64,000 nt of DNA from Calonectria ilicicola. Lineage: Eukaryota; Ascomycota; Sordariomycetes; Hypocreales; Nectriaceae. The position numbers and the translations under genes are program-made. The notes beneath the pieces were generated by a model that did not search any database, was not told the origin of the DNA, and worked only from the letters and a program-made list of their open reading frames with translations. The stretch spans positions 7,936,001-8,000,000 of the forward strand of contig CP085826.1 of assembly GCA_020809705.1 (NCBI GenBank), read 5' to 3'. This document shows positions 1 to 64,000 of this stretch, piece by piece (the stretch's first letter is position 1; each line of letters opens with the position of its first letter).

Positions 1-3000
1 GGCTCTGCACAACCACCATCTGGACAATATTTGTCAAAGTCCTCCGGCTTTTTCAGCTCTAGCGTCCGTTCTGGGTGGCGCTGACAGGTGACTGGAACAC
101 CATCGAACAAATAATTCTTCTCTTTCAAAGCTGAAAAATATTCCGTCCACATGGCGCCTCCCTTTTTGCTCTTCATAAATGTAAACATATTTCCAAAGAG
201 CACCATGCCGCTTTTCGCTCGTGACATGAGTACCACCAAGCGCTCACGGGCAATCAAAAAGCCAATGTCACCTGAGGCATTGTTTCTTGTGAGTGAAACG
301 ATAACAATGTCGCATTCCTCTCCTTGGTAGTTGTCTGTAATTTTTATTAGTATCATCTCATGTCTTTCGTCAATACAGAGACTAACCAATCGTAGATAAT
401 CGAAGAGACTTCTTTTTGACCTCAGCCTCAGCCTTCGACATCAAGCCCGCCCGAACCAGGTCATGCGAATCGAGGTCATTGAGATACGGATCATTCTCCG
501 TTTGCAATATTTCCTTCAACAGGAATAGTTGGCCAAGGTATGGGGTTAAGATGACCATGTTTTCTGATTTGTATCCTTGTTGTCCCAAGTAACGAACAAG
601 TTTCATGACCATTTTTGCTTCGTAGTGGTTTCTTTTACTTGCCTTGGAAGTTGGATCCCATCTTTCACCTCCTCCATTCAGCTCTTCTTCATGGTTTTCG
701 TGATTCACAAAACTGATCCGACTTTTGAGACCCAAAACTGGTTTCCTATCCCGAGTTTTGGGGGCGTCTTTAAGCTCGGGGTAGGCTAAAATGCGGGAGA
801 AGTGCGAAATTTCGGGGTGGCACCGATATTGTTCATGCAAAGTGGTAAACTGGTGTCCTTGCAAAATCAGTCTCTCAAAAAGGGAAACATTCAGGTCATA
901 TCCTTCTCCCTTTTCTTTTGAAAGCTTGAAGTTGTTGATTTTCGGTCTGAGTTGTTTGTGGTCTCCGATCAGAACGAGTTGTTTGACTGACGAGCTCATT
1001 GCTGCGATGACATGAGCTTCCAAAATCTCGCCGACTTCCTCAACTAGGATGACATTAGGATTCGCAGTTGCAATAATGGACTGATATTTCGCTGCTGCGG
1101 TTGTGGTGCATGCAATTATTCTTTTGCTTTCGAGAATTCGGCGGTCTCTCTGGTTGTAGGTGCTCTGGATGTTGGACTGCAGCTGGTTGAAAGATCGACT
1201 CAATTCAACAAATTGCTCAATCTGTTCTTTGCGAATATCTTGGCACCATTCAAATATCAGATTTTGCCTTTGTTCAAAAGGAATTGCCCAAACTAAAGCT
1301 GCCGAGTAGTCTAGGGACTGGATAACGGCTTCAAGAAGCTGATGATAGTGGCCCTCTGCCCAGTAATTGAACAAATCGTCTGTAGTGAGACTTTTGTTTT
1401 TGGCGCCAACAACCTGGAAGCCATTTTCCAATTCAGGTAGCTGAAATGCTCTCCAAAATGCAGGGTCTTTGTCTGAAAATTCCAGATATTCGAGAATTTC
1501 ACTAGCAGGGAATCGAGATCTGGCGAGATTCGCGCCAATACTTTGAAGTTGGTCCTTGATTGATGACATATTCTTTGTGTCGGAATTGATTATCGATTTC
1601 TCTTCTCTCGTCAGCCAAAACTTTGACTCTTTGCAGAGGTTTTTAAGCAATGTTGGTTCAGTAGCTGTTGTGGCCTTTGAACCAAGCCTCACAATATCCG
1701 ACATTTGGACGCCAATTTCCATCAACTCCTCCGCAAACTGATCTAGAGCATGATTCGTGTAGCTCAAAACCAATATACGATAGTCGGTCAACTTGACCAG
1801 CATCAAAATTATTAGAGCACCAATAAACGACTTGCCCGTCCCAGGGGGTCCTTGGATCTGAGCAACCTCCTCCTTGAGTCCATGAATCAGAGACTCAAGT
1901 TGTGCGTCTTGCACGAGGATGTCCTCTTTTGCACCCATCTTCTGGCGAATTCTCGTAGCCTCGCCTTTTTCGTATGCCAATTCCAACTTCTCAATCATGC
2001 TTGCCAGCTGTGGTGGAGGTTGATATGTGTTGGTTTGGTGCGCTGGATCTACAATATGCTCCTCTAGCGGGAAGTCGCCCATCTCCTTCAAACGCTTCAA
2101 AATTGGTTCGTAGGCAAACATTGGGGTGTCGACGACTATAAATCTCAGAGAATCCCTTTTCGGGCCCTGAAGTGCTGTCAAGGCCTTTTTCAATTCCTCG
2201 GGGTTCTCAAACTTCATTCCCATCACTGGAGGTGTCTTGCAAAGTAACGATAGATCTCGAATGAGCGATCCAAATGCAACAATATTTTGGTCGCAACAAA
2301 GAGCTCCAATTGGAGAGCTATACAGGGAAATATGTAGTTTTGCCAGGTGCGCTTTCTTGGCTGCTGGCGTCGTTGCACTTTTGGGGAAAAAGGGGTCCTT
2401 GCCGCATTCCACGTACAAGGTGAAAGCCTCCGTTGTTTTCGTATCCTTGTCGCTGATAGTGACTTGCTTAAAATTATCCAAAGGCTTGGTTCTTCTTTTT
2501 CCATGTTTTTTCTTCATGGAAGTTTGGAGATCTTCTCTCAACTCAGCAAGCATATCCTCCCTCAATAGACGAAAGAGCCAGTCTCGATAGGCCCGTGCTC
2601 GATCTTCCATTGGCACTTGGAACACGTCGTGAGGACGCTGCAGAAAGGGTTCTTGAGAAGACACAAGCTCATCTGTTGTGGGATGAATTGAGATTTTTCG
2701 GAAATCTTCAAAGTCGTTGTCGTGCCTTCCCCCGGGTTGAGTCATGCTCTCTGCACTAGTCACTGAGCCGGAAGCGAAAACTTGAATCATCTTCTTGATC
2801 CGATAAGCTATCTTTCGCACTTCGTTTGATGGGGATTGGAGCAGTGAGTTGTTTTGCATCAGAGCTTTAACATCCTCCAAATGGTCACTAAGTCTTGCAT
2901 CACGAATAGAAACTATTCGGAGGCAAATCCAAGCAAAGATCTCTAAAGCAGCGCCATCGAGTTTACTGCCATGATAAACTCTCAACAAGGCATCCCAAAA

Positions 3001-3351
3001 TATTTTTGGAACAAGAATCGCAAAGAGAATCTGCTGAAGAAATAATCCATTGTTGAGCGATTCGATTTTCGGATCCGAAAAGGTTTTGATGAAGGGTAGC
3101 GCCGACGAAACAATGAAGATAGGATCTAGGGAAGTGCGAACCGAGAATTCAAGAGCCCCGATTCCTTTGGTACTTGAAAGAATAACCTCTACATATTTCG
3201 TAGCGCTATTCTGGCTGCAGTAGGCCTCCGAAGCACTAAAGAATTGCTTGGCACTATGAGTGTCTTTAATCTGCCTTTTATCATTCACGAAGTCGTAGAA
3301 CAGGTTGGCCAATCTCTTGAGACGAGAGTCAAAAGCGGGATTAGAGGCCAT
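1..3351 (-). CDS. NFX1/ZNFX1-type superfamily 1 RNA helicase (3' part outside window)
   Basis: Start ATG at 3351. The first exon (387-3351) encodes about 988 residues, and the gene continues after a 52-nt intron (335-386; donor GTTAGT, branch TACTAAT, acceptor ACAG) to the window edge. Near residue 500 lies a Walker A, QGPPGTGKS. It is followed by a Walker-B-like VEEVGE, then GDHKQLRP and EQYRCHPE, which are SF1 helicase motifs of the AAA_11/AAA_12 (Upf1-like) class. Splicing joins LSTI to DNYQGEE, the conserved motif V region, and then LMSRAKSG (motif VI). The last visible residues include a Cys/His-rich CPDGGC, the beginning of the NF-X1-type zinc fingers known from fungal NFX1 helicases. 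The N-terminal 450 residues match nothing I recognise. In ZNFX1 relatives the role is in RNA silencing or RNA surveillance; that role here is inferred from family. Confidence 0.9.
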
Positions 3352-4689
3352 AATGTCGGGTTTTAATCGGTAGTTGTGGCCAGAAACACCAGTATGGAGA
3401 ACAAGTATTGGTGAAAGGTGAGTGTCGAACAGAAACCGATGTCAGATCTCTTGCGGCCTTTATACGCAGTCATTCGTTTCAAGGCTTCCCAAGGTGTCGA
3501 CTCCGCACTATCAAGGCACCCAATACTTTGCATAGCAACAGAATACAAGGCCAATTAGAAGAAGAGCGCAAGTGCACATTCAGTCAAAACTGGGCTGGGT
3601 GGTATGTTTGGAATGCGTTGATTGGCTGCGGGGTTACTTCGCGATAATGGCGATAGGCCTCCTGCATGATAGTCCATACAATGGCAGTGATGAGCGTAAA
3701 CATGTGATGACTGGCGCGGCCCAAGGCGCTCCTTTGGTGACATGGCATTTTTTCTTTGGTTGACCAACGCGTCGCGTCCATCCTTATGGACGGCCTCTTG
3801 TGTGGTTTGGGCGGTTCGCCATAGGCGACAGCCATTGCAAGGCAAAACGAACGCTGCCCCTCAGCAAGGACACAACTAGGTACGAAATGACGAATGATCA
3901 ATTAAAAATGATACCATATGAAATCACAGTCTTCGCATGTAGCCTTCGTCTTGTTGTGGTGAGTGATTGACGCCATCGAAACAGTACAATACACCTTTTG
4001 AAAGCTTGTGTCCGCCCGTGCGACCTCTTCGTCCACCCAAAAAACTTGACTCCCTCGAAACAGTAATTGCTGGCAAATAAAAACAACTGTAAATAAATAA
4101 AGAAAATTATTTATTTGCATCTGAATCATTTTTAATATTTATTTATAATTTTCATATTTTTTTAATTGAAAGAAAGCAGGAAGCAGAGGAGCACAAATTT
4201 CCACGCATTATGTTGCACTGTATCCGTATCCCTCCAGATGTCAGATTCACACCCGCCAGAATATGATCTCCAAACGGACATGGCTATTGCTCTGCACATT
4301 GCAGACCAAAGCAACGAAGAATTTACGGTCGCATTTGACAGCAATTCCACTGCCATTGAATCTACTACGCTATGACAGGCTTATTTTTTTTCCCTCTCCT
4401 CTCGCTTAATCCTGATTGCCCACTCACCTTTGAGCGACGATTGCTGGGCCTAAACCGCTGACTGACTCTGCAGCCTATTGGTGGTGCGCAGAACCAGTAC
4501 TCATAATAATGATTGATCGTTCGTAGCCAGAAGATAGCACTTTTGGAGGATCCTCAATATGGAACACGCAAAAGAAAACGACTCACTTCAGATTCCGAGA
4601 AAAGACCAAAAACATGCCCTAATCTCTCGCACAAGACCTATGGGGCGGTTGTGCTCTGACTTTTCCATCAAGCGGGTCCAAGACCCTCA
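3352..4689. other. intergenic region, no clear gene
   Basis: This is the upstream region of the helicase. The part from 4080 to 4160 is very AT-rich. One short open frame at 4238-4375 (+, 45 codons, acidic, begins MSDSHPPEYD) starts right after a CCTCCAG that resembles a splice acceptor, so it could be an exon or a relic. I see no domain in it. Other frames here are short and unconvincing. Confidence 0.4.
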
Positions 4690-4791
4690 GGTGAGATGGC
4701 CGAGTTGGTTATGGCGTCAGGTTAAGGTCACCTTAACAACCGATAATTCCTGATGGAGCAATCCTCCTGGGTTCAAGTCCCAGTCTCATCA
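4690..4791 (+). tRNA. tRNA-Leu(AAG): tRNA-Leu (anticodon AAG) with a 20-nt intron
   Basis: Cloverleaf read by hand. The acceptor arms are GGTGAGA (4690-4696) and TCTCATC with discriminator A at 4791; one G-U pair. The D arm is GCC/GGC with the GTTGGTTA loop. The anticodon stem is TCAGG/CCTGA (4717-4721, 4749-4753), with anticodon AAG at 4724-4726. A type II variable arm GGAG-CAAT-CCTCC follows, then the T arm CTGGG-TTCAAGT-CCCAG. The 20-nt intron (4728-4747) sits one base after the anticodon, the canonical place. It contains CCTTAA, which can pair with the anticodon TTAAGG. The mature length of 82 nt is normal for tRNA-Leu. A TTTTC/TTTTT tract right after the gene is a Pol III terminator. Confidence 0.95.
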
Positions 4792-6229
4792 TTTTCTTTT
4801 TATTGTTTTTTGGAATGATTGGAGAGGGATGGAGGTGGTGGGCGTGGTGTTTTTTTGGTCGGGATGTGTTGTGATGATTACCCTAAAGTGCGGATGGGAC
4901 ATGCATGGAGGGGGGAACAGCGCTATGTTTTGATGGTATAGGAAGAGGAAAATTGATAATATGAGCATCTATGATTTATTTTCTACTGGGTGGGTGGTTT
5001 GGTGGTCAATGGCTCTCGCAGCAAGCCAAGGTTGGACTCATTACTGGTCACCATCACTCTCATTCATCATACTGCCATCATGATTTTTTTTTTTGCTTGA
5101 CATCCACTCAACACGCTAACCCTTATTGGGATCAGGTTGCACGTGCATCCAACAAGTAAATGTGTGGAGGCGGCGATTCCCAAACATGGAAAGGAAAGCT
5201 GGATGACAGCGGTTGGCCGTTTCCAGGTGTCCGGTTAATAGGGATCGCTGAGGTATACGCCGTCATTTCATCACTCGTTCTGAGTGGAAGGGAGGAGATA
5301 TCAGCGGTGCCAGTAATTGTATGTGGCCTGATGCAAGGTCATATTCTGCTCAATGCCTTTGACCTTGGTTTGTCAGATACTGCTGCAGTATGCATTGCTC
5401 AGGTCTCTGCAGAAGCATCACGATAATGTATTATTTTAACGTGATTGCTTCACGTATCCTGGTGTAGCCAAATGAGACGCTTATTCTCAACAAGCTTCTG
5501 GCCCCACAGACTTAAAAAATCCCGAAAGCTACTAACCGCGCGAGGGTGCGAGGTCTCGTGTTTTTTTCGTATGTGGTTCTTGGGCTTTCGGGCTCTCATA
5601 GAGATTGCTTTCATCGTGGGCTATCAAGCCTAAAATATAGGCATAGGAGACATGTATGTATTCCAACTCAATCTGTCACGATTTGGCCAGTGCCGCCAGT
5701 GCCGTGAATCCTGCGCATTGACCCCTGATCCAACTCTCTACAGCTGAGACGTACAAAGAGCGAGAGTACCAAGCTGAACCACGGTGAGCGCTTCTTTGCG
5801 ACTGCTGGTGTGGATTGGACGGCAGCAAGACACGATGTATATGTGCAATTGTTTGGATGGAGTGCTCAAAGGCCGCTCAATGACAATGTGTGCAAGGGTT
5901 GCAATAACGAACAGAAAGACCATCATTCCACGCTCAGCTCAATTAAAATCAATCCTCGACGAGCGAGCCAATCGATTGAAACATTTCAGGGCATTTGTCC
6001 ACTGCCGGACCCACAAGGCTCAATCCGGCCAAAACCTACGTAAGCCCTTTTGGGACAAGATTAAGGAGCACATCACAATCGTTCATCTCGGGCGCGTGCC
6101 GCGTAATGCAGCGGTGCAGTGCATAGCCCCAAGCCAAGTGGCCATCTCATCTATCTACGCATCTATCTCACTTAAGAGCCAGCCTACAAGCACCTCTATT
6201 TGCACCAAGCAAGCCCAGCTCGGGATGCC
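4792..6229. other. intergenic region, nothing supported beyond the tRNA terminator
   Basis: The first bases (4792-4803) are the T-rich Pol III terminator of the tRNA. The remainder has short frames on both strands with no domain, no plausible intron structure and no conserved start context. The last few hundred bases are the likely promoter and leader of the glycosyltransferase gene. Confidence 0.4.
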
Positions 6230-7415
6230 ATGATGATGCTGTGTTTCCAGAGACTGCTCCCGTCGCGCGCCGTCACGGTCCTCGTCTGGCTGTGCATCGC
6301 CGTCTTCATCTTCGTGAGCACAAGCGCCGTCAGGGGGCCCCGCACCTACGCGTCTGCGCCCACCATTCACGATGTTGAGCCAAGAAACTGCTCGCTGGTC
6401 AAGTCAAGGCCGCCGGCCACCATCGACAGTGTGGGCATAGCACCGCCTCTGTCGCCAGCTGAGCTGCTGTGTCGCCCCCCATCCTCCAACACCGCTGCCG
6501 TGCCCAAGCTGTTCCACCAGAGCTGGAAGACGCCAGAGCTGCCCGCAAAGTTCCAGCGATGGAGCAACTCGTGTCGCAAGCAGCATCCCGACTGGGAGTG
6601 GGTGCTGTGGACGGATGAGGACAACCTGCGCCTGGTCCAGCAGCACTTCCCCTGGCTCCTCGACACCTTTTTGAAGCTGCCCGGGCCCATCTACCGGGCC
6701 GACCTGGCGAGGAATTTGTACATGCACCAGTTTGGCGGGTGAGTTAGTGCATCATCATCACAATCAAGATGTTTTTCTTTTTTTAATTGCTGGTCGCATG
6801 TATGCTAATTGCCCTCTCACCAGCGTGTATGCAGATTTGGACACTGAATGTCTCCGCCCTGTGTCTCACGCCCTCAGCGAACATGGTGTCGTATTTTCAG
6901 ACGCCAGCAACCCTGCCCCAAAGGAGGCCAGCGCCCAGGACAGGATGGCCTTTTTCGGGCGCATGGGCCAAGATGAGGACTTCAGCGGCAGCCTTCCCAA
7001 CGCCTGGATGGCTTCATCTCCTGGCCATTCATTCTTCCTGCTGCCCTTAAAAATGGCCGAGGCAGAAATGGCAAAGGACCGCTCATTTTTACAGAAGCTG
7101 TGGTCTCCGTACCCCTCTGCAGAGCAGCTGACTGGGCCCGGTGCCCTGCGCAAGACCATTCTGGAGTACACCTCCCACGATGAAAAGGACAAGGTTATTT
7201 TGCTGCCAGAGCACTCGGTTTATCCATTCAATTGGAACTCGGGCAATGATTTGCGCGCCGTGTGCTCGGCCGAGCAGAGCAGTTTTGACGAGCGCCAGTG
7301 CAAAACAACCCTGGAAGTGGACGCCAAAGGTAGTATCTCAATCACCTACTGGAGTCATACCCACAGAGGAAAGGGATCGAATACGAAGAATATCGACAAC
7401 ATTAGCCATGATTAA
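6230..7415 (+). CDS. GT32-family glycosyltransferase (OCH1/MIPC-synthase-like, type II membrane)
   Basis: Two exons, 6230-6738 and 6824-7415 (366 aa), with an 85-nt intron (GTGAGT...CTCACCAG; GCTAAT branch). The start is chosen at the first of three consecutive ATGs (6230, 6233, 6236). Residues about 12-27 are a single hydrophobic signal anchor (VLVWLCIAVFIF), so the enzyme should sit in the Golgi/ER with its catalytic side in the lumen. The catalytic domain begins at FHQSWKTPELP and continues with WTDEDN. Splicing creates YADLDTE, the metal-binding DXD motif of the GT32 sugar-binding domain. The C-terminal SITYWSHT is typical of the family. GT32 enzymes transfer mannose or other sugars to glycans or inositol phosphoceramide; the acceptor cannot be told from sequence. 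The final 14 residues after the conserved end are probably unconserved. Confidence 0.88.
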
Positions 7416-8600
7416 TTGAATGATTTTACGCTGCCCCCAAGTTGGTTATTTTTTCAAGGTGAATCGAACCGCAGCATCAAGTATATTCCATGCGTTGCAT
7501 AACTGGCGATGGCGATATTCTACATGTGGCATCCGCGCCAGACTTCCTTCAACTGTAATGAAACAACGAGAGAATGCCTCAGGACACAGCTGCCAGATGA
7601 TGCATCACAACTGAGGCCTTTATCCCGCCACATACGATACTATGTATAGAAATTTGCCATCTTCAACCTCCAATAAAGAGCAAGGCGATCACTGAGCTAT
7701 GACGGCGCTGCAGGCCGCGGCGCCATCAACTTCAGCCCCGTGATTCGCTACGGCGTCCTCTCCATCTCCACACTCGTGGTAAGCCGGGCCTTCATCCTCC
7801 CGCAACTCCAAGCTTGTGGCGCTCTAAATGTGCCGTGGCTTTTTTTTGTACGGTATGAGGCATCCCTTTTCTCGGAATCCCGGCACCGTCAATTCATTAG
7901 GTTTTCTTCTCATGGTCGCCACTCTCTTCCTATTAGCAAGCGGCATGGTCCAAGTCACAGAGCGGAAGGAATGGCGCGACTGCTGAATCGCCTGATTTCA
8001 GCCTCCAACGTCAAGGATTTGATAAGCCAGTAAGCTTAATTACTTGGTTAGGATCGGTTCTCATGGCTGCGGGCGCACGGATCGAGATTAAGATCTTTTG
8101 GTGGATGCATCGTATTCTGATGACGTCGGCGGGACCTAGCTAAATTTCTCCCTTCCCCGGCTCACCCATGTAAGTACATGGGGGGGGAATACGCGGTATG
8201 CGAAATAGGCGGAGGACTTGCACGTTTGGGCTGGAACTGCCTCAGTGGCTAGCTTCTATTCGTACTTTAGTCAAATGCATGTCTTACTGGCAACAGCAGT
8301 AGAGACAGCAAGCAGTCAATGCAGTCCACTCAAGGCCGCAGTAGATGATCGACAAGGTTATTTTTAGCTTGTTTGTGACGAACGTCATGTAAGATGCGGC
8401 CAAAAGTACTTCCCGTGATGCTTTTCAGCCATATGAGCCAGCATGAGCCATCGTTGGCGTAGCCCTGATCATCTATAAAGTGGGTGATAGCCTGTCGCCA
8501 AACCCTCCGTGGTGGTGCAAGATACTTTACATACCCAATACCCAATACCCAATACTGGACAACAAACACTCAACAAATTCTACATTTTATCTCAGCTATA
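7416..8600. other. intergenic region with a GC-rich coding-like fragment
   Basis: Mostly without genes. A GC-rich segment at about 7703-7790 (+) reads GRGAINFSPVIRYGVLSIS and ends in a donor-like GTAAGC, but has no start and no partner exon. It may be a decayed exon. From 8330 on, the sequence is probably the promoter and leader of the secreted-protein gene at 8601. Confidence 0.4.
8533..8553. repeat. three tandem copies of ACCCAAT
   Basis: A perfect 7-bp unit repeated three times, about 50-70 bp before the ATG of the secreted-protein gene, so in its core promoter or 5' leader. Confidence 0.8.
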
Positions 8601-9179
8601 ATGCATCTCATCAATCTCCTCAAAGTTTCTGCTCTCCTGTCCCTCACAGGTGTTGCTTCGGTTTCTGGAGCAAAGCAGATTGATAGACCTGCCACAAAAG
8701 ACTCCACCATCTTGCGCTCTACTGTCAGCTGCCCAAATTGTCCGGAGCGAAACTGTTACAAGTGCACCCTCGGCCACAACAACACCCTCCAGGCCAATAC
8801 TGGAGGTCTCGCCTACGTCCAGAGCCTTGTTGGGTTTGAGCTTCCAGTGAGCCCTTCAACCGTCAAAAAGTGCACTGTGCAGTTCCCTGCTTTTGTTAAG
8901 CCGCTGCAATACGAAGTCAACGTGACATTTGCTCGCGCTCAATCATCCAACTGGGATGAGTCCACTGTGGATGGAGAAAATGCACCTGCGGCTGGTGCAA
9001 TTTTCAACACGGTGACGGTTCCCGCATACAACAACCTAGGACCTGTCGACATCACCCCGGCCTGCAAAGCTGCTAGCTATGGCCAGTTTTCCATCTACGT
9101 GGGTACTCAGTTTGGCAGCATCGAGATTTGGTCCAAGGACTCAGGAAACCCGGCTATTTTGCACACCTATAAAAAATGA
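8601..9179 (+). CDS. small secreted protein, CBM96/DNRLRE-like domain (tentative)
   Basis: A single exon of 192 aa. The ATG at 8601 is chosen because it gives an immediate signal peptide (hydrophobic LINLLKVSALLSLTGVASVS, cleavage near residue 23); the open frame runs further upstream but without this feature. The mature protein has a Cys cluster (SCPNCPERNCYKC) and then a beta-rich domain with conserved-looking stretches LVGFELPV, CTVQFPAF, SSNWDE and DSGNPAILH. The pattern of ATKDSTILRST followed by GFELP and a C-terminal DSGNPA recalls secreted fungal proteins with carbohydrate-binding (CBM96/DNRLRE) beta-sandwich domains. That assignment rests on pattern recall, not on a search. Extracellular location is well supported; ligand unknown. 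Confidence 0.8.
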   Translation: MHLINLLKVSALLSLTGVASVSGAKQIDRPATKDSTILRSTVSCPNCPERNCYKCTLGHNNTLQANTGGLAYVQSLVGFELPVSPSTVKKCTVQFPAFVKPLQYEVNVTFARAQSSNWDESTVDGENAPAAGAIFNTVTVPAYNNLGPVDITPACKAASYGQFSIYVGTQFGSIEIWSKDSGNPAILHTYKK

Positions 9180-9740
9180 TCAACGCCCTGATGTTGCGGG
9201 AGGGGACCTTTAAGCCAGTGGCATTTTTATTTCTTTCTTTGGGATGATATCGTGATTATCTCCCTCTTTCTTTCATCTTTCATATTTAACGCAATGAACA
9301 AGTAGATAGTTGATACACATGAGAGTATCACATGAAGCAATGAATTTATAATTACCACGAGCAATACTGGCCAGAGTATATCCTGAACCGTGAATGAAAT
9401 ATATATCCTTAATGACCAATGTCGCAAATCCATAACCAAGGACTGCTGTTATTCTTGATTCGCTCGCGCCCGGCCGAGATGGCGGCGGTTGCCGATAAGA
9501 GGTGGGGCAGCATCCTTATCTCGGCCGCGGGGGAGTTGGGGATGTGATGAGGGCTCGGCCGTGGATACTAAGCCATCACTACATAGCGTCGTAAAAACAT
9601 AAATATTTATCCTATTCATCGGAGAGAGATGATTATTTAAATGGCGACGAAAAATCGCTACTTCTCTTAAGAAAAGCCCGAGAATTCACAGTCAATCTAC
9701 CAAGAGTCCAGCCGTTTCCAAACTTTGTCAAGAACACAAA
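9180..9740. other. intergenic region with a GC-rich inverted repeat
   Basis: Terminator region of the secreted protein, then the promoter of the oxygenase gene. It holds the GATA-containing hairpin at 9471-9527 listed separately. No gene seen. Confidence 0.4.
9471..9527. promoter_or_regulatory. nested inverted repeat with two opposed GATA motifs
   Basis: The arms are CGGCCGAGAT (9471-9480) and ATCTCGGCCG (9518-9527), a perfect 10-bp inverted repeat. Inside them CGATAAG and CCTTATC face each other. It lies about 215 bp before the start of the 2-oxoglutarate oxygenase gene. GATA-type sites (HGATAR) are bound by nitrogen and light regulators in fungi. A regulatory role is inferred from position and motif only. 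Confidence 0.35.
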
Positions 9741-10906
9741 ATGGGAATACCAAGCATTGATTTTTCTGGTATGTGTGATCAGGAGTATATCAGGAACACA
9801 ATTATAACTGGGTATAGCTGCAAACGGGTCGGACCCATCCGAGAGGCAGCGTCTCATAGATGAAGTCCGGAATGCTTGCCAGAACCACGGTTTCTTTCAG
9901 CTTACTGGTCATGGCGTATCCCAGTCTCTCCTTGATGAAGCTATTGAGCAGACAAAGGCCTTCTTTAATCTCCCCTTGGAAGTAAAAGAGAAGTATGACA
10001 AAAGTAATTTTGCCATTGGTTTGGATTAATGAGACAGAATCCTGACCTGTATTTTAGACATTGGGGGGTTTCACAGAGGCTATGAGCGCTTGCGAGCCCA
10101 AAACTTTGAGAAAAAGACAGAAGGCGACCTCAAAGAAGGTTACTATTTTGGCCTTGACCTTCCACTCGACCATCCCAAAGTGGTAGCTGGGACGTTCAAC
10201 TTGGGCCCGAACAAGTATCCCCAGGAGATGGAAGATGCAGCCAAATTCCGACAGGTTATGGATCAGTACTTTGATGCAATGCGCAAACTGGCAGAGAACA
10301 TATTCCACATAATCTGCGAAACTCTACAAACTGGTAATGACTGGGTTTCGGAATTCGTCGAAACACCCATTGCCACTCTGAGACTTTTGCATTACCCACC
10401 TCAGGCCCCAAGCGCCTCTGAATGGGAGAGAGGTAGCTCAAATCCTTTTCTTTTTAGAGCTGCGGCAAATAATTAACTATTTGGCAGGCATTGGCGCACA
10501 TACTGATTTTGGTGCTATAACCATTCTTTTGCAAGACATGGTCGGAGGTTTGCAGGTCTGGGATCGTTCAGAATCTCACTGGAGCAATGTTGAACCAACT
10601 CGAGGCGCTCTGGTTGTAAATTTGGGTAATTTGATGATGCGATGGACCAATGACAGATACCTCTCAAACCTTCACCGTGTCATAAACAAATCTGGCGAGG
10701 AGAGATACAGCATCCCCTTCTTTTTCTCAGGGAACCCGGATTTTCTGGTCCAATGCTTCTCAAGCTACCAGAATGGTCAGGATGGTCCGAAATATGCACC
10801 TGTTACAGTTGGGGATTGGATTGCAGCTCGGTATGCCGATACATACAATACATCTGAGGAAAGGGCCGCTGGAGAATTGTCCGTGGAAGCAAAGACGGCA
10901 TTTTGA
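9741..10906 (+). CDS. 2-oxoglutarate/Fe(II)-dependent dioxygenase (isopenicillin-N-synthase-like)
   Basis: Four exons, 9741-9768, 9818-10003, 10058-10432 and 10488-10906, give 335 aa. Introns of 49, 54 and 55 nt all have GT-AG ends and keep the frame. The N-terminal DIOX_N part includes ACQNHGFFQLTGHG. The catalytic double-stranded beta-helix carries the Fe(II) triad H201-x-D203 (AHTDFGAITIL) and H259 (NLHRVIN), and the 2-oxoglutarate-binding R269 in RYSIPFF. Length and order match the IPNS/gibberellin-oxidase-like family, cytosolic enzymes that hydroxylate, desaturate or ring-close small molecules. No biosynthetic partners lie next to it, so the substrate is unknown. The first exon codes only nine residues. 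Confidence 0.9.
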
Positions 10907-11153
10907 AGTGTATAATAGTATTTAAAGATGAGACGCCGCATGCTATTAATGCAATATAGTGTCACTTCAACAACTATAGTCCTTCATTTTATGGTTTCCG
11001 CATCTTGATGAAGTAAGTCCACGAGTCCCACTCTCTCGCTGGTGCCTGAAAACGAACCCGACTAACACAACCAACAGTACCAGAAGTGGATCGACTCTAG
11101 GCTGGTCTGCGGCTTCAATTGGCCAGTTGATCGAACTACTAATCAGTACGGTG

Positions 11154-11160
11154 TATAAAA
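11154..11160 (+). promoter_or_regulatory. TATA box of the F-box gene
   Basis: TATAAAA lies 82 bp before the ATG at 11242 and only 7 bp before an in-frame ATG at 11167. Transcription starting about 30 bp downstream would exclude the earlier ATG, which supports the shorter protein. Confidence 0.45.
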
Positions 11161-11241
11161 TTCCGTATGCATCGCGCTCATGAGTTTCAACTACTTGTCG
11201 ATCCCGTTCACCGCTACAATTTACCAAATTCACCGTTAATA

Positions 11242-12432
11242 ATGACAAAGTTGGCTTCGTTGCAGTCACTCCCCCCGGAGGTGTTTCTTTGCATCGCTCA
11301 AAACCTTGACCATCGTGAGCTGACAAGTTTGACACTTGTTTGCAAGAGCATCCAAAAAATTGTGCAGCCGTATCAATGGTCCAGCATTGATACGCACGAT
11401 TTCGCTTTTCATAATTCGTCTGAAGAGAAAAGATCTCCGCCACCGTTCATATCACCATTGCGGAGGCTTTACTTTCCAGGGTGGAGGTGTGGTGGAAGGG
11501 ACAGAACAACACAAGTGTTTGTTGTTTTGAGTGAATATGAATCTGAGAATAAAGCCCGTCTGAAACAACTTGCGGCAGAAGTCATCAATCTTTGTGCTGG
11601 AGTAGATGACTGGCACCTTTCCAGTAATCATAAAGACGACGAAAGCGGCAAGATTTGGCATTTTCTACCATACTTTACGAACCTGAGGACTCTAGAATTA
11701 TACGGCCTCAGGCCAGTGGAACCCGAAAGCGAGCCATCTGTTTCTCGAGGTATCGTCCCATCCTTTACCAATCTCCGTTTTGTAAAACTCTTTGGATACA
11801 TACCACGACCTGTCGTCAAGCTGGTTTGGCAATGTGCTAGTAATCTTGAACGGCTTGAGCTTCACTTGCTGGACGAACCCATCGGTTGTGGCGAATTATT
11901 CTCCCAACTGGGCGAGGAAGTGGAATCCGAGCAATATGGCTCTTTTTATGCAGAGGTTATCCCGCGGCCGCTGGCAGGCTTGCCAGTCGAAGATGATGCA
12001 CTGATGCTTCCAAATATGCGGCATCTCCATCTCGGCCGGCCCTCTGAAGGCGATTCATGCAACCAGGATGAATTCATGGACTTGATAAGAGAAGGTAACA
12101 CGGAGATTGGTACTAGGCCGCTTATTAACATGGTAAAAGAGGTTCTATCCCAGAAAGGAGCTTTCCCTAAACTGAAGGAGGTGTATTTTTATGGGATCCC
12201 AATACCCAAGGATGAGAATGGCAGTTCCTCTCATGACGCGCCTGGGTGGGATATCATCCTATTTCTCAAGGCACGTGGTGTTCGATGCGAATCTCGACTT
12301 GGGGTATGGACTTTTTTTGAAGGTGACTCCGGGGCGACGGGTATCACTGATTCTGCATCAGATGCCGATGGAAATGATGAGTGGAGAGATCAAGATGCCC
12401 TAAAATGGGATACACTGATGGCGAGTGTGTGA
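11242..12432 (+). CDS. F-box protein
   Basis: An intronless gene of 396 aa. The F-box lies at residues 7-45: LPPEVFLCIAQNLD, then LVCKSIQKIVQPYQW. F-box proteins bind Skp1 and bring substrates to SCF ubiquitin ligases. The rest has leucine-rich, irregular segments such as NLRTLELYGL and NLRFVKLFGY, which resemble weak leucine-rich repeats and may bind the substrate. The C-terminal tail is acidic. An in-frame ATG at 11167 would add 25 residues, but the TATA box and the usual position of F-boxes near the N-terminus favour 11242. Fungal genomes hold many such fast-evolving F-box/LRR proteins; the target cannot be guessed. Confidence 0.8.
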   Translation: MTKLASLQSLPPEVFLCIAQNLDHRELTSLTLVCKSIQKIVQPYQWSSIDTHDFAFHNSSEEKRSPPPFISPLRRLYFPGWRCGGRDRTTQVFVVLSEYESENKARLKQLAAEVINLCAGVDDWHLSSNHKDDESGKIWHFLPYFTNLRTLELYGLRPVEPESEPSVSRGIVPSFTNLRFVKLFGYIPRPVVKLVWQCASNLERLELHLLDEPIGCGELFSQLGEEVESEQYGSFYAEVIPRPLAGLPVEDDALMLPNMRHLHLGRPSEGDSCNQDEFMDLIREGNTEIGTRPLINMVKEVLSQKGAFPKLKEVYFYGIPIPKDENGSSSHDAPGWDIILFLKARGVRCESRLGVWTFFEGDSGATGITDSASDADGNDEWRDQDALKWDTLMASV

Positions 12433-12829
12433 GATGGACATTCATTCATTACAGAGGAAAGACCAGATTGGAAGAAAAAGAAACCCCTATTACTATTATG
12501 TAACAGGGTGGGATTTGTGTAGATGGGGTCAAATTAGGATTCCTGCGAGGGCTGAAACCGTTATGCCTTTGAAATTGATATTTATAGGAATCATTTAGGA
12601 CCATCGAGAAACCCCAAAGGTTAAATTTACTTTATCCGTCCCTTCCTTCAACCATTCACGCTTGCCAGGCATAATAGAAGTTCGATTCATTGCCCGTTGC
12701 CGCGGGTTTAGTTGTTTATTTCAGAGATCAGCTACATATAAATTGACATGATTCCTCTGACAGGAGTTATCCTATGACCGTACGCCTCACAAGGGCGCAA
12801 TATCTCGACACACTCCTTCCTGATGTCTT
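12433..12829. other. short intergenic region between convergent genes
   Basis: Holds the 3' ends of the F-box gene (+) and the lectin-like gene (-). No gene or RNA element seen. Confidence 0.4.
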
Positions 12830-13201
12830 CTATGCGCTCGTGAACTCAACAATGATATCATTTACATCGGCATCGTCGCCATTCTCTACGACGAGAACTG
12901 CCATGGTGTATCGGCCAACATTGTAAGGTCCTCCGCCCTGGACGATGCTGCAGGGTACAAAGTTTGTATTATCGATGGAGTATGTGAATTCAACGCTGAC
13001 TGATTTGACAGTGGCAGGCAATTCGATTTCACCTAGAATAGCGTTGCGTTCTCCAGTACCGGAAATTGTCTTGGAATCGCCATCGATATTGAAGATGGTG
13101 CGTTGAGTGTGGCTTGAATTGCTCTTGACTCGAATGCGCTTGTAATTGCCTTGGCCATTCGAAAGAGTGGCAGTATTGCTGATGATCTGGAAAGCCGACA
13201 T
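12830..13201 (-). CDS. LecB/PA-IIL-like calcium-dependent lectin
   Basis: A single exon of 123 aa without a signal peptide. Two blocks match the Pseudomonas LecB (PA-IIL) fold. The first is SNSSHTQ at residues 27-33, equivalent to the calcium and specificity loop ANSSGTQ of LecB. The second is VENGDDADVNDIIV at 105-118, equivalent to the LecB calcium loop SEDGTDNDYNDAVV. All calcium ligands of that loop seem present (N28, E106, D110, D112, N114, D115), and NAILGEIELP matches the middle of LecB (NAVIG). The sugar-contact aspartate of LecB is Asn107 here, and the specificity triad is Ser-Ser-His. The tail ends in Ala, about two residues earlier than LecB, whose C-terminal Gly carboxylate helps bind calcium of the partner subunit. 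Role inferred: cytosolic or unconventionally released sugar-binding protein, perhaps against bacteria or grazers. Residue matching was done from memory of LecB. Confidence 0.75.
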   Translation of the reverse strand: MSAFQIISNTATLSNGQGNYKRIRVKSNSSHTQRTIFNIDGDSKTISGTGERNAILGEIELPATVKSVSVEFTYSIDNTNFVPCSIVQGGGPYNVGRYTMAVLVVENGDDADVNDIIVEFTSA

Positions 13202-13303
13202 GATGGTTTGAATAGGTAGTTTGGTAGGCTTAGGAAATATATGCTGAGAATTGGTGATTGCTGCTGGATTCGCAATCTAAGTTTTGGTGTCTGGAGAAGG
13301 GCC

Positions 13304-13310
13304 TTATATA
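13304..13310 (-). promoter_or_regulatory. TATA box of the lectin-like gene
   Basis: TATATAA on the minus strand, about 105 bp upstream of the ATG at 13201. Confidence 0.5.
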
Positions 13311-14260
13311 GTTTCTTTCTTTTTTGGCAGCCATGGTACGGAGTTAAGGAGCAGGTGGCAAATTTCAAGACGAATCTATCCAAAGTCCTGTCGCCACGTT
13401 GAATGTTTGGACGATGCAATGACGGCTGATGGGAAGCTGAGTTGGCGGGCGGTGGGACCACTATTGATTTCCGTTGCAAAGGCTTTGTCTTGGATTGGAT
13501 GGAATCAAAGCTCCCTATTGGTTCTACAAGTAGAAATACGGGTGATGTGCCGTGCCGTGCTGTCTCGTGTTAAAGCCATTCTGCAATCTGCTGCTCCATA
13601 AAATCACTCAAAAAGAACAAGAATCACGATGGCCTGGTATAATTAGAGCCTTTTTGTTCTTTGTAAGAGTAAGTTTCGGTAAAATCTACGCATCTCTGAA
13701 TTCATACAGGAGAAGAGAACTCAATTTCATCATGCAGATCTCTTTACTAACCAACACATGAAAAAGCGAGGCACGGGAACCACAAGACGCTAGAGATGCA
13801 GTACTGGAACTGAGACCCAGTTTAGTGAGACACGGAACATAGTACAATAAACAGATCATACGGACAATATGTCACGTGGAAGAGGTGAGATAAATTCAGC
13901 TTTGACGGCCAAGATGAGACCATTAACTCTTTGGATATATCGCTATCTTGAGTATTTTTAGCTCACGAGCTGTTTCTAAACATGCACATGCGCATATACT
14001 GAAAGACTCTCATGGCCTCAGCTCAGTGTACTCATAAATAAATCTTTTCAGAGTTCTTTGATCTACCATACTGCTCACTGGTTGTCCCAAACAACTCAGC
14101 GCCTTTAGAATCTAGCCGCCGTCTCGCGGCAGCTAAAAGTGAGCCTAGTTGGGCCTCGATCGCCTAGCATATTTTAGGGTGAGATCGGTGATGGACGTGC
14201 ATGAAGGTGGGTAAGAAACTACCGGTTCAAGCACGTAATATTGTTCCCGGAACTTATCCC

Positions 14261-14402
14261 ATCCCCTCCAATGTGCGGAGGGAGCATATACTTCGCCACT
14301 GGTCTTCAATCCAATCAAATAGCTACATAGTTGATATATCGCTGCCCTATTGGATTAAAATTGGTGGCAAAGTAGATGCTCCCTCCGCACATCGGAGGGG
14401 AT
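14261..14402. repeat. 142-bp near-palindrome, MITE-like inverted repeat
   Basis: Left arm from ATCCCCTCC (14261) through GTGCGGAGGGAGCAT to GCCAC (14299) and CAATCCAAT (about 14307-14315). The right arm is the complement, from ATTGGATT (14349) through GTGGC (14364-14368) and ATGCTCCCTCCGCAC to GGAGGGGAT (14402). The arms are about 54 bp with few mismatches around a roughly 33-bp loop. This suits a miniature inverted-repeat transposable element or a strong hairpin. I see no clear target-site duplication at the borders. Confidence 0.7.
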
Positions 14403-16330
14403 GCGTTCTTATTGGACTTAAAATGACGCATAGTCGATGTAATTCACTTGGTACTCGACTTGTAGATCGCGCTTAACTCCGTTGCTATTTCTGTCTCCTC
14501 CTTCCACTTTCTTCCTTAGAGACGTGGCCACTTTTCAGTATCACCGGGCGCGTTGGCATCTTATTTCAGTTAGGAATGTTTTTTTAGAGGCAATGAACCA
14601 CCTCGCAAACACCATTCAGATGCGAAGCGAGCGTGTTAACATTCCCTGAGCCCGAGCTCTGGGTGTAGTCATATTTAATAAGCAGCCGATGTTCTGCGGA
14701 TGTTTAACTCATGATGCTGTTCTGGATTGAGTTTGTAGTTCAGGCTGAAAATGGACCTAGCCTGTTGGAGAACCAGTTGCTATTTATTCGCTATTGTTCG
14801 AGGCTGGAGATGGGGGTTTGTGGTTTTCATCAGGACTGCGAATACGCAAGGAGAGGCTCCACGGAGTCTTTGTCGATACAAATTATATTGTGGGCAGGGA
14901 TCGTGATTGTTCCCGTTGTGTCGATCAACAAAATATCGACCAGTAATTGCCATTGAGACAACTATCAAAACAAAAGAAAAAGATTCTCAAGAACTTTGTG
15001 TGACTGATTAAGTGATAACATTGATGTTTGGCACGTCCTTTCTTTCCTTCTTTGTCTCTTCAGGGACAGTTGTATTTACGTGCCATGGGTTTCGATTATA
15101 ACCATCTGCATATTCGACCGTTTTTCAAACGAGAGAAACCAGAGACTAATTTAAAGTTGTTGCAAACTCATTTTATCTGCTACTTTTGTGACAGTGGTGC
15201 TTCTAGGGAAGGTCCTAGATGATCTTACTACCCATTTTAAACTGGACTTAGATGTACTGTTTTGAACCTACATATCATTCTATGTATTTACTTACTCTGG
15301 CATAATCAAGTAAAATCAATCACAGCCGAATTTAATTTAGAAAATACGACAAAAAAGATTCTGCAATCTTAGAATTCATAAAGTTGTTATAGCGTGAATT
15401 GTCTTGTTAAAAAAAAGGTATTTCCTTTCATTTACCCTACAAGATCAGCCTCATCCATGCTTGACTGCACTGACGTTTAGTACAACGCACGGGGCCACGT
15501 GTGGCACCACCATGTGAGCGATCAGGAGACAAGGGATAGGGTTTCAAAAACGCGGGAGACTCTTCGGCTCTAGAAGACCCATGCATTCAATACACAGGGC
15601 CCAAGGCGTGCACGTGGAAAGCCGGGTTCCGAGAAATCCGGACCCGGAACTATGGCGCGCACTTTAGACCATTTGTGGAGAGCTCGGCCCGATCCTGTCA
15701 AAGAGCCTGGGCTGAACTAACTTCAACGCCTTGGCACTCTAAAATTAGAGCCTCAAGATGCTCGTGTCACGTTTTTCCGCGGGTTCCATGAGTTGATTGA
15801 TCTGGTTGATGCGACTTGGCATTGCCCCAACTAGGGGTGATTTCCTTGTTGATCGCTTTGGCTAGCTTGTAAACTCAATGGCGTTTTCTAGAATTGTTAG
15901 CTTATTTCTGATGAACAAAATTCACCAACGATTCTACGATACATCCATCATCTTGAAACTAGTGACGATGCCCCTCTGCCAATCATCTCCGCCAAAATAC
16001 AAGGTTCAATTGGCCAAAGTGCCAAAATATGGTGACGTATGAGATTTCTGCCCGATTAGGCTATGCCAGGGTATTCAAACATTGATGACTTTGGCCTCTT
16101 TAGCGGATCCCGCGCGCTCCGCACACCACTCACATCTCATCTTGGGGTGGTTCGCTGACAATTCAGCCCAGTTCTTTCATCCGTGCTTTCTCCACAATCG
16201 TGAGTTTTCTCTGTTGGGTCTGCACTGTTCAAGGAACGATACCATCGATGAGAGATGGAGAATGAAAGGAAGGGTGCCAGGGCATGTTAATTAGTGGGCT
16301 GGGCAAGGCTGGACGCAGGTGGAGGGTGCG

Positions 16331-16360
16331 CGTTGAGGGGGCGTGTTGAGGGGGGGTGTT
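16331..16360. repeat. G-rich imperfect tandem repeat
   Basis: Units of the form GTTGAGGGGGCGT recur two to three times. It is a short GC-skewed patch in otherwise AT-rich DNA. Confidence 0.5.
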
Positions 16361-16593
16361 GGATTACTAGCGCTAGGATGTAAAGCAATGGCTTCCTTGC
16401 CATCTGTTGAATCACTGTACGGAAATTTCGTCTTCTGGCGCTGATTGGTAAACCGGTGTACATATTAAAACATTAACTGGTCCTATCAGAGGCTAAATCC
16501 CGTCGCGCTCTCGGCCGACGAACCCGATTAACAACCTAGATCTTATTTGTAATGGCACGCTAGACCGAGCGCCAAATCCCAAAAGCCGATCCG

Positions 16594-17082
16594 TCAAATT
16601 TGAAGAATGCCAAGGATAGTTGATGAAGCGATTAATGCCCCGATGGCGAAATACGCCTTGTCGGCAGTAGCCAGCGGCGAGTGCGAGCTCGGGGCAGCGC
16701 TTGAAGAAGAAGAAGCCGAGGCGCGGTCTTTGGTGTTGCTTGAATAACCCCCTGCCACGACGGTAGCTGATGCAGTGGCGGGAATTTTGGCGTTTCTGGT
16801 TGCTGTGGAGGTGTCGGAGTCATTCCCTCTGCAAAAGACGTCTTGCCACGCCGCTCCCTCTTTGTAAAAGCAATTGGAGAGGTCGGCAACGCTCTGGCCC
16901 TGGGCGGGGCAGTATAGGCCGCAGTCGTTGTAGTAGCTGACAATGTCCGCATTTCTGCAGCACTTTTTCATTATGTCGATGTTGGAGAGTGCGTATGGCA
17001 TGGCGCACACGGCATCAAATACCGGCGTGTTGTATAAGTTGGTACATGCTGCACCAGCAGCCGTGGATGCCGTAGTTGCCAT
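16594..17082 (-). CDS. eight-cysteine protein with Ser-rich stalk and C-terminal membrane segment
   Basis: A single-exon frame of 162 aa from the ATG at 17082, the first Met after an in-frame stop. Residues 13-84 hold eight cysteines (13, 26, 41, 42, 54, 58, 71, 84) with motifs MKKCC and YNDCGLYCPAQGQS. Next comes a Ser/Ala/Thr-rich stretch (about 100-138), and then a hydrophobic C-terminus (AYFAIGALIASSTILGILQI) that could be a GPI signal or a tail anchor. This layout is common in fungal surface proteins, but I see no N-terminal signal peptide and found no upstream exon that adds one. Either the start is wrong, or the protein is inserted by its tail. Function unknown; the family seems to be fungal-specific. 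Confidence 0.65.
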   Translation of the reverse strand: MATTASTAAGAACTNLYNTPVFDAVCAMPYALSNIDIMKKCCRNADIVSYYNDCGLYCPAQGQSVADLSNCFYKEGAAWQDVFCRGNDSDTSTATRNAKIPATASATVVAGGYSSNTKDRASASSSSSAAPSSHSPLATADKAYFAIGALIASSTILGILQI

Positions 17083-18142
17083 GGTAGGGCTAACTTAGGT
17101 CCTGGACTTGGTTGCCTCCAGGTCCTCGAGTCAGGATAGCATGACCATGTGAGAATGCTTTGCTGGGGAATTATGCATAGATAACCAACTGGTAATGTGA
17201 ACAAGAAAGGGGGATGGACGAACAGGGATGTTAATCATTACCGAAACTGCTGGAAAACGGTTGTCACTCTCCCCTCCGTCAAATTTGGCTAGTGCCGATC
17301 TCGCGTTATTTTGCCTACACCTTGGAGAGACCCCGCCCAATGAGACGCTATATATAGCATGGTTCGCTGTGATCCATGCTTGAGATGATCGAAGAAACCT
17401 TCCCAGTACAGGATAGGAATTAAGTCGACGGCTCTCATACGACGTCGTTCATCTTCGTGCAAGGCTGGGTTGGGTTAGCTGGATTCCAGATCGCTCGCCG
17501 CCTTCCACTAAGGTGTATCCATCCATTGTAGAGAATTCGGATATGCTACACCTTCTCGGAACCCGCGTAAACCCAATACAGAATTTATCGTAATTGGACC
17601 AAGCTGCACCAATTTACGATATCAGAATCCCTTACTTAATAAAATTGGACGAAAACGGATTACAATCCATGCATTTCCTTCTTGTCCACAATTGAGACAT
17701 GCTAAGAAAAAGTGAAACGTTTCAGTCTAGGAAGGCTAAGCATGACTTGATCGGGATCCCGGAGACCCGTGATTCTCTCCTGAGTGGATGAATAGCACTG
17801 GCTCGTACCGCCCCGTTGAAGGCTCATGTCAAGGCGTGACCAACGTGGGCTCTATACGCACCTTCTTCCAATGAGAGAAGGGTACTGAACGGATTGTCAA
17901 GAAACACAGGAATAAATAACGCCTCTGAATACGAGCCTTCGTTGCTCGGCCATCATTCCACTTTCCCTCCTTTTTCAGACTTTGTTTCTTGCCTCTCAAT
18001 TACGAGACTTACTCTGACTGTCCTTACATTACTTTAAATATCACATTGTTTCATACTGATTCATTCTTTATCTCTTATTACTCAATTAAAGAAATTATTC
18101 GCCACGTTCATTTACAGTCTATATCGTTGCAGTTCAGTTAAC
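17083..18142. other. divergent upstream region between two surface-protein genes
   Basis: Lies between the eight-cysteine gene (-) and the CRH gene (+). A TATATATA-type element occurs near 17350. The 17940-18140 part is pyrimidine-rich (CTTT/TCTC), as in leaders of strongly expressed fungal genes. No gene seen. Confidence 0.4.
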
Positions 18143-19381
18143 ATGCTCAACCGAGTTCTTTCCACCGCTGTTGTTGCCCTTGCGGCTTTCAACGCCGTTT
18201 CGGCACAAACCTTCACTGACTGCAACCCCCTAAAGAAGAGTACGTATTCCAAGAACATAATAAATGATTCATATTGACGGTATGTCAGCTTGCCCTCCTG
18301 ATCCCGCTCTGGGCAAGGAAAAGGTTTCCTGCCAGCTTAGCGAGGGTGAATGCAGTGTTTTCAAGTCCAACCCCGGCACTGAACTCACATATGATAAGGA
18401 TGGTGCCGTTTTTACCATTGAAAAGGAGACTCATGCTCCCACTATCGCAAGCAAGAAGTTCATCTTTTTTGGTCGCTTGGATGTTGAACTCAAGGCCGCT
18501 CCTGGACAAGGCATTGTGACTGCAATTGTGCTACAGTCAGATGATCTCGACGAGGTAATAATTCACGATGAAGAAACTCATGTGGTTTGACAATTCTAAA
18601 TTATGACTAGATTGATTGGGAATGGCTTGGTGGTGATACCCAGAGGGTTCAAACCAATTACTTCTCCAAGGGCGATACCACTACCTACGACCGCGGCGGT
18701 TTCCACGGCGTCAGCGATGCCACAACGACATACCACAAGTATAGCATTGAATGGACTAAGGAGGCTGTCAACTGGCTCATCGATGACAAGGTCGTTCGCA
18801 CTCTGAAGGCTTCCGATGGCAAGGGCTTCCCCCAGTCCCCCATGCAAATCAAGCTGGGTACATGGTGTGCCGGTGGAAGCAATACTGCCAAGGGAACCGT
18901 TGACTGGGCCGGTGGTTACACCGACTTCTCCAAGGCTCCTTTCAACGCATACTACAAGAGTGTCTCTATTGTGGACTATGCCGGCGGTGATAGCGCTACA
19001 AGCAAGAGTGTCAAGGAGTACGTCTACGGTGACAACTCCGGCAGCTGGCAAAGCATCCAAGTCAAGGAAGGCACCAGCACTGATGACGATGAGACCACCA
19101 AGACCACTGCTGCCTCTTCATCTAAGACTGGTTCGTCTTCTGACAACAAGAGCGACAACAAGGATAACAGCAACAAGTCCAATGGCCAGACTACACTGGC
19201 TGCTACTGCTAGCAGTGTTGGTAACTCGAACTCCACTGCCACTCCAATTGAAACCCCCGGCGCTAAGAGCACTGGTGGCTTTTCTCAGGGTGGCTCTAAC
19301 TCCAAGTCTTCTGCTGCTCGTACTGTCGCTACCGGCGGTCTCATCGGTGCCGCTGTTTTGCTCGCCCATTTCCTGGTCTAA
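18143..19381 (+). CDS. GPI-anchored GH16 CRH-type chitin-glucan transglycosylase
   Basis: Three exons, 18143-18239, 18289-18554 and 18611-19381 (377 aa), with introns of 49 and 56 nt. A signal peptide covers residues 1-22 (VLSTAVVALAAFNAVSA). The mature enzyme begins QTFTDCNPL and has the Cys pairs typical of CRH proteins. The catalytic GH16 motif DEIDWEW lies at residues 120-126: nucleophile E121, D123, acid/base E125. Intron 2 falls exactly between E121 and I122. The rest of the GH16 domain includes GVSDATTTYHKYSIEWT and GTWCAGG. A Ser/Thr-rich stalk (about 310-355) and a hydrophobic GPI signal (GGLIGAAVLLAHFLV) end the protein. CRH enzymes (Crh1/Utr2) link chitin to beta-glucan in the wall, which fits the nearby chitin synthase. 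Confidence 0.95.
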
Positions 19382-19794
19382 ATTGCCTGGGATGAATTTT
19401 ACTTTCTTGGTTTAATCTAACTTTGGCAGTATTTTCAAATTCTCGCCCTCCCAAATTTTATGCTGGTTCTTGGGCCGCTAAAAGAAGGAAAATAATGTCT
19501 CCAGTCTGGAGTTGTAGAATTTATTGAGCAGGACTCTACCGTGTGATATATAGACTGCGTTCGTTTCAATAGACACATTCGCCCAACTTGTACATTTGCT
19601 TCTGTGTGAAATTATGGTGTGCTTCATAGTAATACAAGAGAACTAAAAACAATACAAGAAATCTTCAGTCTTCTGTCCCTTAGTAGAACGAAAATACTAA
19701 AGAAGTTTGAATGTCTTGGAAATTTACTCTGGCAATGGCCGGAAATGCTGGCAGAATGTACAAAGTCACAACACCGATGATTTGTCGCTGTCTA
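19382..19794. other. intergenic region between convergent genes
   Basis: 3' regions of the CRH gene (+) and the BTB gene (-). Nothing else seen. Confidence 0.4.
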
Positions 19795-20815
19795 CTAAAG
19801 TTGCTTATTCAAATGCTCTCTATGAAACTCATTAACCGGATCAGCTGCCTCCTCTACGACCCTCTCAACTTGTTGAAGTAATTTTGGGCCCGGATTACAT
19901 TGAGTGTGTTCAACGTCCAACTCCTCCATGTCGCCACCCATATCACGCAATACCATGTCGGTAATCTTCCCACGGAGGTCCGAAATACTCCCCTCATAAT
20001 CATGGGCATCAGGTAATGGCCAGATATTTGCCATCATCAAGTTCGTGATCAAGGAGCCCAGCATTATTGATTCGCATTTTCGACAGTCAATCCAGGCCGC
20101 TCGCTGGAAGGCATGAGGCTTGTGGTCGACAACGATAAAACTCGTAACTGCTGCTTCAACCAAGCTGAAGATCTCGCCAATTATTTGAAATCGTATTGCT
20201 CTTATACGTTCTTCTCGGTATTAGTTTCGTAGATCTAGGTGAAATGTCGAACTGCTACTCACCAACGATATCAGGTGGCGTCTGTAGACTAATTTCTTGG
20301 GGAATTTCAATCAGCTCTGACTTCTTTGAATGCGTCATGATTTGATTTGCAGTTTGTGAAAAGCCATTTCCGCAATGCAACTCCCAACAGACCCAAAGCA
20401 TTCTAAATTGTGATATTCTATCGGTGTTGGATGGTTTTGCGACGGAATGCAGCCAAGAATCGGTCCATGGAGTCAACGTTCGCGTGGCTTCGTAATTGTG
20501 CGTTATTGTGACTAGATCGTACAAAGCTTTTATGGTTATGAATTGTGGAAGTTGATCGAAGTGGCCATGCAAGATGTTCAGGAATAACGTCAAGGCCTCG
20601 GGCTCATCCCGGGTCATGTCCATACTCCAGGCTTCGGTTTCATTGTCGTTATTTCTTGGTTTTGCAAGATCTCCATAGATGAGACGATGGAACAGAGGCG
20701 ATGACCGTGCTAGTGTACGAGAACAGCATTGAAAAACCGTTGGTGTGTTATCCTTGACGGTCACAAGCAGCTGAATATCAGCGCGTTTATCGAACTTGAC
20801 TATTGTGTAAGCCAT
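19795..20815 (-). CDS. BTB/POZ-domain protein
   Basis: Two exons, 20263-20815 and 19795-20213 (323 aa), joined over a 49-nt intron (20214-20262; GTGAGT, branch AACTAAT, acceptor CGAG). The splice joins PPDIV to EERIRAIRF. The N-terminal half reads as a fungal BTB fold: ADIQLLVTVKD, TVFQCCSRTLARSSPLFHRLI, then a TLFLNILHGHFDQLP helix and TIKALYDLVTITHNYEA. This is the pattern of the 'BTB, nuclear pore-like' proteins frequent in Pezizomycotina. The second half is acidic with no domain. BTB domains mediate dimerisation or Cullin-3 binding. A regulatory role is likely but unproven. The gene is convergent with CRH and divergent from chitin synthase. Confidence 0.82.
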
Positions 20816-21521
20816 GGTCTAGAGGCCGCTGTCCCCAAAAGAAACAAAAACCCTGACTAGTACAGCTTTAAAGAATTAAACGGAATTATCGGACAGCCTT
20901 CTCTCGTCTTCATCCGATGTCATTGACCAGCGCTGGGACGGACGAAGCTAAAAATAGCGTCCCGATTTGGGAAAGTAAACGGGGCTCCCCGATGGCTCCG
21001 CCTTGAGGCAAAATTCAGAGGACGGGCCACACGCTATCCTGACACCCACTGCAACGCCCACCCTTCTAATAATAAGCAGGGTGAGATGAGCTAGGGTCTG
21101 TTCCCTGGGGAGCCCATACGAACTGACCCGCAATGCAAGACGGCCGGGGACAGACAGGCATGCACTGACTTGGGACTTGCACCCTCTGCTACCTCGTCAT
21201 GCGGCTGCGCGGAGGAATTTAGATCGACACGTAGGGGCTGGACCATAAATTCTTTCTCATAAATGCACCTCGACCTGTTCTGTATTCGCTCCATGTTTCT
21301 TCAGGTTCTCTTTTCAATTTACACACATCCCAAGTGCTCTCTATTCATTCGTTTACCAAGCAAGCAGTCTACTTCGTTTCATTCTCTTTTCTGCCAAGGA
21401 GGACAGCGGAATAATTTGGGTTTGTGCTGTGTTTGAGCAAGCATTTAAATTCCCAGACCACGTCCTCCAACCTAATTTGAATTTCGCATCGATTGGAGTC
21501 TTGCCTCCGTAAACCGATCAA
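20816..21521. other. divergent promoter region of the BTB gene and chitin synthase
   Basis: No gene. The 200 bp before the chitin synthase start are pyrimidine-rich (TTTCTTC, CTCTTTTC), usual for a fungal promoter/leader. Confidence 0.45.
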
Positions 21522-24456
21522 ATGGCTCCTGATCGTCACGAACAGAACCCGGAAGAGAATTACCTCTTGCACCCCCTAGGGATGCAGCCGACCCATACCA
21601 ATTCAAACGTAAGAACCAGACCAACACAGAGTGTTTTTCGCTTCTAACGACCTTGCATCAGTATGCAGATACCCCTCCAGAGCAGAATGGGGTCACTCAA
21701 CCCATTCCGCACAACGAGTTCACCGATCAAGCCAATTTCACATCACATCCCGATCCAAACTATTCCACCTCTCACCTCGATCAAAATTATTCCCCATCTT
21801 ATCTCGATCCTGGAAATTCCACTTCCCATCTTGACCCCTCTCGGGCTGCGACTCAGTCTCCCGTCAGTGTCTACAGTCTGAGGGAGACATACTCTCCAGC
21901 GCCCTACCCTACCTCGCCCGATGGCACATATAACCCAAACGGTTTCGATCAATATGAAGGCGACGCCTTCCTTACTCGTGGTCGGCCTGACTCAACTTTC
22001 AACGACCCCGAGGAAAGTTGGGTTCAGCGACAGCAACAGCAGCAAATCGACACAGTTGGTGGGAATGGGCTGAAGCGATCCAAAACTCGCAAAGTCAAGC
22101 TTGTCCAGGGATCCGTTCTCAGCGTTGACTACCCAGTTCCTAGTGCCATTAAAAATGCAATTGAGCCCCAGTACCGGGATACAGAGGGCTTCCAAGAGGA
22201 GTTTACTACCATGCGGTACACCGCTGCCACCTGCGACCCGAATGACTTTACCTTGAAGAACGGGTACAACCTTCGCCCACGCATGTACAACAGGCACACA
22301 GAGCTCCTCATCGCCATCACCTACTATAATGAAGATAAAGTCTTACTTGCCCGCACGCTACATGGCGTCATGCAAAACATCCGCGACATTGTTCAGCTCA
22401 AACGTTCCGCCTTTTGGAACAAGGGTGGCCCCGCGTGGCAAAAAATTGTGGTTTGCCTCGTGTTTGATGGCATTGACAAGGTCGACAAGAATGTTTTTGA
22501 CGTCCTTGCCACCGTTGGAATTTATCAAGATGGCGTTCTCAAGAAGGACGTCAATGGAAAAGAGACTGTGGCTCACATCTTTGAGTATACCAGCCAGATT
22601 TCAGTCACCCCAGACCAACAATTGATTCGACCCAGCAAGGATAAGCCCCACCACAATCTACCACCAGTGCAATTCATCTTTTGTCTCAAGCAGAAAAATA
22701 CCAAGAAGATTAATTCCCATCGTTGGCTTTTTAGCGCATTCGGAAGAATCCTGAACCCTGAGGTCGCAATTCTGATTGATGCGGGAACCAAGCCTGGGCC
22801 TAAGGCATTGCTCTCTCTTTGGGAAGGGTTTTATAATGACAAGAACCTCGGCGGAGCCTGTGGAGAGATCCACGCCATGCTTGAGGGCGGCAAGAAACTT
22901 CTCAACCCTATTGTAGCTGTTCAGAACTTTGAGTATAAAATCTCAAACGTTTTGGATAAGCCTCTAGAGAGCTCATTCGGGTATGTGAGCGTTCTGCCAG
23001 GTGCCTTCTCAGCGTACCGCTTCCGAGCCATTATGGGGAGACCCCTGGAGCAATATTTCCACGGTGATCATACTCTTTCTGCCTCTCTTGGAAAGAAAGG
23101 TATTGATGGCATGAATATCTTCAAAAAGAACATGTTCTTAGCTGAGGACCGTATCCTTTGCTTTGAAGTAGTGGCTAAGGCTGGCCAAAATTGGCATCTC
23201 TCATATATCAAAGCTGCAAAAGGAGAGACAGATGTTCCTGAAGGAGCCGCCGAATTTATCAGTCAAAGACGTCGTTGGTTGAACGGCTCATTTGCAGCCT
23301 CTTTATATTCGTTAATGCATTTTGGCCGTATGTACCAAAGTGGCCACAATGTCATCCGCATGTTCTTCTTCCATGTTCAACTTGTCTACAACTTTTTTAA
23401 CGTTCTATTCAGCTGGCTCTCACTGGCCTCGTACTATCTCACCACCACCGTCATCATGCGTCTCGTCGGCACACCGGTTGTGTCATCAGGCTATCATGGC
23501 TGGCCTTTTGGAGACCAAGGAAGTCAAATGGTCAACGTGATAGTCAAGTATATCTATGTTGCTTTCATCGTCGTGCAGTTTGTTTTGGCCCTTGGAAACC
23601 GACCAAAGGCCTCAAAGTACACATACATTGCATCATTTGGCGTTTTTGGCATCATTCAAACTTATGTTTGTATCCTAACATTCTATTTGGTTGTCAAGGC
23701 CTTCACGGATTCCCCAATCGATACCCAAATTTCATTTGCTTCTGGAAAAGATGTCTATGAAAGTTTCTTTGGTGGTAAAGGTGTCGCCGGTATCATCCTG
23801 ATCGCCATTATTACGATTTATGGACTCAACTACGTTGCCTCCTTTCTGTATCTGGACCCCTGGCACATGTTTCACTCCTTCCCTCAGTACATGATTCTCA
23901 TGTCTACTTACATCAACATTCTTATGGTATACTCCTTCAACAACTGGCACGACGTATCATGGGGAACCAAAGGATCTGATAAGGCTGAATCGCTTCCATC
24001 CGCCAATATCACGAAGGGCGACGGAAACGAAGCTGTGGTCGAAGAGATTGAAAAAGAACAGGAGGACATTGATAGTCAATTTGAAAAGACTGTGTGGCGA
24101 GCCCTTGCTCCCATGTCCCAATTCCAAGAGGAATCTGTTGAGAAGAAAGATGTTGAAGACTCCTACAAGTCTTTCCGAACCGGTCTGGTGATTTGCTGGC
24201 TGTTTTCGAATGTCCTTCTCATTGCCATTGTCACCAGCGACGAACTTAGCTTTATTGGCGTTGGGGTAAGTGCATGCTATCACGTGAAATTTTGAAAGTA
24301 TACTAACAACTGATTCAGGAAGCGTCGACAACTCGAACACCATTTTATTTCAGATTCTTGTTGTATGCCACTGCTGTTCTTTCAATCATTCGATTTATGG
24401 GTTTCCTTTGGTTCTTGGGTAAGACTGGTATTATGTGCTGCATTTCAAAGCGATAG
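21522..24456 (+). CDS. chitin synthase (class I-III, GT2)
   Basis: Three exons, 21522-21608, 21662-24265 and 24319-24456, encode 942 aa. Introns of 53 nt have consensus ends and TCTAAC/ACTAAC branch sites, and both are phase 0. The first 150 residues are Ser/Pro/Asp/Tyr-rich and probably regulatory. The GT2 core follows with [22 protein letters not shown]-type strands, PGAFSAYRF, the EDRILCFE motif (catalytic aspartate) and [10 protein letters not shown], the QxxRRW product-binding motif. About seven C-terminal membrane segments form the translocation channel; the last exon supplies the final segment ([13 protein letters not shown]). The enzyme adds GlcNAc from UDP-GlcNAc to growing chitin at the plasma membrane. 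It belongs to division 1 because it lacks a myosin domain; I cannot decide among classes I, II and III. Confidence 0.95.
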
Positions 24457-26074
24457 ATTTTCGGCTTGTCGATGGAGAGAGACCGTCGGTATCAAAAGTA
24501 GACATTGTTAGACTGATCAAATTAATTGAATTCATTATTGATTTTCATTCAATCAACTTGTTTTTTCAGCTATGAAGAATTTGAAGTGCTAAGCTCCGTG
24601 CTTTTAAACTTAACGAATCTGACTACTCCATAATAATATTTTGTCAGCATCCCGAGCAATCTTCTGCATGTTTTTCTCTCGTTAAGAGCTCTCCGAACTC
24701 TCAGGCGTTGATTCAAGTCTTGGAGAACAGCTCCACATGAGGCTATTCATTGGGTCAAACCATATTCCTCGTAAAGGCCCAGTTTGTGTTCTACACGCCA
24801 TTTTGTTTCAAGCGTCTGCTAAATGCACGCCCCTGTCGGTTATGCCGATAATCCCATCTCTTGACATGCTAAAGATTTTCGTTTTGCGCCATGAACGGGT
24901 ACTTGAGACAATAGATGCTGGTTTTGATTTTATTGGGCCTTGGCTACTGTCTAAATGAACAAATGAGGTTCGACTTTGAGACCCTCCGGATTCCGCGGGC
25001 TACTCGCCTCCCGCGGGATCCGGCCACACAACTGCACGTCTTATCCGACTTCGCATTGGCCTGTTGCGAGATGACCAAAAAAAAAGTTCAATTCACGCCA
25101 TGACAAAATTCGCAATTTAGCTTTTAGTAAGGCCATGCATAGCTAGATGCCGGGCTTCCGAGGGTCGTGGGCGGAATTTTAACGTGCATTGCTAGTCTGA
25201 CTTCCAGTCAGGGTTTAGCATTTCCGGAAAACTTACGACCACCAAGATGACAGCAACTGAGTTGATAATTATCGGATCAACTCAAATCAATTATAGGATG
25301 ATTTACATGACAAAATTTACAAATTCGGGTAAAGAAGTTCAGATGACAATTGAGCATTTACCGAGGCATGATAGCCTAGTCTATAATGTACTTCTAGGGT
25401 TTGAATCAATTTTACACCTAGCCGTAAAATTATAATGATCGCAATATGTGATGCGGTCATGTTTCTTTGGTGACAACGTGGTGGCATTACAGCTTTGGAA
25501 CCTCGATATTCAAAACACTTCTCATTACTTTAGCCGTCTCATTCACTATCTTGGTAAACCGACCAAGTTTGAAGTTATTTGGTCTTTTTCCAAAGTATCT
25601 CTTAGAAGAACTTCTCAAAAGTGCCAATATTTGTACGCCCGGCTGAATTGGGTTAAACTGTACATGCCCTGTCACGGTAACCAAACTTTTACTTCATAAC
25701 AAAGCAGAGGGACTCCATCGAATTTCCGTAAGCGGGTAATAATATACTAAAAAGGCAAGATCATTCCGACATGGAATTCTTTTGGAAGCTTTCCACGTTC
25801 GAAGTCGGCTAATCGCAAGAAAGAGGCATATCTTGCTGGATACGAAATGTTCACACAATTGCCCCACTGATAAAAATGGCGCCGGATTTAGTAGATGCTA
25901 TTTAGAGAGCGCCAAGATTTCAACCCTGCCCAGAACGACCCTGTAAAGTAGTCCCACGGAATCTGCGGGCAGCATATCATGTTGCGTATAATTTGATCCA
26001 GATGCCAGTGGAGCCTCGGGAGCTCAGAACCAGCCGCTATGCCGTGAGTTCTATCTTCCAGGGGTGATGGATGA
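24457..26074. other. 1.6-kb AT-rich intergenic region
   Basis: Short frames only. The last part (about 25990-26180) has coding-like text in more than one frame that may belong to the 5' end of the orphan gene described next. Confidence 0.4.
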
Positions 26075-26209
26075 ACTTCTGATTATCATGTCGAAGTTCT
26101 CAAACTGTGGACTTTTATCGAGTCGTATTTATCTTCCCCAATTTGGGTTCTCTATTCACGAAGTGAGCACAAACTTATCATAGAAAGAGATATTGGCTCT
26201 GGCGACAGG

Positions 26210-26802
26210 ATGCTGAGAGGGCGTGCGGCATGGTTCCGTGAAACGCCATACCAGATACCCGATGAAATAATTAATGCAGGTATTTCTGCTCTTTCATACG
26301 AATGTTCTAAGTCCTGAATCTAATCATTCTTCTAGTTCAAGGGCCATCTCCTGAATACTCCCCCCTCCCCTTACCATACCAACAAATCGTCGAATGCCCA
26401 ATCAAGTTCGAGAAGGTTATTCTTCGAGGGTTTCTTTACGACAAAATACGAAGCATGCCAAACCAGTGGGCGAAAATAAACGAATTGAACATCAAGGTTA
26501 AGGCGTTTGCCTGGGTTCTTTTTGCAGATGCGGCGGTTGAATACTATCTTCTCCGCCTTGGAGATGAATTGCTTCTTCAAGGATTAGGCCAGGTGAAAGG
26601 GAGGCTCAAGGTCAGATCTGCCCTTAGTTATACGCTACAACTTGCGGCTATTAGAACGAATCTTTCGACAGTCCGTCGCCCCTTGTCCGATATCCACGAT
26701 AAATCTCATCACTGGAATAACTATGCATCATATTGGGATCGTGACTTAGAACCAGTCCGATCACCTGATAACTTGGAAAATTATGAAATATTCATTGGGT
26801 GA
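26210..26802 (+). CDS. orphan hypothetical protein, 5' end uncertain or decayed
   Basis: Two segments join over a 56-nt intron (26280-26335; GTATTT, CTAAT branch, TTCTAG). They give a continuous frame from the ATG at 26210 to the stop at 26802 (178 aa). The same frame is open back to 26075 (HVEVLKLWTFIESYL and onward) but has no Met there, and a stop sits just upstream. An overlapping frame at about 26000-26170 (EFYLPGVMDELLIIMS) is also coding-like. This suggests a longer gene broken by a frameshift, or a missed intron. The product has an ILRGFLYDKI stretch and a helical leucine-rich middle. No domain recognised; a relic of a HET-type or similar accessory protein is possible but not shown. 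Confidence 0.45.
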
Positions 26803-26917
26803 AGCTATGAATATCAGTGGCATTCGGGCCTTGCCCAGACCATATTTCCTCATGTCAACATGTTCCATATCTGAGGTCACCCTTGCCCAATCCAAGGGAC
26901 CAGCCTCGTGTTCGCAT

Positions 26918-28551
26918 TTACAAATTGTATCGAAACGATTTGTTCTCTCTATCTGTCAAATCTTCCAACCCATGTTCATTCTCAGGTTGACCATACAGTT
27001 GATCTCGAGATTGGTTCTCTCGTGCAAGAGCTAGACGAAGAACCAGTGAGGTGACGACGCAGATCGCAAAGCAAATCAAAATCCCAATGAAACTTTGATC
27101 ATATCTAGGAGCATATTTACTGCCTTTTGTTAATAATTGAGAATTCCAACATGTTGGAGCAGTCTTACCTGTCGAACAGTAAAGGCCCCAAAATATTTCC
27201 TAAAGAGTAACCAATGAACGTTCCAGCCGCGTATACAGACTTTTTAGTATGGCCAGCCACATTAGACGTGCCTAGTCCGATACATTGAATGACTGCAGAT
27301 GAAAAGAAGCTAATCATGTAGAAGCCAACAATCCGACCACCATTCATTGAATCAGGGAGCTTCCATCTGGTCCACATATCAGCATACAGAAATAGCACAC
27401 ACAGCTAGAATACACTTACACAAGTGAACACCCGAGAATCACCGGGATACAAGACCCAATAATAATATAGAATCGTGAGTTTGGAACGGTTCTCCCAATG
27501 TAACCGGATCCCACACCAACGATAAATGCCAATGCTCCAAGTGGCATGTTAAGCAGCAGAGAGGTAAAGGTATCAAACCCCATTCCGTTAAAAATGATGC
27601 TGCCAAACGTAGTCATTGCTCCAGAGCCGGAACAACTCAGAATTGATAACAATATAATACCCCAGAACTGGTAGTCAAATATGGCTTCCTTGAACTGGTA
27701 AAATTTGAATTCTTTGTTCTCAGATCCTGCGTTATTCGAACGAACTCTTTCCAACAGAAGTCGTCTCTCCAGTGGAGTGAAGCCGTGGGCGTGTTGCGGG
27801 CTCTTTGGGAATATCCACCATAATGCAATTCCCCACAGAAGCGTGACGCAGCCGGCGATGATGTACATGTATTGCCAGGAGTTCAGCTTTCCGCCTGAAA
27901 TATGGCCAAGGCCATAATTGATGAGTGGCGATATCAATAGCGATCCGCCGCTGGACGAGAACCACCAACTTGAGCGCAAAACTTGTTCAGGGTGAGTATA
28001 CCAAAGACCCACGACTAACATCAAGATAGGTGAGACTCCAGATTCGATAAATCCGAGAGCAAATCTATTCACAAGTAGTCCGGCGTAGGAGGTACACGCC
28101 GGAGTACAAAGGACAACTGCAGACCAGATTATGCAGATAGCTGTGCACACAATCCGAGGTTCGTATCGTTGAGCAAGGTAGGATATGGGATATGTTCCAG
28201 CAATATATCCAAAGTAGAATATGAGTGATACCCATGAGTATCTCAAACCTTCAGTAAGGTCCAAGTCCTGCCGGAGACCGAAAATTGCGGCTTGACTGAG
28301 GATACTCTTGTCATAGTATTGCAATGCATAAGTGAAGCAAAGCTTTGTAGGTGAGTAGATATTCAATTGAAAAGCTCGGAAAGAATCGAACATACCACAG
28401 GCATCAAACGCCAATCAATTTTTCGGAGAAGGCGTTTATTTGTCGCTTCATCAAACTCTAGAACCTCCCCTATTTGATGTGTGATTGAGCCTTTGTCATT
28501 ATTTTCATCGTTTTTATCGACATCGAACTTTTGTGGGTCGTCCAAAGACAT
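26918..28551 (-). CDS. MFS transporter, Dal5/allantoate-permease (ACS) family
   Basis: Four exons, 28396-28551, 27420-28342, 27169-27366 and 26918-27119 (492 aa). Introns of 53, 53 and 49 nt keep the frame and restore conserved text. They join MPV to LCFTYALQYYDKSILSQAAIFGL (cut here only by the first junction), CSL to VWKLPD, and FDS to KYAPRYD. The cytosolic N-terminus carries the family signature KIDWRLMPVV. Twelve membrane segments are expected, with NRFALGFIESGVSPILM in the first half. The anion:cation symporter family imports allantoate, vitamins, nicotinate-type acids, carboxylates or dipeptides. The substrate is not visible. Divergent transcription with the kynurenine aminotransferase suggests, weakly, a tryptophan- or kynurenine-derived acid. 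Confidence 0.92.
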
Positions 28552-29173
28552 TGTAAATTATTGGCGATTGAATCGACCAGAATCTATGGTGAATATTCTA
28601 GATCGTGTCAAAAGTCAAAGATTTCCAATCCTAGATGGCAAAGAAATACAGCTCAGCTCAGGCCTCGGAGCCGGTTAAGTACACTAATCTGGGGTAGTGA
28701 TAAGGGTCCCTGCAGCTCCCCATTCAAACAACAACTCCACAGATATCCTAACCGACGGAAGTACGGAAGCTATACCAGATTGAGAAAACGTGAGAAAACG
28801 TAAGAAAACTGAAGATGGCTGCATTATCTCACTGCACGACAATAAATAAATTCCCAAAATGCCAGGCCCCGAAATTAAAGTCCAATGGCTTAAAAGACGT
28901 GCATCAAATTGTGTAGATAGTCATTAACGCTATCTTCAAGGATATCGTGGATTTTGATAAGGGACAGGGAGATAAGAAATCAGGTTCCGACGGATGCATC
29001 CGGGCTTGATCCGGGCGCGGTCCGATCTGCAGAACAGAATATTTACAAAGAGTATGCAAAGAGGCAATTATCTGTGCATGTGGCAATAATAATAACAACT
29101 AGTAATTGCAAGTGCTACCTTATACGAACAATCAATTCATTCCCGAAATCTAGAGTCTTCAGCGCAGGACAAG
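28552..29173. promoter_or_regulatory. shared upstream region of the MFS and kynurenine aminotransferase genes
   Basis: The two genes diverge from this 622-bp region. It holds a 10-bp tandem repeat at 28791-28820 and no convincing gene. The proximity allows shared control, which is inferred from arrangement only. Confidence 0.4.
28791..28820. repeat. three tandem copies of a 10-bp unit TGAGAAAACG
   Basis: Two perfect copies and one near-perfect copy (TAAGAAAACT) lie in the divergent promoter, about 240 bp from the MFS start. They could be a repeated regulator site. Confidence 0.6.
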
Positions 29174-30581
29174 ATGAATGGACACGCCAAAGTTCACCCA
29201 AGGCCTGCCAAACGCGTGGCAAAACAGCCGATGGATGTGTGGTAAGTCGATGCTTACCTCGACTCTCATAGACCTCCTGCAGTAAGCCTGACTTTTATGC
29301 AAGGTCCATAGTCAATGATGCCGCGTCAAAGTCACCAAACCAGCCTGTTGTCAACATGGGACAAGGCTTTTTGTACGTGCATGGTCACTATCTGCAATGA
29401 CTTAGTAAATGCCTCGCATCTAACCTCTCACCTTCAGTGGCTATAATCCGCCCGACTTTCTACTTGAGGCGGCAAGAGAGGCCCTCGGGCGGGTGGATGC
29501 AAATCAATATTCACCCGCAAAGGGCCGCATGAATCTTAGGCAGTCTCTTGCTGACCATTACCGTCCTTGGCTGGGCAGAGAAATTGATCCCGAAAACGAG
29601 GTTGTCATCACCACGGGTGCCAATGAGGGCATCCTGAGTGCATTCATGGCCTTTGTTGAGCAAGATGATGAGGTGATTGTATTTGAGCCATTCTTTGACC
29701 AGTACATCAGCAATATTCAAATGGCAGGCGGAATAGTCAAATACGTGCCTATGCTCCCACCAGCTCGTGGGCATACGGAAAGCTCAGATGCAGCAGATTG
29801 GTTAATTGACATGGAGAAGCTGGAGCAGGCCTTCTCTCCCAAAACACGGATGCTTGTTCTAAATTCGCCGCACAATCCCCTGGGCAAGGTATTTTCAGAC
29901 CAAGAACTTACCTTGATTGGAGACTTGTGCGTTAAACACAGTGTCATTATCATCTCGGACGATGTCTATGACAGTTTGACATATGTGCCATCAAAGAAAA
30001 TAGCAACTCTGTCCCCAGATATCTGGGATCTGACTCTGACGGTTGGATCAGCTGGGAAATCCTTCTACGCAACTGGCTGGCGCATCGGGTATCTAATTGG
30101 CCCCAGTCACCTTATAAAATACGTTGCGGCAGCACACATGCGTATCTGCTACTCAAGTCCCAGCCCTCTGCAAGAAGCATGTGCCATCGGGTATACCAAG
30201 GCCGCAGAACTAGGATTCTGGGAAACCAGCCGACAAGAAATGCAAGCAAAGATCAAAAGATTCACCGAGGTGTTTGAAGACTTGGGGCTCCCTTTCTCGA
30301 CACCACAAGGTGGTTATTTTGTCATGGCCAATTTCTCGCGAGTCAAGATTCCAGAGGGTTACGAATTCCCTGCCCAGGTGGCCAGTCGCCCCAGAGATTT
30401 TAAGCTCTGCTGGTTCTTGATTGTTGAAATAGGCGTGGCGGCAATCCCTCCAAGCGAATTCTATCTCCCAGAAAATGCACATGTAGCTGAGAACTATTTA
30501 CGATTCGCGATTTGCAAGGAGGATCATGTATTGGAGGCGGCCAAGGAAAAATTGAGAGGTCTAGCTAAATATATTGTCTAA
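29174..30581 (+). CDS. BNA3: kynurenine--oxoglutarate transaminase (class I/II PLP aminotransferase)
   Basis: Three exons, 29174-29241, 29304-29372 and 29438-30581 (426 aa), with introns of 62 and 65 nt. The short first exons rebuild the conserved N-terminus: VWSIVND, then VVNMGQGFFGYNPPDF, the substrate-side region of kynurenine aminotransferases. NQYSPAKGRMNLRQSL and TTGANEGILSAF form the PLP phosphate site. NSPHNPLGKV holds the Asn that touches the PLP ring. SAGKSFYATGWRIGY carries the Schiff-base lysine (K253). The family converts kynurenine plus 2-oxoglutarate to kynurenate and glutamate, a branch of tryptophan degradation; related glutamine transaminase K activity cannot be excluded. 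Cytosolic or mitochondrial location not determined. Convergent with the D-lactate dehydrogenase gene. Confidence 0.92.
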
Positions 30582-30883
30582 ACACTGCAGAATCCTAGAA
30601 ATTTCTTACAGTTAGTTAGAATAGAACGCCTTTTTGAACACTCAATTTTACTTTGCTGAATGCCAACTCATTTGACTGGACAGTCACCAAAATAAGACGC
30701 GCAAACTCTACGAAACGCCACGCATGTCAACAGAATGCCCCCTTTTGGTGTACTCCCAGCAATCACAGAGCTAATTATCCCACGTCATCCAACAGCGACA
30801 TATCACACATTCTACAAATTGCGAAAGGTAATCAAGGTGTTTTAATGTTCTAGATTCTTTGAACTTTTCGTCCACTTAATTAA
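30582..30883. other. short intergenic region between convergent genes
   Basis: 3' regions of the aminotransferase (+) and D-lactate dehydrogenase (-) genes. No gene seen. Confidence 0.4.
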
Positions 30884-32803
30884 TTAGACTCCTGTCTGTC
30901 TTGGGGCAGCTTGAACTTTAGAGCCCTCAGGGACCTCGAAAACCTTTCCGGGGTTCATAATCCATCTAAATATGTTAGTCAAATGTTGCACGCGACCACC
31001 AGCCAATGACTTACTTTGGGTCTAATGCCTGTTTAATAATCTTCATAGTGTTGATTGTACCAGGGCCAAGCTCGTTCAGTAAACAATGCTGCGGTAGATT
31101 ATTAGAAATGCCACATCGATAGATTGGAAATGCTTACCATTTTACCCATCCCAATTGCGTGTTCGCCAGATACTGTTCCTTCCATTTCCAGAGCACGATC
31201 CATCATTTGATGAATGGCCTTTTCAACAGACTTTTGAGTTTCCGGGTTCTTGGGATCGTACATGATGGCTTCATGGAAATTTCCGTCTCCAACATGACCA
31301 ACAATGCTGGCAAAAACTCCTAGATTCTCGCCATCTTTCTTGGAAATCTCAATAATCTCGGCCAACTTGGAAATCGGTACGGCAACATCGGTCGACCAGA
31401 TAACATGGCCTTCTGGTTTTATCGATGTCATAGCCCATAAAACCTCCTTTCTAGCTGCCCAGAGATTTGCTTCTTCTTCTTTGTTCTTGGCAAAGAAATA
31501 CTTTTGCGGGCTTGCCGACTGAATGATGCTCTTGACCCGCGCAATGTCGGCCTGTACTCCCTCCTTTGTTGGCCCTGAAAACTTGAGGAACAGTGACGGC
31601 TTCTCCTCCCACTGAATTTGGCGCACCTTTTCGCTTCCATGACGGTTGATAATCTGCATCTGGACTTCATCCATCATCTCCAAAGCAGCGAGAGGTAGTC
31701 CAGAGCGAATGAGTTTAGAAGCCGCGGCAGCAGCGTCGGAAATAGACCCAAATGATACGACAGCAACACCCGTCTCTTTTGGAACCACGGCAAGCTTGAG
31801 AGTGATTTCAGTCACTATTCCGAGTGTGCCCTCGGCGCCAACGAAGAGTGAGGTCAGGTTGTAGCCGGCAGAAGTCTTCCGAGGTCGTCGTCGAGTTTTG
31901 ACGACGTCTCCATTTGCAAGAACAACAGTCAAATTAATTACCCAGTCCTTCATTGTGCCGTAGCGAAAAGCATTTGTCCCGCTACAATTGGTCGAGACCA
32001 TACCACCAACGGATGCTGTTGGAGATGGATCCATTGGCAAAAACAAGTCTTCGTTCTGAATCTCTCGGTTGAGGTCCATCCAATTCACTCCAGGTTGCAC
32101 GACTACGTCCATGTCCTCTGGGTGGAAGGCGATGACGCGGTTCATGAATGTGAGGTCAATGACAATGCCACCATATGGCGCGGCAAAGTTGCCTTCGATG
32201 GAGGAGCCAGCGCCAAAGGGTACTGATGGGAGAAATTAGCGGGGTAACAGCACAGCCAGCGGCAAAAACGAACCCATAGGCACATTGTGCTTGCTGCAAA
32301 TTGCAGCAGCCGTAGAGACCTGTTCGGTGGTTCTTGGGTAGACAATAGCCACTGCACGTCCGGTGGTATTGCAGCTGGACCAATCAGACGTGCCATGTGT
32401 CTCAATGTCGTCGTCGTCAAAGCTAACAAGGTCTGCGCCAAGGGCAGTCTGGATTTCTTTTGCTGCCTTTGGTGATTGTGAGTGGCTGTGCGACAATAAT
32501 GAACAATGAGGCCAAGGACCATCTCACCGTGAGCATCTCATTGCGGTCGGCATAAGCAATGTGCGAGCCCTTTGGCTTTTCCACACGCGACTGGCCAAGT
32601 GCAATACCCGCGATAAAGGTCAGGCACAGGGCCGATCCAATCAAGCCGAGGCGGGCCGACTGATTTGGAGGTAAGTGGGATTCAGCCACATAGCGTCGGA
32701 CTGATGGCGCTCGTGGTGACCACGTTAATCTCGCAGCGGTCCCAGATGTGGCAGATTGGCCTCGACGTGGTCTTAGCGGCGAGGACCTCACAGTTCGAAA
32801 CAT
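30884..32803 (-). CDS. DLD1: D-lactate dehydrogenase (cytochrome), mitochondrial
   Basis: Five exons, 32528-32803, 32274-32466, 31138-32222, 31015-31088 and 30884-30965 (569 aa), with introns of 61, 51, 49 and 49 nt. The Arg/Ser-rich N-terminus without acidic residues is a mitochondrial presequence. A hydrophobic anchor follows near residues 52-68 (LGLIGSALCLTFIAGIALG). The FAD_binding_4 domain has PRTTEQVSTAAAIC, VPFGAGSSIEGNF (made by splicing), HPEDMDVVVQPGVNW and PTASVGGMVSTNCSG. The C-terminal FAD-linked oxidase domain includes VGHVGDGNFHE and EHAIGMGK, and ends LDPKWIMNPGKV. The enzyme oxidises D-lactate to pyruvate and passes electrons to cytochrome c at the inner membrane. It is divergent from the Zn2Cys6 gene at 33725. 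Confidence 0.95.
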
Positions 32804-33724
32804 GATTTCAACGATGCCCAGTTTCGCTTCTCACTGAGAGCCTGGCGAACTTGGATTGGCCTGGTAGAAGCGTACGTACATGTACCGCACACTATCGAGT
32901 GTGTACCCCGTCCTTCGGCTTGACCCGCTTCACATCCGACGGATGCGGACCGCGGGAAATGAGGGTGGAGCTTGAATCAGCCCTCAACGGGTTGAGTAAG
33001 CAAAATTGCCTCGGCCGTTGACCGACAGGCTTTATACCAATTGGAGCCATAGCGCGTATCGCGATATGATTTTTGTGGGCAGATTATGGCAGGACATGCG
33101 GGGAAACATGGATTTAGCTTCATCAAAGCATGCCTTAGTGATTTGTGCTTGGGTTAAGGCTCAGATTCTGAGCTTTGTTACCCTATACTCAACACAGCAC
33201 AGGGAAGAGTAACCAAGATCATGCTCAAGGAGTAGTAATTGCTTTTAAGCCTATTAAAGAATAATTTATACGCATAAGAAAATTTCTCTTCCCAACCTTT
33301 TTTTTTTTTTTCTTGCCATCTAAATTTGCGCGACCCTCTTCTTTTCGAGTTGGGAGTTGGTATGGCTAGTTCCACAGCACAAACCCCAGGCCCCCCTCTG
33401 TTTTCTGAAATACGTGACAATTTACGCGGCTTCAAATAAAACACATCACTTTTCCAATTCCCAAACCAAGACAGAAACCCATTACCGACTTGCATCATTG
33501 TATCTATGTTGTGTAGTCATCCCTTGATACGCGTTTGTTTATCGCATCATGCGCGTGCACGCTAGCCCCACAAACTGCTAGGGTCTCTCCAGATAAGCAG
33601 ATGCAAATGAGGGGCGGCCAGAATAGTGACTATCCGCCGCTGAAGCGGACATGCTCCTCCCCACACGTGTCCCAGCATTGAATTTGGCATTTCCCATGCC
33701 TCGGATCTCGTTGTTCAAGACGAC
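32804..33724. promoter_or_regulatory. shared upstream region of D-lactate dehydrogenase and a Zn2Cys6 regulator
   Basis: A 920-bp divergent region without a convincing gene. It contains a T-tract near 33300. Co-regulation of the two genes is possible; no specific operator was identified. Confidence 0.4.
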
Positions 33725-36094
33725 ATGGACGGGTGCGACCTTCGGGATGAGAGGCCTCTGAAACGTACTCGTCAGGCTTGTGACTCCTGTCGGTATGTGC
33801 ATGGATCAATGCAACTCAGTTCCAACTAACTAACGGCCCGCAGACGTAAAAAGTCAAAATGTTCAGGTGAACGACCAGTCTGCGCAACATGCGAGAGGCT
33901 GCGGCGGCAGTGTTCCTACACAATGGACCATCCCTACCCAGTTCATACTGAGCAACCTCAACATGAGCCTTTGCTCCACAGCCACAGTCCTGAAGAACGG
34001 TTTTCCCAGGCCCTCGCCGAGTCTGAAAAGAGATGGGTAAACAAGATCTGTCCTGCCTGTATGGACTCAATACTCATAGTGGATTTTACTATAGCAAAAT
34101 CGCATCGAGTCGTTGGAGTCGACGCTGGCTGAGCTGTTGCAAGGAATCAGAAACGGGAACCCTCCGTCCATCTCCTCAAGGGCACCTCAACAGAGTCACG
34201 AGGTTACTGCCATCAGTCCAGCGCTCACCCAGTCAATCGCGGCTGGGCCGACCGAAGCCCCCCAGTCCCCCTTTGAGAAAACACCAGCTGGTGTCACCTT
34301 GCCATCTAATGAAGTTATCCAAGCGCTGGCGCAGACATACTTGACATATTGTGACTCCCAACCACTGCCGTTATTTTCTCCAGTCAACTTTCCGACTTCG
34401 TTTGCCGAGCGTGAGCCAGAAGTAATATACGCTGTCTTGGCCTTTGCTTGCAAGGCTACAAGAAGTCCCCAGCATATGGAACCCGCCTACGGAATTGACC
34501 CTCAGGCTTACATTCGTACCGCACATCAATTAACATTGTCTCGAGTCGTCTCGCAGCGCGTGGAGCTTTCGACACTGCAGACCCTTATCCTGTTGGCTTT
34601 CCATGAACTAACGAGTACGTAAATTGTATCCAAGACTATCGGCTACAAGATTGAGTTCTAGAAAAGAAACCACTGACTTCTGAGCCAGATGGGAATATTC
34701 AACAGTGTCGAGTCCATTGTTCCATGGTAGCGACGATGGCTAGTTGTGCTGAATTACAGCGGGACATGCTCAGCCACAGAGATGAAAGAATGACTGAAGA
34801 GCGACGGCGTTGCTACTGGAGCATCGTGCTTCTCCATCGATTTTTGGGTGAAACCATTCCTATTGATAATCATCAGGCAAAACCTGTTTTCCCCAATAGT
34901 CCTGGCGTACCTCCCACGATCGCACTCAGTCCGCATGGTGAACGCCTGGCGGCATCACTGCCGCTGAATGAAGGGGAGGGCATCATATCGGTAGTTCTGC
35001 AGCTAACCGAGGCCTGGTCGATCGCTCAGAGGTATATCAAGAGTCAGAGATACCCTTTACCGGGACTTGCACCGTGGTCTCCCAAATCCGAGTACTCCCA
35101 GGCATTGGCGACAATCATGGACACTGGTCAGAAATTGCCACCAGTGCACAGGTATCGTTCTATACGATTGTCACACATTTCGAGTAACACTCTTGAAGAT
35201 ACAAGAGAATATTGGGGCCCCTGGTTTCTCAGCCGTTTTGTATACCACACCTCGTTATGTCTTTTGAACCACCCAATCCTCATCATGCGGCAGCTTCAAG
35301 GCAGCAAAGACGTCTCAGAGATATTTCTTCAGCAAAGCGTGTCCTCTCTATCACATCACACTAAATGGGTTATCCATTTTGTCGAATTTTTAGAATCTAG
35401 ACACTTTTTTGTCTCCGATCCGATTATTGCCTACTGCGCAGCGGTTGCAGCCACGATAGAGTTGCATCAGAGCTTCCTCGATGATGACCTCGGCGCCAGA
35501 AAGAAAAAACGGCAAAACTACGACGCATGCATCCAGTTTGTATCAAAGATGCGCCTTCAGTGGCCATGCGTGGATCAAATTGTTCGTACCGACCCCCCGT
35601 TGTGATTTATGTATATTGACTTCCATTAGGTGAAAAAACTACAAATGCTTGCGGAAACCATGTCGATTTCATATGAGAATATTCATTCTCAGAAAACCAA
35701 TAGCATCTCTATAGATATTTCTGGCTTTTTCGACATTCTCGACATCTCTTCGGTATTTTCCATCTCAGACAAAGCAACAACAGACAAGACCATCTTCGGG
35801 CCAACGTTGGCCTCCGAAGACTATCTGCAATCGCCGAATCAAACCAGCCTGATTCGCTTGCCCTCAATTACCGCCATAGAAACTAGAAGTGAAACTTCGG
35901 TGCAGAACAACGCTCCTGAATCTGACGAAGACCCGGCTGTGCAAGCAATTGACGCCCATGGAACAGCCAACGCTCATATATTTAGCAACGACATGTTGCT
36001 TCCAGCCGATCAACTTTTTAGCCACTACTTTCACAACATAAATACCTTGGATGCTATCTTTGGGGAATCCAATTCAGACAACCCCTTGATTTGA
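33725..36094 (+). CDS. Zn2Cys6 transcription factor with fungal-specific TF domain
   Basis: Five exons, 33725-33792, 33844-34036, 34095-34614, 34689-35581 and 35630-36094 (712 aa), with introns of 51, 58, 74 and 48 nt, all in frame. The first junction lies inside the zinc cluster: ACDSCR joined to RKKSKC, then ERPVCATCERLRRQC, giving a complete C6 pattern. A linker and a short coiled region (RIESLESTLAELLQGI) follow. The middle homology domain contains LAQTYLTYCDSQPLPLFSP, EPEVIYAVLAFACKA and RRRCYWSIVLLHRF. The N-terminal start is the first in-frame Met; no earlier one exists. Such proteins bind CGG-type DNA half-sites as nuclear regulators. Position makes the divergent D-lactate dehydrogenase and the convergent tartrate/malate-type dehydrogenase candidate targets. 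Confidence 0.92.
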
Positions 36095-36253
36095 AAGAGT
36101 CACGTACAAGAGAAATGTAGATTTAAGCAATGAGATGGGAGGATAAATGAATAAGCAAAATAGAGAAATGTAATAAGTCTACAACTGTGAGACCAGACCC
36201 CTCCTATATCTGACGTGATGGATTCAGTTATTATTTACATGCAGTCTAACTCG

Positions 36254-37363
36254 TTAAATGTGTGCTTTATGCACTGGTATAGACCTGGCGATTTCGCGCT
36301 CAATTGCCTCTCCCAGTGCCTGTGTTGTTCCTTTGCCTCCCATGTCAGGAGTCATAACTGAGACTTCGGAGCTAGCCAAGACTGTCTCAATAGCTTTTAG
36401 CATGGCATTGGCCGCATCATCGTATCCAAAGTGACCCAACAACATTTGACCAGCCCAAATCATGCCAATTGGGTTGGCGATGCCCTTGCCAGCAATATCA
36501 GGAGCACTGCCATGGACGGGCTCAAACAGACTGGGGAACTTGCCTTCGGGGTTAATATTTCCCGAGGGCGCTATTCCAATGGTTCCTGTGCAAGCTGGGC
36601 CGAGATCGGACAGAATATCTCCAAATAGATTGCTTCCGACAATGACATCAAACATCTCGGGTCTTTGCACAAAGTGGGCGGTGAGGATGTCGATGTGATA
36701 TTTGTCAAGGTTCACATCGGGGTATTTCTGGTGCATCTCAGCCACTCGTGCATCCCAATATGGCATTGTGATGCTGATGCCATTGCTCTTTGTCGCACTT
36801 GTAAGCTTCTTCCTTGGGCGGCTCTGAGCGAGGTCAAAGGCGTAGCGAAGAATACGATCCACACCAGTTCGAGTCATGACAGTCTCTTGAATGACGGTTT
36901 CGCGGTCGGTACCCTCGAATATCTTGCCACCAATAGAGCTGTATTCACCTTCGGTGTTCTCTCGCACAATCCAGAAATCGATGTCCCCAGGTGTCTTGTC
37001 GGCCAAGGGGCACTTAACTCCGGGCATCAGGCGACAGGGGCGCAGGTTAACATATTGGTCAAATTCCCGGCGGAACTTTAGCAGGCTACCCCATAAACTG
37101 ACGTCGTCGGGGACTTGAGAAGGCATCCCTACAGCTCCGAAAAAGAGTGCGTCGAATTTAAGAAGCTTCTCCTTCCAATCCAAGGGAAGCATGTCGCCAT
37201 GTTTCTCGTAGTAAGCGCAGCTGGCAAAGTCGAACTCTTCAAACTCGAGAGAAAGACCAAAGGCCTTGGCTGCGGCCTGCAGGCATTTCACGCCCCAAGG
37301 CGCAACCTCTGTGCCGATGCCATCACCGGGGATGACGGCGATTTTCAGGGACTTGGGCGCCAT
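36254..37363 (-). CDS. tartrate/D-malate-type dehydrogenase (isocitrate/isopropylmalate dehydrogenase superfamily)
   Basis: A single exon of 369 aa. It starts KIAVIPGDGIGTEV (NAD-binding strand) and has LRPCRLMPG, DFWIVRENTEGEYS (substrate and metal region), TSATKSNGISITMPYWD, the metal-binding SNLFGDILSDLG and EPVHGSAPDIAGKGIANP. Length and these motifs fit NAD-dependent tartrate dehydrogenase/decarboxylase (TtuC) and D-malate dehydrogenases better than LeuB or mitochondrial isocitrate dehydrogenase; the RENTEGEYS form is typical of the former. No mitochondrial presequence is seen. Reaction inferred: oxidation, with or without decarboxylation, of a 2-hydroxy acid such as tartrate, D-malate or isopropylmalate. 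The gene sits between two regulator genes and close to D-lactate dehydrogenase. Confidence 0.88.
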   Translation of the reverse strand: MAPKSLKIAVIPGDGIGTEVAPWGVKCLQAAAKAFGLSLEFEEFDFASCAYYEKHGDMLPLDWKEKLLKFDALFFGAVGMPSQVPDDVSLWGSLLKFRREFDQYVNLRPCRLMPGVKCPLADKTPGDIDFWIVRENTEGEYSSIGGKIFEGTDRETVIQETVMTRTGVDRILRYAFDLAQSRPRKKLTSATKSNGISITMPYWDARVAEMHQKYPDVNLDKYHIDILTAHFVQRPEMFDVIVGSNLFGDILSDLGPACTGTIGIAPSGNINPEGKFPSLFEPVHGSAPDIAGKGIANPIGMIWAGQMLLGHFGYDDAANAMLKAIETVLASSEVSVMTPDMGGKGTTQALGEAIEREIARSIPVHKAHI

Positions 37364-37756
37364 ATTTGATACTGCTTTAGGTGATAAATGACAATGTATG
37401 TAGGTAGACAGATAGCCTATGGAGAAGGGCCCTTGTCATTGCTATTTTAAATGCCAACTGACACTCTGCATTTCCACCATCATTGGCCTAGTCTCCGTAT
37501 TCTTCGCCCAAAAGAATTGCCGCTAGCGCACCGTGCACCAAACCATCTGTGATGGCGCTCACACATGACGGCACCAGCGACACCAAGAAGCGGGGCTTGC
37601 GCTAAAAAGAAAAGCCGACACGGTTTTCTGCAGCCAGGCAATGTCAGTTATTCCACCGACATCCCACATTGCGTCGGGTTTGATTACGAAAAAGAGCACG
37701 TCTTTACCGAGTCGGAATAACTTTTAGAAGAACGCCAGCCGATATCGCGCCGCATA
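37364..37756. promoter_or_regulatory. shared upstream region of the dehydrogenase and a small Zn2Cys6 gene
   Basis: A 393-bp divergent region without a gene. It contains CGG-rich patches (around 37670 and 37720) of the sort used as Zn2Cys6 half-sites, but I cannot define an operator. Confidence 0.4.
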
Positions 37757-38676
37757 ATGCCAGACACCCGAAGCCGGGCCGCATGCAACGGCTGTCGATC
37801 CCGAAAACAAAAGGTGCGCATCAATCAAGGGACAAAGTTAAGAATCATTTGGCTGATTGACCCAATCTAGTGTGACGAGAAAAAGTGAGGAGTGCCCTTT
37901 TGTGTAATATTAGAGAAACGCGTGCTCAAGTTACACAAGGCCGGAATGCTCAAGATGTCGTCAACTTGGTTCGAAGTGCACCTGGTCGAAAACCAGAAAA
38001 CGGTAAGCCATGCCTGTCCTTGCACCGCTTCGGGACACGATTTGACATGCGCACCAGAGGACCGGCCAAGGGATACGCTGAAGCACTAGAACGCCGACTG
38101 GAAGAAACGGAAATCGCTTTTCTGCGCCTGTTGCTTGCGTCACAAGGTCAAACACGTGCACAAGCTTTCCAAGACGACACTCTGGAGCTTGCTCAATCGT
38201 TCCGTGCAGGTTTCTATTCACGGGTGACTGCCAATCGACCTTCCGGTGGAAGTGAGCACCTGAAATCAGCCATTATGAACCAATGGGAAAAGCTCCCTTT
38301 GAAAACCTCGAGTGACATTGAGCAATGGACTGGGACAATGACCAGCAGCCCTAGTTCAATTGAAGCTAGCAGTATGGAGGTTGACCCCGAGATCACCCCA
38401 TCCCCTGGGTCCGGGCAACTACATGATACACCTTCTGACCAAGCAATCCAAAATATCTCATCTGGATGCGGCGAGGTGGATACTAGACTAATTACAACGC
38501 ACCAAGCCCTCAGCGATATCGAAGGTCAGCCACCGGAACGACGGCAGCTGCGACATGGGAGCTCTACAACTATTGCAAACCAATCAAGTAGCTCCGCAAA
38601 TGCAAGTCAAGGTATTCCAACCCCTAATTGCATGGTTGATCTGCCGGAAGATTTCAAGAGTCAGTTTTTGTGGTGA
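37757..38676 (+). CDS. small Zn2Cys6 DNA-binding protein without a middle homology domain
   Basis: Four exons, 37757-37813, 37871-37884, 37940-38002 and 38058-38676 (250 aa); introns of 57, 55 and 55 nt. The zinc cluster is spread over three exons, one of them only 14 nt: AACNGCRSRKQK, CDEKK, PECSRCRQLGSKC. All six cysteines are present. A basic linker (KTRKRGPAKG) leads into a helical segment YAEALERRLEETEIAFLRLL, probably a dimerisation coiled coil (20 residues quoted). The remainder is Ser/Thr-rich and low complexity. The C-terminus DFKSQFLW is a short motif I recall at the end of other small fungal Zn2Cys6 proteins. There is no fungal_trans domain, so it may act by dimerising or through its tail. 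It converges on the regulator gene at 38816. Confidence 0.85.
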
Positions 38677-38815
38677 TCGGCGCCCCAGATGGGTTGACTT
38701 TCGCCATGACGCACATCGACCATTATTCGCCCTTTGGTCTGCGTTGTATGATGCGAGTTTTGCTCCCGGCAACACATGTAGTATTCCCTTTCATGTTAGC
38801 TTATACGCCACCTTT

Positions 38816-40979
38816 TCAAGATATGTTTTGGAAAAGACTTCCAAAATCTGTGCTTGGTGCAAAATTTGTCATCTCCTGGCCATCAAAAAACTCGTTGGCT
38901 TGCGACATGTCGAAGCCAAAGTCGGGGCCTATATACTGAGGAAGAGAAATCCAGTTTGGTGGGGTCCGTAGATATGATTCATTAAGATTGTTCCACTCTG
39001 CTTGCATATCAATGGAGACGTCATTAGTTCCCACGCTTGGGTCGTAATATCTCTGTCGCTTGGTAGCCCGTTGATTGGGATCTGGAACTTGACTCGGTTG
39101 CAATGGATCACTTTCTTGAAGCATGGTGTCGTGATTTCGTCTTGTTTGTGTAATAGAATCTTTGGGAGCTGATTCGTCCTCACGTCCCGCATTTCGGGCA
39201 CGTAGCTTGGTGAATAATACGTCGAGTGCTGCACGACACTGTCCAGCGCTTGTCCAATTATTCGCCATAGCTTTTAAGACGGCTAGGCATTGTGAAATAT
39301 CCCTTGACGCATAAATTTAGAACCATCGCACGAAAAAGGGAAGCTACTTACGTTTGCGCTCTCACAAAAGGGTACTGATCAAGCAAGGCAGCAAATGAGA
39401 CGACCAGACCAGCCGTCCATACAGCTGATAGTGTACAAGGCCAGTACATGACAAACACGTCCTCCGTGTGCTTCTCTAAATGAGACAGAAGAGAGTGACT
39501 AGCATTGATAGCTAATTGCAAGCTGCTTTTAAAAACAACTCTTTGCCTTGGTAATGAGAGAAATGGGCGGTTAACGAGTAGGAGACTGTGATTGTACAAG
39601 GTCGTGAAGAAGCTACGGTGAGGCGATAATAAACAATCGCGTGTCCCAGCCGAGTCATCTTGAAATGTTAATGGAAGTCCATTCCACCAGGCATGAATGC
39701 GGTAGGTGATCTCTTGTACCGTTTCTTGAATCACCATGCGATCATGAATAGATCTATGAAAGAGATCCAAAATCTCACCCAGAAGCCTAGAGTGCGTCGC
39801 CACATAGCCAAGAATAGCCTCAATCCGGTCACCCCCAATATTCAGGTGCTGTCCGGCAGTGGTTGAAATGGCTGGAGATGGCTGACCGAGGCTTTCTTTG
39901 TCGGCCTCACCAATGTGGCTGGTGTGTTGTTGGTGTATCGGCAAGTGAGCGAGTACATCTTGAGAGGGTCCCTCTTGAGATGTGTTGATGGCAGCCGTCA
40001 CCGCCACTGGTCGATGCATCTCTTCCATGCCAGGGATGCATACGTCGATGTCTGAATCATGAAAGCTCATTGGGTGACCCAGAGCTTGACCAATGTGTCT
40101 ATCGAAAACGTATGCACACCAGAAAATGCGTTTGCGAATTGCCCTCTTTTCCTCGGGCAGTTGGCTGTAGCGAAAGGGACATCGGTGGAGGCCCATGTTA
40201 AAAATGACCCGCGTCAGGACCCCATGAACAGTCGACGCAGCCCTCAAGGACATGACCGTTATCAGATAGAGTTCTGCAGACAATAGCGCTTGGAGGCTGG
40301 TAATGTCCGGGCTGCTGTAGACGGGTCCGAGGAGTTGCATTAGTGCTTGTGTCGATTGAATGCGATGAGAGGGATCCAAGTCAATGCCGGGGGCTGTAGC
40401 CGCAATATTTAGGATGCATTGGACGTTTATTGCTCGACATAATTTCTCGTATGAGTATCGAGAAGAGCAATCACTGGGGTCAGCCGCTAGCCCTTCTGAG
40501 TATGCCAGGTTGATATCTTCAAGGAAGGTTTGACCATGAAGAAACGGAAATATTGGGTGCCAGTACCGAAAGTAGGCCATGATTAGCTGCTTTGTGATGG
40601 CAGGAGGAGGCACAGTCCCCAATGTTGAGAGCCCACAAGGCCGTGTTTCTTTGCTCAATTGCGGGCCGATCGGGACTGCTTCTGGGGACGGATTGCTGCT
40701 GCTCACTGGTCTTGGAGCATTTCCCGATCCGCCAAAGCAGCCATCATGTGTCGATCCTGGGTCATTATTGGACTCGCCTTGCACCTCGTGCCCATTGCTT
40801 AAATCCGGGGGCGGTGATATGCTCAAAAAAGCACGGAAGACGGTGTCTGCAAAGAAGACGCCGCTTGCACTGCCAATGAATTCACTTCGCCCCGAGCCAA
40901 GAGCCACAAAGCTTCCGATTTCGAGCGGGGGAATCATGGCAGCTTTTGATCTCCGCCCTTCCTCCCGTGACAGAGACAT
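38816..40979 (-). CDS. fungal-specific TF-domain protein apparently lacking a zinc cluster
   Basis: Two exons, 39352-40979 and 38816-39302 (704 aa), with a 49-nt intron that restores VRAQTDISQCLAVLKAMA. The central part is a clear middle homology domain: AYFRYWHPIFPFLHGQTFL, NVQCILNIAATAPGI, HGVLTRVIFNMGLHRCP, KRIFWCAYVFDRHIGQALG, then SFHDSDIDVCIPG. I find no Zn2Cys6 cluster upstream in any frame. The frame stays open to about 41150. A possible extra first exon (ATG at 41193, 43-nt intron ending at 41151) would add sequence such as RYWPQQRSCLIGRPGD, still without a zinc cluster. Start at 40979 is the first in-frame ATG. It could be a truncated gene or a regulator that works through a partner. 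Confidence 0.82.
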
Positions 40980-41278
40980 TTCGGGAAAGAAATAAGATCC
41001 CGCGTTCTCATTGACCACAAAGTCGGCTCTACCACCAGTGTTTCCAGTCAGATGAGGAACCAGCCAGCTGCCATCCCCACCATGAAGCGGAGCATCTCCT
41101 GGCCGCCCAATCAGACAGCTTCTTTGCTGTGGCCAATATCTACAATTGGTTTAGTCTGGAGGCCTTCGCACTTTTGTTTCACCGATCAAGCATCGGTTAA
41201 TCTTTCACCCGATTCTCATGACATTGGGGGGCTGAAGCTGTGAGGAATTAACAACCAATTTAACCATGGATTCGAATA
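40980..41278. other. region between the GH78 3' repeat and the regulator gene
   Basis: Upstream sequence of the regulator gene on the minus strand. It contains the possible extra N-terminal exon of that gene (ATG at 41193). No other gene. Confidence 0.35.
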
Positions 41279-41395
41279 TCTAATTAACTATAATGTTGAC
41301 GATTGATACGAATTTTTAGTGGAGCTCTATTGGATACGACGGGCCGAGCCTATCTATACCGAATTCCGGCAATGTAATTCATTCATCATCCAGTT
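41279..41395. repeat. 117-bp direct repeat, copy 1 (end and 3' flank of the GH78 gene)
   Basis: Same length and orientation as 44523-44639, with about 15 mismatches by eye (roughly 87% identity) and no gaps. It includes the last five codons and stop of the GH78 gene plus its 3' flank. Confidence 0.85.
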
Positions 41396-44129
41396 TGTAA
41401 GTGAATGAATGCGTACCCGACTCAATGGTTTTTACATCCCTATCTCCAAGTACCACCTCGGCAATTGCAAATGGAGGAATCTCAACTTCGAGATTAACAT
41501 TTCCGGTTTCAGGCTCGATTTTCCATGAACTTCGTACAATTCCCAGAGGAGTGTCCACCGAGGCAGCAGCACGTAAGATACCGCCTCCAATGACTGGCGA
41601 GATCCTAATTCGGCGCCATCCGGAAGAAATAGGATAGATGCCAGCCACTCCTTCTTGGAGCCACTGCGCTACTGTACCAAATGCATAGTGATTATGAGAC
41701 ATGAAGGCATTTCCTTTCTTGTCAAAGCCGGCCCAATCTTCCCAAGTTGTGGTAGCTCCTTTTTTAATCTGATATAGCCAAGACGGTACCCCGTCTTGCA
41801 TTAGTATTTTATACGCAATATCTGGTCGTCCGTTGTTGGCCAGAGCCGGTAGAAGAAGGCCAGTACTCATAAACCCGGTGGCAAGGTGGAAACCAGCTTT
41901 TTCAACTAGTTCAGCCAGTCGTTTGACTGCTCCCATTCTTTGGTGTGGCTCAAGCAGGTCGAACGCAAGACCACGAACATAGTCGTCCTGACAGTCTTGG
42001 CCTATGCGCTCACCATCCTGTCGGACAAAAGCCTGCCTCCAAGCTTGGCTGGCCTTCTGAAATATATTCTGGTAATAGACTTCGTCTTCTTCTTTCCCTA
42101 GGACCTTTGACGTTCTTGACAGTAAATCGGCAGAATGGGCGAGATAGGCCGTGGAAATGGCCGGGTTGTTCCACAGTACTTGTCCCAGCGTGTAAATGAA
42201 CGAGTCGCTTGCTCTAAGCCACTCACCCCACTGGAACCCAGTGTCAAGAATGTACTTTTCAAGCTCGCCAATGCCTCCGAAAAGCCATCGTCGCCAGCTG
42301 GTTCCCTCCCTGGCGCGTTTTGCCAGACTGTCGACCCAACTCTTCATACTTTCGTATTGGCTTTCCAGAATAGTCTCATCGCCGTAGTACCAGTACATTG
42401 ACCACGGGATGATTACAGAGGCATCTCCCCAGCCGGTAGACTCACAGGTAACCCTTCCAAACAAGGACATGCCACCTCGATGTTTGGATGCTGCGCTGGG
42501 GATGAAAGGTGGTATATTGCCATCTGGTAACTGCTCGGCGGCAAGATTTCTCATGTATCTTCGGAAGAAGGATCGCACATTGAAATATTTGGTCGCAGTC
42601 GGAAAAAAGACTTGAATATCGCCAGTCCAACCCATGCGTTCCCTTGTGGGGCAATCCGTAGCGGTGTCGGTGAGATTGCCCAGAGTGCTCCAAAAGACAT
42701 TACGGTATAATGTTTCCAATCTCTCGTCCGAGCAAGAAAAGCTACTCTGTGACAAGGCGGCGACACATTGGAGTGGAGTTGAAACATCCTTACTTAAAAC
42801 GCCGCTGGTGCTGCCAACAAAGTCTGTTCCAATGATGATGGCTTCAACATCTGATGGCTGAAGCATTTTTTCCATTCCTTCCACGCCCACATAGCGAAAC
42901 CCATATATTCCGAACCATGGCTGATAGTCAAGCTCCTCATCTGAAAGAATTATATTGTCTTGCTGTGGTTGATCCGGCATTGGACCAGGTGCCACATAGG
43001 TCAAGTCTATTTCTCCATTCCGACCAACGATTTCACTGTAAGACAAAGTGATTTGCGACCCTGGCGCTCCTTGAAGATGGATTCTGACAATGCCTGTCAA
43101 ATTTTGACCAAAATCAATAATTTGATGTCCATTTGGTGACTGGGTAATTGTGTGACAGCGAAGCCGAAAAACTTCTTGGACTCTTTCGACTTCTTCGCAC
43201 ACGAGATACTTTAATGGGAAAAAGACAATTTCGACAGGGTTCCCCGTAGCTAATTGTGTAGCCTCCTTTGGAGGTAGTCCTAGCCATGCATCATGAGAAA
43301 TCCTGTCATCGACAGATTGACCGTGTTTCGGATCTGAATGGACAAGTTTGCCGTCATAAGCTTGCCATGATTGATCAGTTATGTGAGATATGGTGGTTCC
43401 ATTGCTGAGGCCAACCTCGACTTGAACCAATGCTGCCAAACGATCGCCATAGCATCCTCGGCCCTCAATGCCAAGGTGACCCTTGAATCGTCCATCAGCA
43501 ACGACAATGCTCAGATTATTTATTCCAACGCGAACGTATGGTGTAATGTCGTATGTCTGGTATTCGATGTACGAATCGAATGGGGTCCAGCGAGGCACGA
43601 GCGACGTTCCAGTGATGTTTGTGCCGTTTATGAGGAACTTGTACCATCCACAAGCAGTGGCATATGCTCGGCCATGAACTGGTGTGTCAGGAATATTAAA
43701 CTCACTGCGCAAGTATATGGGCTTGTCATCGCTTGGGCCACCACTTCCAACAGGGCTAATCCAATGTGCAATCCAACCCTTTGGATCCAGAATTCCAGTC
43801 TCAAACCACGTCGAGTCGCTGAAGTTTGTACCATAAACCTCGTTACAGACACAAACCCGCCAGAAATATCGTTGCCGACTACTCAAAGGAGGCCCGCTGT
43901 ATCGAATTCTAAAGAGAGATTTGGCCGCGGTGAGCTCGCTACTTTCCCAGCAACGAGCGGCTGAGTCGAAGCTGTCATTGAATGAAACCTGGACAGTGAA
44001 CTTTCTTGATACTCCCGATTCCTCATCTGAATTGGCGGTGACACGCCATTCAAACTCGGGCCTTGGTGTGTCGATGCCAAGAGGCTCTTTCAGTTCATTT
44101 GTCTTGAGGGATGATAGAAGAAATGGCAT
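41379..44129 (-). CDS. GH78 alpha-L-rhamnosidase, predicted intracellular
   Basis: An intronless frame of 916 aa. Order of parts: N-terminal beta domains with PLGIDTPRPEFEWRV; the Bac_rhamnosid_N region GWIAHWISP and YATACGWYKFLING; the beta domain HQIIDFGQNLTGIVRIH; then the (alpha/alpha)6 barrel with DCPTRERMGWTGDIQVF (acidic substrate residues), TGWGDASVIIPWSMYWYYGD and TTTWEDWAGF; and a C-terminal beta sandwich. All are hallmarks of GH78, which releases terminal L-rhamnose from plant glycosides, pectin side chains or flavonoids. The N-terminus (MPFLLSSLKTNELKEP) is not a signal peptide, so the enzyme should act in the cytosol on imported glycosides. Lack of introns in a 2.7-kb gene is notable. 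Neighbouring regulators may control it. Confidence 0.95.
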   Translation of the reverse strand: MPFLLSSLKTNELKEPLGIDTPRPEFEWRVTANSDEESGVSRKFTVQVSFNDSFDSAARCWESSELTAAKSLFRIRYSGPPLSSRQRYFWRVCVCNEVYGTNFSDSTWFETGILDPKGWIAHWISPVGSGGPSDDKPIYLRSEFNIPDTPVHGRAYATACGWYKFLINGTNITGTSLVPRWTPFDSYIEYQTYDITPYVRVGINNLSIVVADGRFKGHLGIEGRGCYGDRLAALVQVEVGLSNGTTISHITDQSWQAYDGKLVHSDPKHGQSVDDRISHDAWLGLPPKEATQLATGNPVEIVFFPLKYLVCEEVERVQEVFRLRCHTITQSPNGHQIIDFGQNLTGIVRIHLQGAPGSQITLSYSEIVGRNGEIDLTYVAPGPMPDQPQQDNIILSDEELDYQPWFGIYGFRYVGVEGMEKMLQPSDVEAIIIGTDFVGSTSGVLSKDVSTPLQCVAALSQSSFSCSDERLETLYRNVFWSTLGNLTDTATDCPTRERMGWTGDIQVFFPTATKYFNVRSFFRRYMRNLAAEQLPDGNIPPFIPSAASKHRGGMSLFGRVTCESTGWGDASVIIPWSMYWYYGDETILESQYESMKSWVDSLAKRAREGTSWRRWLFGGIGELEKYILDTGFQWGEWLRASDSFIYTLGQVLWNNPAISTAYLAHSADLLSRTSKVLGKEEDEVYYQNIFQKASQAWRQAFVRQDGERIGQDCQDDYVRGLAFDLLEPHQRMGAVKRLAELVEKAGFHLATGFMSTGLLLPALANNGRPDIAYKILMQDGVPSWLYQIKKGATTTWEDWAGFDKKGNAFMSHNHYAFGTVAQWLQEGVAGIYPISSGWRRIRISPVIGGGILRAAASVDTPLGIVRSSWKIEPETGNVNLEVEIPPFAIAEVVLGDRDVKTIESGTHSFTYKLDDE

Positions 44130-45599
44130 GTTTAGTGATGCTAAATTGAAAGATTTTTACCAGAATCCCAGTGCCATTTATCTAACACTGAACTCAAACC
44201 CGACATAATGGAGAATTACGTGATGAAATTTTACTAAATACCGAAATATTCCGAACAAGATAACCAGCACTCGACAATGTAAAAACTTTAAATACATGGG
44301 GCAATAATCACGTGGATGGTTGTATCCCTGCTTCTCTGGGCTTCATTTCAACTCTGATACACCCACAGGTCTGTTGGTACAATCGCCCTTGCGCCAACTC
44401 TGAAGCCTACTGGCAATACTGGATGAAAACCCCGATAGCTAGAATCCGCATACAATAAAAGAAAGCTTTTCTATCAGCCAGGAATGCAGTCACGCACACT
44501 CAAACACATAAACAACCAAGAGTCTAATTAACTATAATGTTGACGATTGATACGGATTTTTAGTGGAATTCTGTTGGATGCGACATTCCAAGTCTATCTA
44601 TACAGAATTCTGGCAATGCAATTCATTTATCATACAGTTGACTCAAAGCTGATAAAGACATCGCCCGCTCCCCGGTCCAAACTGGCATTTTCCAACCTAC
44701 AGTCGACACAGCGAACCCCCAAAGCTGCATCAAATATCTACCTTGGAAAACCGACACCAAGAACATACGAAAGGTTAGTTACATCCGTTATGACGTCCAG
44801 CACTGCCAGAACGTCAATTGAATACGATCTTTCCAGCACATCTATCACACTCACAAGTGGTCCCAATCATTCAAACAGACGGCTGTTACGTAGGTCAGAT
44901 GCTCGGACTATCCGGCATCGGAATAAAAGTAATAGAAAGATGGTCACGGCCGCTGTCGGCCCCAAAGCACCAGACCAAAAAAACACACGAGCCCGACTTA
45001 TCAATATACATACCACAGGCCCTGCCGGGCCCGGCCAATTGACCACCGAGGCCAAGGCGCGATCGTCATGTCGATCAAACGTTAAAACCCTGAAGCCGAG
45101 CTCTCATCGAAATTTCGCAAAGGGCCGTCTCCCAGCTCTCAGGTGAGGATCGAGACAAATTGATGGCTGAAGTTCGAAGTCTTCTGCCTGAGAAAGCATG
45201 AGACCATCACGAGTTGCCACATGCTCTTGCTGGAAGTTGATTGGGCTTATGGCCAAGAAATATGCAAAAGGTCAACTTCCTATATCAATCGACATCCTAT
45301 GGCTACAAAGATCGGTAATTCACGCATGTTCCTTCACTTAATCCTCTCATATCATGTCCGCGCTCTTGGCTTTGAGACTTCTTTTCGGTATGAAATCGGG
45401 GCATTGGTGGGAAGTAAAAGGCTCCTTTCACATCAGATCGGATATGGTTTAGCCTAAATTTATTTCCGATTATTCCAAAGCTAGAAATTTACATAATCGA
45501 ACCGAATCTGCTGGCAGTCGGCCGAGCTGAAACTCCAGTGGAGAACTCCATACAACGACTGAAAGCTGCCCTACCCATGTGCCTCGACAAGGTGTAAAT
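44130..45599. other. intergenic region with GH78 tail duplicate and a possible flavoprotein relic
   Basis: Contains the 117-bp repeat copy. At 44830-44940 (+) the frame reads VGQMLGLSGIGIKVIERWSR, which recalls the N-terminal FAD fold of aromatic-ring monooxygenases but lacks the GxGxxG loop and any continuation. I regard it as a doubtful relic. Nothing else supported. Confidence 0.35.
44523..44639. repeat. 117-bp direct repeat, copy 2 (upstream of the GH78 gene)
   Basis: Second copy of 41279-41395, about 390 bp upstream of the GH78 start. It retains the equivalent of the final codons (AACTG.ATGAT.AATGA) but no preceding GH78 coding sequence. Most differences from copy 1 are transitions. Confidence 0.85.
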
Positions 45600-46077
45600 T
45601 TACTGCAAGTAGCGATTTAAATTAGTGTCTGGTCAACAATCTGTTTGCGAGAAGACTTACGCAGTGCTATCAAGAGCATCGGTATCAGCAAGCTAGCTCA
45701 AAAATAAGCTGTTCTGTGATCAAATCAAAAGACTTACTCCTAAGAGACGCTTTTGGTGGCAGGCCATGTATTAGCAAATTGAAGCGGGTACTTTGTCTCT
45801 CATCACATGGCGATACTTACAACAATCCAGGGGTTGGTCTATCAGCAGTATTGCTGTTAGGAAACTGAGCCATCAATCCAATCCATTGGAGATACTTACG
45901 CAGTTGGAAGGCTTGATCTATGAATTAGCAAACATGGCCCAGACCAAAAGCTTTCGCATCAGGTGAGCTACTCACATCGCGTTCCTGCAAGTTCGTAGCC
46001 GGCTTCTCCATAGCTGGGGCAGCTACAGCTGTTCCAGCGAGGGCAGCGACGGCGGTGAGGACGATAGAAACTTTCAT
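45600..46077 (-). CDS. micro-exon gene for a 52-aa secreted pre-propeptide
   Basis: Six exons on the minus strand. 45976-46077 encodes a signal peptide (MKVSIVLTAVAALAGTAVA) and a short pro-region ending LQERD. Then come 45900-45917 (18 nt, IKPSNC), 45821-45838 (18 nt, TNPWIV), 45738-45749 (12 nt, RLLG), 45661-45666 (6 nt, HC) and the stop codon at 45600-45602. Introns are 58, 61, 71, 71 and 58 nt. All are phase 0, with GTGAGT/GTAAGT donors, AG acceptors and, in most, CTAAT or CTGAT branch sites. The predicted peptide tail IKPSNCTNPWIVRLLGHC has two cysteines that could close a 13-residue ring. Every internal exon can be skipped without changing frame. The family is not recognised. Role inferred: secreted signalling, defence or effector-type peptide. 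The model needs transcript evidence. Confidence 0.7.
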
Positions 46078-47256
46078 TTCGGGAAGAGCTTGTAAAAAAG
46101 AGTGACAAGATGTTTAATAAGGCAATGAATGTGTACAGAAGAAGATGATGAGTTTCCACAAAGCCAACATGTCGGGGAATCTCGAGCTATATATCTTCCC
46201 CTGAGAACTACCCGATACGGTATACTGCTATGTAATGGGGAAATCAGCGAAACGGGGTATCTGCATGGCTAACTGTCGGGGCGTTGAGCAAGGGCATACA
46301 GGTTATGGGCAGGGAAGAGACCAGGTAAATGAAACCAAGGAAATCAAGGGTGAGTATCACGTGAAATCTCTCGCGGCGATAGGGTGTGGTAGTCGCGTGA
46401 GCAGTCTATTATGAGGTAATCTGAATATTGCGTCTAAACATTTTCTACGAGTGCGCTGACGTGGTCTCATGAGTCTCGGGCAACTGAAATCAGGTGGTTT
46501 TGGGGTGTTGAATGGTGAGACTTTAACAAGACGATAAATCCAATGCTTTTTTGCACAGATAGAAATTAGTGGTTTTCGGCCCTGACGAACAGGGCTGGTG
46601 AAATGCTCCAATGCCCATTCGCTGGATTTACCAATAAAGTTTCGTTCTCAATTATACCCACCACGAATTCATGAATCCCCACTGTACGCCGCAATTTATG
46701 AAGCCTTAAAATCCTGGCACAGCCCCATCCGGGGCGAGACCCTTGATCCCCAAGGGGAAAGGCAAAAGTAAGTGAGTTTCAGTATTTATTGTGTGTGGGT
46801 CCCCTTGCTATGTCTTATATTTGCCAGTATCCCCTCCTGCAACTACTCATACTGTTTAGTCGTTTTTGGTTTCAAACTGGTTGCCTCAAATCCGAGATGG
46901 CGATGCCTCACTATGTGCGCACTCATCCGAACCAAACAATCTCACTTTGGCAGACAAGCTGTCAAACCAGCGATATACCTTCAAGCATGTTGGTTAGCAG
47001 CCTCACTCCGTGCATTTCACTGGGTCATAGCGCTATCTGCCTGATTTTGCGTCCAACATGAACAACCGTGCTTTCAGCTACGCCTTGAAATAGCTTCCTT
47101 CCACTAAACATAAAAAGGCGTGCCGCCATGTTGCTTCTCTTCCTCAACTTCTTCACCAGTCTTCAGCTGATGTGCCAAAATATTCAATCATCGCCGACTT
47201 TATTGTAATTCTGGTCGCTGTATCTTGTCCTTCTTAGCACTCGTCAACGGGTCAGC
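46078..47256. other. intergenic region, no gene supported
   Basis: Promoter of the micro-exon gene on the left and probably of the small ORF gene at 47257 on the right. The short frames in between have no domain or exon logic. Confidence 0.4.
46188..46194 (-). promoter_or_regulatory. TATA box of the micro-exon peptide gene
   Basis: TATATAT on the minus strand about 111 bp upstream of the ATG at 46077, a good distance for a fungal core promoter. Confidence 0.5.
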
Positions 47257-47655
47257 ATGGACATTTCGAGCCAAAGGACCAGTGTTTTGGAATGGATCAA
47301 GCCAGCCATCAAATCCACAAAGGCCATCATGGAGTGCTTATCCCCTGAAGAATACAAAGACATGTCCGAGATCCACATTCATGCACTCGCGACCGTCGGC
47401 GTGCTGCAGACAACGCTGGATCGGCTTGCCCACCGTCGAGAAATTAGCGCATTTCCCGAGAATTTCCTGGCCCAAACCAAAAAGTGTTCAGAGGATGTCA
47501 GGGACTTTGCGATACAACTCAAGGGTTCGTCGTCTCCAGCACTAAACACCCGCGCCCTAGATGCATCGCGACGGCGCGCAAGGAAAATGGACCAGAAAGA
47601 TCTGGAACAGAACACCAATGCTATGGTGGCTCATGCAGAGCGTTTGACTGGATAG
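47257..47655 (+). CDS. small helical hypothetical protein
   Basis: A single exon of 132 aa from ATG 47257. It is rich in Glu, Lys, Arg and Ala, with predicted helices (VLEWIKPAIKSTKAIMECL, RRARKMDQKDLEQNTNAM) and no signal peptide or membrane segment. GC content and codon use are higher than in the flanks, which supports coding. Family not recognised. It could be the N-terminal piece of a larger accessory protein, but the downstream frame is closed. Confidence 0.5.
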   Translation: MDISSQRTSVLEWIKPAIKSTKAIMECLSPEEYKDMSEIHIHALATVGVLQTTLDRLAHRREISAFPENFLAQTKKCSEDVRDFAIQLKGSSSPALNTRALDASRRRARKMDQKDLEQNTNAMVAHAERLTG

Positions 47656-47726
47656 TTACAATCAATACTAAGGTCAAGCTCTGTTTAGCAATTTATTCCA
47701 AGAAATGAAAGTGCTGACATGATCCA

Positions 47727-48330
47727 CTAACCCGCCCCCCAGTGCGGCAGATCAGATTCTCCAGATTTCACAAGTATATCGATATAGCGCGGCCCACCCA
47801 TGGGATGGGGTCGTAAGGCTGGTACCGCTTCCCGAAGGGCTGCAGGATTCAAGCGCGCAATTGGAGCAAGAGTCAGGAGCGACGAGTATCCCTCTGTAAA
47901 GGCATCTTGAAACTCGGGGCGGATTGGACAAGACACGTAACCTACCATGATTGAGCGTGTGGGGGCCATCTACATATGTACAGGCAGCATACCAGCAGTG
48001 TCGAGGGAAATTTCAAAGAGTACAGCTTGGTAGTGCGAGAAGCGTGTTTGCTACCGATTTATATCCAAACTCTCCCCTCATCAGGTTGCTTTAGCAGTAC
48101 CTGTATAGATATTTATTTCGAAGAGTGGAGTCAGGTCTCGAAGCTGCGAGAAAGCCGAATTCATAAGATTGATAGGGCTCTGATTACTCCACGCTGTCCG
48201 AAAGCTGACTCGATGCCAAAATAGTCGCGTAATCTGTGGGTTTTCTGCCTGTCAAATAGTCCAAAATACTACAACTGTTATTAGCCGAACATTGGACTAA
48301 GATAACACCCGTCGTCTAGACACCACTCCA
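47727..48330 (-). pseudogene. coding-like fragments of an unidentified, probably decayed gene
   Basis: An 80-codon frame at 47727-47969 (MAPTRSIMVGYVSC and onward; Pro/Leu/Arg-rich, ends DLPHWGAG) follows an acceptor-like ATATGTAG. Upstream on the same strand, other frames carry coding-like text: FSQLRDLTPLFEINIYT near 48110-48160 ending at a GTACTG donor, and SILDYLTGRKPTDYATILAS near 48200-48270, then a stop. The pieces cannot be joined cleanly, so I treat them as a decayed or mis-read gene. The YLTGRKPTDY piece vaguely recalls NAD(P)-binding oxidoreductases. Confidence 0.3.
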
Positions 48331-48592
48331 AGGATCTTGGCCGATATTGAGATAGGCACGGTGTCTCTGACTTTTCCGTGATTTCGATCGAATCAGTCGA
48401 GACCTTGTCGTATTTGCCAGTCTAAATCTGCATAGGTCCATAACTGTATTGGTAGATAAATGACAAGCTCTTGGCAAAGGAAGAATGCACACTTTTACAG
48501 GCTACACTACTGGCCAGATTGTCAATCCCGTTGTACGCAATCGTGAGTCTGGTGTGCTCTTGGATGCGATCCTGAGGGGTCTGAGTTACATC

Positions 48593-48963
48593 CTAGATAC
48601 CGCACACGGCTGGAAGTATTCTAAGGCTATTATCAGGCTCAGTGAAGAAACCGACAGAATCATCCTTGGGAGCTGGCGGAAGGACGGATGCGGCCGCTGC
48701 CTTGGCAACTGTCTCTACTAAATCTGTTGATACATTTCTAGCCTTCTTTGGCAGAACTTCTGTCCAACTCTCGAGTGCGATCAAGGCGCTCAGATCAATC
48801 TTGGCACCTGCTGGAGCTTCGGCTTTGTCCGATGTGACAGGTTGCTGGTCAGATCCAGTGGGTCCTGTCGTAGTCTTTGCTACAACACTAGAAACAGTTG
48901 AATCGGTACGTGGTGCTTCTTTTGTCGGCTCCGGTTTGTCATCAAGAATGATCTTTTTTCGCT
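48593..48963 (-). other. open coding-like frame, Thr/Pro/Ala/Lys-rich, no start found
   Basis: About 123 codons open on the minus strand, beginning right after a CACCTTAG acceptor-like site. The composition is that of a linker, with stretches such as DDKPEPTKEAPRTDS, KIDLSALIALESWTEVLPKK and ASVLPPAPKDDSVGFF. There is no Met in frame and no certain upstream exon (a GC-AG intron after LLAQ is one option). It may be an internal exon or a relic. Function unknown. Confidence 0.35.
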
Positions 48964-49156
48964 AAGGTGTTTTAAAAGGCCAGGTCGATAACTTTATTGA
49001 CCGCAGCGTTGTTAGAAGAGAAGTCAAAGCCACTTGCCTGTGCGAGGAGCTGAGGTTTTCGTGAGACAACATTCGCCTTGCTTCTTGTTAGTCTCAACTC
49101 CGCATTTCATTCAGATAACAGAAAATGAGAGACGTAGAAGATGATATACAACCGCG

Positions 49157-49600
49157 ATGATCTTTCTCATTTCATGTCGCAGAGCGGTTCTAACAGTCAC
49201 AAGGATGCCAATGTCATTCGGGAGGGCATTGAGCTTCATACTCATCTCTATAATCACGTCAATGAAAGAAATAATTTCAGAGATAGTGACTTCACTCACC
49301 GATACGCCCGCCATAGCAGAACACTTGATTCAGCTCTTCAATAGCTACCCAACCTTAATACAAGGGTTTAGTTGCTTTTTGCCACCAGGCCACAGAAGTG
49401 ACTGCAACCCCACAGACGGAGAAAGTTCTGTATGCGTTAGGACACCAGAAGGTACTACCTGGAAACCCTTACATAAGATAGTACCCAAAGCGGATACAAA
49501 TCCGAAAGAGCAACCATTACATTGGAAAGAGCTTGAAGATCGAAAGTTAAAACAGTCTACCGAGAAACACCCAGTAGGGACGCAACGCCACAAAGCTTGA
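49157..49600 (+). pseudogene. SIN3-type PAH-domain fragment
   Basis: A frame of 147 codons from ATG 49157. Residues about 37-85 match the second half of a paired amphipathic helix (PAH) domain: EIISEIVTSLTDTPAIAEHL, then QLFNSYPTLIQGFSCFLPPG and HRSDC. Yeast Sin3 PAH1 has IDTPGVIERVSTLF, then LIQGFNTFLPQGY and IEC at the same places. The first PAH helix before it is poorly conserved in this frame, and a short upstream frame (MRDVEDDIQ at 49124) could be its lost start, out of frame. The C-terminal 60 residues are hydrophilic and unconserved. SIN3 proteins are much larger corepressor scaffolds, so this is either a stand-alone PAH mini-protein or a broken SIN3-like copy. Confidence 0.55.
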
Positions 49601-51513
49601 TATGATATCCCGAGAGTCCAGGCTATTCAGGATCTTTCCATCGTTTTCGATCGAGCCAGGCATGCAGTGGAAATGAACGGGCTACCCAGAGAAGTTGCGC
49701 CAGTGTTGAGTTGAAGAACTTGATTGCCCAGAACCATTTGCTCCCCTGGTCCAGTATGTGCTCGCGTTGGTAACGTCCGTTCAGCGGTCCCAGCCCGTTG
49801 CAAAAAAAAATAATAAAAAAATAAAAAAAAAAATAAAAGAAAAAAAAATAAAAGAGGCGGTCTTGGCTCAGGGTAGCGACAAATCAAGGCAACATAGCAG
49901 ATGATGAAGGCAAATCACAACATAAGTTGAAACCGAGAGAGGAAATTGGACAAGCATCAACCAAATGAAATCACGATCAGAATGAAGAACCAAGAGGTGT
50001 ATGTCCAAAACGAACTCGACAACTATTAGCACTGTTATAATCGCATTCAACATTTGATACTTCAATCTTTCAGTCTTTGCACGTCCCACAAATCTTGGTT
50101 TTCACATGGGAAGGAATCGCGATGAATGTAAAAGTCATTGTTCAATCTTCAACATGTTGCAGTGCATCAAACCCCAGCGGAAACAGGTAGATGCAATAGC
50201 CTTTTCGGCGGATAGCACCAACGATTCACTTGCGCGGCACCAAGAAGTTCATGTCTACTGTCGCGTCAATGCTAGTCAGTGGTGGCCGAGCTTGATAAGC
50301 ATGATAGCTAGTGGCGCGGCCCGGCAGCTAGCAAAAGAGCGAACTGGTGAACGAACACTCGACGGGGGAAATGGCAGAGGGACTGGTTTCTTTGCTGAAT
50401 AGCATATCGTGACTCGTTATTTATTGGGGCATTTGGAAGAATGCCATGCCATGATGGCTGGAATGATGGCGAGGTGTTTTGGTGCGTCTTGACAGATGGA
50501 TGTCCTGTGCTATGGAGTAGTGCGGCGCGTGCCCTGTTTTTTTATCCTTTCTTTTTTTCCCAAGGCTGATGAAAATTGAATGGCCCCATTCCAAATTATT
50601 GATAAGCGAGTGATCAACTTGCCAAGCACCGAATGGAGGACCCAAGGTCACGACTGATTGCTCCCAACGAAACGAGACTTTTTTTTTTTCTTTTGTGCGA
50701 CTCATGGCGCGCTCTATTGGGCTAGATCGCGCCCTGGCCCCTGTCGGCTGCAGTGGCCCAGGGGTTTTCCGGTCACTAGCGCAGCGACTATTGCTTCCAG
50801 CTTGGCCGGGGGCCGCTCAGCTCCATGAAATAGCCCGATATGGTGGCCACTAGTGGCTGCTAGTGCTAACCATTGATCGATGTTGGTGCTGGTAACCGTT
50901 ACTTGACCTATCGGCGCAACTTGGGTGGAGAGCGGGTGTCGGTGACGACCCTGTGAAGACGTTGCTTCTGCCTCATTTCCACTAAATACGTCAGCTCTTT
51001 TCTTTTGTGCCCCTTTTCCATCATGTCTTGTTCCTGCATCCAAATTTTCGCCTCTTGATGTTCTCGTGAGTTGTCAACTACCCTGGTCGACTGCAGGGGG
51101 TCAGATAGGCGCACTGCATGATATCTGGCATGACCTGATGGCCCTCTGATTGGGTTGATCTGGGGACATTTTCCAATAATCCCAAGTAGGACACCACCAA
51201 CTAGAATAATGCCAAGATGAGGCTGAGGATATCTCTGCCGGAGGCACACATGCGGCGCACATTCACGACCCCTGTGGCCTGCTCTTCATTTCACTAGAGA
51301 GCGTGTGCCTGAGAGGTCCACCCAACTTCTCCTTCTCCCAAACAACCGGAACCGCGGACGAACCAAGCCGCATTCACGTCCCCATCATATCATCGTGGCG
51401 GCGGAGATCCAAGGATTGACAATAAAACCGGGTATCTCCCCCTCAGTCCGCGTTTCCGTATACTCGGTTAGATCGCACATCATCATCACTTCTCCACCAC
51501 AACGCTCGATACC
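49601..51513. other. 1.9-kb region without a supported gene
   Basis: Contains the A-rich tract and several unremarkable frames. A minus-strand frame at 50908-51249 has a hydrophobic LGIILVGGVLLGIIGKC stretch but no ATG. The last 250 bp form the promoter of the epimerase gene, with a short C-rich leader (CATCATCAC, CCACAACG). Confidence 0.4.
49801..49856. repeat. A-rich low-complexity tract
   Basis: Runs of A broken by single T or G over about 56 bp, without coding potential. Confidence 0.9.
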
Positions 51514-52527
51514 ATGACCATCATCACTCGAACCGCGCCGGGGCAGCCCAACGCCCCAAGACAAATTCTTGTCACTGGAGGTGCCGGCTTCATTGGTTCC
51601 AACTTGGTTGACTCTCTCCTTGCAGAAGGATGCTGGCAGGTCGCTGTGGTGGACAACTTTGACGACTTCTACTCCCCAGAGATCAAGCGCGCCAACGTCG
51701 CTGCCCACCTCTCCAACCCCAACTACAAATTGTACGAGGTCGACATTCGCGATGCCCCAGCTCTACGCGCTGTCTTTACAGAGCACAACTTCAGCGCCAT
51801 TGTCCATCTTGCCTCACGTGCCGGTGTCCGCCCATCGTTGCAGTACCCAAACCAGTATGTTGACACCAACATCGTGGGCACCGTGAATATGCTGGAGTGC
51901 GCCAGAGACTTTGGTGTGCGCCAGTTTCTCTTTGGCTCCTCGTCCAGTGTCTACGGCCTCAACGCTACTGTGCCGTTTTCCGAGGAATCCAAGACGGCAC
52001 AACCCATCTCGCCTTATGCCTCGACAAAGGCAGCGGCTGAGCTGATGTGCCACACCTACTCCCATCTATACGGAATCCGTTGCGTCTGCCTCCGCTTCTT
52101 CACCGTCTATGGCCCCCGCCAACGCCCCGACTTGGCCATCCACAAGTTTGCCAAGCTGATCCACGAGGGAAAGCCCATCCCTGTCTTCGGTGACGGCAGC
52201 ACCCGACGCGATTACACCTACGTCGACGACATCATCCAAGGTGTTCGCGCTGCAATTGACTACAAGACCTCCAACTACGAGGCCATCAACCTGGGCGAGT
52301 CGCAGACAATTGAGCTTGGTGAGCTGATTGCCCTTCTGGAGGAGAGCCTTGGGCAAACGGCCATCCTAGATCGACGCGAGGCGCAGGCTGGCGACATGTC
52401 GGTGACCTACGCCGACATTTCAAAAGCCAAGTGGTTGTTGGGCTACGAGCCGACAACAAAGATCCACAATGGCATTCCCAAATTTGTGCAATGGTTTTTA
52501 AGTCAACACGTGCCACGCAAATGCTAG
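51514..52527 (+). CDS. NAD-dependent UDP-sugar 4-epimerase (UDP-glucuronate epimerase-like), bacterial type
   Basis: An intronless gene of 337 aa from ATG 51514. It is a Rossmann-fold extended short-chain dehydrogenase: [17 protein letters not shown] (NAD motif GxxGxxG), [28 protein letters not shown], the Ser/Tyr/Lys triad in GSSSSVYG and [24 protein letters not shown] and the DYTYVDDII region. The GVRPSL and [19 protein letters not shown] forms are typical of bacterial UDP-glucuronate 4-epimerases (CapI/GAE type) rather than the fungal Gal10 epimerase. Reaction inferred: interconversion of UDP-glucuronate and UDP-galacturonate, or a related UDP-sugar. C-ending codons dominate far more than in neighbouring genes. 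With the lack of introns, this suggests acquisition from bacteria. Confidence 0.9.
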
Positions 52528-55500
52528 GTGCCTGTTTTCTTTTGCAACGAATTTACATAAAAGTCTTTTAATAAATTTAGAATAATACCTTGTCACAAGA
52601 CAGCCTTAACTTTTCGGTTGTTCATTCTTTAATAAAGAAAATTTCTTACAAAAAAAGACATTGAACTTCATAAAGTGCTCTCTCCTGTACTACCAAGGCC
52701 CACCTTGCCTAGGCATGGATGTAACTCCGCTTTTGCCGAAATACGGTAGTTTAATAACTCCATCCACTTACCCTAAGCCAGTTGAGGAGCCTCCCGAAGT
52801 AACACAAGGATGTCTTAGTCCGGAGGATGTGGACCGAGACCTTTGCCATTTGGAGTCATTTGCCTCTTTCTTTCTCTCTTTTTTTTTTTTTTTTTTTTTT
52901 TCTTTCTTTGTTTTCGGAGCCCAACAATTTGTTTCTGGTTGCTCTCTCAATTTCGAGCGTCGCCTCCTCAAGTTAATTCTCGACGGCATTTTATTGAACA
53001 CGTCGCAAAAAGAAAACAAATAAGAAAAAAAAAGCAATTGTTACATATCTACTGTTGGATGATGTAGGTCTCCCGTTGAAAAACAGACGCAATGGTCATG
53101 GACGCATTTTATGTGTCCTTTCACGTCAAGTCGGACCTGTGTGGGTCACTTCCTCGAATCGCAGTTCATCGCTATCTCTCGTCGCGACAGCCCTCTAGTC
53201 CCAGACCAATTATGACTGTGGCCAAAACTGCCACATCTACTTACAAACCTATAGACTTTGCGACGGGTATAGCCAATTCTAAGTGGCGATCCTTTGATGA
53301 TATATGTTTAACTTAATTATCATATGTCTCATTTTGTAACACACACATAAAGTTAGATGACTCAAATGCGTCAAGTTTCAGCCTTCCAATCCAAATGAGC
53401 CGAGACTTTTGGGTTGTGTTGACTAATAGCAGTGCGGCGAAAACGGCACGAAGAATGAGTGTTGCATTTATAGCTATGGCAGTTGAGGTGACGCTGCGCT
53501 AATTCGTAGTGCGGCTGCTGCTGAAAGTTTTTGACCTTTGAACAGGAACGGAAAGTCGACACGTGATGGTGCCACTTTCATGACATGGCATAATTTGGCC
53601 TTTTTTTGACGCCATTACGCGAGATTCAGTGAACAAATCAAAACTCGATAGTTAGATAATGACTGCGAACCCCTCCCAAAAATTCCGGCACACGTATCAA
53701 GCTTTCACTTTACCAACGAAGCATACATAGCGTGTCAAATTTCCTCTTCGCCATGAAAACTATTGACTGCAAGTTTAGGTGGATATTAATACCCACCGGT
53801 AAAATGGGGACTCCCCAAATGCAAACTGTCAGAGATGCTACCGTGGACTTGAGAGCGGTTGTAGAGTGCTTATATCATCACAAAAATAGATTAGCACGAA
53901 CTGCTACTGAGACTAAACAATGCTACTAATCACGTTTGGACTGGGCATATCAATTAAGGAGAAGGCGGTTTTGTGCCTGGTTTGTGGAAAAATTCAAGAA
54001 GCGTAGGGGCTATTTTTAAAGATGGAATTTAAACATCTCCTTTGAGAAGAGAAAGAGAGGCTGAGACAATGGATTTCTAATACAGCATTGTGCATGGTAC
54101 ACTAGGCCTGGTTCACCACTTGATGTGCGGAGATTTCGAATTCTCTTGTGAATAATCCTGGAGGGAAGGCTATGTAGGGTAATGTTGTAATGTTTTGTTG
54201 CCAGCGACTTCACATTTTGAAGCCTTGAAGAAGTCTTGACGCTTTATCTAAGAGGTCAACCTTTGTCACAAAATGCTTCAGGCAATCGTATGATACAGAG
54301 TTACGCACTTCTGTCTGCTTTGTACGCTTGGAACATTCGGTAAATATCAGAGCCCCGGTCATGGCAATGCAGTAGTATTCCGTAGTGTCCATAGGATCTT
54401 TCGGGATTGATGAGCATATTATTTTCCCGATTTAGATATTTTGAAGTGAGGCAAGGGAGACGGCAAGGCACGGGTTAGCTTTGTGTACCCATTGTGATTG
54501 CAAGGCATCGTGACCTCGGTTTCGGTTCAACGACGTTAGAGGCAATACGGAACTCGGCATTGCATCCATGAGTTACCTTTTTAATTCTGAGAATGCTGGG
54601 CGAAATGGGAAGGTGCTAATTTTTGACCGAGTCATGCGCTTGAGTGGGGTGCTTCGAGTCACTGAGTGTACATTATATGCACAGCGACGGTATGCTACAG
54701 TGATATTATTTCATGGTGATAGTGTACTAGAGAGGTTATCGGCCGATGGTAGCCGAGAAGACTGTACGCGTAAATTGGGCATTAGACTTCTCGACTAAGC
54801 TCATCCGCGCCAACGATATAAAACATATCAAGTTGTTTTTGGCTTTCGGGGGCTCTCATCCGAAATCATGTAGGGAGGCATTCAATTTCCCCCAGGAGAA
54901 TTTGATAATCTGAAGGTCACGATAGCTCCGCAATGTAGGAAAGATGCGCTGTCATTGCGCATCTTTTGATCTTGACCCTGTGCAATCAAACCGCGATCAA
55001 ACTTGGTGGCATAGTTGGAAAATAAAGCCTTTGAAGGCCATTATGCAACTAGTTAAATAACTGAATTTTATTCGGAAAATTTAGTTCATCTAAACGCTTG
55101 AAGTGGTCCCTAAGGAAGATTTTAGATAGTCTTGCGAAATGCATTTAACCCATATCCTCAGCACACCTAGCCAAACCTAGCGCTAGAAAATACGACTTTG
55201 CGTAATTTATTGTCACACTAATTTCATGTCTTATTAAAATAAAACATTTTACAAATCGGAATATTTTGCTAAAAAGCCATTCCCGGTTTTACCGGCACAA
55301 GTCCGCGGAGTAACCTCATTCCCGCGGATCACTAAGCGCTTTCAAAGCCCTACATGGCATCAACTAGCCCGGGCTTCTTGATCCCTACTGGCTATATCCT
55401 ACAATGAAAGGTTACATGTGGTCCTACAAAGTGCAATGCATTGGCGATCTATAACCCACTGGACAATTCACGCATTCTTGCGAGGACCGGCCTAGTAACA

Positions 55501-55888
55501 CGATAACACCTTGGTCTAAATGAAGAACATATTGCCACTCTGTAGGTCGTATGCGGGCGGTGAAGTGGCTAGCCCAAGTCTACCCTTGATTCCCCATGGC
55601 AACTGAAACAGTGGCTATAATGTTTAATTTCCTATTGGCTAACATCCACCAAATTCAGAAAAGGGTGCGGATCTCATTCCCCACGATCATTACTTGTGAT
55701 GTCCGAGTACCACGCGCCCCCCGGAGCAAAATACGTTCTGCTCACATCACGTCACGCTTAGTTGCTACATGTATTTAAAGGATGGGCTGTCCTGTCAGTT
55801 TCTGCCGTTATTCCGGACATCCTGATATCCAAAGACGTTTGCGCTTAACTTCCGATACGACCTCAACAAAACACATTCCCTTATTCAA
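52528..55888. other. 3.4-kb gene desert
   Basis: AT-rich sequence with a 23-bp T tract (52879-52901) and many short frames, none with domain, splice logic or signal peptide. The segments at 53731-53929 (+) and 54210-54392 (-) are the least bad frames and are not supported. The end is the promoter of the P450 gene. Confidence 0.45.
52879..52901. repeat. poly-T tract (23 T)
   Basis: An uninterrupted run of T inside a longer pyrimidine tract, about 350 bp after the epimerase stop. Confidence 0.9.
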
Positions 55889-57625
55889 ATGGCAGATTGG
55901 CCTCTGAAGTACATCGCATTCGCGATCGTGCTCCTGGTAAGCCGCGAAAATTCCTCAACATCAAGGAACAAAATCTTGATTGTCTTCATGGCCTCCTAAT
56001 ATTTTTGGTGTAGTTCATATTGAAGCTTTTTGTTCGAGGAGTCTACTATGCATTCCTTCACCCACTGGCAAAAGTACCAGGCCCAAGGCACTTTGCCGTG
56101 TCGGAAATCCCCTATGCTTATTATATTTCCACTGGGAGATGGCCTCAGAAGCTGAAGGAACTTCACGACAAGTACGGACCCGTGGTTAGATTTGGCCCAA
56201 CCGATGTTTCGACCATTGCACCTGAGGCATGGAAGAAGATATATGGCCACAAGAAGACAGGCGAATTATCCTTCGAAAAAGACCGAAGAATCTACCGATC
56301 TCAATCAGATACGCCTTATATAGTCACAGCTAATGATTCAGATCATAAACGGATGCGTCGACTTTTAGCTCATGCCTTTTCTGAAAAGGCATTGCGGGAG
56401 CAAGAGAGTATAATGCGCCATTACGTTGATACTCTCATTAGTAAGCTCACACAGCTTGCCAGGAAACCTGACCCGGTTGATATGGTAGCCTGGTATAACT
56501 TCACCACATTTGATTTGATAGGGGATCTGGCGTTTGGTCAGCCATTCGGATGTCTTGAAAGCGGAGGCTACCACCCATGGGTCGCCATGCTTTTCGACAC
56601 GGTTCGTCATACAACATATACTCAACTGGCAAAGCGTTTTCCACTGTTCAAGTCAATCATCATTCATCTTGCCCCCAAGAAATTGCTACAGAACATGAAG
56701 GAACATCGAAAACTAAGCGAAATAACCGCTATGAAGAGAATACAAGATGAAGGCAATACTCGAAATGATTTCATGTCGTATATTCTCAGGAACAATGACG
56801 AAAAAGGCATGACCATCCCCGAGATTATCGAGAATGCCAATACCTTAATTGTCGCCGGGAGCGAAACTACGGCCACACAGCTCAGCGGGACCACATTTAA
56901 CCTCTTGACCAATCGAAAAATATACGACAAATTAGTCGCGGAAATTCGATCTTCGTTTCACTCGGAAGAGGAGATTACATTGACGAGTGTCAACGACTTG
57001 AAGTATATGCTTGCAGTGTTCAATGAAAGCTTTCGCATGTGTATGTGACTATTCTGCTTGAGTATTGCCTTGGCAACGCTGAATAATTCTTAGATCCTCC
57101 CGTGCCCATCGGGTTGCCAAGATTTGTTCCCCAAGGCGGTGACTTTCTTGAAGGCTACTGGATGCCGGAAAATGTAAGTATACCATCTCACGAAATTTGG
57201 AGCCATGTTACTAATAAGTTTAGACGTCGGTCTCTGTACCGCAGTTAGCAGCATATTACTCTGAAACAAACTGGAGGGACCCACAAAGCTTTGCCCCGGA
57301 GCGATGGCTTGGAGACTCGCGCTTTGCGAATGATGCGAGAGAAGTTTTGAACCCTTTCTCTACTGGACCTCGAAACTGCATTGGCAAAAAGTTAGTATCC
57401 CCTTCTTTCCTTCATCTTCGTCAATCCACGTTGCTAAATCTTAGTTGCAGTCTTGCTTTTTCAGAAATGCGACTGATTTTGGCACGAGTGCTTTGGAACT
57501 TTGATATGGAGCTTATGCCGGATAGCAGCAAATGGAATGACCAAGAGGTTTTCTTGCTCTGGAACAAAGGGAAGCTTAATGTGAAGCTCAGCTTAGCTGG
57601 ACACAACACCAAGGTTGAATCTTAA
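55889..57625 (+). CDS. cytochrome P450 monooxygenase
   Basis: Five exons, 55889-55936, 56014-57040, 57094-57173, 57224-57390 and 57445-57625 (500 aa), with introns of 77, 53, 50 and 54 nt. An N-terminal membrane anchor (YIAFAIVLLFILKLF) is followed by the hinge HPLAKVPGPRHFA. The I-helix oxygen-binding motif is VAGSETTAT, the ExxR is NESFRM, and the PERW region is FAPERWLGD. The heme loop is NPFSTGPRNCIGK, with the Cys ligand, and intron 4 falls just after it. EMRLILARVLWNFD follows. The layout resembles the fungal CYP65-type group that includes isotrichodermin C-15 hydroxylase and related secondary-metabolite P450s, but no biosynthetic genes adjoin it. Substrate unknown; ER-bound, needs P450 reductase. 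Confidence 0.93.
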
Positions 57626-58343
57626 CTTGTTCTCCCTTTTTAATCAGGCTGGACATGAGATTTCAATCTGGGAACCAAATTGAAAGGTGTACAAGCAATC
57701 GCTCGATCCACCTCGCGTTTCATAAACTTTCACAGCATTCTGAAGCTAATAAGTCATGACGTTGTATTAAACCTCAGAAAACAAACAACCTCCCTTTGTC
57801 GCCGCTGAGAAGAAGCATTTTGCTCTCTCGTTGGCTTTCGATGGCTTTCGAATAAAAATCGAGGTTGCCCTATACTTCAATCAGGCGATTACATGCAGGA
57901 GCTGAGATGATATTTTGGGTTGGATAATGCTTTTTGTGGCCATCTTCTGAATTTGTAAGTAGAGGAGTCTTCCCAGAACAATGACATCATTACCATTTCT
58001 TGTTCCTTGTCACAATAGTGCAGGGCTCCTACGCACATGCCTAGTGTTTTAAGAAATCCAACATAAAGGGCCGAAATTCTTTATCAAGTTTAGTCTTATA
58101 CATGACGTATTTATTTTATTCATGTTATTTTATTTCACCTTTATTACATCGTGCTGGATCAATTGAGTGGGCCAGCTTCCACGCCCCACGAAGCCATCCC
58201 CATCCCCGCGTGCCCCGCAAGATCCAGCCAGGCTTGATCAGGTAAAGACTGGTGGAACTTCGGACAAACCTTGAGCACTTAAAATGCGGAGTTCAGTCAA
58301 AAGACTCATGTGACAAAATTTCACTTTGGCATTTTAGACAGAG
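57626..58343. other. intergenic region, no gene seen
   Basis: 3' region of the P450 gene and upstream sequence of the small frame at 58344. Nothing supported. Confidence 0.4.
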
Positions 58344-58733
58344 ATGGAAGGCCCCAAACGCACCATCCTCCCAGTATATACGCCGTTGTGGAATAGCGAG
58401 GAGAGGAAAATCAGAAATGTCTCATACCGAGAAACAGCGCTCAACGCCATCACTCCAGGGGCTGGAATGCCTAGTTCACACGTCATCGGATATCTTGGCA
58501 TGACTGAAGATGAGCGATCATTTCTTCAAGGTCACGTCCAAACCAGAACACCAACTCGGATGGTAAAAAGTAATCATGATGCTCAGCCACCAGCCAAGAA
58601 ACCCCGGACTGCTCCCGTGGACACAACCGGTCGAGATGACGAAGCAGGCAGAAAGGAAGAGGGAGAATCCGATGATATGATGTGGAATACTTTCCGGATG
58701 CTATTCTATGAAGTTCAAGCTCTCGGAGAATGA
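58344..58733 (+). CDS. small hydrophilic hypothetical protein
   Basis: A single exon of 129 aa from ATG 58344. The first part has ILPVYTPLWNSEERKIRN and TPGAGMPSSHVIGYLGMTED. The second part is acidic/basic and disordered with a possible nuclear signal (AKKPRTAP), and a short helical end (WNTFRMLFYEVQALGE) closes it. No family recognised. Coding character is moderate; it could be a genuine lineage-specific gene. Confidence 0.4.
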   Translation: MEGPKRTILPVYTPLWNSEERKIRNVSYRETALNAITPGAGMPSSHVIGYLGMTEDERSFLQGHVQTRTPTRMVKSNHDAQPPAKKPRTAPVDTTGRDDEAGRKEEGESDDMMWNTFRMLFYEVQALGE

Positions 58734-59165
58734 TTTACATAGTATGAGATTTGCACCACGAGTGGTACTGCAGCACTAATTCATTTCGTTAGTGGTACTT
58801 CGATCGACATTTAAGATAAGGAATGAGAGGAAATGGGACTCAAAACTTTCGCTAGGGACACCAAGGAAGAATTGGAGGAAGTCAAGCACATAGCCGAACA
58901 AAACGTACTAGTTCGCTATTTTCGACTTGCTATGGTTCATCACAAATTGGAATAGGACATCAGAGTGACTGTGTCAGCATTCTGAGCCGGATAGATATGA
59001 GGTAAAATAATGGGGCATTTAATCCGTCCTCCGCGGTAGAGGACGGCTTCTCTAGTTAGAATTAAACAGTAATGTTGGCATGAGCCAACCAATTGAATAG
59101 GCAGGCAATGGAATTTTGCCTAACCCGTGTTGGTACTGAATTTGGCAGTGAACTTGATTACTTTC
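58734..59165. other. short intergenic region between convergent genes
   Basis: No gene seen. Confidence 0.4.
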
Positions 59166-60636
59166 TTACAGTCTCCACCTCCATCCGTGCTGCTGTGACC
59201 TGTTATTGTGCACTAACATGACCTCCATTCTCACCCAAGCTACACAAACAGCTGCTGCAAACATGAGAATCCCAACAAGAACCGCCATGCCAGTGTAGCT
59301 GCCTGAATCTTTGCCAGACCCATGCCCTCGAGCAAGGACACCGGCAATTGGTGTGCCAACCAGCACGGACAGTCCCTGCAACATGTACATGACTCCCGCA
59401 ATTTGGGGTAAATCTTTGACTCCAAAGAGTTCCACGAGGGCAGCTGGAAAAAGACTGATAAACGCACTGGCGAATAGTCCGTATAGAACTGTGAAGCTGA
59501 TGAAGAGGTTCTTGGCCATCAGTTCATGACTCGTGCCGATGAGTGTGCTCGGAACCCATAGACCTAGACCAGCTGCAGCACTGATAAAGGTAGTAAGAAA
59601 GAAAGAATTAAGCCTTCCAACTCGATCTGCGACAAAGCCAACGGCGATTTTACCTATAGCGTTGCAAGCATTGCTAACCGCCGTGATATTTGCACCATCC
59701 TTAGCACTATAGCCTAAGGTTTGCGCGTATGCAACAATAAAGAATACCGGAGTGTAATAAGCAGCACTTTGAAACACCGTGCTGGCGGCTTGGGCCATAA
59801 ACTCGCGTTGTTTCACAGTTTTCCAGTCGGGACGAGGTATATGTGGCAGCACCTTGGTTGGAGGAATGACTTCATTTTGCGTGCGAAGGTAGGCCGCCAT
59901 GGAAGGTTCCCAGCTGAGGACAGAGCCAGACGCACAAATAATAGCCGCTGCTAAGCTTCCTGTAAGTCGCAGTGTATTCCTAAATCCAATGCCATCAATG
60001 CACACAGTGATGACAGGAGCCCAGACTAAGCCACCGGCTCCAGTGCCGGCAGAAACGATCCCCATCGCCAACCCTCTATGCTTATCAAACCAGGTCGGAG
60101 CTACCGTCATGGACGGCATAAATGATAGCCCAGTAGCAATGCCAAGGAGGAGGCCTTGAGCGAGCTGGAAGTGCCACAGAGCTTTTCCAAAGCTGGCCAA
60201 AGTGCTTGCGATTCCGAAGAGGAGCCCCCCAGCGCAAACTACAACCTGAGGTTGGTAGTACTTTGCCCAGGCCATCACAAACGGCGCACTAATGGTCATC
60301 AATGATGCTGAAAGGGTTCCAATGAGGTCAATTTGGGCAGATGTGGCTCCGGTAAACGGCGTGCCTTGTTCGAGGGCCATGGATTCGTAGTGAGCCTGGT
60401 ACACACCAAACCCAAAAAGAACGCCACATGCAGTAAAATTGATCATAAATGCTGCGATTACTATGACAAAATATCGCCTGGGCATTTTTTTTTTAATATT
60501 AGCTTGAGAATTTTCAAAGTAGAGGATGATGGAGCCAGACAATTTACCATTTTGGATGGCTTTTAGCTTCATATTCCTCCGTGGCCAATGAAGAGCAAGT
60601 AGTCGATGCTGTCAATGTGCTGTTTTGTGGTGACAT
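59166..60636 (-). CDS. MFS monocarboxylate-transporter-like permease (MCT/MCH family)
   Basis: Two exons, 60548-60636 and 59166-60477 (466 aa), with a 70-nt intron (60478-60547; GTAAAT, AAGCTAAT branch, CCCAG). The intron replaces a longer unspliced frame that would start at 60572 and read through the intron's poly-A run. The spliced start (MSPQNSTLTAS) leads to HPKWRYFVIVIAAF, the usual entry into the first membrane segment. Twelve segments are expected. Family text includes GVLFGFGVYQAHY, GLSFMPSMTVAPTWFDKHRG (conserved loop 4-5), GIGFRNTLRLTG and ADRVGRLNSFF. MCT-like fungal carriers move monocarboxylates or other small organic acids; several MCH members have other roles, for example riboflavin uptake by Mch5. 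Substrate not resolved. Confidence 0.9.
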
Positions 60637-61352
60637 TCTGAACGAAACTGGATATGACCACTAAAAAGATTGTAGTACTAGTGAATTTTTTAAGTCTCTT
60701 ATAAGGGAGTGGTATAATGTGTTTAGTTCTTTCCCTTTTTTCTTTCATTTAGGACGTTCTTCCTTTTTCTTGTGCCCTCCTCATCTCTCATTTATTTGTT
60801 TCTTTAGGCACACCGGAGACTAGTCGCTGGTAGAGCCTTACCTAAAAGAGTTTGATGGCACAGGGCCTTACGCCACGATTAAACCAAACATGATCATGCT
60901 ATTTTATTTCTCCTCGGAAACCACTGTGTAAAATGTAGCCTGCGGGCTATTAGCTGATATAATGATGACTCTTTCCCTCGCGTTCGCCCTTGACTCCGCA
61001 GCGAAGCGACATTTATTGCGCGGTCGAACAAGGAACAAGTGGACCAGATCGCATTCTCCTGCCTTGATTCAATGCTCTCCACTCTCACTATCCCTAAAAT
61101 AGGAAGGCTCTTCATCGCACGGCTCGGATCCTGGACAGGTGACTTGAAGTGGGTCAATTCAGAGCTCGGGTAATCAATATTTTCAAGAGATTCTTCAGCA
61201 TATTGATGAAATTTTATATCCTCAATTCAAATTTCCCACTTACCACCCATATCCAATCGTGACCCATCCTAATTAGGATCGTCATGAAAGTATGACCGCG
61301 GACAGACAATCTGCCACATATTTGACATTCATTTCTGTTACTAATATTGAGG
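60637..61352. other. intergenic region, no gene supported
   Basis: Promoter of the MCT-like gene and the 3' region of the aminotransferase. Short frames only. Confidence 0.4.
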
Positions 61353-62725
61353 TCAGCCCCATGTTTCTCGAATATGCTTCAGGTTCAACTGACAGCCGGT
61401 AAAAGAAATTCGACTCGATGGAAGCATGTAGATGTGATGTCTTGTTCTTAGCTCATCCACTTGCGCTTGAGAGAGGCCAAGGATTGAAAACATCCCAATC
61501 TGGTCAGGGTTAGCCCTCGACCTAAAGGGTTAGAAACGAGCGGTGACAAACATCAGTCAAAATATGATCCCAGTCCCCTGGTGTGTTTCGGCTTCTCAAG
61601 CCTTCGTAGAGGGACCGCCTCATGTGCATCATACGCTGGCTCATATGGCTCAAGTCTTTCTGCCATTGTTCATAGAGCTGGCCATTAGAGAGAATTTGGG
61701 CCACCATCTTCGCTCCGTTAATAGGCGGTGCGGTAAGTTCAGCTCTGGATATCTTTACAAGAGCGTCTGTGATATTGACGAGATTGGAACCTGGCAAAGC
61801 TACAATGTGCAATGCTCCAACACGCTCCCCATAAAGGCCGAAATTTTTGGAGAATGATTGGGCTACAACAAATTCAATCGGCGTCTTTTTATCAAAAAAA
61901 TGACGGATTGGCCAGGCATCTTCAGCCAGATCGCCCGTAGCAAACCCTTGACTATATCAAGCTAACATTAGCGATTGAAACATTTGTTGGACGCTTGTAA
62001 CCAGAGAATACACACTAAGCAACATCAAAGAAAGGAATTAATCTCTTTTGATCGCATACATCAGAGACCTTTCTCCATTGTTCTTTCGACAAATCTAAAC
62101 CAGTGGGGTTATGTGCACATGCATGCAAAATTACCACGTCGCCAGACACACTCTCTTTACGAAGTGTACTCAACATACCCTCAAAGTCCAAGCATTTGGC
62201 CGCTTTGTTGTAGTAAGGATAAAGTCGACGCTGTATCATAGGATTGACGGTCTTCCAAACTTCCCCATGATTTATCCAGCTTGGGTCTGAGATCCACACA
62301 TTTTGCGGTGTCAATGTGTCGGATAGAAAACGTGCCCCGATATGGTTTGCTCCGGTACCTGCGACCGTCTGAATAGAAGCTACACGATCATTCAATTCAA
62401 TATTCGGACCGAAAATGAGCCTCTTCGCTCCAGAAACAAAGCCAGGGTTGCCAGATAGAGGTTGGAGTTCATGGTTGTCCTTTGGATCTACCCTCAATCT
62501 TTCCTTGGCCTATTCATAAAGTTAGAAGTGAATGGATATCTCGAAATTAATAAATATCCTATTTACCTGCGTCACAGATGGCAAAATCCAAGGTTCCGCT
62601 TTTTCATCACGGTAGAAACCAGGAGTGAGATCTACTTTGGCTGAGTGGCTATCCTCCCGGAAAGCTGCCATAAGTGAAAAGGCGGCATCGGGCGTACTAT
62701 TTGGAATATTTCCAAAGACTGACAT
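61353..62725 (-). CDS. aspartate aminotransferase (class I PLP enzyme)
   Basis: Four exons, 62567-62725, 62016-62509, 61552-61951 and 61353-61499 (399 aa); introns of 57, 64 and 52 nt, all in frame. The start MSVFGNIPNSTPDAAFSL leads to KVDLTPGFYRDEKAEPW, the conserved N-terminal segment (usually LGVGAYRD). Later come QTVAGTGANHIGARFL (PLP phosphate region), CAHNPTGLDLS (Asn of the active site), FFDVAYQGFATGD (Asp and Tyr, joined by splicing), QSFSKNFGLYGERVG (Schiff-base lysine) and SSRISFTGCQLN (substrate Arg). It interconverts aspartate/2-oxoglutarate and oxaloacetate/glutamate. No clear mitochondrial presequence, so probably cytosolic. TPGFYRD instead of GVGAYRD is unusual, and the C-terminus ends soon after GCQLN, slightly shorter than the norm. 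A paralogue with a special role is possible. Confidence 0.92.
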
Positions 62726-63484
62726 GATGAAGAAGGATTTTAGGCGATTTTATGTCGAAGTTTGAAAGAGGTGCGCACGTACATGCGGTCAAGTCCCTGC
62801 TGAGGACAAGACCGACGAATGCGAGCATTTATCTAGGCATTTGAATTACAAATTAGTCTGGGTAACGACAGTATACGTCTCCCGCACTATTCGGTCACGA
62901 AGATTTCACCGGTATGGTCTTTGACGGCTGTTTTCTTAGCAGGAGAATTTGTCTGTCATGATGGTCGGGTTTCGGTGAAAGAAGAATATGCCGATCCGTT
63001 TTGACGGGACGCCACCACAGCATTTTGTGGGACCTGAACCGAGAATGCCATCAACCATGTAGACTAACTCGGTCAAAATTAAGAGACCGACGCTACGATA
63101 TGAATTAAATGGTTGGGCAGGTTTGAATTGGAGGCTGACTCAACATCATCAGTAAGTATACCATTCACGTCCGAATCTGATAAACCTTGCTTGGTAAAGC
63201 ATTGGTCAAAGGTGACACCTGGAAAAAAGCCATGATGACACACAACAGCGCCCAATCTTCCTTTCTAGGTTGTAAAATGCGCCCCTCTCCAGTAGGAAGT
63301 AAACTCACGTTCGGGCTTCATGCACAATTCATATGTGTTTTGTGTTGGATATCCCCTATGAGAGGTAGCTCGACCCAGTCGTCTAAGGAGCGGTCCAATT
63401 ATTTTTGCCTGCTAAATGCGATGGCACACAATTAATATGATGGCCTGTTCCCTCTAACTTTTGAATTGACACGACATATAAATC
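62726..63484. other. intergenic region, no gene seen
   Basis: Promoter of the aminotransferase gene and 3' region of the oxidoreductase gene. Frames are short and unsupported. Confidence 0.4.
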
Positions 63485-64000
63485 CTACTCTTCAAAACTA
63501 ACAAACGTAGACCTAAAGTACTCATCAATGAATCCGGGCATTTCACGATATGGCTGTAAGTCTCCGTTCAGAATTAACTTCTCAAGACTTGCTTTGGGGA
63601 AGCCAGCAAGATCCCAAATGTCCTCTCCTATCATGTTGATTTGCTGGCCAGTTCCCCAGATCTTTCGACAATACCGTGCAAGTGAAAATCGAGACCCGGA
63701 TTCCAAAGCTGCCTTTATTTCGGAGTCAGCTTTGGCCAGACTGTGGCGATATATCTCCGGCTCCTTGCCGTGCTTCTTCTGCAAGTATTTCGCCAGATTA
63801 GAACCGGTAATCTTCATCTCTGATAGTCCAATGTTCCTATTCTTGAGTTGCGAAATTGGGGTTTCCAGGAATATGGACACATAAGCTGCTGCTACATAAC
63901 TTCTTGTGCTATTCATACATTAGCTTTCGTACTTTTCGAGTTGACACTTCATGACATCTCAGTTTTCTAGGGAAGTAATAGAAATGGACAAAATAGATCC
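63485..64000 (-). CDS. NmrA/isoflavone-reductase-like oxidoreductase, 3' exon (partial)
   Basis: The last exon covers 63485-63908 and follows an acceptor (GCTAAT...GAATAG) at 63909-63910; earlier exons lie mostly beyond the window. Visible text is the C-terminal substrate domain of NmrA-like atypical short-chain dehydrogenases: TRSYVAAAYVSIFLE, KITGSNLAKYLQKKHGKEPE, EIKAALESGSRFSLARYCRK and GFPKASLEKLI. These proteins reduce small ligands, or sense NADP(H) as the NmrA regulator does. The Rossmann half with the glycine motif is missing from the window, so catalysis cannot be judged. The exact position of the preceding exon within 63950-64000 is unclear. Confidence 0.65.

Follow-up and report, generated by a model that had tools for sequence, protein, structure and literature searches.

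Does the minus strand of this window, by which we mean the whole stretch of 64,000 nucleotides analysed here, hold a gene for a small secreted peptide that is pieced together from exons of only a few codons and, if so, does such a gene make one peptide or many?

The exon chain of the window gene

The original prediction gave no strand. It described a signal-peptide exon, then coding exons of 18, 18, 12 and 6 nt, and lastly an exon holding just the stop codon, with strong donors, AG acceptors and phase 0 throughout. We recover exactly this arrangement on the minus strand, running from 46077 to 45600 (Table 1). The first donor is GTGAGT and the other four are GTAAGT; the acceptors are, in order, TAG, TAG, AAG, TAG and CAG, a branch-like CTRAY site precedes each of the five, and the introns measure 58, 61, 71, 71 and 58 nt. 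The joined product (splice joins marked by a caret), MKVSIVLTAVAALAGTAVAAPAMEKPATNLQERD^IKPSNC^TNPWIV^RLLG^HC^stop, has 52 residues, and its two tail cysteines span 13 residues inclusive, as had been predicted. Internal micro-exons account for 54 of the 159 coding nt and exon 1 alone for 102 nt, while everything past the first residue of the tail is encoded in micro-exons. The product begins with a signal peptide, as read by eye from exon 1 and from the leaders of the paralogues described below.

Table 1. Positions of the window gene, its relatives and the conserved downstream element.
Feature	Position	Strand	Length	Residues	Donor	Remarks
Exon 1, signal peptide and pro-region	45976-46077	minus	102 nt	MKVSIVLTAVAALAGTAVAAPAMEKPATNLQERD	GTGAGT	paralogous leaders
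Micro-exon 2	45900-45917	minus	18 nt	IKPSNC	GTAAGT	
Micro-exon 3	45821-45838	minus	18 nt	TNPWIV	GTAAGT	C5 counterpart: TGILV exon
Micro-exon 4	45738-45749	minus	12 nt	RLLG	GTAAGT	
Micro-exon 5	45661-45666	minus	6 nt	HC	GTAAGT	
Last coding exon, TAA only	45600-45602	minus				after 58-nt intron
Conserved 3' element	45519-45559	minus	41 nt			40 nt past the window stop; DNA search
Paralogue C5	C5:857529	minus				shared leader
Paralogue C3	C3:6734067	minus				shared leader
Paralogue C10a	C10:2184174	minus				shared leader
Paralogue C11	C11:3688893	plus				shared leader
Paralogue C10b	C10:3812820	minus				leader weak; tail and 3' element
C4 peptide gene	C4:2872358-2871185	minus				cysteine-rich secreted peptide; hand-read
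C6 peptide gene	C6:5041856-5042525	plus				hand-read; eight exons in phase 0, one a single codon (3 nt)

We scanned for chains of in-frame exons of 3-30 nt lying between AG and GTRAGT. In the window the longest such chain, of five members (the end of exon 1 and the four micro-exons), lies on the minus strand; on the plus strand the same AG/GTRAGT scan finds none longer than one. Among 100 single strands of 64 kb simulated with a first-order Markov model, the maximum was 1 in 95 and 2 in the remaining 5. Because the window reaches five and the simulations at most two, the chain lies far above the simulations and is not a product of chance. Taken by itself it nevertheless leaves doubt, because an ad hoc automatic splice scoring places the 18/18/12/6 model third in the window (12.8), behind two models (14.0 and 13.3) that include a 2-nt exon and run on in a longer frame. 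We accept the 18/18/12/6 model because the paralogues decide the matter, not the splice score, and these relatives within the same genome strongly support the reality of the chain of tiny exons.

Paralogues in the same genome

A search of the organism's own genome (69,930,349 bases in 12 contigs), with exon 1 and then with the leaders found later, yielded at least five paralogues (Table 1). The leader of one of them, C10b, gives only weak matches (E values of 0.007, 0.04 and 0.2), and its placement rests on its tail and on the 3' element. For C3, C11 and C10b we use the best-scoring automatic models and for C5 and C10a hand-read ones; automatic scoring did not return the latter and gave an unspliced frame for C5 and different joins for C10a.

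The C5 gene repeats the micro-exon chain (..LAERSRC^TGILV^KYFG^RC^G-stop), deviating in the donor after SRC, which is GTAACT, and in its end, which is G-stop without a stop-only exon. The reading of C10b is ..VRRALRLC^GPELTKALG^HC-stop. In C3 the tail is unbroken within one exon (..QNTFCFGLTAKLLGHC / ..LAERQNTFCFGLTAKLLGHC^stop), which ends in KLLGHC and is followed by an intron and a stop-only exon. Micro-exon 4 (RLLG) thus has its counterparts in the KYFG exon of C5 and in KLLG within the single exon of C3, and micro-exon 5 (HC) in RC of C5 and HC of C10b and C3. The other two paralogues have tails with six cysteines, C10a being read as ..DERAACVVCGSSRG^TCPGCKPSCSHLCN^stop and C11 as ..DERGGCLACGSTYGG^TCEGCKPECIHLCR^stop.

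Splice positions recur among these genes. The window gene, C5 and C10b are all spliced directly behind the first Cys and again between G and the last [HR]C, and the window gene has a join between V and [RK] in common with C5. As modelled, three of the five paralogues (C3, C10a and C11) end, like the window gene, in a stop-only exon. There is no intron inside the C3 tail, and the tail introns would have been either lost in C3 or gained in the others. By keeping the leader, the Cys pair and several splice positions, the paralogues bear out the proposal that micro-exons here encode a small secreted peptide, probably closed by a disulfide ring.

One leader family with two kinds of cysteine tail

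Four members carry ring-type tails, namely SNC-TNPWIVRLLGHC in the window gene, SRC-TGILVKYFGRC in C5, TFC-FGLTAKLLGHC in C3 and RLC-GPELTKALGHC in C10b. In each, 10-11 residues separate the two Cys (C-x10/11-C, at the C-terminus), and the tail ends in [KR]-x-x-G-[HR]-C. For the pairs of ring-type tails the real alignment score was reached by 0, 0, 0, 1, 7 and 0 of 1000 shuffles, and for C10a against C11 by 0 of 1000. Across types the tails align no better than shuffles, 198-915 of 1000 of which reach the score in the eight cross pairs. C10a and C11, with their six-Cys tails, are therefore members by leader only, and the group is best described as one leader family with two kinds of cysteine tail.

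Leader identity ranges from 0.31 to 0.61 over 15 pairs, and tail identity is 0.31-0.38 among ring-type members, 0.58 between the two six-Cys members and 0.12-0.24 across types; the leader is more conserved than the tail in 14 of the 15 pairs, and the two are equal (0.58) for C10a and C11. All six leaders contain a small residue-x-A/[ATS]P, and in five of the six members [LF]-x-E-R precedes the tail, C10b having RR instead. A protein-database search, in a collection that may not hold fungi, returned no match.

Other candidate micro-exon peptide genes

Two further genes were read as chains of small exons. The hand-read C4 gene has 14 phase-0 exons, nine of them of 3 nt, and a copy of the 3' element lies behind it. 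Seven of its nine single-codon exons fall within a chain of eight with GTRAGT donors, and the plus strand of the 6-kb locus has zero such chain sites; the two remaining 3-nt exons rest on the weaker donors GTATGT and GTGCGT, and automatic scoring returns only an unspliced 34-residue frame. The C6 gene was found through a genome census, and its model is purely hand-read, outside automatic scoring. The uniform phase of both genes is partly built in, because frame-keeping exons were preferred in modelling. When searched against the genome, the C4 leader and the C6 leader each found only itself.

The census used the pattern GTAAGT-N40-70-AG-N3-18-GTAAGT, which covers GTAAGT-GTAAGT pairs only, and gave 110 matches where the reversed control gave 436; there is thus no bulk enrichment, and most of the census is background. 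Among the 30 census loci listed, the chain script found a chain of two or more in none of the 27 outside the window. The places listed by the census also include C4 and C5. Another, C10:2344600-2346200, has two consecutive putative short exons. Two more hold successive tiny exon-like segments (TAT, AAT) flanked by good splice sites at about 825-955 of C7:236300-238000, in a gene that looks by eye like one for a larger protein, and one 9-nt exon-like segment (AWG) at about 710 of the minus strand of C9:4811000-4812600, in a gene that looks ordinary and larger.

The eight gene models (window gene, five paralogues, C4 and C6) contain 36 introns of 50-96 nt. Their donors are GTAAGT in 19 and GTGAGT in 9, CTRAY is present in 27, and all 36 are in phase 0, which in C4 and C6 is partly a matter of model choice. 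An origin from introners or duplicated introns was considered and rejected: the best pair score among the 36 introns (24) lies within the maxima of 10 shuffled sets (21-27), so there is no sign of a common intron sequence. TATA-like boxes were seen by eye, without statistics, upstream of all seven genes inspected. The 13-mer TCCCCGACATGTT occurs upstream of the window gene (46166-46178) and also some 700 nt beyond the gene for the C6 peptide (positions 1722-1734 of C6:5041500-5043300).

A single peptide or a repertoire

We consider it quite probable that the window gene belongs to a superfamily of small, cysteine-bearing secreted peptides in fungi, and that in it a constitutive micro-exon chain and leader processing yield a disulfide-ring peptide. 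The exon chain, the paralogues, the common leader, the common tail pattern and the 3' element are read directly from the DNA; we infer splicing in vivo, the processing sites, the disulfide, secretion and function. Good donors on short introns permit recognition of each intron across itself, and the five short phase-0 introns of the window gene would each probably be recognised in this manner (intron definition), with exons of 6-18 nt joined in sequence into a constitutive 52-residue precursor. The joins would probably be successive, because the sites flanking a 6-nt exon could hardly be bound at once. Signal peptidase would then cut the leader at the small residue-x-A/[ATS]P, and a protease would cleave near [LF]-x-E-R (RR in C10b) and so remove the pro-part. 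The released peptide of 14-19 residues would close into a disulfide ring of 12-13 residues, with the second Cys as its C-terminal residue. Such a predicted peptide is most likely extracellular, with an antagonistic, effector or signalling role, and across the family the leader is kept while the tail changes, two paralogues even differing in their cysteine frame.

The suggestion that exon skipping makes a family of peptides from the one gene finds no support. Peptide sets generated by skipping have been proposed for the micro-exon genes (MEGs) of schistosomes, and in a combinatorial gene of this sort alternating skips would give a set of peptides with altered rings. Skipping would indeed stay in frame, every micro-exon being a phase-0 multiple of 3, and C4 and C6, two further secreted-peptide genes, read as similar chains. 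However, the spacing of the cysteines is steady at 10-11 residues in all four ring-type members, and C3, whose whole tail is fused in one exon, is unable to skip. Both facts lead us to favour a constitutive single peptide, and we regard a skipping repertoire as unlikely.

A conserved element downstream

A DNA search with the region downstream of the window gene found copies of a conserved 3' element (Table 1) after the C10b stop and at C4:2871004-2871045. In the region after the gene start, its score was reached by 0 of 300 shuffles for C10b and likewise for C4. The C5 case is borderline (1 of 300), and C3, C10a and C11 show no match (84, 135 and 293 of 300). An exact-pattern search allowing at most three mismatches returned the window and C10b only, the C4 copy carrying an indel. 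Folds of the element were insignificant (z-scores of -0.62, -0.27 and -1.04). In the fold of window positions 45510-45564, the outer stem shows apparently compensating changes relative to the C10b copy, as seen by eye and uncounted.

The element bears on the idea that a 2-nt exon or a longer last exon produces a larger protein. The models of this kind outscore ours in the window alone, the third model of C10b (5.1, as against 6.0) also enters the conserved stretch, and the stretch is conserved in C10b and C4. Nevertheless, the top longer model of the window and the third model of C10b read it in different frames. This difference, together with the indel in C4, makes the stretch better understood as a non-coding element. 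Moreover, the RLLG^HC end of our product is matched by KLLGHC in C3 and KALG^HC in C10b, and we hold a larger protein to be very unlikely.

Strong divergence of the tails among paralogues could also point to a decaying or non-coding locus, with the chain a leftover and no protein made. This seems highly improbable, as the frames joined from predicted exons are open in the window gene and in all five paralogues, the leader is conserved and the Cys pattern is conserved in four members. Least probable is a dikaritin-type RiPP precursor, ribosomal and enzyme-modified: dikaritin RiPPs have UstYa-like DUF3328 genes nearby, and the small precursor does have a leader and a possible processing site, but the window gene has a single core without repeats, and no DUF3328 Pfam match occurs among the 28 window ORFs scanned of the 61 listed, although one could lie in an intron-split gene or among the other 33 ORFs.

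Beyond the constitutive ring peptide that we prefer, we put forward a wider and doubtful proposal: this fungus may have evolved phase-0 micro-exon-chain peptide genes independently of flatworms and aphids, with at least three leader types (the window family, C4 with its nine single-codon exons, and C6), and regulated inclusion, possibly with the 3' element, might tune the secreted set.

Comparison with known systems

The window gene resembles schistosome MEGs and aphid bicycle genes and belongs to neither. PMC4350168 describes MEGs as having a signal peptide, very small frame-keeping exons, a secreted product and a divergent mature part, and as apparently restricted to platyhelminths. The likeness to MEGs put forward in the original prediction holds for the architecture only, with its signal peptide, tiny in-frame exons and divergent mature part. 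The host is a fungus, the neighbours of the gene in the window, among them Fungal_trans and chitin synthase, being those of a filamentous fungus and not of a platyhelminth. The ring-type members of the window family keep a fixed Cys pair, the C3 tail is fused and introns span the 50-96 nt given above; nor does most of the coding sequence lie in very small symmetrical exons, as it does in MEGs. Aphid bicycle genes, according to PMC9168663, have many small internal exons, almost all in phase 2, and secreted, highly divergent products. The window family is similar in its many small internal exons of one phase, its predicted secretion and its divergence, but bicycle genes are in phase 2 with a CYC motif, whereas the window family is in phase 0, with no CYC motif seen and far smaller products.

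Filamentous fungi do splice very small exons. Trichoderma virens Xlr2 has one 20-nt micro-exon (PMC11121469, whose abstract calls functional micro-exons previously undescribed in filamentous fungi), and Fusarium CYP621A P450 genes have a 1-nt exon (PMC12940212). Unlike the window gene, these are single micro-exons in a transcription factor and a P450, not a chain in a secreted peptide. In PMC5094085 and PMC4545319 the word 'microexon' denotes only an aligner option. Searches of open-licence PMC papers (bioRxiv excluded) brought up fungal micro-exons as single ones, with none arranged in a chain that encodes a secreted peptide.

Two other comparisons concern the peptide itself. Conotoxin superfamilies have a conserved prepro leader and varying cysteine frames in the mature part. 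The window family has a similar architecture, with a leader more conserved than the mature part and two Cys frames (four members with two Cys, two with six); unlike conotoxins, it is fungal and its micro-exons split the mature peptide, and the likeness is one of architecture, with no sequence relation claimed. Somatostatin-type peptides are short, and a C-terminal Cys closes their ring of about 12 residues; the predicted ring of the window peptide is like theirs in topology only, with no sequence similarity or homology claimed.

Secreted peptides of such a build would evade most gene prediction and BLAST, and fungal genomes may therefore hold an unseen set of peptides. A fungal case, beside those of schistosomes and aphids, would suggest that the architecture has been repeatedly favoured. 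The paralogue set, in which C3 has a fused tail and the other members have more introns, offers a way to test how micro-exons arose, and the nine single-codon exons of C4, should they be real, would put the handling of neighbouring sites by a spliceosome to a hard test.

Other features of the window

Positions 45000-45098 hold a dispersed repeat that recurs, in full or in part, in at least 18 other places of the genome at 79-87% identity, 6 of the 18 places listed being on C12. A tRNA at 4690-4791 was found by Rfam and missed by ARAGORN in its bacterial setting; an intron in this tRNA is suggested, because its span is 102 nt as against 71 model positions.
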